A stretch of DNA of 64,000 nucleotides from NCBI GenBank assembly GCA_022478985.1, contig JAKSZP010009255.1, positions 62,001 through 126,000 on the forward strand, in the 5' to 3' direction. The translations under genes were made by a program, and so were the position numbers. The notes beneath the pieces are model-generated. The model saw nothing but the letters and a program-made list of their open reading frames with translations. It did no database searches and was not told the DNA's origin. The stretch is from Massospora cicadina. Lineage: Eukaryota; Entomophthoromycota; Entomophthoromycetes; Entomophthorales; Entomophthoraceae. Of this stretch, positions 1 to 64,000 are shown in pieces; within the stretch, counting starts at the first letter, position 1, and every line of letters starts with the position of its first letter.

Positions 1-305
1 GCTGGCCACCCAAAGCCCAACTTTCAGCTTGGACCATCTTCAAAGAATCAGGGACGTAGACCCTACAGGGTAGATTTGTTTTATATGCAGTTTCCCTGGG
101 CACCTGGCACTTAGTTGCCCCCATTGTCAGATCCGTTACATACAGCAGGGTTAGTCCTACCAGGGAAAAGTTGTAGCGGGGTAGAGATGGGACTCTCTAC
201 CTTCAATATTCCAACCTTAAGCGTCCCACCTGAACCTATAAAAATATAAAAATCAGAAGTTCTTAGTACGATGACGCCTTCCTATATTAAAAGCTTGTTG
301 GAGGG
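1..305 (+). pseudogene. Element A gag 3' end (remnant)
   Basis: The window opens inside element A. The first codons read GHPKPNF, the position where the better preserved element B has GRPGHLTKFF in its zinc knuckle, so this is the end of gag (nucleocapsid part). The downstream stretch (gcggggtagagatgggactctc) aligns with bases 6490-6515 of element B, fixing the identity. Stops and frame breaks are frequent. The 5' LTR and the rest of gag lie outside the window. Confidence 0.55.
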
Positions 306-1352
306 GTGAATGTTTTGACAAAAGCACAATTTAAGTACATGGTGGAAGAAGGACCTCTTGAGCACCCAAACCTCACGCTATCAAATATTTTTAAAATTTA
401 TACAGATGAGCTGGATCTGTCCTCTGATGTGCCTTCTCTGAAAAGGGTAAACGTCGCCCTACCTGTGGACGCTATTGTGAGAGTATACCATAAAGTTGAT
501 GAGGGTATTATGGGCTTCCTTGTGAAAAATAATCCTTTAAATGTCCATGTATTAAAACCATTAAAATTCATCTTATCTGAGATTACATACTATGACATTG
601 TTGTAGCAAAACCTAAGTCCATGCAATAATAGATATGGGCGCTCAAGTTAACATATTTTCCACTAAATTGGTGGCAAAGCTGACTTTGAAACCTGATGTG
701 GAACATCAAATAATGTATGGGACCGCTGGAGCAGAAAACACAGTCTCTGAGAGAGCATACAGTGCGCTACCTTTGCAGTTTGGGTTAATTGTCATATTAG
801 CCCTGGTGATAGTGTTGCCAAATGAAAACAACAACATGTTAATTAAACCACTTACATGTGACACTTTGGGGTTATCGTTGATATGATGGAAGAGATCTTT
901 ATAATATTGGTTCATCAGATCCCAATTTACTTTAACTTTAGTGGAGTGCCATAGGATTCGGTGAACATAGGGCATATCAACCTTTCATATAGTGATGGGG
1001 TGATTTCAGTGCGCCATCATTGATTAAAAATAGAATTTGGGCCTTTCCATCAGCAAATATATGAATATTAAGGGCTGCCTCTCAGAGCTGATGGGTCTGT
1101 TTCCATCCCCTCTGGACGCCAGTCATAGTAAACACCAAGTTAGAGGTGGAAGTACCAGCTGTGCTCTATATGGAGGTCATTGGACTTTATCAGCAATTGC
1201 AGTTTGAGCCTCATTTGGCTTCAGGCATTATACTCCTGGGACATGGGGAGGCCAAGATGTTAGTAGAGAACTTACAAAAACAACCACTACAGATCTGCCA
1301 ACATCTTATAGTGGCGTATTTAAACTTGACCCACGTTAAGGAGGTCCTTTAG
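306..1352 (+). pseudogene. Element A aspartic protease and linker (degraded)
   Basis: Aspartic protease of a Ty3/gypsy polyprotein, which normally cleaves Gag-Pol. The open frame 306-629 runs into AIID-MGAQVNIFSTKL at about 623-665. The canonical active-site triplet is Asp-Thr-Gly; here Thr is Met because ACG became ATG at 635-637, a CpG to TpG change. Element B keeps DTGA at the same place. The following segment to about 886 matches the protease C-terminal half, and 1146-1352 matches the beta-rich linker between protease and RT (compare 7295-7597 of B). Several stops and shifts make it non-functional. Confidence 0.75.
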
Positions 1353-1531
1353 ATTCATGAGTTTGGGACACTGGATGAAGTTTGTCTAACAATTGACCCA
1401 CATTGCTGCGTAATGACTGTGGTACTGCGCAATGATTAATGAGGTTATTGGAAGAACTAATAATTGAACAATACCAATACTTCAAAAATACAAGAAGATT
1501 TTTGCTATTAATAACCATGATTTAGGATGCG

Positions 1532-2230
1532 GTGGGGGTGGTCCATCAGTTGGACACTAAAGATAATCCTCCCATAAGATCATGGCCAATTCAAAAATTG
1601 AGGGCAGCTGAGGAAATAGTGACTGATGAGGTTGAAAAGCTACTGGAGCAAAGGATGCTTGAACCTTTGAAGAATCCATGGGCTTCATCCATTCTTTTAA
1701 AAAAGAAGGACAGTACTAACTGAGTGGTAATAGACTACCAGAAGCTCAACAGTATCACCAAAAAGGACTCATATCCCTTGCCATGGATTGATGATGCTCT
1801 GGTTGGTTAAGCAAATCTCGTTACTGTTCAGCGATAGATTTGATATTGGTTACTGGCAAATCAAGTTGCCCATGGCGGAACAGGAGAAATGCGCCACTAT
1901 CACGTCCAAAGGGCTTTTCCAGCCAACACATATGCCAAAAGAGTTGTGTACCTCCGGCCACGTTCCAATGGGCAATGGATACCAGCCTTGGCGACTTGAA
2001 GCTGCCATGCGTACTCATTTACCTCAATGATATCAATTCTTTCGTGCATGTTTTCTGTGAAGCTTACTCAATTGGAGGAGGTATTCCGCCAGCTTACCAA
2101 GGCCAACATGAAGATTAAGTTCTGAAAATGTCACTTTATCAAGGATCAACTAGAGTACCTTGAGTTTGTGGTAGACATAAAGGGGCTGAAACCTCAGCCA
2201 GCCAAGGTGGAGGCTATTTAAAAAATTACT
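1532..2230 (+). pseudogene. Element A reverse transcriptase (degraded)
   Basis: Ty3/gypsy reverse transcriptase. The frame starting at 1532 has the usual N-terminal finger (TDEVEKLLEQRMLEPLKNPW, then SSILLKKKDS), then VIDYQKLNSITKKDSYPLP at about 1727-1785 after a stop. The palm continues through GYWQIKLP in a shifted frame and ends with IYLNDINSF at about 2017-2045. The catalytic YxDD is YLND because GAT became AAT at 2026-2028 after a C (CTC-GAT to CTC-AAT), so polymerase activity would be lost. The thumb follows (LEYLEFVVDIKGLKPQPAKVEA), again broken by stops. Confidence 0.8.
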
Positions 2231-2239
2231 CAGCTGACC

Positions 2240-2860
2240 AGTAAGCGGGACATACAGGTATTCTTAGGGGATGGTCAGCTACTAAAGACGCTTTATTAAC
2301 AACTTTAGTTGTATTGTGGGACCGCTATTTTAGTTGTTAAAAATGTATGCTATGTTTGAATGGATGAATTGCTGTCAACACTCTTTTGATACACTTTGGA
2401 TGGTAATCAATGCACCGGTACTACACTACCCAAATTTTGATAAGGAATTTATTGTCCAAATGGATGTTTCCCTTTTTGACGATGGGGCAGTTCTATCTCA
2501 AAAGGACAAATCAGGGGGAGGAGCATCCAGTTTCATACTGCAAGCATAGCTTAAACTGTCATGAATGCCATTACACCATGACCAAGTAGGAGTGCTTAGT
2601 GGAGATCTACGCATACTGGAAATTAAGGTTATATTTGAATGGGGCAAAGTTTAAAGCCATAATGGATCATGTGTTATTATTCTAGTTGCAGAATCTCAGA
2701 GAACCTGAGGTGCGTCTAGCCTCATGGGCTCTTAAGCTGCAGTCTAAAAACTTTGAAATCCTCCAAAACCTGGAGCAAAAATCAAATTGTGGATTGCTTA
2801 TCATTATTGCTAACCATTGCCATTATGGCGGATCTCAGTGACATAATTTACAATAAATGC
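2240..2860 (+). pseudogene. Element A RNase H (degraded)
   Basis: RNase H and connection domain following the RT. Recognisable pieces are NAPVLHYPNFDKEFIVQMDV at about 2409-2470 (D of the first catalytic position is in QMDVS), GAVLSQKD just after, then the shifted YTMTK-ECLVEIYAYWKLR area near 2570-2630 and the segment LQNLREPEVRLASWALKLQ near 2690-2745. The same order occurs in elements B, E and H. Frame breaks separate all pieces. Confidence 0.7.
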
Positions 2861-2929
2861 TCAGCGGGACATATGATGATGAACCGCCACAAGTCATCAA
2901 AGTACTAGATGGAATAAAGGCCAATACGT

Positions 2930-4030
2930 TCTAGAAGAATGGTGAATTATATAAGCGGATAAGGGATGCTACTCTGAAGTCTCAAGGCCTTCTAACCAAT
3001 CAAATATTATTATGAGTGCGCACTGAGCAGTTGAACATGGTGGAGTCTGTAAGACCCTGTAATTGTTGCAACCTCGGTACTATTGGGAGGTCATAACTTT
3101 GACGTGCTTGTAACCATTTCCTGCTGCCACCAGTGCCAAGTTGAAAAACCGTTTAACCAGAAGAATTCTTCTATGGTTATGAAATCATATTTTTCTTGGC
3201 ATAAGGTTTCCTTGGATGTTGTTGACCCTCTGCCTATAGGATCTAACCAGTCCAAATACATTTTATTGGCGATTACCAATTCCCCAGGTGGGTAGAAGCA
3301 TGGGAGATTAGGGATTTGGGGCAGTCTTAGTGGCCAAATCCATTATGGAATGCATTATCTAGCGTCATGGCTGCCCTGGGTTCATCCTTACCAAAACAAA
3401 ACTAACTTCACTTCCCACATCCTTCCCAAGCTAAACGAGCTGATGGCCATCTTCAGGGTTTTGATGACCCCATATTACCCAGAATCCAAATGGATGGTTG
3501 AGCGAGTTAATAGGACCTTAGTGAACATACTCCACAAACTGGTAGAAGATTGACCTACAGATTGGAATTTCCTCCTTTTCACCATCGTTTTTGCTTACAA
3601 TATTAGTTATCATTCTGCAACAGGGAAGAATCCCTTCCAGTTACTATGTGGACAACACCCAGCTCTTCCAGCACTGCTCTATGCTTACATGAAAGATACC
3701 AGAAGAATGGACCCGCAACACTACCTGACCAGTCTAACAATTACACTGATTAAGCTGCAAACCAAAGCATAAATTATTCAGTTTAGCCAAAAAGAAAAAG
3801 AAACATGCTGCCAATCAGGTATGGTGTAGCAGTCTAGCTCATTTCAAAGATGGAAACATGGTTCTATTACATGACCAACATGTGTTTGGCTGGAAGCACA
3901 AGTCGGCCAACATCTAGATTGGTCCGTTTGAGATAATTGAGAAAATGTGCATCAACACCTAAAATATCAAGGACCCCATGAGAGGCGGATCTTTAATAGA
4001 GTGCATGCAAGTTCCTTTGGGCATATAAAC
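2930..4030 (+). pseudogene. Element A integrase (degraded)
   Basis: Integrase of element A. VTISCCHQCQVEKPF at about 3110-3155 is the CxxC half of the HHCC zinc module, followed by the first Asp in SLDVVDPLPIG (about 3211-3243). The second catalytic region is damaged. The third catalytic Glu is kept in KWMVERVNRTLVNIL at about 3488-3530; elements B, C and H have Lys there. A C-terminal segment reaches about 4020 (LYHDQHVFGWKHKSAN-like), and the LTR starts about 45 bases later. No frame is open across the domain. Confidence 0.75.
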
Positions 4031-4064
4031 AATAAGAGACTTATTGTCCAGTCAAGAGGGGTAA

Positions 4065-4394
4065 TGTTGAGATTCTGATATGACTGGATGATAAGCCCTA
4101 AGTAGTTTTGGTAGAATAGGTGAGATTGGCCGAACTGAGGGGTATGATAATATTAATGATAGCACCTAGACATAAGGTGATTGGGTGATATTGAGCTTTA
4201 AATGAATATCTAAAGAATAGCTTCCAAATCAGGTGATAAGGCGATGTCAATGTACTATAGATAATTAGTAGATCAAATCAGAATAAGGCGATTGTGAATT
4301 CAATAAATAGTAGACTCAGCTGGAACCAATGAGAATATGGCTGAAATGAGTAATCTAGAAAAAGGTCAGTATTGACTGAAGTCTATGATATAAA
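4065..4394 (+). repeat. Element A 3' LTR, 5' part
   Basis: A purine-rich tract (gaggggtaa, 4056-4064) is followed by TGTTGAGATTCTGATATGAC, which aligns with the start of the element B LTR (TGTTGCAATTCCAATATGAC at 11455). The sequence follows the B LTR in order, including repeated AAGGYGAT motifs, until about 4394, where the B 5' LTR begins. A probable continuation lies at 12010-12190 beyond element B, suggesting B was inserted into this LTR. Confidence 0.65.
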
Positions 4395-4397
4395 GCA

Positions 4398-4896
4398 AGT
4401 CACGATTCCAATATATCTGGACAATAAAGCCTGAAACAACTAGGGCGGATTGGTTCCTCTGACCATGAGATCAACTATGTGTATTTGAGTCCCTCGAGAT
4501 GAGGCAATATTGGGAAATAACAGATTATCATTGGATTGCCTTCAAATAAGCAAATAAGGCATAAGGCGATGTTGACATTCGATAGATATGATCTAGATCA
4601 CCTCAAATTAGGGCAGTAGGGACCTGAAGAATAACAAGCCAAAACTAAGGAGAATAGCGGAATAGAATATTCCAAGCTATGGGAGTGGTATTCCCTAAAG
4701 CTGATGTATATAAGTGAGATAGGCGATTGAGAGAAGAAGGTTGTTAATAGTAGAGAGATAACAGAACAGTGAAAGGTCGCTGTATTTATAAAAACAGATA
4801 AAAAGAATGTTGCGACGATTGCTCCTATTTTTTAGTATATTTTTCAAGTATGTCAAAAGGACCGACAATCCCCACCATAATCTATCTGTTGTTTCA
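4398..4896 (+). repeat. Element B 5' LTR
   Basis: Aligns over its length with 11455-11958. It contains a TATATAAG box at 4707-4714, conserved at 11771-11778 in the other LTR, and the shared block AGAAGAAGGTTGTTAATAG about 20 bases downstream. The start is degraded (AGTCACGATTCC against TGTTGCAATTCC in the 3' LTR), a difference explained by CpG loss in both copies. The end is set by a possible primer-binding site starting TGGGTTCAAAATG at 4897, so the right boundary is approximate. Confidence 0.8.
4707..4714 (+). promoter_or_regulatory. TATA box in element B LTR
   Basis: TATATAAG in the 5' LTR, conserved in position and flanks in the 3' LTR at 11771-11778. It is the likely RNA polymerase II promoter for the element's transcript; transcription start is expected about 25-30 bases downstream. 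Confidence 0.55.
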
Positions 4897-5039
4897 TGGG
4901 TTCAAAATGTGCAATATTACAGTGGATTCTAACAATACCAGCTGAAGTTAGAATAGTGGTGCTCTCTACAGGGGGCCCATTGATCAACCACTAAAAGCTT
5001 AGAATCTCCATTCACTGGCTATGTATCATAAAGCCTGCG

Positions 5040-6475
5040 TTGCTGGGGAATCTTCACGAAATGCTTCACAAGCTGAATATAAGGAACTCAAACTCACCTT
5101 AGATGCAGTGCTAAAAAACAGGATGAACTTCTTAAAGAACAAAATGCCATTATGCACGAGCTTTACACCACATTAAGTCAAATCCAAATTCTGGGTCAAC
5201 AAAACAAGGACCTAGATAATCGTTTGGATGATACCACCAAATGGCTGCAATATGCAGAGCGGAAATAGAGCAAAACCTCCTGGTCCTCTCATTGGGAAGA
5301 GGACGTATGACAAGGGAGGGCACAATATGAGAAGAATATATAATGCTGGTCAGAGCTACTACACCCAGGATGGTAGCTCTGGATATGTGTATGAGTCAGA
5401 GAGCAAATTTCCTCAAGTGATGGTGGTGCTGCCAAAAGTAGAAGGCCATGATACCCCCAAAGCATCAAACATCCCAACTTCTACTGGACCAGCTTTTCAT
5501 CAAGAAAATGCTTTTAAATCTTGACCCATTCCTCAGTATGCCCCAAAAATTCATGAACGGGACAAAGAGGTCAATATTGAGAAACTGCCTCCATTTGAGC
5601 AAAATAGGAATATCCATGGCTTTTCAAACAGTTTGATTTTCCAGTAGAAGGTGCATCCAATCGATAAAAAGCCAAACTGTTAATATCTGCCTTGGATGTT
5701 GGGAGTGCCATTTAAATCACTTGTTACTCTCTAAGCAGCTCTGTTACCTATTGGGATGTAAAAGATACTGTGCTTTGTCTGTTTGGGGGCAACTCAAAGA
5801 TGTCACAGCGGAAGGCAAAATTCTTGACAATTGAATTCCGCCATAACGAGACTCTCATGGAATTCACTGACTAATTTATGATGGAAGCTAATGTGCTGAT
5901 TGGGGCAGGATACTTAGTGGAAGCTAACTTGTGCATCTTAATGACCTCCACGTTAAAAGCCATACTGAGAGCTTCACAATGTCATTTTGCCAATTCTGGA
6001 TGATGACTTCCCCCTTCTCAAAATTGTACAGTTTTTGCATTGCATATCCCCTAACTTTCCGCCACCAAATATGGAACGTAAAACTACCACCTCTAATGTA
6101 CCCTCTTATGCAGGAGAATAAACTCATCTGACTCATGTTCCGCCTACCAACCCTCAGCTTTAAAAAAATTCCGCGCCTCGTCCTCAGCTGAATTATTCTA
6201 ACTAGTTTGGTTACTGCCCTGGACTAAATTATGAAAATTTGTAACAAACTAACTACTGCCCAGGACCTAGATACGCTTAATGTCACCAATCATCTTACTA
6301 ACCTGGTTCTGGTTATGCCAAATGTCCCCAAACCTTCAAACCTGAGCCCTCTTATGAAAATCAAGGATGGGGCTCTTATGGGGTTAGTTGCTATGAATGT
6401 GGTCGCCCTGGCCACTTGACAAAATTTTTCCCTAACTATCATGTGTACTATGTGCACCATGATCGATACTACCAG
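5040..6475 (+). pseudogene. Element B gag with coiled coil and broken zinc knuckle
   Basis: Structural Gag protein remnant. The N-terminal part, read through several frames at about 5070-5270, is rich in heptad-like leucines and charged residues (TTLSQIQILGQQNKDLDNRL), indicating a coiled coil. Around 5800-5940 lies a conserved gag core (KAKFLTIEFRHNETLMEFTD). The C-terminal zinc knuckle at 6389-6430 reads CYECGRPGHLTKFF: CX2CX4HX4C with the last Cys changed to Phe. Multiple stops. A gag family match is based on order and the zinc knuckle, not on a profile search. Confidence 0.65.
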
Positions 6476-6778
6476 GCAAAAGTTGGGGCGGAGTAGAGAC
6501 AGGAATCTCTACCTCCACGATCCCAACCCTAAATGTCCCTGAATCAATATTAGTATATCACCAGTAGTCCCTAGTATGATGATGAAAGCTTATACCAGCA
6601 TCCAGTTGGAGGAGTAAATGTAATGACATGAGCTCAGGCCAATGCCATGGTGGATGAAGGATCTTTGGAGCAACCAAAGCTGTACGCCTGCCAAATTATT
6701 GATTAAGCTTCCTTGGACAAGCTGGATTCTGCCGCGGATGGCCAACTCTGAAAGGAGTAAACGTTGGCCTTCTGGTAG

Positions 6779-7597
6779 ATGCCATTGTTAAAGAATAACC
6801 AAAAGTCGGTGAGAAGTAATGAGTTTATTGAAAAAAGAGATCCTGTAAATGTTGATGTATTAAACAGTCATTATTCTTCTTATTCTGAGTGTGCATACTG
6901 TAATATTTTTGTAGTGAATGATAGTGTTCATGCTATAATAGATACAGGCGCTCCAGTCATCATAGTTTCTACTAATTTGATTGTAAAGTTGACATTAAGC
7001 TGGATGTGGACTTTCAAATGGTGTATGGGACCGTTGGAGCAGAAAGCATTGTCTCTGAGGGAGCGTAAAGTGCGCTACCTTTGCAATTTGGGTCCATTGT
7101 CATTGTAGCACCGATGATTGTGCTACCAAACAAAAATTACAAATTGCTAATTGAAACTGCTTTCCTGCAACATTTTGGGGCTGTAGATGGTATGAAGGAG
7201 GAGACTTTGCCATTTTGGGACAGCAGATCCCAATTTACTTCACCTTTAGTGGAGTGCCAAATGATCCTAAGCACATCAACCTTGCATATAGTGATTGAGT
7301 GATGCCAGTTTTCTATCATCAACTGAAAAACAAGACTGGCCCCTTCCCCAGAAGATATATGAATCCCAAGGGATACCTCTCCGAGCTGCAGGGCCTATAT
7401 CTATTCCTTCTGGACAGCAAGTTCTTGTGAACACTGAGTTAGAAGTGGAAGTGCCTGCTGGGCTTTATGGGGAAATCATTGGCCCTATCATAAAACACAG
7501 CTTGAGCATAATGTGGTTCCAAGGATTATACTCAGGCCATGGGGAGAGTAAGGTTTTATTAGCAAATATTCAGAACGAACCAATGCAAATCTGCTAA
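6779..7597 (+). pseudogene. Element B protease and linker
   Basis: The frame 6779-7108 carries AIIDTGAPVIIVSTN at about 6931-6975, a retroviral-type aspartic protease active site with an intact DTG triad (Thr codon ACA). A shifted frame continues the protease flap and C-terminus (LQFGSIVIVAPMIVLPNKNY) around 7075-7140. The following frame 7295-7597 is the beta-strand-rich linker before RT, with SIPSGQQVLVNTELEVEVPA. The same modules in the same order occur in A and, less well kept, in H. Confidence 0.75.
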
Positions 7598-7799
7598 CAC
7601 CATATAGTGGCATATTTACACTTGACCTCAATCAAGGAGGCCCTTCAGGCTCATGATATTTGTTCATTGAATAAATTTGGCCTAACAGTCAAACCTTTGG
7701 CCAGCGTAATGACAGTTGTACCATGTAAAACTTAATAGGGCTATTGGAAGAACAAAAAAAGCGCTAGCTTTATTTCAAAAGTGCAAGGACTTTTTTGCT

Positions 7800-8337
7800 G
7801 TTGACAATCATGATTTATGGTGTGCTTGGGGGGTGGTCCATTGATTGAACACAGGAGATCATCCTCACATAAGGTTTTTGCTGATCCGTTGATTGAGGAA
7901 TGTGGTGACGTTTTCATTAAGGAAATTGATAAGTTCGCTGGAGCAAGGAATGATTGAACTGTCCAAGAATCTATGGGCTTCACCTGTTCTGGTTTGTAAA
8001 AAAAAAAGGACAGCACCAACTGCATAGTAATAGACTACTGGAAGCTCAATAGTATTACAAAAAAGACTCATACCACTTGCACCGGATTGATAATGCTTTG
8101 GATTGGTTAGGGGAAGTTTATTAACTTCTTGGTGATAGACTTGATATTAGGTTAATGGAAAATCAAGTTACCCATGGTGGAACAGGAAAAATGCGCTGTA
8201 ATCACATCTAAAAAGCCTTTTCCAACCAACCAGAATGCCTCAAGGGCTGTGTTATGCCCCAGCTACGTTCCAACGAGCCATAGATAATATCCTTGGTGAT
8301 CTGAGCTATTGTGCATAATTGTATACCATGATGATTG
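7800..8337 (+). pseudogene. Element B reverse transcriptase, N-terminal part
   Basis: RT fingers and palm in several frames: the VVHQLNTGDHPH-like start near 7830, the VIDYxKLNSITKKDSYP region at 8028-8075, and the MPQGLCYAPATFQRAI-like palm near 8245-8285 with LGDLSYCA at 8292-8315. The sequence stops at the position where the YLDD motif should follow; the next element-B codons appear only at about 9361, after an inserted ~1 kb. The active-site motif itself is therefore split by the insertion. Confidence 0.7.
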
Positions 8338-9360
8338 TCAGAAAATTGACTAAGGGCTCTGTAAATTACAGGCTAACCCGTATGAAGACTGTTCAGCCCT
8401 TGCCTTTTTGCCTTAGGCGATGGGGCCAGCAGCGCCGGCTAACCCCTTGGCATTTCACCTGCGCCATTTGGGGATCCCCTAGCCTAATCCCTAACCAACT
8501 AAATAGATAATAAACTTATAACTAAAGGTAAAATAAGCAAAGGGATATGTTTATTGAAAGGGAAGCGCCAGGTATCTATACTATTTACAAAAGGGCTACT
8601 GCGCCCACCGCCGACCTATTGGCTCTTCCACTGGTTCTTCAAGCCAACCACTTCTCTTCTTCTTCTACTGCTTCTTCTACATTATCCTTTTCCCTGGCGT
8701 TGACCCTCTCGCTCCATCCTTCCCAATGTCCAAATTAGTTTTAACTCATCCTTGGCCTTTTTTTGCCGGTGAGGCATATAGATAATTATTCTAATTAAAC
8801 GTAAAATTTGTATTTGATCTTTGAGGTGATAATAATGCACCAGAAACCACTTCAGTTGCTCACTTTGACTCAGAATATCTCAGCATCTCGCCAACATCAC
8901 TTCTCATCTTATCTAATAATAAGTGAGGCACCAGAAACAACTTTGGCCACCTCAAACTCATAATTGTTGGATCCGCCAACATCATATTATCAGGCAGCAA
9001 ATTCATGGATGAACAATTGAAACTAATACATTGGCTTTCCACTGGAAATCCCACAATGGACCACAATTGGCCATTGGCGTTGACCACTGATTATGCTGAC
9101 TGATATCAATTGGATCATCCTCGGCTATTAGTCACCAGTGATTCTTATACTAATTTGGGGCCACCAATCGACCCCAATCGAACCTAAATACCAAACTTGG
9201 TGGAATACTAATTTTGGCTCAACCCAAATTGGGGAGCAACTAACCAGAAATCATATGAAATAACACGAAATTCAGTCAATAAGCCATTCCGCTTGGATTA
9301 GCCATTTCATCTCAAATAACGCTAGATCATTGGAGGATTCCATCTGGTTAAAATTCTGTC
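8338..9360. mobile_element. ~1 kb insertion of unknown class in element B RT
   Basis: Sequence that interrupts the RT of element B and has no coding similarity I can recognise. The flanks fit the RT before (LGDLSYC) and after (VNDVEVFSQTLSEHF) the gap. The ends are faintly inverted (CAGAAAATTGAC on the left; the complement of the right end reads CAGAATTTTAAC), and the bordering ATGATGATTG and AATGATGTTG could be an imperfect target duplication. Interior features are a pyrimidine-rich run at 8640-8700 and CACCAGAAAC repeated at 8838 and 8929. A non-autonomous DNA transposon is one option; a solo LTR is another. Confidence 0.35.
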
Positions 9361-10310
9361 AATGATGTTGAAGTTTTCTCTCAAACCTTGTCAGAGCACT
9401 TTGTGAATATAGAATCAGTATTCTGCTGGCTCGCTGAGGCAAACATCAAAATTAAGCCTTTTTTTTTTAGTACTAGATGGTCCCAACCCAACATCAAAAT
9501 TAAGCCTTGAAAATGTAAATTCTTCAAAGATCAGTTGGAATACCTGGGGTTTGTGGTAGACTCCAAGGGGCTGAAATCACAGCTGGCTAAGGTGGAGGCC
9601 ATCCACAAAATAAATACACCTAATAGCAAACATGACATACAGTTAATTTTGGTAATGGTCAGTTACTACCAGTTCTTCACCCCTAACTTTAATTGTATTG
9701 GGGGCCACTATTTGAGTTGTTAAAAAAGGATGCTGTGTTTGAATGGACAGAACGTCATCAATATGTCTTTGATATACTAATAATGGCGCTGATCAGTGTA
9801 CCAGTGATATACTATCCAAACTTCAATTGAGAGTTTAGTATTTAGTCGGATGCATCCCTTTCTACTGTTGGGGAATTTCTTTCTCAGAAAGATGACGAGG
9901 GAGAGGATCATCCATTTGCATACTGCAGTCAAAGTCTGAACTGCCATGAGTATAATTATACATAACTGAGTGGGAGTGCTTAGTGGTGATCTACACATAT
10001 AAGCAATATAGAGTCTACTTGCATTGAGTAAAGTTTTAGTTTGTAACAGATCACATGTCATTACATTGGCAACAGAACCTCAAGGATCCTGAAGGGCGGT
10101 TGGCTAGATGGGCTCTCAAGCTGCAGGCTTATGTATTCGAGATCCTTCATTACCCAAGAGTAAAGCATCAGAACGCCAACTGTCTATACCAATTGCCAAC
10201 CATCACTGTGATGGTGGATCTCAGTGATGTGATGTATAATAAGATAATTAGTGGTAAATATGATGACAAACCACCCCAAGTGATCAAAGTGTTAAATGAG
10301 ATGTGAATGA
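9361..10310 (+). pseudogene. Element B RT thumb and RNase H
   Basis: Continues the RT after the insertion: VFSQTLSEHF, then LAEANIKIK at about 9433-9458, interrupted by the 29-base LINE-tail insertion, then KCKFFKDQLEYLGFVVDSKG at 9512-9571 and the connection segment. RNase H follows in broken frames: the VYYPNFN area at about 9805-9830, a short piece near 9890-9930, and a frame from 10055 with LQNLKDPEGRLARWALKLQA, the usual end of gypsy RNase H. Several stops. Confidence 0.75.
9442..9508 (-). mobile_element. 29-base LINE G tail insertion with 19-bp duplication
   Basis: Bases 9461-9489 read, on the minus strand, GGGTTGGGACCATCTAGTAC followed by TAAAAAAAA. This equals the last bases of LINE G (32055-32080) with one mismatch. 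The insertion is flanked by a perfect direct repeat, aacatcaaaattaagcctt, at 9442-9460 and 9490-9508. The interrupted codons belong to element B RT. It is a target-primed insertion truncated almost to nothing. Confidence 0.9.
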
Positions 10311-10319
10311 ATACCTTCC

Positions 10320-11410
10320 AATGGAATGGAGAACTGTATATGCGGATTGGTGATTCACTGGTGAACTTTCCGCAACCCTCAGCATGGCCTGAAATTTTTT
10401 ACATGAGCGCCCACAAGGAAGTTGGACATGGTGTTGTACACAAGACAATTAGCTGTTATGACCTCAGTACTATTGAGAAAGTATGAACTTTAACGTGATC
10501 AAAACCATTTCCTGTTGCCATCAGTGTCAAGTGGAGAAGCCATTCCACTGAAAGACCTTGTACCATCTAGTGAAACCACATTTTTCTTGGCATATGGTTT
10601 AGCTCAATGTTTTTGGCCCTCTTCCAATGGGAGCCAACCGGTGTAAGTAAATTCTGGTGGCTATTGATCACTTGATCAGGTGGGTTGAAGCTCAGGTGAT
10701 ACGTGATGTGGGGGCAGTCACAGTGGCCAAGTTTGTAATGGAGTGTAATATTTAATGACACGGCTATCCTCAGTTCATTCTCACTGATAATGGAACCAAC
10801 TTCACCTTGCACATCCTCCCCGAATTTAATGAACTTATGGGTATCCACAGGGTTCTGATGACTCCATATCACCTTGAGTCCAATGGAATGGTCAAACGGG
10901 TTAATGGGACCTTGGTGAACATACTACAGAATTTTGTAACAGATCAACCTTCTGTTTGAGTTCCCTCCTTTCATCACTGCCATGATATTATAATAGTTAC
11001 CATTCCGCCATGGGGAAGAGCCCCTTTCAATTACTATACATAAGACACCCAGTTCTTCCAGCATTACTTTATTTGTGCATAGAAGACACCAGCAGATTTG
11101 AACCCCACCACTATTTTAACTACCCTTGCAAACACTTTGATCAAATTGCAAACTGAAGCATATTCCTTCAGCATTGCCAATAAGATCATAAATCAGGCTG
11201 CTGATCTGGTACGTTATAGTGGGTTGGCACAGTTCAAAGAAAACGATATGGTTCTCTTTCATCTTTTACATGGGTTCAGGCAGTTACACAGGTTAGCCAG
11301 TACTTGGATTGTCCATTTAAAGTCATAAAGAAAACTGAAGTCAATGCTTATACCATCAAGGACCCCGCAAGTGGTAAGATCATTAACTGAGTGCACAGGA
11401 AGTTCCTCCA
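10320..11410 (+). pseudogene. Element B integrase (degraded)
   Basis: Integrase domains in order: HKEVGHGVVHKTI near 10413-10450 (HH part), ISCCHQCQVEKP near 10509-10545 (CxxC part), the first Asp region LNVFGPLPMGANR near 10595-10640 (Asp replaced by Asn), the second in ILTDNGTNFTLHIL at about 10780-10825, and the third region SNGMVKRVNGTLVNIL at about 10879-10930. The catalytic Glu of DDE is Lys (AAA, 10894-10896), following GTC, which fits CpG loss from GTC-GAA. The C-terminal part reaches about 11410. Confidence 0.8.
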
Positions 11411-11454
11411 ACCATATAAGCAATAGGAGTCTTATCATCCAATCATGGGGTTAA

Positions 11455-11958
11455 TGTTGCAATTCCAATATGACTGGATGATAAAGCCTGAAACAGCTAG
11501 GCAAGATTGGGTAGAAACCGCCAACCATAATATCAGTTACTATTATTTGAGTGCCTTGAGATGAGGTGATATTGGGATATAATGGGCTATTATTTTATTG
11601 CCTACAAATAAGGTGATAAAACGATAAGGCAACGTTAACATTTGACATATACAAATTTGATTGCCTCAAATTAGGGTGATAGAGAGCTGAAGAATAAAAA
11701 GCCAAAACATAGCAGAATTGGTAAATTGGAATAGTTCAGGCTATGGAAGTGGTATCATCTGAAGCTGCTGTATATAAGCAAGATGGGAGATTAAGAGAAG
11801 AAGGTTGTTAATAGTAGAGAGATAACAGAACTGCAAAAGGTCACTGTATCTATAAGAACTTATAAAAAAGGGCATTGGGGAGATTGCTCCTATTTTTTAG
11901 TATATTTTCAAGTGTGTCCAAAGGACCAATGATGCCCACATCATCTGTCTTTTGTTCG
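11455..11958 (+). repeat. Element B 3' LTR
   Basis: Begins TGTTGCAATTCC after a short G-rich tract (catggggttaa). It aligns with 4398-4896, with TATATAAG at 11771-11778 and a shared CTCCTATTTTTTAGTATATT block near the end. The right end is placed by alignment with the 5' LTR and is uncertain by about 15 bases. Confidence 0.8.
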
Positions 11959-12190
11959 GTGGAAAAATGTGTGAACAAAATGGTGAATCATAATGATACT
12001 GGCCAAAGTTATAACACAAGATGAGAATATTGAAAGAGGATGATTGTTATAGGAAGAGGCAAGCGGAGCAGAAGGAATCTGCTGTTATATATTAAATTAA
12101 AGTAGAGTGATTAAGCAATTGTTTTATATCTATTAAAAAACTTCTAACTTGGCTTGTGGGCCAACTATCTCCATATCATCCATCCGTTGA
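11959..12190 (+). repeat. Probable 3' part of element A LTR
   Basis: From about 12010 the sequence (TTATAACACAAGATGAGAAT, then a GATTGTTATAGG block, then AACTTGGCTTGTGGGCCAAC) resembles the TATA-to-end half of the B-type LTR but is more diverged. It would complete the A LTR that breaks off at 4394. The first ~50 bases do not fit this picture and no target duplication frames element B, so the assignment is tentative. Confidence 0.4.
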
Positions 12191-13370
12191 TTAGTGAGCA
12201 TTGACCCTGCGCAAAAACCTTATGGCATATCACAATGATTCCTCCAAATTTGTAACATTTTTATAGGAATGAAATTTTCTAGGGGAAAGGATAGCAGTAT
12301 AGATGAGTTTACCTTAAAAAAATCTGCCATTTTGGTGGAGTGGCTGGTGGTTTCTCTGCTTAGGAGCCTAATCCCTCATTATAAAAACCTCAAGAAGTGT
12401 GAGTTGAGGCAGTACTGTAAGAAAGAAGTTAGTAGGCACTAGAAATCCTAACAATATTATGGATTCAGCCAGTTATACTTCCTCCAATATGGCAGTAATA
12501 TTACTTTTTATCTCTGTCTGAAATATATTTTCATTTATTCTTTTTCAAAGGTTACGCCTTTTGCATTTGTGACTATTAACATATTATGACCATTTTACAA
12601 TTATAGCGAGCAAATGATCCATAAATTAATGATAAATTTAATGACTGAGTTTGTGGTTGGTGCCATTTGCTTGTTGTACCCCTTGGAATATAAAATTTAG
12701 CTGGGCGATCAGATATTGCATGATAATCACAATATTAGGTTTCAGTAAATTAGTTTTATTCTTATTTTATGGTTTTAGAAAGTTTTTGTGAGGAATTCTA
12801 GAATGAATTTTAGAGTTACCAGAATATATCCCAAGGTGAGTGTTGTTGGTGAGAAAATTTACTTTATGTCTATTGTTTATAGTACAGAACATCGCATATT
12901 GTTCTATCAATTGCTCTTTTTTGTTATTAATAAAACAATCAAGGGTAAGAGGCAACAACTTCATGACAAAATAGCTGGAATTTGCGCAATGATATTTTGG
13001 CCTATATATAGTATCTGCTTGCTAAAAAAGTTATATGAGTTGACTTTTTTTAACAGAGGGTATAGCTAATCCAGATTCAGTATGGTTTAACTGCGATGGT
13101 CTAATGAGAAGTAGAATTAAAACAGAGCGGTCATTCTCCTCACCTTGTTCACCTGTAATAAAATTTGTTTATGTATAACTAGATGTAAGTTTGACAATTA
13201 GAGTCACCCTTTAGTGAGCACCACAATTTATTGCGCAGCAAATGTACACTATTGCACAAGTTCATTTTTTCTTTAGACCTCGTTATTATTCTCTGTTTAC
13301 TGGACCTATGTCCCCTGATAAGGTCCCATTTTCTAAATACCATATATAAGAGCTATGCGTTATACCTATT
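12190..13370. other. Unassigned AT-rich stretch
   Basis: No domain, repeat or RNA gene recognised. The longest frame (12788-13069, plus, 93 codons) encodes an isoleucine- and phenylalanine-rich sequence with no known motif and no supporting signals; it could be chance. Confidence 0.3.
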
Positions 13371-14262
13371 TCTTCATTATTCTTGGTAAAGTAATCTCTA
13401 ATAAAGGCGTTGGGATTTAATGATCATATTATTCAACCTGGTCAGGTATGATATGCCTGCTTGTCCACTAGGCAACAAAGCCCTCTAGTGGACATGGGAA
13501 TTATCATTGTATATGATAACTAATGTCAATGAAATAGCCATATATATATCACTTTCTCCGGTGGGTTTGATTCTTCCAGATTGTCAATGTTTCATCGTGG
13601 AAATTCCCCAACAATAAACAAGTAGTTCCATCATCAATTTAAAACTTGGTGGATCTATTTTCATTTAGGTGTCAATCAGATTTTTTACTGATTGATTAAT
13701 GGTAATTTAATTATTTTCTAGGCATTAAAAATGCTTTTGGTGACAGAAATTTGTGGTTTAACCTTTTAGGCAATGATATCTGCTGTTAATGGGTAAAAGG
13801 TCCTATTACATAAGCAGGTTGCTATTTTGATGAGGTTAATCCGCTGGGTTTGGATGAGAGCGTTGTGACAAGCTACCTCCAAATCCTATTCATATCAGAC
13901 CATTATCTAGTTAGTGGTGGATATCAACTTGGTGGATGATAAGCATATGTCTCATTCGTTGTTATGCAATTTTGTAGAGGGTTAATTTATGGCAACTTCT
14001 GCCGTTTCCTGTAAAGCGCCAGCAGAAGATTTGGGCTCCAAATTACAGATATATTTTAAATTTTCATATAAAATAAAGAAGATTGAAATCTTGATATTTT
14101 ATTTCAGATATTATATTCCTTTATCTAATTATCTGGCGTTCTCCGCGGCTCCTGCTTCAATAGAGAAAGGGTGAAGTTCTCTAAAAACTAATGAATTATA
14201 ATTGCTGGTTAAGTTCTAAACAAAGACCTATGAAGCAGAATTAGTGGTAAAATTATTAGGAG
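13370..14262. mobile_element. Long-inverted-repeat element D1, left arm
   Basis: Homologous to the left arm of D2 (44286-44466 plus 49700-50440). Shared landmarks are CTTGTCCACTAGG near 13460, CAATAAACAAGTA near 13610, GGTGGATCTATTTTC near 13650, ACTGATTGATTAA near 13690, TGTTAATGGGTAAAAGG near 13785 and ATCTGGCGTTCTC near 14130. In D2 this arm is complementary to the right arm, so D elements carry long terminal inverted repeats. No transposase frame is visible. The element is interrupted at 14263 by the chromovirus and at 20220 by element C, and resumes at 33982. Confidence 0.65.
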
Positions 14263-14267
14263 GAGTT
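14263..14267. repeat. Target duplication GAGTT (left)
   Basis: Perfect 5-bp match with 20204-20208 directly outside the two chromovirus LTRs, as expected for Ty3/gypsy integration. Confidence 0.85.
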
Positions 14268-15120
14268 TGTCATGGCTAAATGATATGATAGTGGGCACCA
14301 ACCCCAAGGATAAGGCTGAGCGACATGGGGCACAGAAAGTGAAGCTTCATGCCCTCCCTGACCTTAAGCACACATTAGACCAACGCTGGGTACAAGCCAA
14401 ATGCACCCAGGTCGGTACTAGTGAGGTGAAGAGCGCCCAGCCCCTTGCATAGGTCCAGGCGTTAAAACAAACGGTTTATTAAATTCATGATGATGAGATT
14501 AATTCGGTTGATTGAGGAATAGTGTTCAAAACCCATTCCATTTACAAAACTATGCGTTCAGTTCAGATACAACTTCAATCAATTACTCAAGTGAAGTCAG
14601 TTTTGGTGTATTCAACCAATTCTGATGGTAGTGTTTGCCTATTGGTGAATCAGTGCTTGGGACTGCTTTAGCAGACCCTATATTACCCCGTGAAGTTTAA
14701 ATTTGATTTCCATGACCAACTTTCACTGTTGGTCAACTTTCCACAATAAATTTTCCCCATTTTTCCATTTTTATTAAAAATGTTATTTTGGACAATCCTG
14801 TGCATGGACCTCTTTGAGGAGGTCTCGTGCTACATTAACCATTACATTAAAAATATGATTAGGTTATCCCCTAGTGCACCATTGGTTCGCCCAGGTTCCC
14901 TCCAACCTGGGACGCTTGACCCTTCTCCCTCTGTGCACCGCGTCACTTTTGGTTGGTTATTTATTATATAATTGCACTTCTCTACTTAAGTTAACATTGC
15001 TCCAGCACCCTCAGATGGGCTCTAGTACCTTTTGTACTAACTGCTAGTTCCCTGGCGTTGGACCTGTGCACCGTGCACTACCACGCTGTGAATAGGAGAG
15101 TTATAGACACTCTCCTTAAA
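14268..15120 (+). repeat. Chromovirus 5' LTR
   Basis: Aligns with 19353-20203. It has a TATATAAT box at 14965-14972 and ends in the short inverted repeat GAGAGTTATAGACACTCTC. A frame that starts at the LTR edge (SWLNDMIVGTNPKDKA) stays open for about 60 codons. A near-palindrome around GTTCAAAACCC lies at 14515-14538. Confidence 0.88.
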
Positions 15121-15900
15121 TTAGTTAACCAACCTCTAAATTTTATGTGCATGAACTTTTTCCATGTGGGACTTTTCCAAAGTTTAAACGGTGGGCGCCA
15201 GCTGTGGGCTTCAGCTGTGGTCAGCCACATGGCTGTTTCCTCTTTTTCCAGAAGGTTGGAGCATCTTGGCATTATTATGGATGCCTCCAACTGGAAAGTG
15301 CCCACCTTCTATGCTTGCACCAGGTGGATATGGATGCTTCTAGGCCCAAAAGTCATGATTTCCAGACTTTTTTTCAAAATTACCAAATACAGTTTAAATA
15401 AACAGGCTTTACTTTGACAGAGTGTTCATATGATGCTGGCAGATTTAGCACATATGGGCCCGGGGTTGTTGGCTTTAGTAACATCAGGCATTCCGTTGCT
15501 GTTATAGAATAGGCTCATTCACATCTAAAAACGCGTTTTATAAAAAACACTATGTATACCTCTGAACCATATTTACTCTCTAATGGCTCAGATAGAACCT
15601 ATTGATTGTGTATCAAATCACCCCAGATAATCCCCATTTGACCTATTCCATGATTTGCAGCACTCAGGAAGTTGAAAAAGAGCTGGCTTACAATACAACA
15701 ATGTTTATGCCCCTGCTGAAGATATGGTTGGATAAGTGTCCTCAGTTGTAAGAGTGGCCATATATCCCTCTCCATTCTTCAATTCTTAAACATACCAGGG
15801 TGACATTTTAATGCCAGATGAGTAGTTTGTTGGTGATGTTCTGGCGCTGTCTGCTATAAATAAAGACCATTCTCGGTAATTTTACTGACTGCTAAATTTC
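15121..15900 (+). pseudogene. Chromovirus leader and presumed gag region
   Basis: The 780 bases between the LTR and protease must hold the leader and gag. I cannot recognise a gag core or zinc knuckle; the open pieces 15058-15417 and 15147-15401 show no family motif. Either gag is heavily decayed or partly deleted, since 780 bases is short for a gypsy gag. Confidence 0.4.
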
Positions 15901-15934
15901 CTCCCCTTTAGGGAGACTCAGCACCACTATTCTG

Positions 15935-16291
15935 GTGGAAACTGGCGCCACTGAAAACTTTATGGACCAAAGCCTAGACGACTATCTTGGGCTGAGCTAC
16001 TTGCCAGGTGGTATGGTTAGAGGAAGGGCGTACCAAGGTATTCTCACTCTGAAAATCATTGGAACATTGGACTATCAAGTTGCAAGTACCACTTGTCTGA
16101 TCACTTCCAAGATATCAAAAACCTCTTGTACCCTATCATTTTGGGTGTGTAGTGGTGGCGTAAGTTTGACGCTAGAACCTGAAAGAAAATATCTTTCCCT
16201 AACATTAAAGAATGGTCACACATTAGTTGTACCTTTGTCAGAAGATAATTCCCAGGGCGATTGCCCCACTGGCTCATCTTCACACTCTTAG
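15935..16291 (+). pseudogene. Chromovirus aspartic protease
   Basis: An open frame of 118 codons begins METGATENFMDQSLDDYLGL; with the preceding bases the active site reads ILVETGATENFM. The family pattern is hydrophobic-D-S/T-G-A-T-x-N-F-I/M, so the catalytic Asp is replaced by Glu (GAA for GAT/GAC). The rest has the expected beta-strand pattern (GTLDYQVASTTCLI). Interpretation: an inactive protease of the Ty3 type, upstream of RT as usual. Confidence 0.75.
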
Positions 16292-16427
16292 CCTTGCCTC
16301 TATTCTGAAGACCACCGTGGAGGTTCCCCTACCTTCTTGTTTGGAGGGTTTAGAATCCTCCTTTGATGCCGCATCTGTAAATGCATGACCCAATCACTCA
16401 AAGCTCAATTACGAGTTCAAGCTCAAT

Positions 16428-17220
16428 GTGGATTTGGTGCATATTTCTTCTCCCATTTACCTATTGACCGTCCATGAGGAAGAGGCGTTAGATGTTTGGG
16501 TGAAGGAGCAGTTTGCACAGGGCGCTATTTTTCAGCGTACCTCCCCTGTATGTTCCTCACTTCTCTTTGTTGAGAAGGCTGATGGTACTCTATGCCCATG
16601 TGTTGACTATGGGAACCTCAACAACGTCACTTTACCAGATCTACATCCCATCCCTTTGGATTCTCAGATTGCGCGCTATGTGGAGAAGTCTAAGGACTTT
16701 TCCAAGCTGAATTTCCTCAATGCGTTCAATCAGGTTCGGATTAAAAAGGGACAAGAGTGGTTAACTGCTTTCCATACCATAAAAGGGATTTTCCATTTTG
16801 GGGTTATTACCTTTGGGATTAAGAATGCCCCTGCTATCTTTCAACGCCGCATTGATGCAGCGATGGGGGACTTGTAAGGACTATGCGCGGTTGCCTACTT
16901 GGATGATATCCTAGTGTTTTCCCCTGATAATGAGTCCCATGCAGTACACCTTTGGCAAGTGGTGGAGAGGTTAAAGGCAGACAGCCTTACGTTGAAAATT
17001 AGCAAGTCTTGAATTTTAAGTCCCAGGTCACTTATTGGGCAATGTCATGTTTGACCAAGGACACATGATAACTCCAGACAAGGAGAAGACTATTCGTGAA
17101 TGGCCCGCCCCCACCTAAGTCAAGAGATTGAGAAGCTTTTTTAGGACGTGTACGTTCCTCAAGAAGTTCACGCCCAATCTTTCTGAGGTGTCAGCACCCT
17201 TACTTAAATCTAGCGGTGCA
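16428..17220 (+). pseudogene. Chromovirus reverse transcriptase
   Basis: RT with well kept blocks: EEEALDVWVKEQFAQGAIF, VEKADGTLCPCVDYGNLNN, KLNFLNAFNQVRIKKGQEW, TFGIKNAPAIFQRRIDAAMG, then after one stop at 16875 VAYLDDILVFS with the catalytic YLDD intact. The connection region continues to about 17220 with a frame change near 17010. This is the least damaged Ty3 RT in the window; only a few events separate it from an open frame. Confidence 0.88.
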
Positions 17221-17231
17221 AAGGTACTTCA

Positions 17232-17760
17232 GTGGCCCCCGTTTTGAAGGATGTTTTCCAAACAGTGAAGTGCACCCTGTTGTCCACATCTATCCTTTTC
17301 CATGTTGACCCTTCAGAAGAGTTCATTGTGTCTAATGATGCCTCCAAAATCGCCATAGCAGCTTCCTTATTACAAGTAGGCGAAGATGGGATAGAGCATC
17401 TGGTAGGGTATTTTTTCTATGAAAATGTCTCTACCTGAGTTGAATTACGCCGTTTATGACAAGCGTTACTAGCAGTGGTGGAGGCGCTAACTTTTTGGCG
17501 TCACCAATTGCATGGCTCTACCCAACCTTTCTGTGTACGTACATATCACCGTGCCTTACTGTACTACCACGCTCCTTATGTCCTAACCCCACGGCAGACC
17601 CGTTGGCATGAGACCCCTGCCAATTTGCATTTTTGTATGAGTTCACCAAAGGCAAGTAGAATGGTTTAGCGGATGCTTTGAGCCTCAGCCCTGCTTTGGC
17701 TCCTGATCCAAAGGAGGTTTAAGTTAATAACACACAGATGATAATTTCGCCAAATAAAAT
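17232..17760 (+). pseudogene. Chromovirus RNase H
   Basis: Follows RT directly. The frame 17232-17438 contains FHVDPSEEFIVSNDASKIAI, where NDAS carries the first catalytic Asp and the Ser-Lys-Ile-Ala-Ile-Ala block is typical of gypsy RNase H. After a stop, ALLAVVEALTFWRHQLHG holds the second acidic residue (VEAL, usual E). The downstream frame covers the YHRALLYY and LTPRQTRWHE segment, where the family has TDHxxL and Q-R-W. Confidence 0.8.
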
Positions 17761-17839
17761 TGTGTCTCGACATCCCTCTCCCCCAGCCAATGGGCCAGCG
17801 CTTGCACCTCTGGAAAATGCGAAGGAATACAGTATGTTC

Positions 17840-18600
17840 AGAACGGTATTCCTTTCTCATACGCTATCAACCAAACATACTATGGTACTTGCTAAGAGTG
17901 CTTTGAATCAAGAGGATCTAGCCAGGGGTTATCACGTAAAGGAGGAGATGTTGTGGTTTCAGGGGCGCCTATGGGTTCCTGCTGGACCACTGCGCCTGGA
18001 AATCATCTATGACCAGAATTATGGGCTCACCTTTGGTCATCCTGGGAAAACAAAGACCTTGAAGTTGATATGACGCACTTAGAATTGGAAGTTCTTGCCT
18101 TCTCAGGTGGGAGGGTATTGTAAAGAGTGCTTGATCTGTAATCAAATAAAACCAAATTGTCAACCTTTAGAGGGGTTGTTGGTACCAGTCCAGAAGGCTG
18201 AAGGGCCCTGGACCTAACTATAGGTAGATTTCATTGTGGAAGTACCTGTCTCTGATGGTTATGATGCCATCATGGTTGTGATGGACCGTTTTATTAATTT
18301 AGCCCACTCTATTCCTTGCAAAACTACAATAACCTAGGCTTATATTGCTAGGCTCTTCGTCACTCATGTGTTTGTGCTTCATGGGGTTCCCCAAGAGATT
18401 ATCAGTGACCAGGGCCCCCAGTTTACCTCTGTCTTTTGGGAAAAGTTGTGTAAAGTTCTTCAGATTCGCCCCTGCCATTAAACTGCCTATCACCCCCTAT
18501 CATATTGACAGATTGAACGAGTGAACCAGTGCTTGGAACAGTTTCTGCGGCGGTGTAACGCCGCAGATCATTCAGATTGTTTTTAACCTTCCTATGGATC
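17840..18600 (+). pseudogene. Chromovirus integrase core
   Basis: The zinc module is present as GHPGKTKTLKLI (17738-18073 frame) and YCKECLICNQIKPNC at about 18115-18165. The catalytic core has VDFIVEVPVSDGYDAIMVVM (first Asp, about 18226-18285), [17 protein letters not shown] (second Asp, about 18399-18450) and QIERVNQCLEQFLRR (third, Glu kept, about 18511-18555). Stops at 18218, 18333, 18480 and 18511 disrupt the frame. Confidence 0.85.
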
Positions 18601-19235
18601 AATTTAGCTACAACAATACTTTGCATCCTTTGATTGGGTGTTCCCCTTTTTCGCTAACCATGGCTTTAACCCCACCTTTAGCATGGATCCCAGCTGTGGA
18701 TCTAAGGTTGAAGTGGTGGTGGACTTTGCCAATACTAAGAAGGTCCACCAGGGGGCTCCACATATTTGGAGGCAGCAATGCAAGTGTATAAGGAGAACGC
18801 TGATGGTAAGCTCCAAGTGGGTCCAATGTACAAGGAAGGGGATCTCGTGATGCTTGATGCTTGTAACATCCCTATCAAGCAGCCATGCAAGAAGCCTGGA
18901 CCAAAGAGGATTAGCCTTTAATGCGTTGTTAGAAAGGTGGGCCATGCCTCATACCAGTTAGATCTTCCTTCTTCTTTTCTGATCTTCTCTGTCTTTCATG
19001 AGAGCAAATTACCGTTGTTCAAGAGCCCCCACCAGAGACTCCTGAGGCCTACTTCATGGATGGGGCGCCAGAGTAGGGAGTGGAAGAAATAGTAGCCTCC
19101 CGCCACTTTAAAAGAAGTCTTGAGTACTTGGTATCTTGGAAGGGTTTTGATGCTGCAGAGAACAGTTGGGTCCCAGCACGTGTCTGTGTGCATGCCCAGG
19201 ATCTGATTGAAGCTTTCCATAAGCGTTTCCCCTAG
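18600..19235 (+). pseudogene. Chromovirus integrase C-terminus with chromodomain
   Basis: After the C-terminal DNA-binding region (YKEGDLVMLDACNI at about 18831-18870, GPKRISL, SYQLDLPSSF) the frame ends in a chromodomain at 19080-19232: VEEIVASR, then LEYLVSWKGFDAAENSWVPA, then an alpha-helix LIEAFHKRF and a stop TAG at 19233-19235. The Y-L-V-x-W-K-G-F...S-W-V-P signature is diagnostic. Such domains steer integration toward marked heterochromatin. A single in-frame stop lies just before it at 19074-19076. Confidence 0.88.
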
Positions 19236-19336
19236 GCCGCAGGATCTCGACCCAAACTGACCGTTGCCATGATGAAGTTAACCCTGGCCCAAAGACTTTT
19301 CCATAGCGCAAGCCCCAGGAGGGGGTCGAGCCCCAT

Positions 19337-19352
19337 TGGGAGGAGATGGTAA
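19337..19352 (+). promoter_or_regulatory. Chromovirus polypurine tract
   Basis: GGGAGGAGATGGTAA immediately before the 3' LTR start TGTCATGG; the expected plus-strand primer. Confidence 0.65.
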
Positions 19353-20203
19353 TGTCATGGCTAAATGACATGATAGTGGGCACAAACCCTAAAGATAAGG
19401 CTAGGCAACAGGAGGACCAGAAAGTGAATATTTAGGCCCTTTCTGACCTCAAGCACACATTAGACCAACGCTGGGTACAAGCCAAATATGCCCAGGTTGG
19501 TACTAGTGAGGTGCAGAACGCCCAGCCCCTTTCATTGGCCCAGGCGTTAAAACGAACGTTTTATTCAAGTAATGATGATGCTTCAATTTGGTTGATTGAG
19601 GAACGGGGTTTGAAACCCGTTCCATTTACAAAACTACGCGTTCAGGTCAGATACAACTAAAATCAATTACTTGAGTGAAGTCAGTTATGGTGCATTATAT
19701 CAATTCAGATGGTAGCGTTTGCCTATTGGTGAATCGGTGCTTGGGACTGCTTTAGCAGACCCCAAATTACCCCGTGAAGTTTAAATTTGATTTTTATGAC
19801 CAACTTTCACTGTTGGTCAACTTTCCACAATAAATTTCCCCATTTTTTCGTTTTTATTAAAAATGTTATTTTGAATGATCCTGTGCGTGGACCTCTTCAG
19901 GGAAGTTTCACGCTATATTAACCATTACATTACAAATATGTTTAGTTTTTCCCTAGTGCACCGTTGGTTCACTCAGGTTACCTCCAACCTGGGACGCTTA
20001 CCCCTTCTCCCTCTGTGCACCGCATCACTTTTGGTTGGTTATTTCTTATATAGATTGCACTTCTCTATTTAAGTTTTTATTGCTCCAGCACCCTCAGCTG
20101 GGCTCTAGTACCTTTTGTACTAACGGCTAGTTCCCTGGATTTGGGTTTGTACACGGTGCACTACCACCCTGGGAACAGGAGAGTTATAGACACTCTCCTT
20201 ACA
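19353..20203 (+). repeat. Chromovirus 3' LTR
   Basis: Starts TGTCATGG and ends CTCCTTACA. It carries a TATATAG box near 20047-20053 and a near-perfect palindrome at 19601-19622 (gaacggggtt/tgaaacccgttc). The GAGTT target duplication follows at 20204-20208. The LTR-edge frame continues here past one stop for about 115 codons. Confidence 0.88.
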
Positions 20204-20208
20204 GAGTT
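20204..20208. repeat. Target duplication GAGTT (right)
   Basis: Second copy of the 5-bp duplication of the chromovirus insertion; D1 sequence (cgcttgagaac) follows for only 11 bases before element C begins. Confidence 0.85.
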
Positions 20209-20219
20209 CGCTTGAGAAC

Positions 20220-20982
20220 TGTTTGACAAAAATGGATAATTTGGGTAATATGACTACTTTAGTGCTGAATAGCTTATTTATTATTAAAATTTCTACCTAA
20301 CTCTCAGCTGCAATTCTTGATCATAGTAATGATTTTACTTCTCTTATTCATCCAAATAGCTCTAAATAATCTGGATAGGGTACCTCAAACCCCCAGCAGA
20401 ATGTGTGAACTGATTTGGAAGTCCACCTCTACACTAATTTGATTTTAGTGCAATTTTTTTTTTTTAAAGAAACCCCTTTTTATTAAGCTCCATGGGGCTC
20501 AGGGGTTAATTATTTTACCAGAAAATCCTCAACTAAGAACACCATTAATTATCTGAACTAATAATACTTCTAAGATAGATGATTGGAGAGATTATATTAA
20601 AATGTAACCCATGATTAAGTCATCCCAACTGTCAATAAAGCCTAAAGTTAAAATAAATCTTGATGATTGGTTTTGAAGAGTGCTGATAGGCCAAAATGTC
20701 ATTTTAGCTAAATTAAGCTACCCACTGACTAACATATATTTCCCTCAAATCTAACTATTAGCCTCAGAGTAATGTAAATACTAGGAAACGTTAAATTAAC
20801 AGGAGTTCACTTTTACCCCGCTTCTGATATTATATTTTTATAAAAAGAAAATCTCTTTTGTGGTTGATTTTCCCCCTAAAATCTGTAACAGAATTTAAGT
20901 ATCTAATTCCCTATATCTGCTATATTATTGAAATCCTATGCCAAAAGCACCTGATAGCACCAAAGTGCAAGTATTTCAAGTA
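20220..20982 (+). repeat. Element C 5' LTR
   Basis: Aligns with 33204-33981 through many blocks (AGTGCAA, CCCCTTTTTATT, TCAATAAAGCCTAAA, TTTCCCTCAAATCT, TGTGGTTGATTTT, AAAAGCACCTG). It is terminated by the primer-binding site TGGTTCTCACTACAGGG at 20983-20999. The LINE-tail micro-insertion found in the 3' LTR is absent here, giving an empty-site reference at about 20583. Confidence 0.82.
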
Positions 20983-20999
20983 TGGTTCTCACTACAGGG
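20983..20999 (+). promoter_or_regulatory. Element C primer-binding site
   Basis: TGGTTCTCACTACAGGG directly after the LTR; TGG pairs with the CCA end of a tRNA. The same core, in complement, lies next to the element E 5' LTR (41708-41724), suggesting a shared tRNA primer. The tRNA species is not identified. Confidence 0.6.
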
Positions 21000-21289
21000 A
21001 ATCCTTTATCTGGCGTTCTTTTAACTAAAATTGAGTATGTTCAGGTAGTAACCTTCTTAATCCCCATTCTGATAATGAACCAAGGATAGATGTTTTAGAA
21101 CAGCAACTAGCCAATTATTTATTGCATCTTAAAAAGGCTCAAACCGCGTTTCTCTCAAGATCATCATAAGGCTGCTTCTGCTGTCCTTAAACCCCCTTTA
21201 GAGAAAAGATTATTTAGGAGAGGGTAACATTGCCTTGTTTCTCTTCATCGATGAATCTCTCATGGAAGGTAGGCTAATCACCAAAAAAA

Positions 21290-22450
21290 ATCCAGATTTT
21301 CATTGGTCTAATTGCATCACCCAATAAATACTGGTTCCTCATATGGACGCCATTAGTACCTGGGTAGAGGTTAAGGAAGCGGTGGTTGAAGAATTTGGAA
21401 CAACGCAGAGTTTATAAAGGAAAAATCAGCCCTTTATGTGCCTCAGCATGCAAAAGGACGAAATGGTTGCCACTTTTTTTGACAATCATACAGTAAAGCC
21501 CAGCCACTGTTACTTGCAAAATGTTACCGCATGGCGACGCTGTTACTGATATTCTGACTGACTCTGATTATCACCCTTCCATAGCAAGGCAGATTATTTT
21601 TGCTAAAATACCTGGGTAAGGTCTGCGATTTAAAGGTGGCTTTATTAGAGGTTGAGGACTTCCACAAAGTTGATACTACCCAAGGAGTTTTGTGGAAACC
21701 CCAAGTCTTAACCATTGAGGATCTCCCAACCGTAGCTTGTCCTAAGGAGTTCACTATGACTCCCATAGTGTTTCCTGTACCTATTCCCATCCTGAAACCT
21801 GTTCCTGTGTTAAAACTAAAACAGACATCACTCCACCATGTGAGATTGGTCAGAGTGCATTATTAGTGGCAGGCAATGCTCCTTCTGTTACTTCACTCAG
21901 AGCTTGTCCTGCACATTATATTAAGACTTTGCCTCGATATGCACTCCATTGAGAACTTTTCTGATGTGGCTTAATTTCCACGTTCCTTTCAGACGCAGTC
22001 CAGAGTCTCCTCAGCATCTTTACTGCCTGTTTGCTTCTTGAAACTTGCCCCCAAGGTGCACCCAAAACCCAACATACACCGCCTCATGAGGCTGAGTCCA
22101 AAGTTCCAATACATCCACCAAAGAGCTCACGGTAAAGGCTGTTGAAGCTAAAATGTCCTCTCCCATGGCCAATATGGTAGTTGAGATAAGGGAAACCTCT
22201 GCAACAATAGAGGGATTACTGACAAGGTTTATCATATGAAGCAGATCTACAAACCTGACGTGCGTGACTCTAATCTCCCTCCCGTCGCTCATCTGATGTA
22301 CATAAGCAACCCTCCTGATAATGAATCTGAAGGGGGTTATGAGGACGTTGGATATTATGTCCTAGGAGCCCCAGTTGAAGTAGGGATATCAGATCAGCCG
22401 AACCCCAAAGGATTATAAAAGGCCATGATACTTGTTTAAGCATACCTTAG
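21290..22450 (+). pseudogene. Element C gag remnant
   Basis: A gag-like core can be read near 21341-21500: PHMDAISTWVEVKEAVVEEF followed by FMCLSMQKDEMVATFFDNH, which fits the W-x(n)-F pattern of retrotransposon gag proteins. The frames 21600-21866 and 22236-22418 may be the C-terminal part. No zinc knuckle is recognisable. Stops are dense. Confidence 0.5.
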
Positions 22451-22639
22451 TCAAATTCTGGGGTGCCTTAAGGTTATTAATACCACTAATGTTTATAAAC
22501 AGGTTAATGCTTTGTTGATTCGGCCTATTCAGCAGGTTCATACCCTGAAATTTAACGAAGGTAAATTTCCTGAGACAGCAAAATAGCTTGCCTCTGCCTT
22601 TAGTCTTATAGAGGTTCTAGTTCTTATCCTTAACTTTTG

Positions 22640-22960
22640 GAGAACTATAACCAAAGTATATGTTGTCATCAACAGGGTACGGGTGATGGCCATCCTTGAC
22701 TCTGGCTCTATGATCAATGCGATCTCAAAAAACTCATTGATTAAATTAAGTTGGCGTCTGAATTAGACTACTATCAGGAGTATGGTGCTGAATGTCTAAA
22801 ACGTACACGCGTTAATGGGGCATACCCTCTTTGCCATTCAGATTTGGAAGTTTAACCTATCAGCACCAGCGGTGTCCTTGGATAGCAGTAAATTATGTTA
22901 TGCTTATTGGCATTTAATTCATGCATGAGTATGACGAAATCATCAATCTGAATCAGTATT
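22640..22960 (+). pseudogene. Element C protease remnant
   Basis: VRVMAILDSGSMINAISKNS at about 22679-22738 is a gypsy protease active site with DSG in place of the DTG seen in element B; both forms are catalytically competent in the family. The remainder is frameshifted, with a VSLDSSKLCYAYWHLI-like end matching the VVLDNNxYDLLLGTxF segment of E and H. Confidence 0.65.
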
Positions 22961-23739
22961 TTCTCTCCTGCTTAATTATGAGGTTCCTTTGATCCTAACC
23001 AATAGAGAACCTAACAAAAAAGAATACTTTTGATCGTTGAGTCCATCTTATGCATTATGGCTGCATTTTACAACATCCAAGCGAAATAAAAAAAGTTGCA
23101 TGATCCAGTGGACTCTTTGTGTGCCTTTTTATGCCTCAGAAGAGCTAGTAATCAATTCTTGTGACTAACTTATAATTGACACTAAGATCACTTTAAATCC
23201 CCTCAAACTGCTTACTCCACATAACAGCATTGATAATTTTTATCCTCTATAACCACCTCATATTTCCTGGAATACAAAATCCTGCCTACCAGAGACCTAT
23301 TAATATTCTGTTAAAAACTTTACTAATCAAGACAATATTGTGAAAAAACACCAGGAGATAGTGATGTCTGCTAAACACATTAAGGATATTTAAGAATTTC
23401 ACCACAACATACTATGTTAGCGATGGGATATCCACTGCTAAATTTTTATGTGCTCTGCCTAACGTTTATATTTCAGATGAACTAACCTTAGATGGGCTTA
23501 AAAAAGTTCTTTATATCAGATACCTACAGCTATAGCTTATCAAAAAACAATACTGATTACGGGCTTATGAAGGATTGAGACACTCAATTGATGTTTGTAG
23601 CAAGTCATATCCGATATAAACCTTACCATAAGTTGAAGATTAAAGAGCAACAAACGAGGGCCGAGCTCAAGTAGTTACTAGTCTTTGGGTTACTAGTACT
23701 TTTCCCAAAACCCTCATACATCTCTTTTCTTGCTTAAAA

Positions 23740-24330
23740 AAAGAAAAACATAGATAATCGGGTAGTTATGGACTACCAAAAATTGAAAAACCTCACAAAA
23801 AAAGATAATTATCCCATCCCCCACATTAACAATGCTCTTAAACAACTCTTTTGCTCTAGATAACTCCCCGCTATGGATATGGCTAGCAGATACTTGAAAA
23901 ATGGTTTTACTACAAGATCAGGAAAAATATGCTCTCATTTGCAGTGAAGGCTTATTTCAGCCCATTTGACTACTTCAAAGATTGTGCAATTCACCCGCAT
24001 CATCCAGCAAGCTATGGTTCACATCTTATGGGATCTAAGCTATGTTTTGTTATAGTCTATCTCAAAGACATCTTGGTTTTCTAATACTTTCAATAAGCAT
24101 CTTACTATCTAAAGGAAGTGTTTTAACACCTGCGTGAATCTAACATTAAGTTAAAACCATCAAAAAACACTTTCTTTCAAAAAAGATTAAATTTCCTTGG
24201 ACAAGCCATCTCATAAGAAGGAAGTAGCCCTTACAAGATAAGGTGGAAGCAATGTTAAAAAGGTTCCTATAATACCCCTTTTATATCCAGATGTTTCTGG
24301 GCATGATAGGTTGTTACATTTAGTCCATCT
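23740..24330 (+). pseudogene. Element C reverse transcriptase remnant
   Basis: VVMDYQKLKNLTKKDNYPIP at about 23762-23821 is the unmistakable RT fingers block, followed by INNALKQLF, MASRYL, a damaged palm and VYLKDILVF at about 24055-24085, where YLDD has become YLKD. The thumb (KCFNTCVNLTLS area) is shifted. Many stops. Confidence 0.75.
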
Positions 24331-24399
24331 CTAGATTTCCCAGCTCAATGAGCATTTGTTTAACTTTTAGCTAAATTTTTATTTTCTATTGGGGTGCTG

Positions 24400-25616
24400 A
24401 ACTAAAGGCTACCTTAGAGACATTATAAAATCGCTTCAAAAACGCCCTATCCTACATCACCCTTTATATGGTAAAATTTTCATTTTGTTTACTGATGCTT
24501 TAATACTCCATAGGACTATCTTAGCTCAATTGGATGAAAATGGTGTGGATCACTGTCAGGATAGGGTAGCTGAGGGGGTCGTTCCTCCAAAGCGTGCCAA
24601 AATGGATGGGATGAATTTTTCCGCAGAGATGCAATATCAGGGAGAGCAAGGGATCCAAGACGTAGGGGCCAGTGAATTACTGTAAGTTTTCAAATAGATG
24701 ATGGAGGACTTATTGTAATAAAACTAGTGAATGTGTTGCCAATTGCTAAAGAGAAGCTCGCTAAAAAGGGCTCTAAAATTAAATTTAAACATGATCAAAC
24801 TGGAGTTAAAAACGTATAAATATTCAGTTGAAAAGAGCGCTTTCATATAGGATGTGTCTCCGTCCTTTTTCTTCTAGGGTAGCAATGGCTTCCACCGGCA
24901 AGGTCTTCAACACCCTTTACTTCATCAGATGGAGGATTGATGGAAGGCTTGCTTTTGATAAATTTGTTAGATATCAGGGAATAATGCTTTAATGAGGTTA
25001 AGGGAATTTTGGGAAATGGGTCAGAGAAAGGAAATTTTGGATTGGGCTGAGTGGGAGCAAGGAGAATCCAGTCAGATGTAGGGAAATTCAGTTTGGGCTA
25101 AGAGGGAGCAGGTCAAATCCTGTCAGAGGTAGAGAAATATGGTTCAATTGAAGGTGGGTTCAGAATGGGTTGATCAGGTCTAATTTCAACGATCACCTGT
25201 GCCATACTTCAACAAGATGATCTCAAAAACTGAATGCACCTATAGAGTCACATTGAAGGAATGCCTTTCTGCCTTACTCGCTGTAAATTGCTACCATCCA
25301 TTTTTATATGGCACCACCTTTATTGTGGTTACCAACCACGCCCTCTTGAAATGACTACAAAATATGAAGTATCCTACTTGAAAGTTGGCTCTTTGTCCTT
25401 AAAGCTCCAATAACATATATATGAGGATTTAATACCAGGCTTAAGCTCACCATATGAATGTCAATGGGTTGACTCAGTTTCCTGTCCTTCATTTAGATAG
25501 TAAGGAAGTGGAGAATTTACATGAAAATCCTTATGACCCTGATGCCTGGGACGATGAGGATTAACCCATAAAAATTGTTAGCGCTACACTTTTGCAACAC
25601 CAAGGTTGAGAGAGGG
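24400..25616 (+). pseudogene. Element C RNase H remnant
   Basis: RPILHHPLYGKIFILFTDAL at about 24450-24505 is the RNase H start. A long poorly matching stretch follows, then TLKECLSALLAVNCYHPFLY at about 25250-25310 and TFIVVTNHALLK, the third motif. The spacer MNVNGLTQFPVLHLDSKEVE precedes YDPDAWDDED at about 25531-25563, as in element E (TPDAWADEEE). The domain is longer than usual because of extra sequence at about 24560-25200, which looks unrelated. Confidence 0.7.
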
Positions 25617-25636
25617 AAGATATACAAAAAGGTAGG
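25617..25636. repeat. LINE G target duplication (left)
   Basis: aagatatacaaaaaggtagg, identical to 32091-32110. In element C these codons join RNase H to integrase, so the single copy was the intact target. Confidence 0.93.
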
Positions 25637-25944
25637 AATCTCTTTCTGCTAAGCATCACTTTTCGAAAATCAATTCAGCCTGAAATTTAGCTCCACTAAA
25701 GAGATTTACGAAAACTATTAGCAAATATGGCGGGAAACCCCGCAAAAGAACCCGCAGGCTATGCCAAACGAGCCAGCACCACCCCAAACGAAGCAACCCT
25801 CGGTTACCCACCTCAGGGTCAACCAGAATCACCCGCTCTCAAGCAGCAGCCATGAAAGCAGGCACCACCCCCCAACCTTGAGCTACTCCAACTAGCGCCA
25901 GTTCACCTGATCGCACTTCTGCAACCTGCACGCCTAACAGCTCT

Positions 25945-27290
25945 GTGTGTGCTGCCTCCCACCAACCCGCTGGGCCCCCTCCAACCAAGGAGGCCATCAC
26001 CCACGCTGTTTTAATGGCGTCTGCTCAGTTGAATGCAACTCAGCCCATCCAGACATTCACCTCCCCCATTGTGTCAGCTAATTCAGCCCCATCTATTATT
26101 GCTGACGCCGTGTTTCTGGCTCCCTCCATGAGGGGCGATACCCAGCTACCTGGCCCCCAAATCCTCAGATGTAAGGTTGGATTAGCCGCACATTCTGGTT
26201 CACTAAGCACCAAATTGGGACAATCTACTCTTCCCAATGAGGATTCAAATGGTTCGGATTTTGGAACTTCACACCAGTTCCAATCTCACCCGTCCCATTT
26301 AAACCCCGTAATTGGCACTTCTCAAGTTGGCACTTTATCTCCATATGCTGAAAACGACAAATTCACCAATCAGCCAGTGAGTTTTGCCCACGAAATCACA
26401 GCAAACACTCGGGCTGAATTTACCCAAATAGATTGGGATGGTGATGAAACATCTCCCTCCTCCCAATTGGCTGGAGTTAATTCCAATCTGGATGGGACTC
26501 CTCAATTTAGCGAGGCCCAACAATCACCTGGCCCCCAAACCCTCGGATGTAAGGTTGGTTTAGCCGCACATTCTGGTTCACTAAGCACCAAATTGGGACA
26601 ATCTACTCTTCCCAATGGGGATTTAAATGGTTCAGATTTTGGAACTTCACACCAGTTCCAATCTCACCCGTCCCATTTAAACCCCATAATCGGCACTTCT
26701 CAAGTCGGCACTTTATCTCAATATGCTGAAAACGACCAATTCACCAATCAGCCAGTGAGTTTTGCCCACAAAACACAGCAAATACTCGGGCTGAATTTAC
26801 CCAAATAGATTGGGATGGTGATGAAACATCTCCCTCCTCCCAACTGGCTGGAGTTAATTCCAATCTGGATGGGCCTCCCCAATTTAGCGAGGCCCAACAA
26901 ACCGCCCCTCAATTTAATATGACGCCAGCAACTGCTGTAACATTCCAGAAACAAGGGAACTCCGCAAACTTGTCCAAACCACCAGCTCACACTCAACCTG
27001 TAATTGCAGCCCAAAGCAAACACAAACGTACCAAAGGAGCCACTGGGGCGTGGCAAAAACCTCTGGCACCAACGCTACCCAAAGCTGATCCCCGTGAAGT
27101 GGCGTTTATTGCCGATGTTAAGAAGAAATGGGCCGAAACTAGAGCGCAAAAAGCTCTACCTCGCTCAACCCTCTCCCACGCAATTCGCCTTTATTATGGG
27201 CATAACCCTGTTGAATTCTATACAGAGGATTACTTCTCATACTTTGCAGCGATTGCGGAGACATTCCTATTAACACCACCATCCATGAAT
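25945..27290 (+). pseudogene. LINE G ORF1, N-terminal half with tandem repeat
   Basis: An open frame of 287 codons (25945-26808) rich in Pro, Ser, Thr and Gln, probably disordered. It contains two copies of a 126-residue unit (378 bp; 26151-26528 and 26529 to about 26900), each with LGCKVGLAAHSGSLSTKLGQ. A one-base deletion in the second copy near 26768 ends the frame; coding continues in the frame open at 26919-27280 (PADPREVAFIADVKKKWAET-like, basic). The start at 25945 is not the only option; no upstream ATG in frame is evident. RNA-binding Orf1p function is inferred from position. Confidence 0.7.
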
Positions 27291-28445
27291 CAGTGGAGGG
27301 CCACTACATCGATGTGGGCTTCACTGAAGCTGCCCTTGCTGACCATGCTGCCACCCTCCAGGTCATTATTCCACGCGGATCTCTTCGCATCTCCCGCACA
27401 CGCTCTCACCTGGAGAAAATTTCATGGGTTACTTTTTCCAACCTACCAACGACTGTTGATCCTGAGTCTCTTAAACTGGCACTCCATCGTGGTTTAATGG
27501 AGTTTGGGTCTGTTCTTTCAGTGGACTTTAGCGTCCCCTCTTACTATGCTCCCACTCAAAGAGCTCGCACTGCTAGGGCGTCATTCATCCCCTCCCCCAC
27601 TGTATCCCGTAACATTGAGGTTATTCCTCGTGTGGCGGTAGTTGGGGCATGCCCTGAGATCTTTTTTGTCGACCCTGATCAGGCGCGCCCCGGTGTTCAT
27701 GGTGTAACGCCCTTGGACACTTGTATAGTGGCTGCACAGCTCGAAAACAAGCCCTCTTACCCACCACCCAGGGGCCTAAAACAGGCCAAAAACGATCACA
27801 CATGGCTACAGCAGCAATTCCACAACCCACACAATGGGTTCCCGCTCAAGACCTGTCCCCTGAGGCCTTACGCCTAGCAGTTGAAACAGCTAACCCCACT
27901 ATTGGTGTGGGATACCTTCGCGCTCATGCCCCCCTTCCAATGGGCACCCCCTCCAATCTCCCAGAGTCAACTCCCTCTCTCACCAAGCGCAAGGCATCTC
28001 CCACAGGGTGCCCCTCGTCAGCCACCCCCACTCAGGGCTCCGCGGCACCCCCACCAACCCCACCAGTGATTTATCGCATCAGCCCTCAGCTCCCAATGGA
28101 GCTATGCCCACCAGCATGGACTGGCAACTCGCGGCCTGCAGTAGAAGTGCCACCTCAAAGAGTCCTACCCCAACCCCAAAGTCCATTTCGCGCGGATCCT
28201 TTGCAGTGTTGGAGGAAGTGAATATGGACTCAGACTCATCAAATGGGGACACCGCGGAGGTCACCATTGAGCACCCTCAGGTCCTTCCCCTGCAACGGAG
28301 CGGGGGCAGCATCCTAGGCTGGCTTACTGGGTCCTCCGCCCCCCACCCTCTCCTTCCCCTCAGAACCCTCGACGCTCCTCACGGATTGCAGCTAATAGTC
28401 AAGCTAAAGGACTCAAAACTAGCCGCCTCACAGCAGCAGGTTTAA
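27290..28445 (+). pseudogene. LINE G ORF1, C-terminal half with CCHC zinc knuckle
   Basis: The frame 27293-27690 contains WVTFSNLPTTVDPESLKLAL, followed by a basic beta-strand pattern resembling an RRM-like fold of LINE Orf1 proteins. A frame change near 27690 (in gcgcgccccgg) leads into a CX2CX4HX4C knuckle at 27694-27735 (CSWCNALGHLYSGC). A Pro/Ser-rich tail follows in two frames to about 28445. An intact zinc knuckle with RRM-like domain is typical of nucleic-acid-binding Orf1p. At least two indels break the frame. Confidence 0.75.
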
Positions 28446-28482
28446 GCGCTGGCAACCCCCCAGGACATGGAGGGGAACAGCT

Positions 28483-29340
28483 ATGAGTCCCCATGGCAGC
28501 ACCTTGGCCCTGCAATCCATCAACGCAAATGGGTTGCGGGACTTTAAGCGGAGAGCCCGCCTCCTCCGAAACTTCAGGTCAGCACAAATTGACATCGGTG
28601 CTGTTCAGGAGCCCCATATCCTCCCCCACGAACAATCTGCATGGAATGAACAGTTTGGAGGCAACTCCTTCTGGACAAACCATGCCGCCCTTATTGTTTT
28701 GAATCCTCGGGTTAAAACCCATTCTTTTTCACAATATCTAGGTGGCCGCCTCATACTGGCCAAACTCACCACTCCTGACTTCTCCTTCTTCGCTGCAAGC
28801 ATCTACCTGCCTAATGCAGGTCAGGAGCAAAATCGGCTCTTGGAAGAGCTCCTCCAACTCAATCTCCCACGGAATACAGTTCTCTTAGGAGATTTCAACA
28901 CAACCATAAGTCGCGTCCGTGACTCTTACCCCCCTGCAGCAAAAGAACGCCCTGGATCAAGTCGCCTCCAGGATTTCCTTCGCCTGAGTGGCTTTATAGA
29001 TGCGCTTCCACCCTCCGCGTCTGGCCTAGGTTGCATGACTAGGATCCAGTATGATGGAGGAGCTTTCCAGTCAGCGTCACGCATAGATATGGCACTGATT
29101 GGCCCCCTGCTAATTGGCCGCGTCTCCTCTCCCATCTCTCGTGACAACCATCTGAGTGATCACAGGTCACTCACCGTTGTCCTCACCACCACACTTAGAC
29201 CGTCGCGTAGGTTCTGGCCTAGGGTTGCCCCAGCTCTTCTCAACAACCCCTTCACTAAGGAGAAGCTGTCTATGACCATCCGGGAGACTCTCACCTCCCC
29301 CCACCCCACCTGCTTGACCACAAGGCTAGATGGGCGGTGA
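28483..29340 (+). CDS. LINE G ORF2 endonuclease domain
   Basis: An open frame of 285 codons encoding an apurinic/apyrimidinic-type endonuclease, which nicks target DNA to start reverse transcription. Motifs in order: LQSINANGL at the start, AVQEPHIL (catalytic Glu), IYLPNAGQ, LLGDFNTTIS (GDFN), SRIDMALIGP and SDHRSLTVVL (final SDH). All key residues are present, unlike in LINE F. The frame ends at a stop made by a one-base shift near 29290-29320, in a C-rich tract, just before the RT frame at 29337. ORF2 begins 37 bases after the last ORF1 codons. Confidence 0.9.
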   Translation: MSPHGSTLALQSINANGLRDFKRRARLLRNFRSAQIDIGAVQEPHILPHEQSAWNEQFGGNSFWTNHAALIVLNPRVKTHSFSQYLGGRLILAKLTTPDFSFFAASIYLPNAGQEQNRLLEELLQLNLPRNTVLLGDFNTTISRVRDSYPPAAKERPGSSRLQDFLRLSGFIDALPPSASGLGCMTRIQYDGGAFQSASRIDMALIGPLLIGRVSSPISRDNHLSDHRSLTVVLTTTLRPSRRFWPRVAPALLNNPFTKEKLSMTIRETLTSPHPTCLTTRLDGR

Positions 29341-30866
29341 CCAAGGAGGGCATCACCCGCGTTGCTTACAACTGTGCCAAAGCCCAGATGACTGCAGCTC
29401 GCGCCAGAGTCAAAAGGGCGGAAGCCAGAATCAGACATCTAGAGCGAAACTGCCAGCCTTCGCCCTCTCCCAGATGGTTGGAAGGCTGGGAAGCGGCGCA
29501 GGAAGCACTCCGCTTGGAGCTCACACTGCAGGAAGAACGGGCAGCAAACTTTACAACATCTCGTTACTATGCTCAATGGGAACGCCCCACCCGCTTCTTC
29601 TTTCAGAAACAGAAAGCCCGGTCAACAGCGCAGGATATTACTGCACTGAAGATTGGCACTACAACCACTTCAGATAAGGAGGAAATCACGCAGGAACTAC
29701 ACCGCTTCTACTCCAGCCTCTTCCATGCCACCCAGGTGGACCCATCGGACATCCAAGACTTCCTGTGGCGGGCTCCAGAGCCGCCCATTGACCCACGGGC
29801 TGATGAGGCTCTACTGGCGCCTATTTCCATCCAGGAGGTGATGGAAACCCTTCTGAAATCCCCACGGCTTAAAGCCCCAGGCCCAGATGGAATACCCTTT
29901 GAGGTGTACCTTCTGGAACCTGCAGTGATAGCCAGAACCCTCCGCGACCTCTTCGCTGCACTCTTGGTGAATGGCGAGGTCCTCCCCGACTCCAGAGGCT
30001 CAATCACGACCCTCATTCACAAGAAGTCAGACCGTGAGAACCTGGCAAACTGGCGCCCCATAGCGTTGATCAACACAGACCACAAGCTCTTCACAAAGCT
30101 TCTGGCCAACCGCATCACCAAATGGGTGTCACCTCGCCTCTCCCCATCCCAGTACGGTTTTATTCCGGGGAGGTCGTTATGGGACAACTATAATGACCTT
30201 CACGTGACTTTGACTGCTAACTCTCGTAAGGTGAATGGCTTTGTGGCTCTTCTGGATATGGAGAAAGCATATGATCGGGTAGCCTGGAAGTATATTGATG
30301 CTTCCCTGGCCCGCTTCCATCTCCCACCCGCAGCTAGGCGCTGGATATCATCGCTCTATGACCAGCTCCACACCAGAGTCCTGGCGCCAATGGGTTTTAC
30401 AGTGGCAGTACCAGTTGGACAAGGTCTCCGGCAAGGGGACCCCCTGAGCCCTATCCTTTTTAACATCACCCTTGACCCCCTCTTGGCCTCCTTACAGGAC
30501 AAGCTAACAGGGATTCTGGTCCCAGGTAAAGCCCCCACACGCACCATGGCATTTGCAGATGACACTGCCATTGCATTTGGCTGCCCTGGGGATGTTGCCC
30601 TCGCTGCTGTGACCATTGAGAGGTACACCAAGGCGTCCAACGCCATGGTCAACACCTCCAAGACAACAGTTGTACAGGTCGGCTCCCCCACCTTCCCCCC
30701 ACCATTTGGTATTGAACCTGAGCGCGGTACCTTCCGTCACCTGGGAGTTCTCACCAACCAACAAGGAGTTGCGCTAAAAGACAATGAGGACTTGCTCCTT
30801 GCAGCAGTTAACTCCAGGATTGCCAGCTGGAACCGGCGGCACATCACCCCCAGGGTCGAGCTCTGA
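29337..30866 (+). CDS. LINE G ORF2 reverse transcriptase
   Basis: An open frame of 509 codons. The N-terminal basic helix (AKAQMTAARARVKRAEARIR) leads to the RT: KAPGPDGIPFEVYLLE, RPIALINTDHKLFTKLLANR, SQYGFIPGRSLWDNYNDLHV, VALLDMEKAYDRVAWKYI (first Asp), GQGLRQGDPLSPILFN, and MAFADDTAIAFG with the catalytic FADD. All motifs are intact. The frame ends at a stop following SWNRRHITPRVEL, where related elements continue, so a small indel near 30860 is likely. Confidence 0.93.
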   Translation: MTKEGITRVAYNCAKAQMTAARARVKRAEARIRHLERNCQPSPSPRWLEGWEAAQEALRLELTLQEERAANFTTSRYYAQWERPTRFFFQKQKARSTAQDITALKIGTTTTSDKEEITQELHRFYSSLFHATQVDPSDIQDFLWRAPEPPIDPRADEALLAPISIQEVMETLLKSPRLKAPGPDGIPFEVYLLEPAVIARTLRDLFAALLVNGEVLPDSRGSITTLIHKKSDRENLANWRPIALINTDHKLFTKLLANRITKWVSPRLSPSQYGFIPGRSLWDNYNDLHVTLTANSRKVNGFVALLDMEKAYDRVAWKYIDASLARFHLPPAARRWISSLYDQLHTRVLAPMGFTVAVPVGQGLRQGDPLSPILFNITLDPLLASLQDKLTGILVPGKAPTRTMAFADDTAIAFGCPGDVALAAVTIERYTKASNAMVNTSKTTVVQVGSPTFPPPFGIEPERGTFRHLGVLTNQQGVALKDNEDLLLAAVNSRIASWNRRHITPRVEL

Positions 30867-32010
30867 TGGCCAATGTGTTCCTCCTCTCCAAAGTCTGGTT
30901 CCTAGCGCACGTCTGCCCATTCACAGATGCCTTTTATACGCGGCTCAATGTACTCCTCCGCTGTTGGATCTGGGTCAAACCATCCACCAATAGCCCTCTC
31001 AACCATTGCCCGACCCTGCAATGAAGGGGGCCTAGGGCTTCTGGACACGCGATCCCACGCCACCACAATCTTCCTGAAGTTCCTATGGCCGATTGTCTGC
31101 TGGGACGCGACCCCCATGCCCCAATGGGCGCCCGCCCTCCGCCATCCAGTGTCAGCAGCTCTGGGTCTTCCTAGAGCATCTCTGACCTCATTAGGGGAGT
31201 GGCTCACAAACCACCCAGGCCATCGCCTAAAACCATCCTCATCCCCCTACTGGAACCAGGCTCTTTGCCCTGAAACGAGTAGGCGCGCGGATCCACCATG
31301 CCTTCCCATACAGAAGGGAAGGCCCTGGCCTCAGCCCACGTCGCCATGCAATTGTGCACAATGGACAAGTTGTCACAACTCGCCTCAACCCCCAATATCG
31401 TCCTCCCATCCGCCCAAGACTCCTTGAGCTCCTCCCTCCCTCCGTGAGATTTGACCTTAAGGAATTGTGGAAGGACGTCTATCACCCCATCCTGTCAGCA
31501 AAGGTGTCCAACACCTTATGGAGAGTGCTCCACTGTTCATACAGGACAGGGGACCGGACTGGCCCTACCTTCCAGCACCGAAGCTGCCCCCGCTGTGTGG
31601 AGCCTATTGACTCCCACCTCCATCGTTTTTTCACCTGTCCAGGTGTCGCCGCATTTTGGCCAAAGGCCCGCGCGCTCCTCCATGCTCAGCCCTGGTCTGG
31701 ACACCCTGTGCAAGACCTCATGTTTGAGCAGACATTGCCTGGTTGCCACCGACCCCTCCGTGTCCTCGCCTATGCCACAGCCATCTGGACCATCCATAAC
31801 TCCTTCCTTCGTGCTGCCTTTGACCAGCAGGTGTGGACCCTTCCACACATGATCACCCACTTTCAGGTACACTTTGAGATGGCCCTGAAGGTCTGCACTA
31901 TGTCGCCAACCCTCCCCCGCTCAGTTGTCACTGCAGCACGGCTCTGGCGCGCAAACCCCCTCCCTTTCTCGATGCCTCCTCCCTCCCCTTCCCTCGCCTC
32001 AGGCTCTTAG
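30867..32010 (+). pseudogene. LINE G ORF2 C-terminal region with zinc module
   Basis: The ORF2 end is spread over three frames: MANVFLLSKVWFLAHVCPF just after 30866, then 30927-31280 (IARPCNEGGLGLLDTRSHAT), then 31354-32010. The last contains TLWRVLHCSYRTGDRTGP and CPRCVEPIDSHLHRFFTC at 31585-31638, a zf-RVT-type zinc module. Two or three indels disrupt it. The 3' UTR is short, about 65 bases, ending GGTACCATCTAGTACT before the A tail. Confidence 0.85.
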
Positions 32011-32110
32011 GAGCCCAGGCGTAATTCAATAAACATCGATGAATCCCCCCCCCTTGGGTTGGTACCATCTAGTACTAAAAAATAAAAAAAAAGATATACA
32101 AAAAGGTAGG
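32011..32110 (+). repeat. LINE G 3' UTR, A-rich tail and right target duplication
   Basis: The 3' UTR ends in ggttggtaccatctagtact, followed by aaaaaataaaaaaaa and the duplication at 32091-32110. This terminal signature recurs at 9461-9489 and 33569-33586 as isolated micro-insertions. Confidence 0.9.
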
Positions 32111-33203
32111 GGCAAATTGGCTGCTCTATTTTTGACCTTCTAAACGAGTACTTGTTATCATAGAGGTTCACTTTACCCTTGGTCACGGCAAAGTAATAAA
32201 AACTAATTAGTGGGATAGATTGGTACTATTGGAAGGTAATTATTATGTCCATCATCAAAGTTCTTGGATGCCTGCTTGACCTGCAAAAAGCATCCCAGCC
32301 TCAAACTAAATATCAACATCCCCTACTAAGCCTCAACAACCATTCCCCACAATAAGTCTAGATGTGGCAGGTCCTCTCCCACTCTACCAGAATTGATATA
32401 TACCAGTAGTCATTGATAAAATTACAGAGTGAGTTGAAGTTGAGGCTCTCCCTGCCCAAACTGCAAAAGCTACTGCAAGTTTCCTTTACCAGACTATTTT
32501 CACTCGCCATGGTTACTCCTCAGGTTCTGCTCTGTGATAATGGAAAAAATTTTATGACCAAAGTGGTCAAGATTCTAGCTACCTCCATGGGAGCACAGCA
32601 GCTCTTCTCAGCCCCATATAACCCTTCTATGTATGGCATTGTAAAAAGAGCAAATGAAACCTGGTATCAATACTATGAAATAGCCACTTTTGACCCTCTA
32701 TACTGAAATTGGTTCTTGTCTAGTGCCCTTATGGATTATTATATCAGTTATAACTTGATCCTTAAAATCCCTTATTTCCGCATTATGTATGGTCAAGAAC
32801 CTTGGGTACTGGCTCTATTAGCTAAAGATGTTTTCTTAGCTAGTACTGGAGATCCTGATCATGTCATGAGGAAAATGGCCTAAAACATCATTCAGCTTTA
32901 ATCTGTTCCCATGACCAATCTAGCAAAAGCTGTCACTAAAGAGGATCAAGTTGCTAATGAGCTCAGACCAACTTTACCTTCTTTTCATGTATCAGACTTA
33001 TTTTTAATATCATAATTGTATAGCTCCCAGATTTGAGAAGCTTAGTCCATTTGGAAAAAAAACTTTGTTGTCACCTATAAGTGAGGCGATGATGAGCACA
33101 TCAAATCTCTTGCTTCTGGGGTTAGTAACAATCGTTTACATGGACGTTTTCAATGCCTCTATTAGCCCCCCAACTTCTTTAGGGGTAAGCTTGGGCAATT
33201 GAA
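32111..33203 (+). pseudogene. Element C integrase remnant
   Basis: Resumes element C after the LINE. ACLTCKKHP at about 32270-32297 is the CxxC end of the zinc module; TISLDVAGPLPLY at about 32349-32388 carries the first catalytic Asp; LLCDNGKNFMTKVV at about 32528-32570 the second; and YGIVKRANETWYQYYE at about 32631-32680 the third, with Lys (AAA, 32644-32646) in place of Glu. The GQEPWVLALLA segment at about 32791-32825 is the C-terminal part. Bases 33000-33203 hold spacer and a weak PPT (taggggtaa, 33179-33187). Confidence 0.78.
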
Positions 33204-33981
33204 TGTATGACTAGTAAGTACGAATATTTTGGTGCTGAATAAGTTGATATTACGTAAAAAACTGGGCTTAATGCTCAGAAGAATTTTATTGATTGGATTA
33301 ATGATTTTACTTATTGTACTCAGCTAATTAGACTTAATTGAGCTGGTGAGGTTACTTTGAACCTCTAGAAGAATGCACAAGCTGACTTTGAAGTATGCCC
33401 CTGCACTAGTTTAGATTTAGTGCAACTTCCTAAGAGAAAACAACCCCTTTTTATTGACCTGAAGGGGGCTCTGGAGATATAAATTTTTTAAGCAAATCAT
33501 TACTAAGAACCTTCAGTAAATGACCAAACTGATGATATTTTTTACATGGATAAGAGATATTATATCAACCATCTAGTACTAAAAAAAGAGATATTATATC
33601 AAAATTTTACTCATGACTACATTATCCCAGATGTCAATAAAGCCTAAAATTTAACCAAATAAAGATGATAGGTTTTTGAGAGTGTTGATAGGTTAAATCA
33701 TCTTTAGGTAAATTGATCTACCCACTGCCTAACATTAATTTCCCTCAAATCTTACTATTAAGCTCAGTGTAGTATAAATACTTGGAGGCGTTTAGTTAAT
33801 ATTGGATTGCTTTTACCCCCGCTTTGATATTATATTTTTTATAATAACAAAATCTAATTGTGGTTGATTTTTTCCCTAAAGTTTTAACAGAAGCTAAGTA
33901 TTAAATTCTCTATTATTTGCTATATCATTGAAATCCTGTGTCAAAAGCACCTGTGGGCACCAAAGTGCTAGGATTCTAACA
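33204..33981 (+). repeat. Element C 3' LTR with LINE-tail micro-insertion
   Basis: Aligns with the 5' LTR at 20220-20982, ending GGATTCTAACA. A TATA-like GTATAAATAC lies near 33772. An extra ~34 bases at 33569-33602, absent from the 5' LTR, are an 18-base LINE tail plus duplicated target. Confidence 0.82.
33553..33602 (+). mobile_element. 18-base LINE G tail insertion with 16-bp duplication
   Basis: ccatctagtactaaaaaa at 33569-33586 equals the final 12 bases of the LINE G 3' UTR plus six A. It is flanked by perfect repeats agagatattatatcaa (33553-33568 and 33587-33602). The sister LTR at about 20570-20600 (gattggagagattatattaaaa) is the unfilled site. Confidence 0.9.
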
Positions 33982-36033
33982 TTAACCACTGAGTCTAATG
34001 TGAGTAGTTTAAGTTCTATTGATATCTAGAAGTGCCAACTTTAAAGGAAGAGTTGAAGGGATAGGATTGCCATTGCTGTCTGGATAATTCAAGTACCTTC
34101 ACAAATGGGTGAAGAGAGGTTGCTAATAATTGTCCTAAGGTGAAACCTGAGCAGAAGAGATACATTAAATGTGTATCTCGGCTGGATACTAATCATCATA
34201 CTAGTATCACCTACTACATACATATTTTCAGATTATATACCTTCAGTTATTGATCACGTCAAACATGTGAAGTAGACTTAGGAGTTACATAGAATAACCT
34301 CAGCTGAAAGGTTACATAAATTGCTCAACATAAGTGAAGGTTGAGTGACCTAGATCAAAAGTTTACATTTGGTGTTCACTACAAGGTAATTGATTTTAAG
34401 CTGAACATATAAGAAGCAATTATGACTGAGTTTGGTAGTCCCGCACAGATTATCAAATGTAAAAAGAAGTTTATGGGTATCCAATCTAGTAATAATGAAA
34501 CATTGCCACTTTCTCTGACTAATTTTACTAAAAATCACAAAATCTGGCTGGTACAAAAAATTATCCGACTCTAATGCATGCATAACAATGCAATTGGCGC
34601 TTTGGCCCTACAGAAATCTGCTCTGAACTATGGTTTCAGCACCGATGAATCAGACTTCCTTGTCACAGATGATGGAATATATGAGAATCTTTGGCTTAAC
34701 GTTTGATGCGCCTAATCAACTTAATGAAGAAATTCTAGCAATGATGATCAAATTATGGCGGAATTTGAATATGACGTTTATAAAAATTCGCTTAGTTGGG
34801 TTATTATTGGCAACAACCCTAGTAACCAATTTCACTACACAGGTTCAGTTTCCTCATGCACTTCGTCTGCATTGTATAGTAGAATGAATTATTAATTGAT
34901 AATAGTATGACAACTTTTATCCATAGTTGAGTTGAATTTTTATATCTCAGACCAACGCTCAGCCAGTAATCCCAATTAAATACTTGTGATGTCATGATTG
35001 TAAAGATTTGTTCCCTCCTTCTGTCCAACCTGATCTTTGCTAAGATTCCCTGGTGACAGTCTCTTCAGTCCAACACACAATCAGAAGTAATCCTGGATTG
35101 TGTCTCCTTCTCTAGATCCCCTCTCAGATCTTTACTCTTTTCTCTAAGAGTCTCCCAATTATTTCACATAGCAATGATATCCTTGAGAAGAATAGCACAA
35201 TGGAAGCTGATGATAGCTTACTTCTTAAACTATATACTAGTTGAAAACAATAGAACTATATAATTCTGTTCTTGTAATTACTGTTTTTTATTATATTGAA
35301 TCCTAGGGAATTTATAGTAAGTTTTGGTCATCTAACCCTTGGTTGACACCTCTTTAATGAAATGGCAGCCATTGCATTTAAAACACTCTTCCTTGTCTCA
35401 GCAGCAATGGTCTTCCCCATCCTGTCTAGGATTCCATTATTGGACATTCTTGAGACCTAAACGGAAAGAGACAGAAAACGTGTATCTAACGTTTTCATTT
35501 TAATCCAAGTGAGCCAACCATATATTGGCTAGCGACCTGCTTAGGTAATGGGACTTATTACCCATTAAGGCAGGTCTCGCACCAACCAATTGATTTGCTA
35601 GTTGCAGGCGGCATCACTCGCCTCACAACTTGCTATTCATTCCCAATAGTTGGTGATTAAAACTGACCGATTCTAATCAGTACACTTGATAGTTAATCAC
35701 TATCAAATGCCCCTATTTCATCGGCAACACCACCTGATGAGATCTTAAGTATTTGTCTGGATCAATCCACAATGGATACGACCAGGCAAATATCCCAAAA
35801 TCCCCTGAACATATTTACTCTGAAACTTGTACCAACTAATTTCCAATTCACTTCGCCTTAGAAAATTTTCCCCTAGCAATTCCTGGTAATCTAGCAGGCC
35901 AGGAATATGGGCGAAAATCCCAACAACATTGAAATCAATATACTGATTAGCAGAATCAAGTTATAACGTGGAAGAAATCTGATGTAGCAAAATGGACATA
36001 TAATAAAAAACCATCCTTGTAAAAGTGGTGTGA
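33982..36033. mobile_element. Element D1, internal part and right arm
   Basis: Homologous to 50445 to about 51700 of D2: shared blocks include AAGTTCTATT, GGAAGAGTTGAAGGG, GTCTGGATAA, CTTCACAA, GCTGGATACTAAT and ATCACCTACT. The right arm has a hairpin at 35548-35589 (acctgcttaggtaatggg/cccattaaggcaggt), also found at 51551-51592 in D2. The outermost right end is diverged or lost next to element E. No protein-coding signal was found; the 34630-34887 frame matches nothing I know. Confidence 0.6.
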
Positions 36034-36751
36034 CTTGTTTGAATTTAGGTTTGGGCTTCTCGCTGGTGCATTTTTTACACCTTAATTTCAAAAAATATTC
36101 AGAAGAAGTTGGTTCTTCACTGCAGGATATTTAACTAGGGGTTTTTGACCACTTGCAAAAAAATACTAAATCTTAATAATATAAATGATATATTTTTGTA
36201 CTTTGTTATTAATATTTGAGGAAGTAAGAAGTGAACCCTCTCTATATTTTAATGTTTAGTATATAAATGTGTCAAGACTTAAATTTTGTAATAGATTAGT
36301 AAAGTCTTAATAGGGAATAATGGCTTTGACCTGTCAGAGCTCTCAAGACTCGCATCGCTTAGATAGAACAGCTAATGGAAAGTCAGTTGCAGGTAGGATA
36401 TATCTGTGGGGCAATGATATTATATATATTTACCCAATCATTGATTGGGAAAATATTTTCACCTTGTGAGACTCCTTTTAACCCTATAAAAGGGGCTGGT
36501 CTCCTCGATGTAGGGAAAACTTTTAGTTATAATATAGGGAGTGACATCCAAATGGCTCCCTTGATTCTTCCAATGACTTAGAGTAACCCTGTTACCCAAA
36601 CTCATGTTATTTGCCCAATAAGTATTGATAACGGTATTGCCCCAATTTGAGGAGTTCCACCAATAATCAGCCAGGGCCTTTATGGCCAATATTATTACTT
36701 ATATCATTTGAAACACTTTTTTCACAATATTGGACTTGTAATTATCTGACA
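36034..36751 (-). repeat. Element E 3' LTR
   Basis: Aligns with 41726-42438 (shared CTCGCTGGTGCATTTTTTACA, TCAGAGCTCT, TAGATAGAACAGCTAATG, ACCCTATAAAAGG, CAATATTGGACTTGTAATT). On the minus strand it starts TGTCAGATAATTACAAG, preceded by a polypurine tract TTGAAGGGGGTAA. It carries TATAAAAGG on the plus strand at 36485-36493. Confidence 0.82.
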
Positions 36752-37870
36752 TTACCCCCTTCAAGAGTTTTAGGAGGTGAATGCCGCAATAATCATCCAT
36801 GGACCTTTTGACATTGACTCCAGAATCAAGAATCAAATCTGTGCTCATCCCCTCGCTTATATGTGCCTACAAAGGGCTTCCATATAGATCTGAGCTTCTT
36901 GCTTCTAGGAGTGATGCAGTTATATTAATACAACATTAAGTCAGATATCTGAAAGGAAGGAGAAGACCCCAGAGCTCATTAGGTCCTTGGCCAGCTTTAG
37001 TGACAGTCTTAGCCAAGTTATTCATAGCCTCAGTTTGTATTAGGTGGTATTCTGGGCCAACTATTTCATAGCTTTCTCTGGGTAATTTCTATCAGTGAAA
37101 ATGTGTTTGCTTAGTAGAGCCATTACCCCAGGTTATTGTCCATACAACACACAGAAAGGGGACATCTTGAGGATGTGATGGTAGCTAATCTTGTAGACCC
37201 TGAGGGCACTAGGTAAGTATAGATCCCAGCGAAAAGGGTCTTAATTAGCCATTTTGTGGAATATTGAGACAAGGGTTCTATTAACTCTTTCTATGGTCCC
37301 ATTGAGGATGGGTTTTAGGGGGCCAAGAAGAGTTGTTGAGCTCCCATGGAAGTGGCAAGGAGCTTTACCACTCTAAAAGTAAAATTTATTATTGTCAAAT
37401 AAAAGGCCATGGGGGAACCCATGCCAAGTAAAGGTATACTGGGTTAAGAAGGTGGCCACGGCTTTAGCAGTCTGAGCGTGGAGAGCAACAGCTATAACCT
37501 ATTTGGTGAAATAATCAATTCAACCAGGATATAAAGTTCTCACCTGTAATCTGGTTTAGAGGACCTACCACATCCAAGCTGATAGTGTGGAAGAGTCGTT
37601 GGGGCGGCGTAGGTTGATACTGATATTGGGTCTTGAGGCTGGATTATTTTTTACAGGCCAGGCAGGGAATCAAGACTTTATTTATGATTTCTGATGCCCG
37701 TTTAGTAGTACCGCTCTTTTACCACACTCTTAGTTTTTTGAACTTTGCCATGCCCCATGATAATGTGATACTCTAAGATGAAGGTATTCGCTCTGATGGC
37801 CGGAGATAGTTCAACCAATTTACTCCTACTTTCCTATATACCTTCCTGCTTTCCACCTTTCTGTTGAGTG
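36752..37870 (-). pseudogene. Element E integrase remnant
   Basis: Read on the minus strand, 37700-37560 gives the zinc module end and ISLDVVGPL-like first Asp region, and 37260-37320 gives ILNGTIERVNRTLVSIF with the third catalytic Glu preserved. The region from 37230 to 37130 (DPFRWDLYLPSAL, then YHHILKMSPFCVL) corresponds to the integrase C-terminal half of element H (57540-57440). Frame breaks are numerous. Confidence 0.72.
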
Positions 37871-38300
37871 AGTGCCATTCTAGCATCTTCTAAATTGTTT
37901 CTTCTTCATCAGCCCACGCGTCAGGAGTCATTAGGAGGTCATGCAACCTCTCTGTTTCGCTATTGTTAAAGTAAAGAACAGGCAGTTGCATCAACCCACT
38001 AACTTTCATATGGCGCATCCCAACTCGATTCTCAATGGTAATATTGTAGTTCTGGAGCTTAAGAGCACAGTGAGCCAACCGCTTAGTAGGATCTTACTAT
38101 ATTTTGTAACCAATTTAAAGAGGTGTAGTTAGTAACCACTCTAAATGAAGTCTCATATAGAAAAGGGCGGTAGTATTTGACAGCGAGCAGGATAGTCAGG
38201 CACTTTTTTATTAGTAACGCTGTAGTTGCGCTCAGCTTTTTGAAAGCTTTTGCTAAATTAAAACACAGAATGATAGACCATATGCTCATTAATTGGCCAA
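37871..38300 (-). pseudogene. Element E RNase H remnant
   Basis: The minus-strand frames 38289-38083 (CLTILLAVKYYRPFLYETSF then VVTNYTSLNWLQ) and 38078-37890 (CALKLQNYNITIENRVGMRH then LMQLPVLYF, TPDAWADEEE) give the second half of RNase H and the spacer to integrase. The equivalents in H and C are in the same order. Confidence 0.78.
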
Positions 38301-39180
38301 GATAACTCCAAAAGCGTAGTCAGAGGCTTCTGTGAACAACATGAAGGGTGTTGTCATAGTCAGGGTGACGGAGTATCAGCCTTTTTTGCAATAGTTCTTC
38401 AGGGTCTCAAAAGCGTCCTTTTGTTCAAAACCCCAAAGAAAGGGGGTGTTTTTTGCCAAGAGACGTTTGAGGGGCTCAATAAACTGGGCGAGCTTGGGGA
38501 TGAACTGATGGAAATACCCCATCATTCCAAAAAATACCTGTATGTCAAGAAGAGTTTTGGGCGCGGGCATCTTAGATAATGCTTTGATTTTATCTTTCAG
38601 AGGTTGTATCCCATCTTGGGAGATGGCGTGCCTGAGGAATTCAGTTTTTACTGTAAAAAGTACAATGGAGGGCTTTTGTTTGATGTTAGATGCACAAAAG
38701 TATTAAAAACCTCCTTTAGGGCATGAGATGCTCGTTGAACGTCTTGGTGAAGATGGTGATGTCATTGAGGTAGACAAATACATAGCTCAGCTTAAGGCCT
38801 GGAGAATTTGATACTTTGACCGCTGAAAAGAAGCAGGCGAATTACGCAACCCCTGAGGTAGCCAAGTGGGTTGGAACAAACCCTCGCTGCAGATAATGGC
38901 ACACTTCTCCTGATCCTGTGGAGAAAGTTCCATATACCAGTAGCCGCTAGCCACTCCATGACGGTGAAGAATTTAGACCCAGAGAGCTGGTTCAGAGCAT
39001 CATTAATGCGGAGACAGGGTAGCTGTCCTTCTTAGTGGTGTTTTTCAGCTTTCAGTAGTCTACACCTGATGACCTTCATTTTTCTATTTTTATCAATAGG
39101 AGATGAGATGATCAAGTGCTTTGGGAAGGCACTAAAACCCAGCGTCCAGCAGCTTTTAGAGCTCCATCCGCATATTTTTC
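38301..39180 (-). pseudogene. Element E reverse transcriptase remnant
   Basis: The frame 38570-38376 covers the connection (MPAPKTLLDIQVFFGMMGYF, LAQFIEPLKRLLAKNTPFLW). The active site lies at about 38795-38735 as VYLNDITIFTKTFNEHL: YLDD changed to YLND at codon 38764-38766 in the context CTC-GAT. Upstream, 38960-38840 matches GYWYMELSPQDQEKCAII-like palm sequence, and the fingers reach about 39180. Around 39116-39433 the opposite strand is open for 105 codons, but this is a shadow of the RT region. Confidence 0.78.
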
Positions 39181-39899
39181 TCCAAAACCTTTGATTTCTG
39201 GTAGGGTTTATTTTGAATGGGTCGAGCCTCCCGATGTCAATTGTATGGGTTCAACCCTTTATGTGCCCATAGTCAGTGTCAGAAAAGGAGAAAATGTCGC
39301 TGTAGGGCTTGAGAAGGGTGTAGACTTTACCCAGCCAGCTGGGGTTAGTTCTTCAGAAATATTGTCGGAAGGTAGGGTACATAAAGACTGGTCAGCAGGT
39401 CAGCCCATATCCACCATAGACCCAATACAGTGAATTTGCTTAATTCCTCAAGGGAATCAGCATTCCTCAGCTGATTTTCTGATGCTTCTTGAAGCACCAT
39501 ATCCTACTTGGTGTGATTTTCTAGCACGAGGTTGATAGTCGTTGATAGGCAGGGTCTATCACGCCCAGGAAAGCTCTGGGCTCCAAAGGACTAACTCCAC
39601 AAGTGTTAATTAGATGCAATAGGCAGTTTTGTGGAATTTGCAAGGTAATATTCGTATCAACTACCCTTTGTTCACCAGCCTTGATGACCACCTCTTTATT
39701 AGCATAAAAAAAATACCCTCCATGGCCTCCCCTGATTGAGGCAATATTCTTGTATGCCAGCCTGCAGTGATGTAATGTAGGGATAAGGCGGGAGAGGGAT
39801 ACTCAACTTTACAAGAATAAATCCTTTAATTAAGCTCCTAGCTAGTCAAAATCAGTGGAATTTGTCATTAAGCAGGGATAGATAACACTGCTCTAAATA

Positions 39900-40460
39900 A
39901 ATACATCTTCATACACGAGCATGAACTGGGTACCAATGAAAAGATCATAGGTATTGTTATCCAGGACCACCGCTGGATCTGTTAAGGTTAGCTTCCCAAA
40001 ACGGATGGTCATAGAAGAGTACGCTCTGATGGCGCAGGTGTTGTTTGGGCCTGGAATCCCAAGATCTTTATTGTAGTTGAAGCAGGGGCCAATATAATTC
40101 TTTTAATGAGTTTTGATGACACAAAGTTTACTGGAGATCCAGTGTTAAGGATATTCCTAACCCACACTCCATTTTGATGACCTCCACTTTGGTTAAGGTT
40201 TCACTGAAGTTGGGGAAAGAGTGAGGGCTTGCTTCAAACGGAGAGTAGAGGGAAGTTTTTGGCAGTTTCAGGGTATTTCTACTGGTTAGACTGCAGAGTA
40301 TGAACACATGAGATAGGTCAGATCAAGGTGACAATGAGCTGGTCAGCGTCACTGGTAGTGTCAATGACCTTTAAACCCTTCACCATTTTACTAAGTTAGT
40401 TTTGTATCAGGATCCTAGCCAGATACACTTCTCATGGTTCAACCTTTTGGGTATCTCCAC
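39900..40460 (-). pseudogene. Element E protease remnant
   Basis: On the minus strand, about 40060-39930 reads SMTIRFGKLTLTDPAVVLDN and then TYDLFIGTQFM, the C-terminal half of a gypsy protease (compare AVVLDNNCYDLLLRTKF in H). The active-site end, expected near 40350, is too damaged to call. Between 39900 and 39180 lies the linker to RT, with no clear domain. Confidence 0.55.
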
Positions 40461-41707
40461 TTCACCTGGGGCTCCTAAGACATAGTGACTGACATCTTCA
40501 CAACCCTTTTAGATTCGTCGTCAGAGGGATTATTAATGCACGTCAAAGATCCTATTAGTTGGGAGGTAAGGTTAATGCTTCCCTTGTTGGAGGGGAAGTC
40601 CTGGGGACACTCAATTACCTTGGTAATCTTTTGAAAAAGTCGCTTTAATTGTTACTACTCTATATTTAGCCTTTGATGTAGGGGTTTGGGCTGCCCCACG
40701 GCTATAGGTTTTGAGCTGGAGATTGCCGGAGGAGATGCTGATGGTGATAGAATTTCTTTCGCAGGACGTGACAATTGAGGTACTTTGGAAGGCAGCTCTG
40801 ACGAAAGAGAAGAGCAGGGCAAAGTGATGGCTAACTTTAATGGCTGCACTTTGGGAGATAAAGATGGAGGGGAGCGCTTCCCCGTCACTACTAGTATTCT
40901 CCGCTTATCTTCACATGTGGGAAGAGCATCTCATTGCAGCAGCTCTGCAGGAGCAGATTTTTAAAGAAAGGCAGCCATCAAAGAGGCTGGGGGGGATATA
41001 GTAGATTCTCATCTTAAGCTCCTTGCATAGTATTACTTTCATAATTTTTGACACTGCTAACAAGGCCTCCTTGACATCCCGTACATTTTGGAATGAGCTC
41101 TTGCCAGAAGAGATATTCATAGCCAATGATGGATGAGACGATAATACAGCAAAAAAAGCACAATAACATCTTTTAGAGTAAGAATTTTGGCCAACAACAG
41201 AGGTTGAGCTTATTTATAAAATCAATCAACAAAAAAAGTGTTTGAATCTCCCTCTTTCAGACTAAGGCACATAAAGGCCTGTTTTTGTCTTTGCAAGCTC
41301 TGCAGGGATTAAAATCCTCTCTAAGCTCTTTCTTAACCTCAGCCCATGCTTCAAGGGTGTCTATATAAGATACCATCACCTCCTGGGTGGAGAGGCTGAG
41401 GCAGGGGAGGATGTGCTTTACTTTTAGGGATTAATTGTCCCTTTCATAACAGCCTCATAAACGAAGAGGGATGAGGCAATGCTACTCTCACCTGGGGTGG
41501 ATTTGTCTTAGAAAGGTGGTTTGGCAATAATTGGAGCAGCCTCATGAGAGGCTTGGCTAACGCTCTGTTTAAGATTTTTAATTCAGGTCAGTGAGCTAGC
41601 TAGCTGCTGGTCTAAAGCATCTAGCTAAGGTTAAAAAGCCATGGGAAGGTTGTGAGGGTTTTTACCCCCAACAGCCTCCATTTTTTTAATTGTTTTGTGG
41701 TTTACTA
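40461..41707 (-). pseudogene. Element E gag remnant
   Basis: The minus-strand frames 41126-40911 (SSFQNVRDVKEALLAVSKIM) and 40888-40655 (Pro/Ser-rich) correspond to the gag core end and the post-nucleocapsid tail. H has the parallel text RNFSSIIDIKEAFMEIS. A Cys-rich spot at about 40955-40920 may be a broken zinc knuckle. The N-terminal part (41707-41130) has no recognisable domain. Confidence 0.5.
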
Positions 41708-41724
41708 CCCCTGTAGTGAGCACA
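41708..41724 (-). promoter_or_regulatory. Element E primer-binding site
   Basis: Plus-strand text CCCCTGTAGTGAGCACA, i.e. minus-strand TGTGCTCACTACAGGGG, abutting the 5' LTR. It shares CTCACTACAGGG with the element C site at 20983-20999. Confidence 0.55.
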
Positions 41725-41725
41725 C

Positions 41726-42438
41726 TTGTTAAATTCAGGAGTTGGGCTGCTCGCTGGTGCATTTTTTACACTTGAATTCAACAAATATGAAGGAAAAGTT
41801 GGTTCTCTACTGAAGGATAGATATTAGGGGTTTTTTGATCATTTGTAAGAAATTATTAAAACATCAGTAATATAAATGAATAATTTTTGTAATTTTGTCT
41901 AATAATTGCGGGGGGTTAATAAGTGAACTCTATGAATATTTCAATGCTTATTATTTAATTGTGTCGAGGCTTAAAGTTTGTATTAGCTTAGTAATGTCTG
42001 AATTAGGCAATAGTGGGATTTGACTTATCAGAGCTCTTGAGACTCACATAGTTTAGATAGAACAGCTAATGAAAAGTTTGTGCTGGTTGATATGCTTTGT
42101 GGGGCAACGATTTTATATATCTTACTTACTTTAGGCGAGAAGATATTTTATCTTGGAACCCCTTCCAACCCTATAAAAGGTTTAGTCTCCACGGTGTAGG
42201 TTAAACTAATTTTGTTGTAAGATGGGGATGGACCTCCAAATGGCTCCCTTGATTTCGCTTAAAATTCAGTTTAACCTTGGTACCTGAACTCATTTTATTT
42301 GCCAAATAAGTATTAATAATGGTATTACCCTGATTCAAAGGATTCCACCAATAATTAACCATGGTCTTATGGTCAATATTATTGCTTATTTATATTAAAA
42401 CACTTTTTCAACAATATTGGACTTGTAATTGTCCAACT
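41726..42438 (-). repeat. Element E 5' LTR
   Basis: Partner of 36034-36751. A minus-strand TATATAAAAT lies at about 42108-42118 (sense promoter candidate) and TATAAAAGG lies on the plus strand at 42172-42180. Both are retained in the other LTR. Confidence 0.8.
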
Positions 42439-43892
42439 TTATTAAACAGTTTACTGTTAGAAGCTATGGGAAGAAGCTGAGAAGAAATATGAGTTTCGTT
42501 TTGCCTCAAGAGGAGGAAGGAACTTCTTAAGTTATAGGAAAAGGTTTAGCAGTCTTGATGTTGAATGATCTAGCTTGCAAAGGACCTGTTCCGCCAGATA
42601 TATGCTCATACAAAGTAGATATCAGATTTATTTATAGAGGACATGAGATGGGATCTACTATGTTAAGATACAACGCTAAAGGTAAAAGTTATTAATTGAG
42701 CAAAGTCAAATATGAAGGCGATTGATCTAAAGTATTGTAAAGAAAGTTTCTCAACCTTCTACTAGATGAATAATGGAATAGGCAAAAATGCTGAGGATGA
42801 AAGTATCAACTTAAGTTAAAGTTAGATGAAGCTAACGTGGCGTATTAATCCATGTGTTTTAGAAGGATCATTTCTAGATCTGCCTGCAGAATTTATTTAT
42901 ACTTTAGGAATGGCAGTAAATGCCAAGAATCGATTTATGAATAAAATTAATAAATACAATTAGAACTAGCAATTAGCAATAAAATCACTTATTATGATAT
43001 TAAATGAATCAAGTGACGGCTATCTTTTTATAAATTAGGATTAGGACCTGTTGAAAACAATGAAAAGCCTGGAATGAAGATAAATGGTTGGGACCATCCA
43101 AAATATTTACTAACTTGGTGACAGATGCCTATGTTATAAAGAACGTTGTGGATGGTCATATCTAGTGAAGAAGGTTGATACTCTTTATTTATACTATTAT
43201 ATCTATAAGAAATTATTTTAATGTTTCTGTGGGACCTCTGAACCTACTAACATTAGGTTAAGTTTCATTGTGTTAGCTAATTATCTATATGTGACTGCTG
43301 AACCATAGTTGCTGGTTAAGTTCAAAAACGGACCTCTGAACCAAAGGCATAGTTGGAAAAGATAAGATGGGCCTCTAAACCTACTTATATGTTAAGTCCC
43401 TTTCCAACAAGAGAGAAAAAATAAATATAAGAAATAATATAAAAACATGTAGAAGATAAAAAATGTAAGTAAAACATTATTTTTTTTATATTTTGCTGAG
43501 TTCTAAAGCATCTGGTGGTGTTCTCACATATTGTTAATAGGAGCTAGGTTGAAACTGGATCCACTAGAAAGAGGATCAATGAGAAAGGATTAAAAGAAGA
43601 TCTGCTCTGATCAAAAATTAGAGAGCCCATCCTGGGAGATTATAGGAAAGATTGAATTGGTAAAGCTGACTAAGAAATTCCTCTAAATGACATGGTGTCA
43701 TGGAAACTCAATCTGGATTAATAGATGCTTTAAAAAACATATCTATAATAGAAATGAACAAAATAGTTTACATGTCATGAGGCTGTAGGAATTGCGCTCT
43801 GAGGAATTGGCAGCAAGTAGGAAACAAAGAAGAGGATCCAATTTGCTGAGCATGGCATGAGATGCAATTAATGCAGACAAAAAACCTACGCT
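42439..43892. other. Unassigned AT-rich stretch with short repeat array
   Basis: No coding or element signature. At 43228-43395 four units of about 35-45 bases repeat the theme GGACCTCTGAACC...GTTAAGTT (43228, 43291, 43334, 43367). Similar text occurs in D elements near 14190-14250 and 50350-50450, so part of this stretch may be a third, diverged D copy. Confidence 0.4.
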
Positions 43893-44227
43893 GAAATCAT
43901 TTTAAAGTAAATTTTAAATTTTAAATTTTAAATTTTTATTTGAGATGGGCAACCTGAGGATGATACCGCACTGATGAGGGGAAGTGAAGAAAATGGGAAA
44001 TGAGGATAAAACTCAGAAAACCTCCATGCGAGGCATATGATAGTCCAGGAACTCCATGGACCGCCTTTGCTATTTGCTATCTCAGTTTGGGGCATTGGTG
44101 TGCAATGCCAACACAATCATAATCGTCCCCTACCCAAAATTCACTACCAGGATCGAACTTGGGGAGGCATCAAAGAGGTACCTATTCTACCACTGGGGTT
44201 TATCCCATTTGAAGTCATATTAAAGTA
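43893..44227 (-). mobile_element. tRNA-derived SINE with target duplications
   Basis: Minus-strand SINE of about 301 bp (43910-44210). From its 5' end it reads GGGATAAACCCCAGTGGTAG, resembling a tRNA D-arm/A box, then about 35 bases later CAAGTTCGATCCTGG, a B box (GTTCGATCC). A 3' tail of repeated AAATTTTA units closes the element at 43938-43910. The flanking repeats gaaatcattttaaagta (43893-43909) and gaagtcatattaaagta (44211-44227) match at 15 of 17 positions. SINEs are copied by LINE enzymes; the partner is not identified because the tail differs from LINE G. Confidence 0.82.
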
Positions 44228-44285
44228 TGATGGCTGAATTATGGCCATGGTCAGAGGCGGCATCTATTCCAAGTTCCTATCCTTC

Positions 44286-44466
44286 ACTGGATAATTGGGT
44301 CAAGCGGGGGAATGTGTTAAGTTTTGAATATTCCCATATTATCCAACCTGATCATATTATAATACATCTGCTTTTCCACTAGTGGATGAGGCCCACTGGT
44401 GGATATGGGAGTAATTATTGTACATGATGACTATTGTCAATGGATATCCCCACCATATATATTAAT
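44286..44466. mobile_element. Long-inverted-repeat element D2, outer left arm
   Basis: TGGATAATTGGGTCAAGCGG and the next ~130 bases are the complement, with mismatches, of 51990-51850 (TGGATAATCTGGTCAAGCAG). TCCACTAG motifs sit at matching places in both arms. LINE F interrupts the arm at 44467; it resumes at 49700. Confidence 0.7.
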
Positions 44467-44639
44467 TCTAAGTTTTCTCAGGGAAGGTCAACCAGGGGAT
44501 GGACACTTCCAATAAGTAAACTAATGAAACAAACATCAGCAAGGGGGGCACCCCAGAGAAGCAAACGCTATCTCATGTTGCCAGAGAAACGCCAAGAAAT
44601 GGAAGGGGGCTTACTTTTGTAGGGGCTTGCGCCACTATT

Positions 44640-45813
44640 CAACACTTATGAAGGAAGGGGTCTGAAGTGATGAACCAAACTAGAAACCAGGATGAGACTA
44701 ACTGGCGGCGACAGGATGGTAGGTACCCAAACATCCAAGCTTGAAAGTGGTCCACAAGGTGCAACTGGATCTGATGTACAGCTTCCTGGAGGGTGGGATT
44801 AGATCCTGAGATAGCATCTAAGACAACCATATGGATAGTCCACATAGTGATTGCAACCACTAAGGCTCAGAGGGAAGATGGGATAGGGTAATTCAAGGAC
44901 AAGGCGAAGATGTCCATAGATAGGCTGAAGGGCTATTCCTAATCCTAGAGAAAGAGATGCTTAAACTCACGCCAGATCGCTTTTGAGGGAGGGCACTCTT
45001 CCAGGCAGTGAACCAAAGTTCCATACTGGTCACACATGACACAAGATGAGTGTAAAGTGTTAGAGCGCTCAGCAGTATGGTATATTCATTTCAAGCAGTG
45101 CCACACATGAGAATAAATATGCAGCTGCAGAAGAGGATGGTGGGTGTAATTCCAAATGGCTTTTCTGGGTATCGAGGGAATAGGTGATGTCCAACATGTC
45201 CAGGTAGTCCACCCTGGATATGACAGGGGACCTCATGGGTATCAAATTTGTTCAGAACGGCTTGTCCTTGTACTTCCCTGGGCGAACCAAGGAGTAGGGA
45301 GCCCTCTCTGGGCGGTGTGCCCACCGATGAAAATTCTTCACTCAGCGCTCCACATGGAGATGAGAATTATTTTGAAGTGGGGAGACGTCTCATGTGAGCC
45401 CGCAGCAGAAGGGTGTGAGGCAAGGTACTTTAAAAAAGAATGGGGGTGGGTAGGATTGCTGAGGCATAGGGCATGGGAGAAGTTGGAGCGGGCTGCACAG
45501 GACCATTGCTGGGCTGAGATCTTTGGTTTGGTTACTCAGAGATCCAGGTGTCAAGTATTTTGGCGGCGTAGACCTCAAAGTTGGGCAGGCCCATGCCACC
45601 ACTATAGCGAGGGACAAACATGACATCCAGGCGCACTGGCGGTGGGCGTCCTAACCAAAGCCACATTTGCAGAAGGGCGTATAATGACTTGAATTAATGG
45701 TAAAAAGAGATGGCGTGGGCCCCAAACCAAACTTTAGAAAGGATCATAGAGTTGGCTAGCACTACCTTGCCTGTAAGGGATGTTTGGTAGGCTTTGATGG
45801 AAGCCATGCATTT
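44640..45813 (-). pseudogene. LINE F ORF2 C-terminal region
   Basis: Minus strand, several frames: LTGKVVLANSMILSKVWFGA at about 45780-45710, VRLDVMFVPRYSGGMGLPNF at about 45640-45580, and a zf-RVT-like module at 45043-44993 (CVMCDQYGTLVHCLEEC, CX2CX7HCX3C). The frame openness on the opposite strand (45156-45623) is a shadow. Confidence 0.78.
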
Positions 45814-46530
45814 TTAAACGTTGTCCAGGATATGATGCTCCATTACCATTGAGTCATATCCTCCCGCCTCCAGCCACACTCCCAAATGGCAGACTGGACT
45901 AGCGGTGGGTCTTGGCACAAAGGGGAGCATAAGCGGGGCGGTGTGGGGTGGGCAGGGCAAGTGAGCCCGTGAGCAATTTTCTGAAGCAGGTAGAAAACGG
46001 GCTGCTGGGGACCAGTGGGCTTGGTACCGACCAAGGAGAAAGATTTCACTTTTGGAGGCGTTAAGTGCAGCATAACTTACCCTGTTGTAAACCTGGATAG
46101 TGTCTTCAAGCGCGCGTGCATCATGATTGTTAGAGACCCAAACCACACAATCATCAGCAAAAGCCAACATCTTGACTGATGCTTGGCCTTGCACATGGAC
46201 ACCAGTAAGACTGACATTTATATTGCGAAAAAGTGGGTCAAGGCTGAAGTTATAAAAGAGTAGCCTTAAAGGGTCCCCTTGGCGTAGGCCCCTTTGAGGG
46301 CGAATTACATCCTTGAGGAAGCCAGGGCCATGCACAGCCATTGTGGCAGATTTTGTGAGCAACATCACCCAATTAATGAAATGATAGGGGATGCGAAAAT
46401 TGTGGAGGAAGGCTCTGGGGTAATCCCAGTTGACTCTATCATAGGCCTTCTGCTTGTCTAAAAAACAAGTCGTCCAGAAGCCGTGGATTGGCAGACGTTG
46501 GCTACTGTGTGTATGTTTTAAATAGACCAT
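45814..46530 (-). pseudogene. LINE F reverse transcriptase core
   Basis: An open frame of 238 codons on the minus strand with CFLDKQKAYDRVNWDY (first Asp), GLRQGDPLRLLFYNFSLDPL, and KMLAFADDCVVWVSNN (FADD intact). The start of RT lies upstream at 46890-46540 in broken frames (SPKQFGFIPK-like region near 46550). The motif order equals that of LINE G, but identity is low. Confidence 0.88.
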
Positions 46531-46890
46531 TTGGGAATGAAGCCAAATTGCTTAGGGGAAATGAGAGCAAAGGCAAAACTACTAGGAGTTTTGCCATAAT
46601 TTTGGTAAAAAGTTTAGTATCTGTGTTAGTAAGTGATATAGAGCACCAGTTGGCCAAGTCCAAATTATCCACTTTCTTGTAAAACGTTAATTGTGCAGGC
46701 CTCTTGTCCTCCAGGGAGGAAGCGCGTCTCCATTAGGCACTGGTTCGTTGAGCGAGCAGCAAGGAGGAAAAATATTTGAAATATTTCTTATAGAACTCAT
46801 AAGGAATTCCATAAGAAACTGGGCATTTCCTGTAAGGTGCGCCACAAATGGCGGACCAGAGTTCATCCTGAGAACTTTTATTCAACAACT

Positions 46891-48200
46891 CTAGATTATG
46901 GGAAACGGTGCAGATATGTGCACTTTTGAGAAAAATGTCTCTTTGGCTGGCTGAACTGGATCAGAGCAATATAATTTGGAGCAATAATATTTATTTGTAA
47001 TTGCCACTTCAGCCAGAGTATCTGTGACAGAGTGGTCTGGACGCTGCACCTGTGTGCAGGCCATGCTCTGGCGTGGTGCAAAGAATTTTTGTGAAAAGTA
47101 AGTGGAGCACGTGTCACCTGCTGTTATATGCTTTGCCTTAGACTGAACATATACCCAATGCTTGTGTTGTCTTACCAATGCATTGAGGTGAGCGGACACT
47201 TCTGACCACTTACAACCCCGAGCTGGGCTGTAGCCTGTCACGTGGACATTAGATTCCAGGTGATCCACATCTGCCAGTGTGCACAAAATGACTGCTGAGG
47301 CAGCCCAAGAGCGACGTGAGGAAATGTGGTATGCCTGGTGGATGATGTTTGCTCTGAAGGTTGACCAGGTAGAAAGTGGGTTTGCACATAATGGTATAGT
47401 AAATTCCAGAGCTGAGGTTTTAGTGTTTACTCATGAGGAAAACCTGGGCAATATGATCTTGGCTGAGCGGAGTTTCACCACTTTGGCGCCTGTGCCACTG
47501 AATATGACAAATAGAATGAATATTACCATCCTGTGGTCATATAAATCGAGTTTCGTTGTTGTAAAGTGGGCAAGTTGATACTGAAGTTTCAACGGTGTGA
47601 GAATATGGTCAATGCGAGACATAGACCTCATCTGGCCGTTGTGCACATGGGGAGAAGGCATTTTTGGGAGTAGCAGTGCACGAGGTGGTAGTTTTATCAA
47701 ACAACCCCAAAGTGGATTTTATAACGTAAAGTTCTATGTGCCCCTGTGAGGGCGTAGGCAACGAGAGCCAGCGGTCATTGGCTGGGTTGGTCCAGTGGTT
47801 CATGTTGCCTACAGCAAATGGGTCAGGGGGAAGCGAGAGGGAATTAATGGCTGAGAAGAATTCCTGACAAGCTCGTGCACAGGTTGGGGTATAAATGTTA
47901 CCAACAGCGTGCACTTTGTCATCCCATGAAAAGTATACAACAAGGACATGGCCGTCAAGGTATGATGTTGATGAAATAGATTTAAAATTACAGGTCACTC
48001 AAATAAGCACCCTACAGTTCAGTGACCAAAAGGAAAGGGAAGGAAAGAGCATGGTTGCCCATGTTCTTGCACCGTGCAGACAGTGGGTTTCATGAATGGC
48101 CAGGATGTTTACAGGTAAATTATTTTTAAAAAACTCAGTTTCCTAGCCCAGGATGGCGAGGTCTTGAGTCCAGCAATGTTCAACGCCCCTATAGTAAAGG
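46891..48200 (-). pseudogene. LINE F endonuclease and RT linker
   Basis: Endonuclease domain on the minus strand: ILAIHETHCLHGARTW at about 48110-48060 (catalytic Glu in HET), YTPTCARACQEFF, then VGNMNHWTNPANDRW at about 47824-47780, where the GDMN motif has lost its catalytic Asp (GAC to AAC, 47814-47816, after GGC). SRIDHILTPL follows at about 47620-47590 and YDHRMVIFIL (family SDH) near 47535. The frame 47286-46891 is the linker toward RT. Confidence 0.82.
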
Positions 48201-48219
48201 CTCCCCTCATTGCACTTTA

Positions 48220-49650
48220 GGTGCAAGGGGAAGGGCACCCATGCCCTTCAGCCTTCTCTTTTTCAGTACGTTTCTGTGTGGCAGTGCAGGTATTCTGTGT
48301 TATGGAGTAAGGTTCACTATGGGTAGCTTTAGTTGTGGGGTTGACGTTAGCTTTTGCCTTCTGTTTATTCCCCTTTGTAATTTTATTCAATGTGGTGTGC
48401 ACCTGCAGTGCACCATTGCATGTTGAAATTTTGGAAGGTAGATTGGTGGGTGACTCGTTTTGTTAAGACTTAATGCATTAGGCGGGTGAATCTGACTCAA
48501 CCATCAGGTCATCAGCTTCAATGGCCCAGACTGATGGTGGAAGGATTCACGAGCCACTTCTGCAGCAAATGACTCAATGTCCTCCTGGAGCTGGGTGGGT
48601 GGGATCACAGACGCAGCCATGGCCGTCGCCTTGGCCACCGCTCTGCAGGCCTGCTTAGCCTTCTTATGCTCCTGTGGGGACACAGGCTTCACTTGAATGT
48701 AGCACCCAGGAGCGCCCCATGGGAAGGGGGCTTCAGTGTCTATTGCCAGTTCATATTGGGCGTCTGCACTGCACATTGCATCTGGGATGTTTTCAGTTTG
48801 AGTAATGCCCTCATTGGCAGGGCAGGTATGGGCCTTATGGCCAAAAGCTGACATAATGTGCAGATATGAGGCGCACTATCCACAGTGACTATAATGGGCG
48901 GGATTCTTGCCCATCAATTTCCACAAAAGTGGTGTGGGGGATTTGGGTCAAATCTTCCGCTACCCCCACAGATGGGGTGAGAACAGCAATCACTTTGCCA
49001 ATGCACAGGTCCAGCATGAGCGTAAAGCACTGCATTTCAAAGATTGAATTTTCTCATATTTGGTGAGCCCAGCCTTCAGGTGGTATTTCATAACGGTGCA
49101 CTTAATTGTTGTAGGTGGGAAGTTAAAAGTTATGAAAATTTGGTTAGATTTAGTCCAACGAGTGCACTTCATGTTGACTACCCATTGACCATACAGGAGG
49201 TCTACCACCACCCGCACTTATGCAGCTTCGTCCACCACATTTTTGTTTTTGAACCCTTGATACAGTAAACTGCGAGGCATGGAGTGAGGTGTGATGTACA
49301 TTGCGTTCAGGAAATGTGTGCGTAAATCTCCACAAAACTTCTCCCAAAGCGCCATTTGTTGTATATCCAGGAAGACTTGCACCCCGTGCTCCACTGATGA
49401 CATTAGCTGGGAGTGTGGCGTATTGATGAACTGGTTGCAGTGCACTTGCCAGGCCAAAATTTTTGGGGAAATGTTAACCGCCAGTTTTTTACTACTAATT
49501 TTATCTAGGTTGCTAGTGTCTCTGGGGCGTTCATGAAACTTGTTTGGTGTGGGGCCCGCTCCTGTGCCCTTAACTTTGCTCGCCCAACTGCTACCCAACA
49601 TTGGGTCACACTTTTTCCTTGATGAGATTATCAAACTTACCTAGACTTAA
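48220..49650 (-). pseudogene. LINE F ORF1 remnant
   Basis: Minus-strand frames 49634-49218 (N-terminal part, with NPHSQLMSSVEHGVQVFLD-like region at 49440-49370) and 48854-48504 (C-terminal, AYELAIDTEAPFP then a helical Lys/Ala-rich segment). A zinc knuckle lies at 48862-48822: CTLC, then after a one-base loss SAFGHKAHTC, together CX2CX4HX4C. Presumed RNA-binding Orf1p. Confidence 0.72.
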
Positions 49651-49699
49651 ATTAATTTGTTGCAAAAGTGTTTGCAATGAGAGAGAAAGGATTTTCTCT

Positions 49700-51990
49700 A
49701 CCATAAATATTAATCAATACGTTGTTTTTGATTCTGCCAGATTGTTAATGTTTCATTGGGATGTTCCCCAATAATAAACAAGTATTTCCAACATTAACTT
49801 AACAATTGGTGGATCTATTTTCTTTTTAGGAGTCAATCAGAGATTTTCACTGATTGATTAAGGGTATTTTAATTATTTGCTAGGCATTCACAACGGTTTT
49901 ATGACGACAAAAAATTGAAGTTTAGCCTTTTGGTAATACAACCTGCTGTTAATGGGTAAAAGGCCCCATTATCAAAGCAAATTGCTTAGATTGTGGTGTT
50001 AATCCGCTGGGAATGGATGAATACGTTGGGACAAACTACTTTAAATTTACACACATTATATCAATATCAGTTGAAAGTGAATATTGACTAGGTGGATGGA
50101 TGAGCAGATGCATTGTTTGTCGTTGGGCGATTTGTGAAGGGTTAATTAATTGGTAACTGCTGTCATTTCCAATTAGAGCGCCAACAGAAAATTTGGACGC
50201 CAAATTTCCCTATATATCCCTTATCATATTAAATAAACAGAATAAAATCTAGATATTGATTTTAGACAATTTTTTCCTTTATCTAACTATCTGGCGTTCT
50301 CTGCACCACCTGCAAAAAAAGAGGAAGGTAAAAGTTCCCTGAAGAAGATTGCTAAACCATAATTGTGGGTTAGTTTCAAAGAAAGGACCTATAATCCAGA
50401 ATCAGTGGTTAAGTCCTAATAAGAGTAGTTCCCTTGAGAACTGCTGAACCTACTGGGAGTATCATAAGTTCTATTAAAATCTAAAATTTCCAACTCTATA
50501 GGAAGAGTTGAAGGGGTAGAAAATCACTTGTTGTCTGGATAAGTATAGTATCTTCACAAGTGGGTTGAAGGGAAGTTGTCAGTATCTATCTAAGGAGAAA
50601 CCTAGACAGAAGAGATGAAATTTGTTGTGGAATTTCGCTGGATACTAATATTCAAACCTTATCACCTACTCACATACATATTAGATGTATCACCAATTAT
50701 TGATTGCACATCAGATTCAGTGCAATAGACTTAAGAGTTACTGAGTATGGCCCCAGCTAAAGGTTGTATTTAATTCTCAACGTAAAGGGTAGTTTTTGAC
50801 TTAGTTTAAGATTTTACACCAGTGTATACTTCTAAGATCTGGCTACTCTTAGTATGGAGTATCAAATGTAAACTTTCAGATGTGTGGCTCGCTTTAGCTC
50901 TCAGTTATACTGCACAAATTCTGATGTGTGCGTTGTAATAAATATAGATAAAGTTGATTGTAATCAATTAGTTTAAAATAGTATGTAGACTATCCCCCTT
51001 TTTGAGCTTCTCAAAACCACGTTGAGTAAAGTCTCATACGCTTTACTAGTGCTTGTTCTTCTAATTATTGTTGATACTTCTGGAAAGCAAACATTTCTCC
51101 CTATGACTCTTCCTTTTAGTGAAACTTAACCTACTATCAAGTTCAGAGGTTCTCTGTTTCTCTCTTGATTCAGGATCCCGGAGAGATCTTGATAGCAATA
51201 AATAGATAATTGATAATTATCCTTAAACTCTAATCACAAGAGTAAAATAAAACTAAATGTAAGACAGTCTAAAAGATAAAATTTTTGCAATAATCTTATC
51301 TCTTTGTTTTATTTAATAAAGTACAAGGGAATTTTAAAGGAATTTGACGCACAACTCTTCTGTTGGCTCCCCTAATTGAGGATGGCAACTGTTGCAATGT
51401 ATAGACCCTCCAGGGTTGCACCTAACAAAAATCTTACTCATCTTTTTAGTCATATTCCACCGCTGGTTTGATATGCTTTTTTTGGTTGAATTAAAGTACT
51501 TGGCCCAATGCCTTTGCTCAGACACAGTGTATTACTCTATTAGGTTGTCAACCTGCTTAGGTAATGAGTCCCTTTACCCATTAAAAGCAGGTAATGTTGC
51601 AAAAAAGGATAGATCTCAAGCTTCTATCTGAGGCATTGTCAACCACCTAGCAATGAAGAAATCCCTTAAATTTGTGACAAATTCTGATTGTTTCTTACAA
51701 GATAATTCTTATCAATAATCAATGATAGAATATCTTGTTTATTGTTGGGTATCATCCCCACCAAATTATTAGTAACCCAACAGAATTACATCTTGGTAAA
51801 TTATTTAATCTTTGTTAAGGATATTATGCTGAACAATTATTATCATCAGAATTGATAACTTCCACATCCAATTGTGGACCTTGCCACCTAGTGGACAAGT
51901 ATATTTTATAAGCAATTAAGCTGGGTAATGTGGGCATATAAAAAACCTAACACATTCCCTGCTTGACCAGATTATCCAGCAATGAGAAAT
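49700..51990. mobile_element. Element D2, inner left arm, centre and right arm
   Basis: Left inner arm to about 50150, centre 50150-51500, right arm 51500-51990. The right arm is the complement of the left: AACAATAAACAAG (51742-51730 minus, 49773 plus), AATCAGA...TTAAGGG (51690 minus, 49846 plus) and CCTGCTTTTAATGGGTAAA (51591 minus, 49942 plus). The inverted repeat is thus about 0.5 kb or longer, placed on both sides of a centre with no transposase that I can see. A foldback-like or Mutator-like non-autonomous element is possible; superfamily undecided. Confidence 0.65.
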
Positions 51991-52730
51991 TTTTGGAGGC
52001 AGATGCACTTCATTTACAGCCTGAGTTCACCAACTTGGTTTAAAAGTTATATTCTCATAGTTCAATTCCTTTTACATTCCTTGATGCACCTATAAGTGGT
52101 CCTTCTTCTCATGCATTTCCTTTTTGTGTCCTTCTCACTGCCAACTCATTAAGGAGCAGTTCTATGGCCCCATGCTGTACCAGGACTATTTCATTTAATA
52201 TTGCTAATAATATATCTGATAAGCCTTTATTACCTCAGATTTGGGCTTCTATGACACACCACGTCATTTAGAGGATCACCTTAATTGGCTTTACCAATTC
52301 CTTTTTCCTGTGCTCCCCCAGGCTGGGCTCTCCATTATTGATCAGTTTGGATCTTCTCTAACTCCAATCTCCTCATGACTTTTATGGCGGATCTAGTTCC
52401 AATTTGGGCTGATTCTGCACACAATTGATGTTAAAAAAACTTGATATTATTGATCGTGGCAAAATAAAAAATCAATATTTAATTAAAGTTACCATTATTT
52501 TATAATTTTTCTCTATATTATCTATCTTATATTATCTTTTATATATATTTGCAATGGGATTTCATCTTTTATCATTAGGTTCTGAGGCCCATCTTTTCTT
52601 TTCCACTATTCTGTTTCAGAAATTCATTTTTTAAGCTTAATCAGCTATTTTGGCTCAGTGGTCTCTTTTTAAGACTAAAAATTCCTCTGGAACTTAACAC
52701 TTTGTTAAAGGTTCAAAAGGCCCATGGAAA
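51990..52730. other. Unassigned AT-rich stretch
   Basis: Nothing recognised. Bases 52494-52570 are almost pure A+T (attatttta, tatattatctat runs). No frames above 60 codons. Confidence 0.3.
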
Positions 52731-52733
52731 CAT

Positions 52734-53880
52734 TTGAAAATATTTTTTCTTTGGATACAATGCTTTAAATATTTTATATGGAACCTGTTCACTATACAAC
52801 CATCAGTGATGTTCTTTATTGTACAGGCATCAGTTGTTGACTTGGCAATAATATTGAATGGACCTAACAATAGACCATCCAGCTTTTTTCTTCCTCAAAA
52901 AACATGGATATTACATATAGTACTTTTAGATTCTGAGGATCGCTCACTTGATAAATTTGATCCTGCGCATCTAATCAAGGTTGAGTTTGTCCAAAAAATC
53001 TTAAATCTTAGCCTGTGTCTTATGATAAATTGACATATGAAAGCTCACAAGGCTTATTCAAATTATTCTGACTCTTATAGTCGATCTTAGGCTTAATTTT
53101 CCTCTGTATTTGGAAACTTCTACTGAGGCAGGAAATGTTGAAAAGCTGGTGATTCTTAAATTCCAGATTGTCAACACTCTTTTAAAATAGGACTATGATA
53201 AGAATCCAGATAAAGAGACTTAATAAAGTTATACCTTTTATTAGCAGATATTATTTGATGATCATTCATTAGGCCAGGCACCAGTATGTATAACTATAAG
53301 GCATCTCCTGGCCACATATTGAGCATGCAATTTCCACAGATAATTATTTTTCAAATCATTTTGGCCCATGAACTATACAATTATGACCTAATACTAGGAC
53401 TATTGGTGACAAATACTCAAATATTCAAGAAAGATTTCAGGGGCAAAAATTGCAATAGGAACGTGCAAAATTGTCCTAGATCATCCCAAATTTGACTTTT
53501 GTATACTGCTGACAAAATACAACTTTTGGGAAACTTGAATTTTGATTTAAATTAATTGACATAAATCTAATTGGAACATTGGCAGTCCTCTATTGATAGC
53601 ACTAGTTACTCCCATTCTTGCAGTCCATGTGCTAGTGCTATCATGCTAATTATGAGGATCAACATATGAAATTCGCCATAGGGCGGAAAATTGAATATGA
53701 CATTATGTCAATCTTATTATTCTACCTTTCCCTTGCAATTTTTAAAAGTACTTTTCAGGATCAATCCCTGGACGATTCTTAAGATAATTAGTTGATATTG
53801 ATCCCAATTAGTTGGGACCAAATGCTGAGGTTTTTTATGTATAATTGGCCTAAATATGTAAGGATATCTGGACCAAGCTT
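52734..53880 (+). pseudogene. Possible gypsy protease remnant J
   Basis: The frame 53286-53495 reads LSMQFPQIIIFQIILAHELY followed by NYDLILGLLVTNTQIF, which parallels LLMHFGKLVVSAPAVVLDNN and CYDLLLRTKF of element H protease. The earlier frame 52734-53033 may be its upstream part but shows no active-site triad. If real, J is a plus-strand element facing I. No LTR was found. Confidence 0.3.
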
Positions 53881-55060
53881 CTGAGATAAAAAAAACTTAA
53901 TTGACATTGAGATGATCATCCTGAGCTTTCAAGTGGATAATTAGTTGAAGTTAATGTTGAGATTTTTGTCACATGAAGTATAATAATAATTAGATTTAGT
54001 TTTGGAAAGAATAATTGGTCTGATCTGTTGGTTGTCAAAGGGTTTATCTTCAAGCCAACCACCAGAATCTGACAGATACCCTATACCCCACATGGTACTC
54101 TTTCAGATCTGGTTGATTCTTACCGTCCATCTTCTTTGCTCTTATTTTTCTATTCAATGTCATATTGAATGTCTGTTATTGCAATTTAATCATAATACTT
54201 GCCAGCCAGGCTAGGTTTTGGTCCGCACTCATCCCTGAAGCTGTTTCCTTGGCAGAATATAAAATTGGCAGTAGTGAGGCTCTTCATCCATATATAGGTT
54301 CAACGGTGTTTTCTATGACACAGTATATTTTTTATCTATGCTACACAAAGCTAACTTAACTCAGATACAATCCTCAAAAAGAAGTTTTCCCTGATACCAA
54401 TTTTTTGCAGCATTGTGGCTAGAGTTTCATAAACTCTTTTTACCATTCTGTTAATTTCTGGTTTTTAGAAACAAATACCACTCCTCAGATTCCCAAAAGT
54501 TTTTTCAGTCTTGGTATCACATAGGATGTAAAGTTAGTTCTGTTGTCACTCAATAATTGCGTACATCCATGCTTTACATTACTTGCCATTATTAATCTCG
54601 CCATGATTGTTGCATCTACTCTGTTAAAGTATTTTGTCTCTACCCATCTAGTCTTATGGTCTATTGAAATTTTAGGTACTTTACTCTCACAGAACAACCA
54701 TTCAAAGTCCCATAATATTATTTTAACCGTGTGCCGGTGAAACCAGTACATACTTGGCATTATCTCATAACATTCTTGTGATACTTGTGGAGGTGAAATT
54801 CCATGCAATAGGTCAGATAATCCGCTAAATCAATGTTGTTTGTATTCCAGTAATAATACTGGCATAAATGGTCCATGGTTTTCCTTAGGTCACTATTCCT
54901 GATGACTTTGTGCACAGTTTAAATGATTTCCGCTAATTCTGATGGTTTAGTGAATAAATACCGTTTTTTCATAAATTAATATATAAAAGGTTCATTTTCA
55001 TTTTGGTATTATCCATCGTTTTCTCCAGCGCACCTTGAATCTCTCGGGATTCATCCCCAA
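53880..55060 (-). pseudogene. Element I integrase remnant
   Basis: The minus-strand frame 54808-54485 contains PKISIDHKTRWVETKYFNRV and CTQLLSDNRTNFTSYVIPRL, i.e. the stretch after the first Asp and the second catalytic Asp of integrase. Downstream at about 54330-54230 the text YGxRASLLPILYSAKETASG matches the integrase C-terminal segment of other gypsy elements. The third catalytic position, near 54440, is not readable. Confidence 0.65.
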
Positions 55061-55560
55061 TATTCCCTTCAATTATCCACTTAAATAATTCATCTTGATG
55101 GTACACAAATTTAACGCCAGGTAATCTTGATAATCTGTAAGCATTCTGATGTGCTGCTCCTGCTTGGAGTATAAATTTGATATCATAGGCTTGCAGTTTT
55201 AAAAATATCAGGTCATTCGCCCCTCTGGTTCCTTAAGTTATGTAACCAGTGTAGGGGATAAGTGGTCAGTCACAGCTTTGAAGGATGTCCCATGAATATA
55301 AACTCTAAATTGTTTGCTGGCATACTTCGCCATGAGGCACCCACACTCTCTAATGATGTAGTTCCTTTTTTCACTGGCGTCAATGTTCTGCTCACATATG
55401 CCAACAGATGCTCTTCCCAATCATCATCTAGTTGACTTAAATATGCGCTGATCGCCCATCAATGAAGCATTATGAATATTGAATTCCCAATTGCAATTTA
55501 AAATATTCCAGTACAGGACTAGTCATCAGGTATTTTCTTGGCTCATCAAAAGTTCCTTAA
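55061..55560 (-). pseudogene. Element I RNase H remnant
   Basis: The minus-strand frame 55420-55238 reads RNYIIRECGCLMAKYASKQF and HGTSFKAVTDHLSPT, aligning with RNase H second and third motifs (TERECLAALSAIKHF and FTMVTDHASLKWL in H). 55200-55090 continues into the spacer with the QAGAAHQNAYRLSRLPGVKF pattern. Confidence 0.7.
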
Positions 55561-56413
55561 ACCTTCTCATTTCGCAAAGATCCTTTTTTTTCAGATTCTT
55601 TGACAATTAAATATGGTTTGGAAATTTCAATAAATTCTTAATATCTAGTGATAGTAGCGACCATCCCAAGAAAAATTTGCATGTCCTAAACGCTCTTCAG
55701 GATTAACATCCACTCAATGGCTGAAATCTTCTGCGGTTGAAGTTGAATTCCGCTGGAGTTTAGCAATAGAACATTAATTGAGCTCCTTTTTATTTAAATG
55801 GCATTTTCTTGGTTTGATCTTCAATTTCGCCATCACTAGGGTGTTTGAACACTTCCTATAAGTGTTCTATGAAAATAGGAAATGTTTGCTGAATAATTGA
55901 TGTTGTTCAAGTAATCAGACTGTAAGATAACTTATCATTCAATATGGAATCCTTCACCCTCTGAATTGTCACCGGCATATTACACAATCCCTGGGCATTC
56001 TTGTCAGCTTGTACAATCCTTGTCTGTAATTAAAAAACACTTCTCTTGTTATTATTTAGGCAAATTCATCTGCTGATATCCTGAGATCAAATCCATAGCC
56101 AAATTTTTTACTTTACCCTAGGCAATTGAGCACGTCATCAAGCTTCAGAAGTGAATTTGAATCTTTCTTAATATTTTTATTCAATTGCAGTAATTGATAA
56201 CCATGCATTTTGAAAAAAACCTTTTCTTTGCAATTTGTACCAGACTCACCCATGGACTTGATAGAATGAAGATCCCATGATTAATCAGCCTGCTGTTTTT
56301 TCACTAATTACTGCATCAGAAACTTTGGACTGGCAGACAGGTTGCTTTGTTATGTATGGACTTTTTCCAGTGTCACCCTTATGGATCACATTTTTAGCAC
56401 ATCCAAGGTCATG
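55561..56413 (-). pseudogene. Element I reverse transcriptase remnant
   Basis: On the minus strand, about 56400-56280 reads VIHKGDTGKSPYITKQPV and VSDAVISEKTAG, the usual lead-in to gypsy RT; 55930-55840 carries the region after the active site (IFIEHL, EVFKHPSDGEI), and 55760-55640 the connection (RRRFQPLSG, FRTCKFFLGWSLL). The YLDD motif is not readable. Element H interrupts just upstream, and I resumes at 63511. Confidence 0.6.
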
Positions 56414-56418
56414 GTCAT
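56414..56418. repeat. Target duplication GTCAT (left)
   Basis: Identical to 63506-63510, directly outside both LTRs of element H. Confidence 0.85.
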
Positions 56419-57038
56419 TATTGGAATTTTGTGAGAAATTACGATAAACAGGCGCTACAAAGGCTACAAAATTATTAGTTTTGTGGCTTTAGCAAAGATC
56501 AATTTAAATGCAACAAAGTTATTAGTTCTGTTGTGATGGTTGTTTTCAACTGAATATACAGAATCCAGTATGAAAATAGCCAAAACTAAACTACGTGAGA
56601 TGAGAATTGAGATACTTTATTTATTAAAAAGCAGAGATATTATAGGGAAAATTTAGTGTTTCTTCGCAAGGATTTCCTAGATTCACCTGAGGTAAGATCT
56701 TTCCTACCAGAGGACTGATATTGTTAATTATCATTATTATTATAAGAACCATGATGATCATATCTAGTAGAGCTCTAGTTAGATGTGATTAACATTCTTA
56801 ACGAGGCCTAGCCCCTTTATAATGATTAGTCATTTTGAATTGCTTTGCCATCTCAAATTACTGAGTTTCTTTGGGTTAATTAGATTCACCCATCATAGGA
56901 GGTTGATAACTCTGAAGAGTCTTTCTTTGGTCAAATTGAGAATCAGAAATACTTGTTTTGGATTTCTCAATCTTATTAGACTGAGATATCAAACCTCAAT
57001 CTAGAATACTTTTGGTCATTTTAGCTGTATCTCCAACA
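56419..57038 (-). repeat. Element H 3' LTR
   Basis: 620 bp, minus-strand start TGTTGGAGATACAGC. A TATAAAGG box lies on the minus strand (plus coordinates 56814-56821) followed by GGGCTAGGCCTCG, and AATAAATAAA (56617-56625) is a possible polyadenylation signal about 190 bases further. Plus-strand end ...CTCCAACA at 57038, then the PPT. Confidence 0.9.
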
Positions 57039-57960
57039 ATGCCCCCCTCAAGATCTTGCCCAGGGGGCACATACTTGCAAAGAAACCTACTATGCACTTT
57101 ATTGATAACAGTACCAGTATCAATAGCGGCAATGGAGTATTCCATACCCTGACAATAAATAATCTGATAAGGGCCAGCCCATAAGGTATCCAATTTGTAA
57201 ATCCTTCTTCCAGGCCTATGGTGGTAAAAAGTACAAGATCTCCAACTTGATATTCTGTAAATTAGGTCTACAAGCGTTAGTTCTGGTACCTTCCTTAAAG
57301 GTGGTAGCAGCAAGGGAACTCGAAGCTAATGCTTGTAATTGTATGATTTCATCAGCTAATCTCCTCATAGCTAAGTCAGTATTTTGTGGGGTAGCCTCTG
57401 CAAGTATAGGTTGTACACTTGAGGGGAGGATAGGTTCACAATAATATAAAGATTTAAAAGGAGACATTCCAATAATATGATGATAGCTAACTATAAGCTA
57501 CCATCGCACTAGGTAAGTAAAGGTTCCACCTACTAGGATCATTGGAGGTCATTTTTTGAAAAATGGCTACAAGTGTACCATTAGCACTTTTGACCACAAC
57601 ATTATTTGAAGAGTTATAAAGGAATTTCAAAGGACTGATAAGTCCCCATTAGTTTGGTAAGCTCAGCCACCATCTGAGAAATGAAATTGATCCCATTATC
57701 TGATAACAGGACTTTTGGGCTACCAAACCTGGTGAAAACTTGCTTGAAAAGAAAGGCCGCCATCACCTTGGCGGTAACTGTGGAAACTAAGAATAGCTTC
57801 AATCCATTTAGTAAAATGGTCGATAGCTAACAGAATATATTGATGTCCATAGGTGGCCGTAGGGAAAGGACCCACCACATCAATACTCATAGTGAAAAAG
57901 GGTTCAGAAGGTCCCACAATTTGGTGTTGGATTGTCGAATTTTTACCACGTTGTTGCTAG
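57039..57960 (-). pseudogene. Element H integrase
   Basis: Minus-strand blocks: ECLKCQQRG (zinc CxxC, about 57975-57945), TMSIDVVGPFPTATYGHQYI (first Asp, about 57890-57830), GSPKVLLSDNGINFISQMVA (second Asp, about 57735-57680) and NVVVKSANGTLVAIF near 57600-57560, where the catalytic Glu is Lys (AAA, 57589-57591) after GTC. The C-terminal frames 57467-57216 and 57313-56996 include SPFKSLYYCEPILPSS and the WAGPYQIIYCQG-like DNA-binding part, ending near the LTR. It ends with PPT TTGAGGGGGGCAT at 57039-57050. Confidence 0.85.
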
Positions 57961-58800
57961 CACTTAAGACAAGATTCCAGCACATCGTGTACATATTCCA
58001 GCATGTTATACCAGTAACGATGATTCTTTAACCGCTGTAGTGTCTTAGCGACAGCTCCATGACCTACAGCTTGGCGGGCCTCCATAATAGTATCAGTCCT
58101 CGCAGAGGGCCAAATAAAGGGCAACCACTTAGATCCAGACTTTTTATATAATGAACCTTCTTTAACCTGAGTGTTTTCAGTTAAGGATTGCAGTTTTGAG
58201 ATAACATCCTTAGATATATGGAACCAGAGCTCAGGTCTACTGATCAGGTCATAAATACGATCTTCCTCTGCAGAAAATAACGTTAAGATAGGCAATTGAG
58301 AAAGTGCATCAGTGTTTTGATGTATAGCTCCAACATGATGTTGAATAGTGAAGTCATAATTTTGGATCTTTAATGCCCATCTAGCTAAGCGCCCATCAGG
58401 ATCTTTCATTTGTTGCAACCACTTTAGGGAAGCATGATCCGTTACCATAGTGAAATGCTTGCCATATAGATAAGGGCGAAAATGCTTGATGGCAGACAAT
58501 GCAGCAAGGCATTCTCTTTCAGTAACGATATAATTGTGTTCACCCTTAGAAAGGGTTTTGCTATAGTATGCGATGGAGTGATCAACCAGATTGGCATCAT
58601 GTTGAGCCAGGATGGCCCCAATGGCAATATCAATGGCTCAGTAAATAGTATAAAAGGTTTGGAAAAGTCAGGATGGGTTAAGATGGGCCACTCATTAAGG
58701 CTTAGCGCAACAGAGCAAAGGATTGTTGCTGTAATTCTTCCCATACTAAAGGAACTTCTTTATGCAATAAATAAACTAAAGGTTCTGAAATTTCCGCAAA
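57957..58800 (-). pseudogene. Element H RNase H and integrase zinc region
   Basis: The minus-strand frame 58499-57957 (180 codons, the longest of this element) begins SAIKHFRPYLYGKHFTMVTD and carries DHASLKWLQQMKDPDGRLAR, the third RNase H motif, then the spacer and the integrase N-terminus (ARQAVGHGAVAKTLQRLKNH). The first RNase H part, WPILTHPDFSKPFILFTEPL, lies at about 58700-58620 in a separate frame, with Glu for the first catalytic Asp (TDAS changed). Confidence 0.83.
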
Positions 58801-59530
58801 ATAGGGGATAAATCTTGATAATAACCAGCCATTCCTAAAAACACTTGGATATCCCGCAAGCTTTTGGAATAGGCATGTCTAAATAGCTTGTATCTTATTA
58901 GATAAGGGTAAAATACCTTTACAATTAACTTTATGTCCCAAAAAATTCCATCTCAGCTATAAAAAAAGCACACTTCGATGGTTTAAGCTTAAGAGAGGCA
59001 TGACGCAGCTGGCCAAAAACTTCCTTCAAATGAGCCAAATGATCATTGAAATTGCGTGAAAAAACAGTAACATCATCTAGGCAAACTAAAACACAAGAAA
59101 GTTTCAAATCCCCAAACAAGCCATCCATGGCTCGTTGAAAAGTAGCAGGGGCATTGCAAAGCCCCTGTGGCATATGAGTTGGCTCATGTAGCCCCTCACT
59201 AGAAATTAGAGAACATTTTTGACGATCTTCTGGGCCAAGATCAATTTGCCAATAACCACTTGCAAGGTTCATAGCAGAGAAGTATTGTGATCCAGACAAT
59301 AATCTCAAGGAATCATCAATGCGAGGTAAAGGATAAGAATCCTTTTGAAGTAAAAGCATTGAGTTGATTATAGTCCATAACCACTCAGTGACCCCCATCT
59401 TTTTCCAGATGATTAGTAGAGGGGAAGCCCAGGGACTCTTATAAGGCGTTAGTAACCCAGCCTCATGTAGTTGTTTCAGTTCCGCTGAGACTTGAGCCTC
59501 CTCAACTTTGGATTCGCGATATGGTAAAGC
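58801..59530 (-). pseudogene. Element H reverse transcriptase
   Basis: The minus-strand frame 59398-58931 (155 codons) has KDSYPLPRIDDSLRLLSGSQ, FSAMNLASGYWQIDLGPEDR, MPQGLCNAPATFQRAMDGLF and VLVCLDDVTVFSRNFNDHLA. The active-site Asp pair is intact; Tyr of YLDD is Cys. The fingers (KSPWASPLLI) lie at about 59445-59410 in another frame. This is a typical gypsy palm with a few breaks. Confidence 0.88.
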
Positions 59531-60209
59531 TCAAATAAGGAAAGTATCCTCAGTTTTCACCTGATGCTGCACCTCTTTCATTAGGCCAAAATCCCCTAAA
59601 CCTTGGTCAATGATATCCGCATATTCTTCAATCAGGGCCTCAGCTTCAAGTTGTCGTTATGAAGTAAGTGAATCCCCTAACTCAATGTCAATTCGAGCAA
59701 CAATAGAAAGATCTTCCAGCCCAAATTCGCGTAAATCTCCACATCCCAAAACGGATAGTATGTCATTCACAGGAGTAGGATGCACATAGGCAATAGATTA
59801 TTGAGATTCAGTTGCATAGGTTGGGAAGTGAGACTATCTAGTAAAATTGAGACAGTCCCATCATAGGCAGGATCAAGGATACCTGGGCAAGGTAAGGCCT
59901 CCAAATGAGGGGGATTTAGGTGACTGCAGATCTTAATACATGATAAGGAGGTACAATTACTTGTACACCTGTATCAACAATGATTTGAGCTTTGTGAGGA
60001 AAGGTAATTATAGAGTTGTAATATAACGGCATGCCTTCAGAGGCACAAGCAGACGGAGGTGGAATTATAGTTTGTAGACCCAGGATTTGGTATTCGAGAC
60101 ATGAGATAGAAGTGGGATATTCCAATAAGCAAACACGTCATTTGAGTTTGCCTTAGTTAGTGGGGACATAATCTAAGATCAAAGGTAATCAGTACCCAAT
60201 TAAAGAAAG
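59531..60209 (-). pseudogene. Element H protease-RT linker
   Basis: The minus-strand frame 60125-59916 reads YQILGLQTIIPPPSACASEG and HKAQIIVDTGVQVIVPPYHV, the position-equivalent of the beta-rich linker of A and B (IPSGQQVLVNTELEVEVPAG). The DTGV here is not the protease site: it lies after the protease C-terminus and lacks the following Ser/Thr and hydrophobic pattern. 59900-59540 is acidic and without a named domain. Confidence 0.6.
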
Positions 60210-60673
60210 TTACTTATCTTTAAGACTAATTATTGCAGCAAAATCTGTAAGAAACTTAGTTCTAAGGAGCAAATCATAGCAATTGTTATCCAAGACCACT
60301 GCAGGGGCTGACACAACCAACTTTCCAAAATGCATCAGAAGAGAGGAATAGGCTCCTATACATATAGTGTAGGAAGGTCCAGCAGTTTCATAGTCTTGGG
60401 AATGGTTCAGGTCTGGAGCCAATTTGATTTTCTTCATAAGTTTGGAAGAGATCACATTGATGAGTGACCCATATCAATGATAGCCAAAACTTTCACCTTA
60501 TGCACAATGACTTCCACCTGAGTTACATCAGTGCCAAAGTTAGGGATTGAGAATAATGAGGGATTAATTATCTGAATGGAATTAGAAGAAAAAGAGGAAG
60601 CATAAGAAGAAGTAGAGTCTTTGTTGGATAGTTCATCAGGGGATATCAAGCTCATTGGGAGCGGATACCACAT
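60210..60673 (-). pseudogene. Element H protease
   Basis: Minus strand: VHKVKVLAIIDMGHSSM at about 60500-60455, then after a one-base shift SSKLMKKIKLAPDLNHSQDY, GAYSSLLMHFGKLVVSAPAV and VLDNNCYDLLLRTKFL. The active-site triad is DMG instead of DTG; the Met codon ATG (60472-60470) is one CpG to TpG step from ACG, the same event as in element A. Confidence 0.78.
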
Positions 60674-61500
60674 AACAATCTAAAGAAGAATCAAAAGATT
60701 TTGACTGAGGCACCTGAGGTAGGTCAGCACAGGGAGCCTCGTGCCCTATGCTGACTCCTCTTTTTTGACTCTTCTGCCTGTTTTTTCCAACATTGAGACA
60801 CCACATGACCCATGAGACCACAATAAGTACACGGCTCCTTCTTCATTTTGGATTTAAGTTTAGGTGGCATCACATGGATGTAAGAACATGGGTTACTAGA
60901 GGAGGTCGGATGTACCGCCCCATTAGAGATTTCCATAAATGCTTCCTTGATGTCAATAATGGAGCTGAAATTTCTTTTAAGAGATTTCAAGTGTAGAAAT
61001 TGAGTGCGATAACCAAACGCGCTCATTACAGATGATATAGCATCATCAACAGTAATCCAGTCACATGTAGCTAGTGTCTGGGCCTCATGGTAGAATCGTT
61101 TGGCGAATTCCTGGATAGACTCTCCTCATTAAATTTGAGTATTCATGAAAGCTTGCTTTTGGTTGGAAAGGATTTGATCACTCCCAAATTACTTTATGAG
61201 ATCAGTTTTCACTTGAGCCCATGTAGTGCAAACCTCAAGATGAGGAACCATGATCTCTTGAGCAAATTTGCTTAGGCAAGAAGTGATATGGCGAACCTTC
61301 TGTTGATCATTAGCTCCATCTATTGCGCGTTCATAAACAAAAAGAAAAGAATGGATGCTACCTTCACCTGGTTCAAAACTTATCCTTGAAGGCAGGATTG
61401 AAAAGGGTGGCTTCAGTGCTTAAAGATGTACGCCTGGTACAACAACCAGTCCAACCTCAGAGGGTTCAGATTCTGTGAAATGGGCATGAGGGGTTTCTCA
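60674..61500 (-). pseudogene. Element H gag core and zinc knuckle
   Basis: Minus strand: the capsid-like core at about 61410-61040 (RAIDGANDQQKVRHITSCLS, then FAKRFYHEAQTLATCDWITV) and the open frame 61026-60724 with LKSLKRNFSSIIDIKEAFME and an intact CCHC knuckle at 60831-60790 (CTYCGLMGHVVSQC). The basic tail KKQAEESKKRSQHRAR follows. The knuckle packages genomic RNA in related elements. It is best read as the C-terminal two thirds of Gag. Confidence 0.85.
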
Positions 61501-62560
61501 GTCAATTTGTTGTCTCAAGAGATTCAAAATATTTTGTAAATTTTGGACCCATTGGTTAAGATGATCATTTGTAGGAGCTCAGGTTAAGTTGGAAATCGCA
61601 GCAACCATCTCCATTTTCTTAGACTCAAGTAATTCACATTTAGCAGCCAACTGTTTAATGGATGCTGTCAATGAAGCAAACTGGGTTTCTTGAGTAGTTT
61701 AATTTGCATCGCATAGCCAATGTGCATTATCAACACCATCCAGATGATTGAGTAAAGAATAGTCTGAATTGGTTGGAAGACCTTCCAGGGATAAGAAACA
61801 CCCTTGAGCTATGGCTTGGATTTGGGTTTCTAATGCTTATACTCGAGATACTAAGAGCAATGAAGGTTCATCATTGGACCTTGGAAGCGAGGAGCAAGGA
61901 GACCAGGAGGTCCTGGGGGTCCTTGCGACCCATCTCTTCCTGAAGGACCTGGAAGGCCTTGTTGACCCATTGGACCAGGGGGACCACGTTCCCCAGGTGG
62001 TCCCAAGGTTACAGATGGGGAGATAGGTAGTCCCGGTGGCCCAGGAGGACCAGCTGGGCTGGATTCACCTTCTCTGATATTACCCACCACTTGGAAAAGA
62101 TGTTGGGTTAACCCATTAAGCTCCCCCAAACTCTCATCATGGTTAGCCCGCAAATGATCAAATTGTCTCTTAATTTCCTCTTCCAGGGAGGTAATCCGAT
62201 GGTGAATAGGGTTAGTGGCATTGCTAGCTTGATGAGTTATTTCTTGACCAATGTATCTTACAACCTCAGTATCTATTCTCACCAACTAATTATTAATATC
62301 GTTGATTTCTCTTTGATTATTGAGAATAACCTCTTGATTATCCCCTCCAAAGTTGGATGCTGTTTCATAAAATGAAGATAATTGATATTGATATTGTTGC
62401 GCTAAAGTCAACTGGCGCTGGATTTCTAGATGATGCAACCCCAAAATCTGGAGTACACGGTGGATAGCAGGATGAACGTAATGCCGGAGAGACTGCTCAG
62501 TTCCAGCCAAACCAACTTTGGTAGGCTGTAACACCGCTCAGTTATATAAATTCATCATGT
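61501..62560 (-). pseudogene. Element H gag N-terminal part: coiled coil and collagen-like segment
   Basis: Minus strand. The frame 62534-62286 is helical (RVLQILGLHHLEIQRQLTLA). The frame 62285-61851 (144 codons) has a coiled-coil-like stretch ([20 protein letters not shown], then [17 protein letters not shown]) followed by Gly-X-Y triplets: three in a row, a seven-residue gap, then twelve ([32 protein letters not shown]) at about 62056-61890. This is a collagen-like repeat, unusual in a retrotransposon Gag. A stop at the end of the frame (TAG/TAA region near 61850) separates it from the core. Confidence 0.8.
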
Positions 62561-62867
62561 TATCAGCAACTTTAGACGCTCAGTCACAATTAGGGCGACA
62601 CCAGGCAGATTAACCCCTCTGACCAGGCTTTTAACGGTTTCTTCAACATTAATGGCTTGAATCTGATAGTTAGATTGGTCAGGGCCCTCAATGGCCAAGT
62701 ACTTAAAGCTTGAAATTGTAGATTATTAATATTGGCGGAAGGCAAACCTTGCCATTTAGAGTGTACCCATCAGGTGATACTCAAAGATTCTCCGAAGAGG
62801 GGCTCTCTTTGCTAGACATATTCATTATTGTGAAAGTATGTTTTCACCAGGTAGCCTCAGAAGCAAA

Positions 62868-62884
62868 CCTGGCAGGGAGCACCA
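62868..62884 (-). promoter_or_regulatory. Element H primer-binding site
   Basis: Minus strand TGGTGCTCCCTGCCAGG, one base inside the 5' LTR end. TGG pairs with the CCA end of a tRNA; the tRNA is unidentified. It differs from the C and E sites. Confidence 0.65.
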
Positions 62885-62885
62885 G

Positions 62886-63505
62886 TATTGGAATTTTGTA
62901 AGAAATTATGATAAACAGGTGCTACAAAGGCTACGAAATTATTAGTTTCATGGCTTTAGCAAAGGTCAATTTAAGTGCAACGAGGTTATTAGTTCTGTCA
63001 CAATGGTTAATGTCATCTGAATATACAGAATCCTCTATGAAAATAGACCAAAGTTAAACTATGTGAGACGAGAATTGAGGTACTTTATTTATTAAAAAGC
63101 AGAGATATTTATAGGAAAAATTAGTGGTTCTTCGCAAGGATTTCCTTGATTCACCTGAGGTAAGATCTTTCCTACCAGAGGACCAATATTGTTGATTATC
63201 ATTATTTATATAAGATTCATGATGATCATATCTAATAGAGTCTAGTTAGATGTGATTGACCTTCTTAACGAGGCCTAGCCCCTTTATAATGATTAGTCAT
63301 TTTGAATTGCTTTGCCATATCAAATTACTGAGTTTCTTTGGGTTGATTAGATTCACCCATCATAGGAGGTTGATAACTTTAAAGAGTCTTTCTTTGGTCA
63401 AATTGAGAATTGGAAATACTTGTTTTAGATTCCTCAATCTTAACAGACTGAGATATCAAACCTTGATCTGGAATACTTTTAGTCATCTTAGCTGTATCTC
63501 CAACA
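62886..63505 (-). repeat. Element H 5' LTR
   Basis: 620 bp, partner of 56419-57038. TATAAAGG on the minus strand at plus coordinates 63281-63288, in the same context (CATTATAAAGGGGCTAGG). It is the presumed promoter of the element. Confidence 0.9.
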
Positions 63506-63510
63506 GTCAT
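63506..63510. repeat. Target duplication GTCAT (right)
   Basis: Second copy of the 5-bp duplication made by element H. Confidence 0.85.
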
Positions 63511-64000
63511 CCTGGGCAAATATCACCTGTTTCTTCGAATATTTGTAGGACTTTTTTTGCTATTGTTCTGATAAGTAAGCAATTTTTTTATGATTGATTG
63601 GTATGTTGATGCTTTTAGCAGCATTTGCTGTTAATCCCATCTCTTTTAACATTGAAAAGTCATGGAATTATCTTTTCCGCCGTTAGGTTTGAATGCACAA
63701 ATGTGATGCTTGATTTGTTTTATTTACTTTTTCTTCATCAATATTGCTATTAGTAATTGTAATTTTGCCATGGCTGGCATTTAATCCCCAGCACTACCCA
63801 CGGCTTCAGTATTAATTTATTCATGTACTTGTGACTTCTTTATATACTGTTCTGGGATTTCCAGCTTTAATCCTGTGTAGACTATAGTTTTTCATTCTGG
63901 CATAATTATGTTAATCATTTAGTTTTCAATGGTATTCATGGTTTATAAGTTCTCCTCAACAAATCCCTATTTTTTTCTTCCAACCAAATTGTACTTGATG
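63511..64000 (-). pseudogene. Element I, region upstream of RT
   Basis: Continuation of element I beyond H. Minus strand near 63560-63515 reads AKKVLQIFEETGDICPG, the helical lead-in normally found just before the gypsy RT entry segment, which picks up at 56413 on the other side of H. The remaining 400 bases to the window end are too decayed to assign and probably cover the protease-RT linker. Confidence 0.45.

Follow-up and report, generated by a model that had tools for sequence, protein, structure and literature searches.

Very short LINE insertions with perfect target duplications in Massospora cicadina

Two insertions of 17 and 29 nucleotides, each made of the 3' terminus of a LINE followed by a few A and enclosed by a perfect target duplication (TSD), are present in the window analysed here, a stretch of 64,000 nucleotides from Massospora cicadina (contig JAKSZP010009255.1; positions below count from the first base of the window). 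Both are very probably 5'-truncated copies of an L1-like element, LINE G, generated by target-primed reverse transcription that ended early, a reading drawn from two mini-insertions (n = 2) in one 64-kb window.

A LINE and two fragments of its 3' end

LINE G is near-full-length and occupies positions 25637 to 32090 on the plus strand. Judged from its sequence, it is L1-like, by virtue of an APE-type endonuclease (Exo_endo_phos, PF03372, E = 2.3e-9) and a reverse transcriptase of the L1 type (RVT_1, PF00078, E = 5.4e-34). It also has a zf-RVT-like C-terminus, whose Pfam score fell just under the cut-off (26.4 versus 27.5 bits), and an A-rich tail. LINE-1 ORF2 protein chains were among its best PDB matches (E ~1e-36). 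Its reverse transcriptase is at most 40% identical to the best 120 of 591 database relatives (7998 candidates scored), and no match was found in the plasmid collection with 200 bases of the LINE G end as query. The element is flanked by a perfect TSD of 20 bp, with the left copy, AAGATATACAAAAAGGTAGG, at 25617-25636 and the right copy at 32091-32110, both on the plus strand. A tandem duplication of about 377 bp, 95.5% identical, lies in the region of its first ORF (26148-26900). The window also holds a minus-strand reverse transcriptase fragment of another LINE, at 45814-46530 (PF00078, E = 1.2e-14).

The first mini-insertion lies on the plus strand at 33552-33602, in the order AAGAGATATTATATCAA - CCATCTAGTACTAAAAA - AAGAGATATTATATCAA. 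In its longest parse, two identical 17-bp repeat copies (33552-33568 and 33586-33602) enclose a 17-nt insert, CCATCTAGTACTAAAAA (33569-33585), which is CCATCTAGTACT followed by A5, for a net gain of 34 bp. CCATCTAGTACT (33569-33580) is the exact 3' end of LINE G, identical at 12 of 12 bases to the LINE copy at 32065-32076, after which the A-rich tail begins. Because an A precedes the 12-mer in the LINE and also ends the left repeat, the insert contains either 12 or 13 LINE bases. The A-tail (33581-33585) comprises five A of a seven-A run, of which the other two belong to the right TSD copy. The initial annotation had recognised at 33553-33602 a LINE-end insertion with a perfect target duplication, and both the sequence and the coordinates hold. 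The 16-bp TSD and six A that it gave are equivalent to 17 bp and A5, because A residues at the 3' junction can be assigned to either part, so that only the choice of the longest parse differs.

When the window was searched with up to two mismatches, the 15-mer formed by CCATCTAGTACT and AAA was found three times, always exact, against 0.18 expected from window shuffles. The 12-mer alone showed no clear excess, with nine matches against 4.85 expected and nine reached in 5 of 100 shuffles, a result that we count against the case. Of these nine matches four are exact, including one at 2901-2912 that lacks an A-run. This copy of CCATCTAGTACT and another LINE 3'-end 12-mer without an A-run, GTACCATCTAGT at 10560-10571, were taken as chance matches.

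The second mini-insertion, which the initial annotation did not include, lies on the minus strand at 9442-9508 and reads AAGGCTTAATTTTGATGTT - GGGTTGGGACCATCTAGTACTAAAAAAAA - AAGGCTTAATTTTGATGTT. It was found by a scan for direct repeats that used no motif. A perfect 19-bp TSD, with the LINE-upstream copy at 9490-9508 and the downstream copy at 9442-9460, encloses 21 nt of the LINE G 3' end, GGGTTGGGACCATCTAGTACT, followed by A8 (9461-9489; blastn identity 93.9% over 33 nt, E = 1.3e-7). The match to the LINE G 3' terminus extends over 20 of the 21 bases, the one mismatch being counted against, and up to 23 LINE bases are possible because TT is common to the repeat and the LINE. The net gain at this site is 48 bp.

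Empty sites

For both mini-insertions the empty site is visible in a diverged paralogue (a sister LTR and a sister Gypsy reverse transcriptase), not in an orthologue. The 9.4-kb insertion sits in a Gypsy-type reverse transcriptase remnant with stop codons, of which a sister is found at 58931-59398 (PF00078, E = 6.8e-23). When the filled remnant was aligned with this sister, a single gap of 16 residues appeared, exactly 48 bp (E = 2e-8), and when the flanks were joined the alignment was ungapped over 48 residues (E = 3e-12). The exact 16-residue gap is independent evidence of the empty site at 9.4 kb. In the remnant of the mobile element, the formerly coding frame has been lengthened by exactly 16 codons.

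Near the other insertion, two LTR-like stretches, 20245-20975 and 33214-33975, align over 771 columns with 70% gapped identity. The one at 33.5 kb carries the insert and a second target copy, whereas the one at 20.6 kb has, at 20570-20610 on the plus strand, a single diverged target copy without an insert; the proposal of the initial annotation that the sister LTR preserves the empty site is confirmed by alignment. If one target copy and the insert are left out, the local alignment runs through the site and scores 70 instead of 48. A 3-nt gap beside the site remains after the flanks are joined, in a sister LTR that is only 70% identical, and this is counted against.

The stretches at 20.2-21.0 and 33.2-34.0 kb may be the two LTRs of one element inside which the LINE inserted. 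The domains around LINE G agree with this reading and do not prove it: among four stop-to-stop pieces scanned against Pfam, two matched, an RNase H-like piece upstream of the LINE (PF17917, E = 2.1e-9, 25184-25351) and an integrase core-like piece downstream of it (PF00665, E = 1.8e-4, below the curated cut-off, 32410-32703).

Two structures against the background of the window

In the motif-free scan, exact direct repeats of at least 13 bp with starts at most 120 bases apart were sought over the whole window. Three plus-strand pairs were obtained, namely the 33.5-kb case, the 9.4-kb case and a pair at 43232-43342. The last is a 13-bp direct repeat with starts 98 bp apart and without an A-tail. 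An A-tail was then demanded and inserts were restricted to 4-150 nt, with 20 first-order Markov resamplings of the window as the control. Two repeats of at least 12 bp were observed against a resampled mean of 0.0 (maximum 0); the corresponding values were two against 0.05 (maximum 1) at 11 bp or more, two against 0.35 (maximum 2) at 10 bp or more, and three against 1.15 (maximum 3) at 9 bp or more. A 9-bp pair at 33666-33694, recovered at seed 9, was dropped as chance, the count being within the control range. When two mismatches in 14 were tolerated, two cases were observed against a resampled mean of 0.3 (maximum 2). Across the window, exact seeds of 9-13 and the search with two mismatches in 14 gave no further mini-insertion, of LINE G or of others, beyond the two.

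Extended to 9 kb at seed 13, the scan gave four cases against a mean of 0.8 (maximum 2), adding the full LINE and a 27-bp exact repeat, 4817/11908. This repeat flanks about 7 kb in which the second mini-insertion lies; it was rejected as a LINE insertion, its inner end not being a LINE tail.

We also examined 307 runs of at least five A on both strands, leaving out those near the window ends. For each, two 60-base segments were compared, one lying just before the preceding 12-mer and the other beginning with the first A of the run, and the longest repeat common to both was recorded. The flanking repeat was at most 9 bp for 305 of them. The two exceptions, with at least 10 bp, are the two mini-insertions, both after CCATCTAGTACT. 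The LINE 3' end precedes just three of the 307 runs, and the probability of finding both exceptions in this group by chance is about 6e-5. By the same rule, 30 of 5000 random positions gave at least 10 bp (21 of 10, 4 of 11, 2 of 13 and 3 of 17), some of which may lie on the features themselves. Around 11 occurrences of the motif plus A in unrelated contigs (6 genome, 5 viral), flanking repeats were 4-8 bp long and none was above 8. The initial annotation had named as an objection that the motif with its A-run might be common without flanking repeats; across the A-runs of the window and these 11 occurrences, the reading is not overturned.

These data bear on one alternative, a local tandem slip or a chance direct repeat, for which the AT-rich site of the 33.5-kb insertion could be invoked. 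We consider it refuted, its probability being practically nil, because the inserted bases, 12 in one case and 21 in the other, correspond to the LINE 3' end rather than to the sequence around them, and because no such structure with repeats of at least 12 bp arose in 20 Markov resamplings. Local slip, which the initial annotation had named as something the LTR alignment might show, is excluded at 33.5 kb by the identity of the insert.

A target-primed origin and its alternatives

The target-primed reading is favoured because each insert finishes with the LINE 3' terminus and a run of A and is enclosed by a perfect TSD, of 17 and 19 bp respectively, because the full LINE has the same type of TSD, of 20 bp, and because the window encodes endonuclease and reverse transcriptase domains of a LINE. 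The 3' anchoring, the A-tail, the TSD size and a possible 5' microhomology of 1-2 nt all fit it as well. L1-type TSDs are about 7-20 bp long; those found here measure 17, 19 and 20 bp and are all perfect, and the A-tails of the mini-insertions are A5 and A8. The proposal of the initial annotation for the 33.5-kb site, target-primed reverse transcription stopped some 12-13 nt from the LINE 3' end, remains the best reading, and the second case has the same anatomy.

All three TSDs start with AAG and are preceded by a non-A base. The bottom-strand contexts are TCTT/AT, CCTT/GA and TCTT/CC. Compared with the L1 cleavage definition YYYY/RR given in PMC4859970, one of the three conforms strictly and two have a pyrimidine and a purine at the cut, the full-length copy being without a purine after it; this imperfect fit is counted against. 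Table 1 of the same article records TCTT/AT for one Alu and one SVA insertion in humans.

The following course of events would account for both cases. The LINE endonuclease would nick the bottom strand at YCTT/, as the AAG at the start of the TSDs indicates, and the T-rich end would anneal to the poly(A) tail of the LINE RNA. Reverse transcription would copy a few A, continue into the LINE 3' end for 12-13 or 21-23 nt and stop there, an early arrest that we infer because the inserts are 3'-anchored. Top-strand cleavage at a distance of 17 or 19 bp would follow, the 5' junction would be joined with possibly 1-2 nt of microhomology, and gap filling would yield the perfect target duplications observed. 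This suggests that LINE copying can stop almost at once and that the insertion is still completed.

An RNA hairpin at the 3' end, with a predicted stem of 6-7 bp by the A-tail (32059-32078), was considered as the cause of arrest. It is not claimed as such, because the stretch is no more stable than its shuffles (z = -1.00 and 0.05). The 9.4-kb copy is truncated next to nine consecutive C of the LINE 3' end and the 33.5-kb copy at the border of a small predicted hairpin; as each association was seen only once, we treat neither as evidence on arrest.

The same target-primed mechanism could have acted on another RNA, a SINE or other transcript with a LINE G-like 3' tail, the inserts then being truncated SINEs. 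The inserts are too short to separate source RNAs, and the one at 9.4 kb has a mismatch to LINE G. We nevertheless regard this origin as unlikely, since a search of the window with the terminal 20 nt of the LINE, four mismatches being allowed, gave the full LINE and the two mini-insertions only and no tail-bearing SINE. Templated end joining of the polymerase theta type, in which the LINE G end was copied at a break and 17 bp were duplicated, draws some support from the proximity of the donor, as the LINE end at 32065 is only 1.5 kb upstream of the 33.5-kb site and in the same orientation. It is very unlikely in view of the second case, which is about 22.6 kb from the LINE end and in opposite orientation, yet is anchored in an A-run in the same way and has a TSD of comparable size. 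Templated repair would not be expected to draw on the LINE 3' terminus repeatedly. Finally, longer LINE insertions might have been shrunk later by internal deletion, which is common in old LINE copies. Deletion would then need to have halted precisely at the edge of a TSD on two occasions, and perfect TSDs of 17 and 19 bp are a sign of recent insertion, so that we judge this origin extremely improbable. The target-primed origin from LINE G is retained below.

Precedents, age and frequency

The mini-insertions resemble human 5'-truncated L1 copies in being 3'-anchored and A-tailed, with a similar TSD size, a pyrimidine-rich cut and possible 5' microhomology. They differ in the LINE part, which is only 12-21 nt here, and in A-tails of only 5-8 nt; the shortest L1 with a stated size in the disease table of PMC4859970 (Table 1) has 90 nt and A22, with a 21-bp TSD. 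That table also lists an Alu insertion of 31 nt plus A11 and, as its shortest, one of 6 nt plus A40 in a SERPINC1 disease case, with a 1.4-kb deletion and TSD given as N/A, as well as poly(A)-only insertions (pA 35-120), three of four of which have deletions and no TSD. The SERPINC1 Alu and the poly(A)-only insertions are alike to ours in having almost no element body; they differ in that the TSD is perfect at both of our sites, with no sign of a deletion. The description of the 33.5-kb insertion as close to the minimum possible length was thus overstated, the 6-nt Alu having less element body.

In Anolis carolinensis, many CR1 insertions of less than 50 bp are inferred in PMC5389967, whose authors' BLAST possibly missed them; these share the severe truncation and belong to a different LINE clade. 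For L1 of the same species, the article describes copies truncated before 1 kb or tending to be complete. An L1 junction study took insertions of 50 bp to 10 kb (PMC2912911), and the mini-insertions fall below this lower bound. Ultra-short insertions are therefore already known as a kind (the 6-nt Alu; CR1 below 50 bp), and the pair described here illustrates it cleanly, the TSDs being perfect, the tails short and the empty sites visible. As for the claim that such products would be missed by any repeat masker, which we judged by plain blastn with the LINE as query and without a repeat masker, it is half right: with word size 7 the 33.5-kb copy was missed (E ≤ 1e-3), but the 9.4-kb copy was found (E = 1.3e-7).

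The TSDs of the mini-insertions directly abut the LINE sequence and A-tail and have no mismatch in 36 paired positions; the full copy has none in 20. Set against a difference of about 30%, gaps counted, between the LTR-like stretches, this makes the LTR element appear far older than the LINE insertions. The absence of mismatches at 56 positions is compatible with up to about 5% divergence. Older, mutated mini-insertions would be under-counted because most scans sought exact repeats, and the density rests on one unselected case in 64 kb, since the initial annotation had already singled out the 33.5-kb insertion but not the other.

The LINE G copies of the window measure 6454, 29 and 17 nt between their TSDs, and blastn found none of in-between length in the window. 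One full copy, two with 12-23 LINE nucleotides and none between are compatible with unusually frequent arrest at a very early stage but do not show it. We put forward only tentatively, and with considerable doubt, that truncation of LINE G is bimodal, taking place in the first 25 nt or else not happening, and that genome-wide a very large population of TSD footprints of 30-50 bp outnumbers recognisable LINE copies and escapes annotation.

The two cases suggest that very little cDNA is required to complete a LINE insertion, and that the second strand can be cleaved, the ends joined and the target duplicated once about 20-30 nt have been synthesised. If frequent, such events would be a hidden source of short insertions, their footprints would provide a count of insertion attempts that stopped early, and the point at which reverse transcription arrests could be mapped from the scars.
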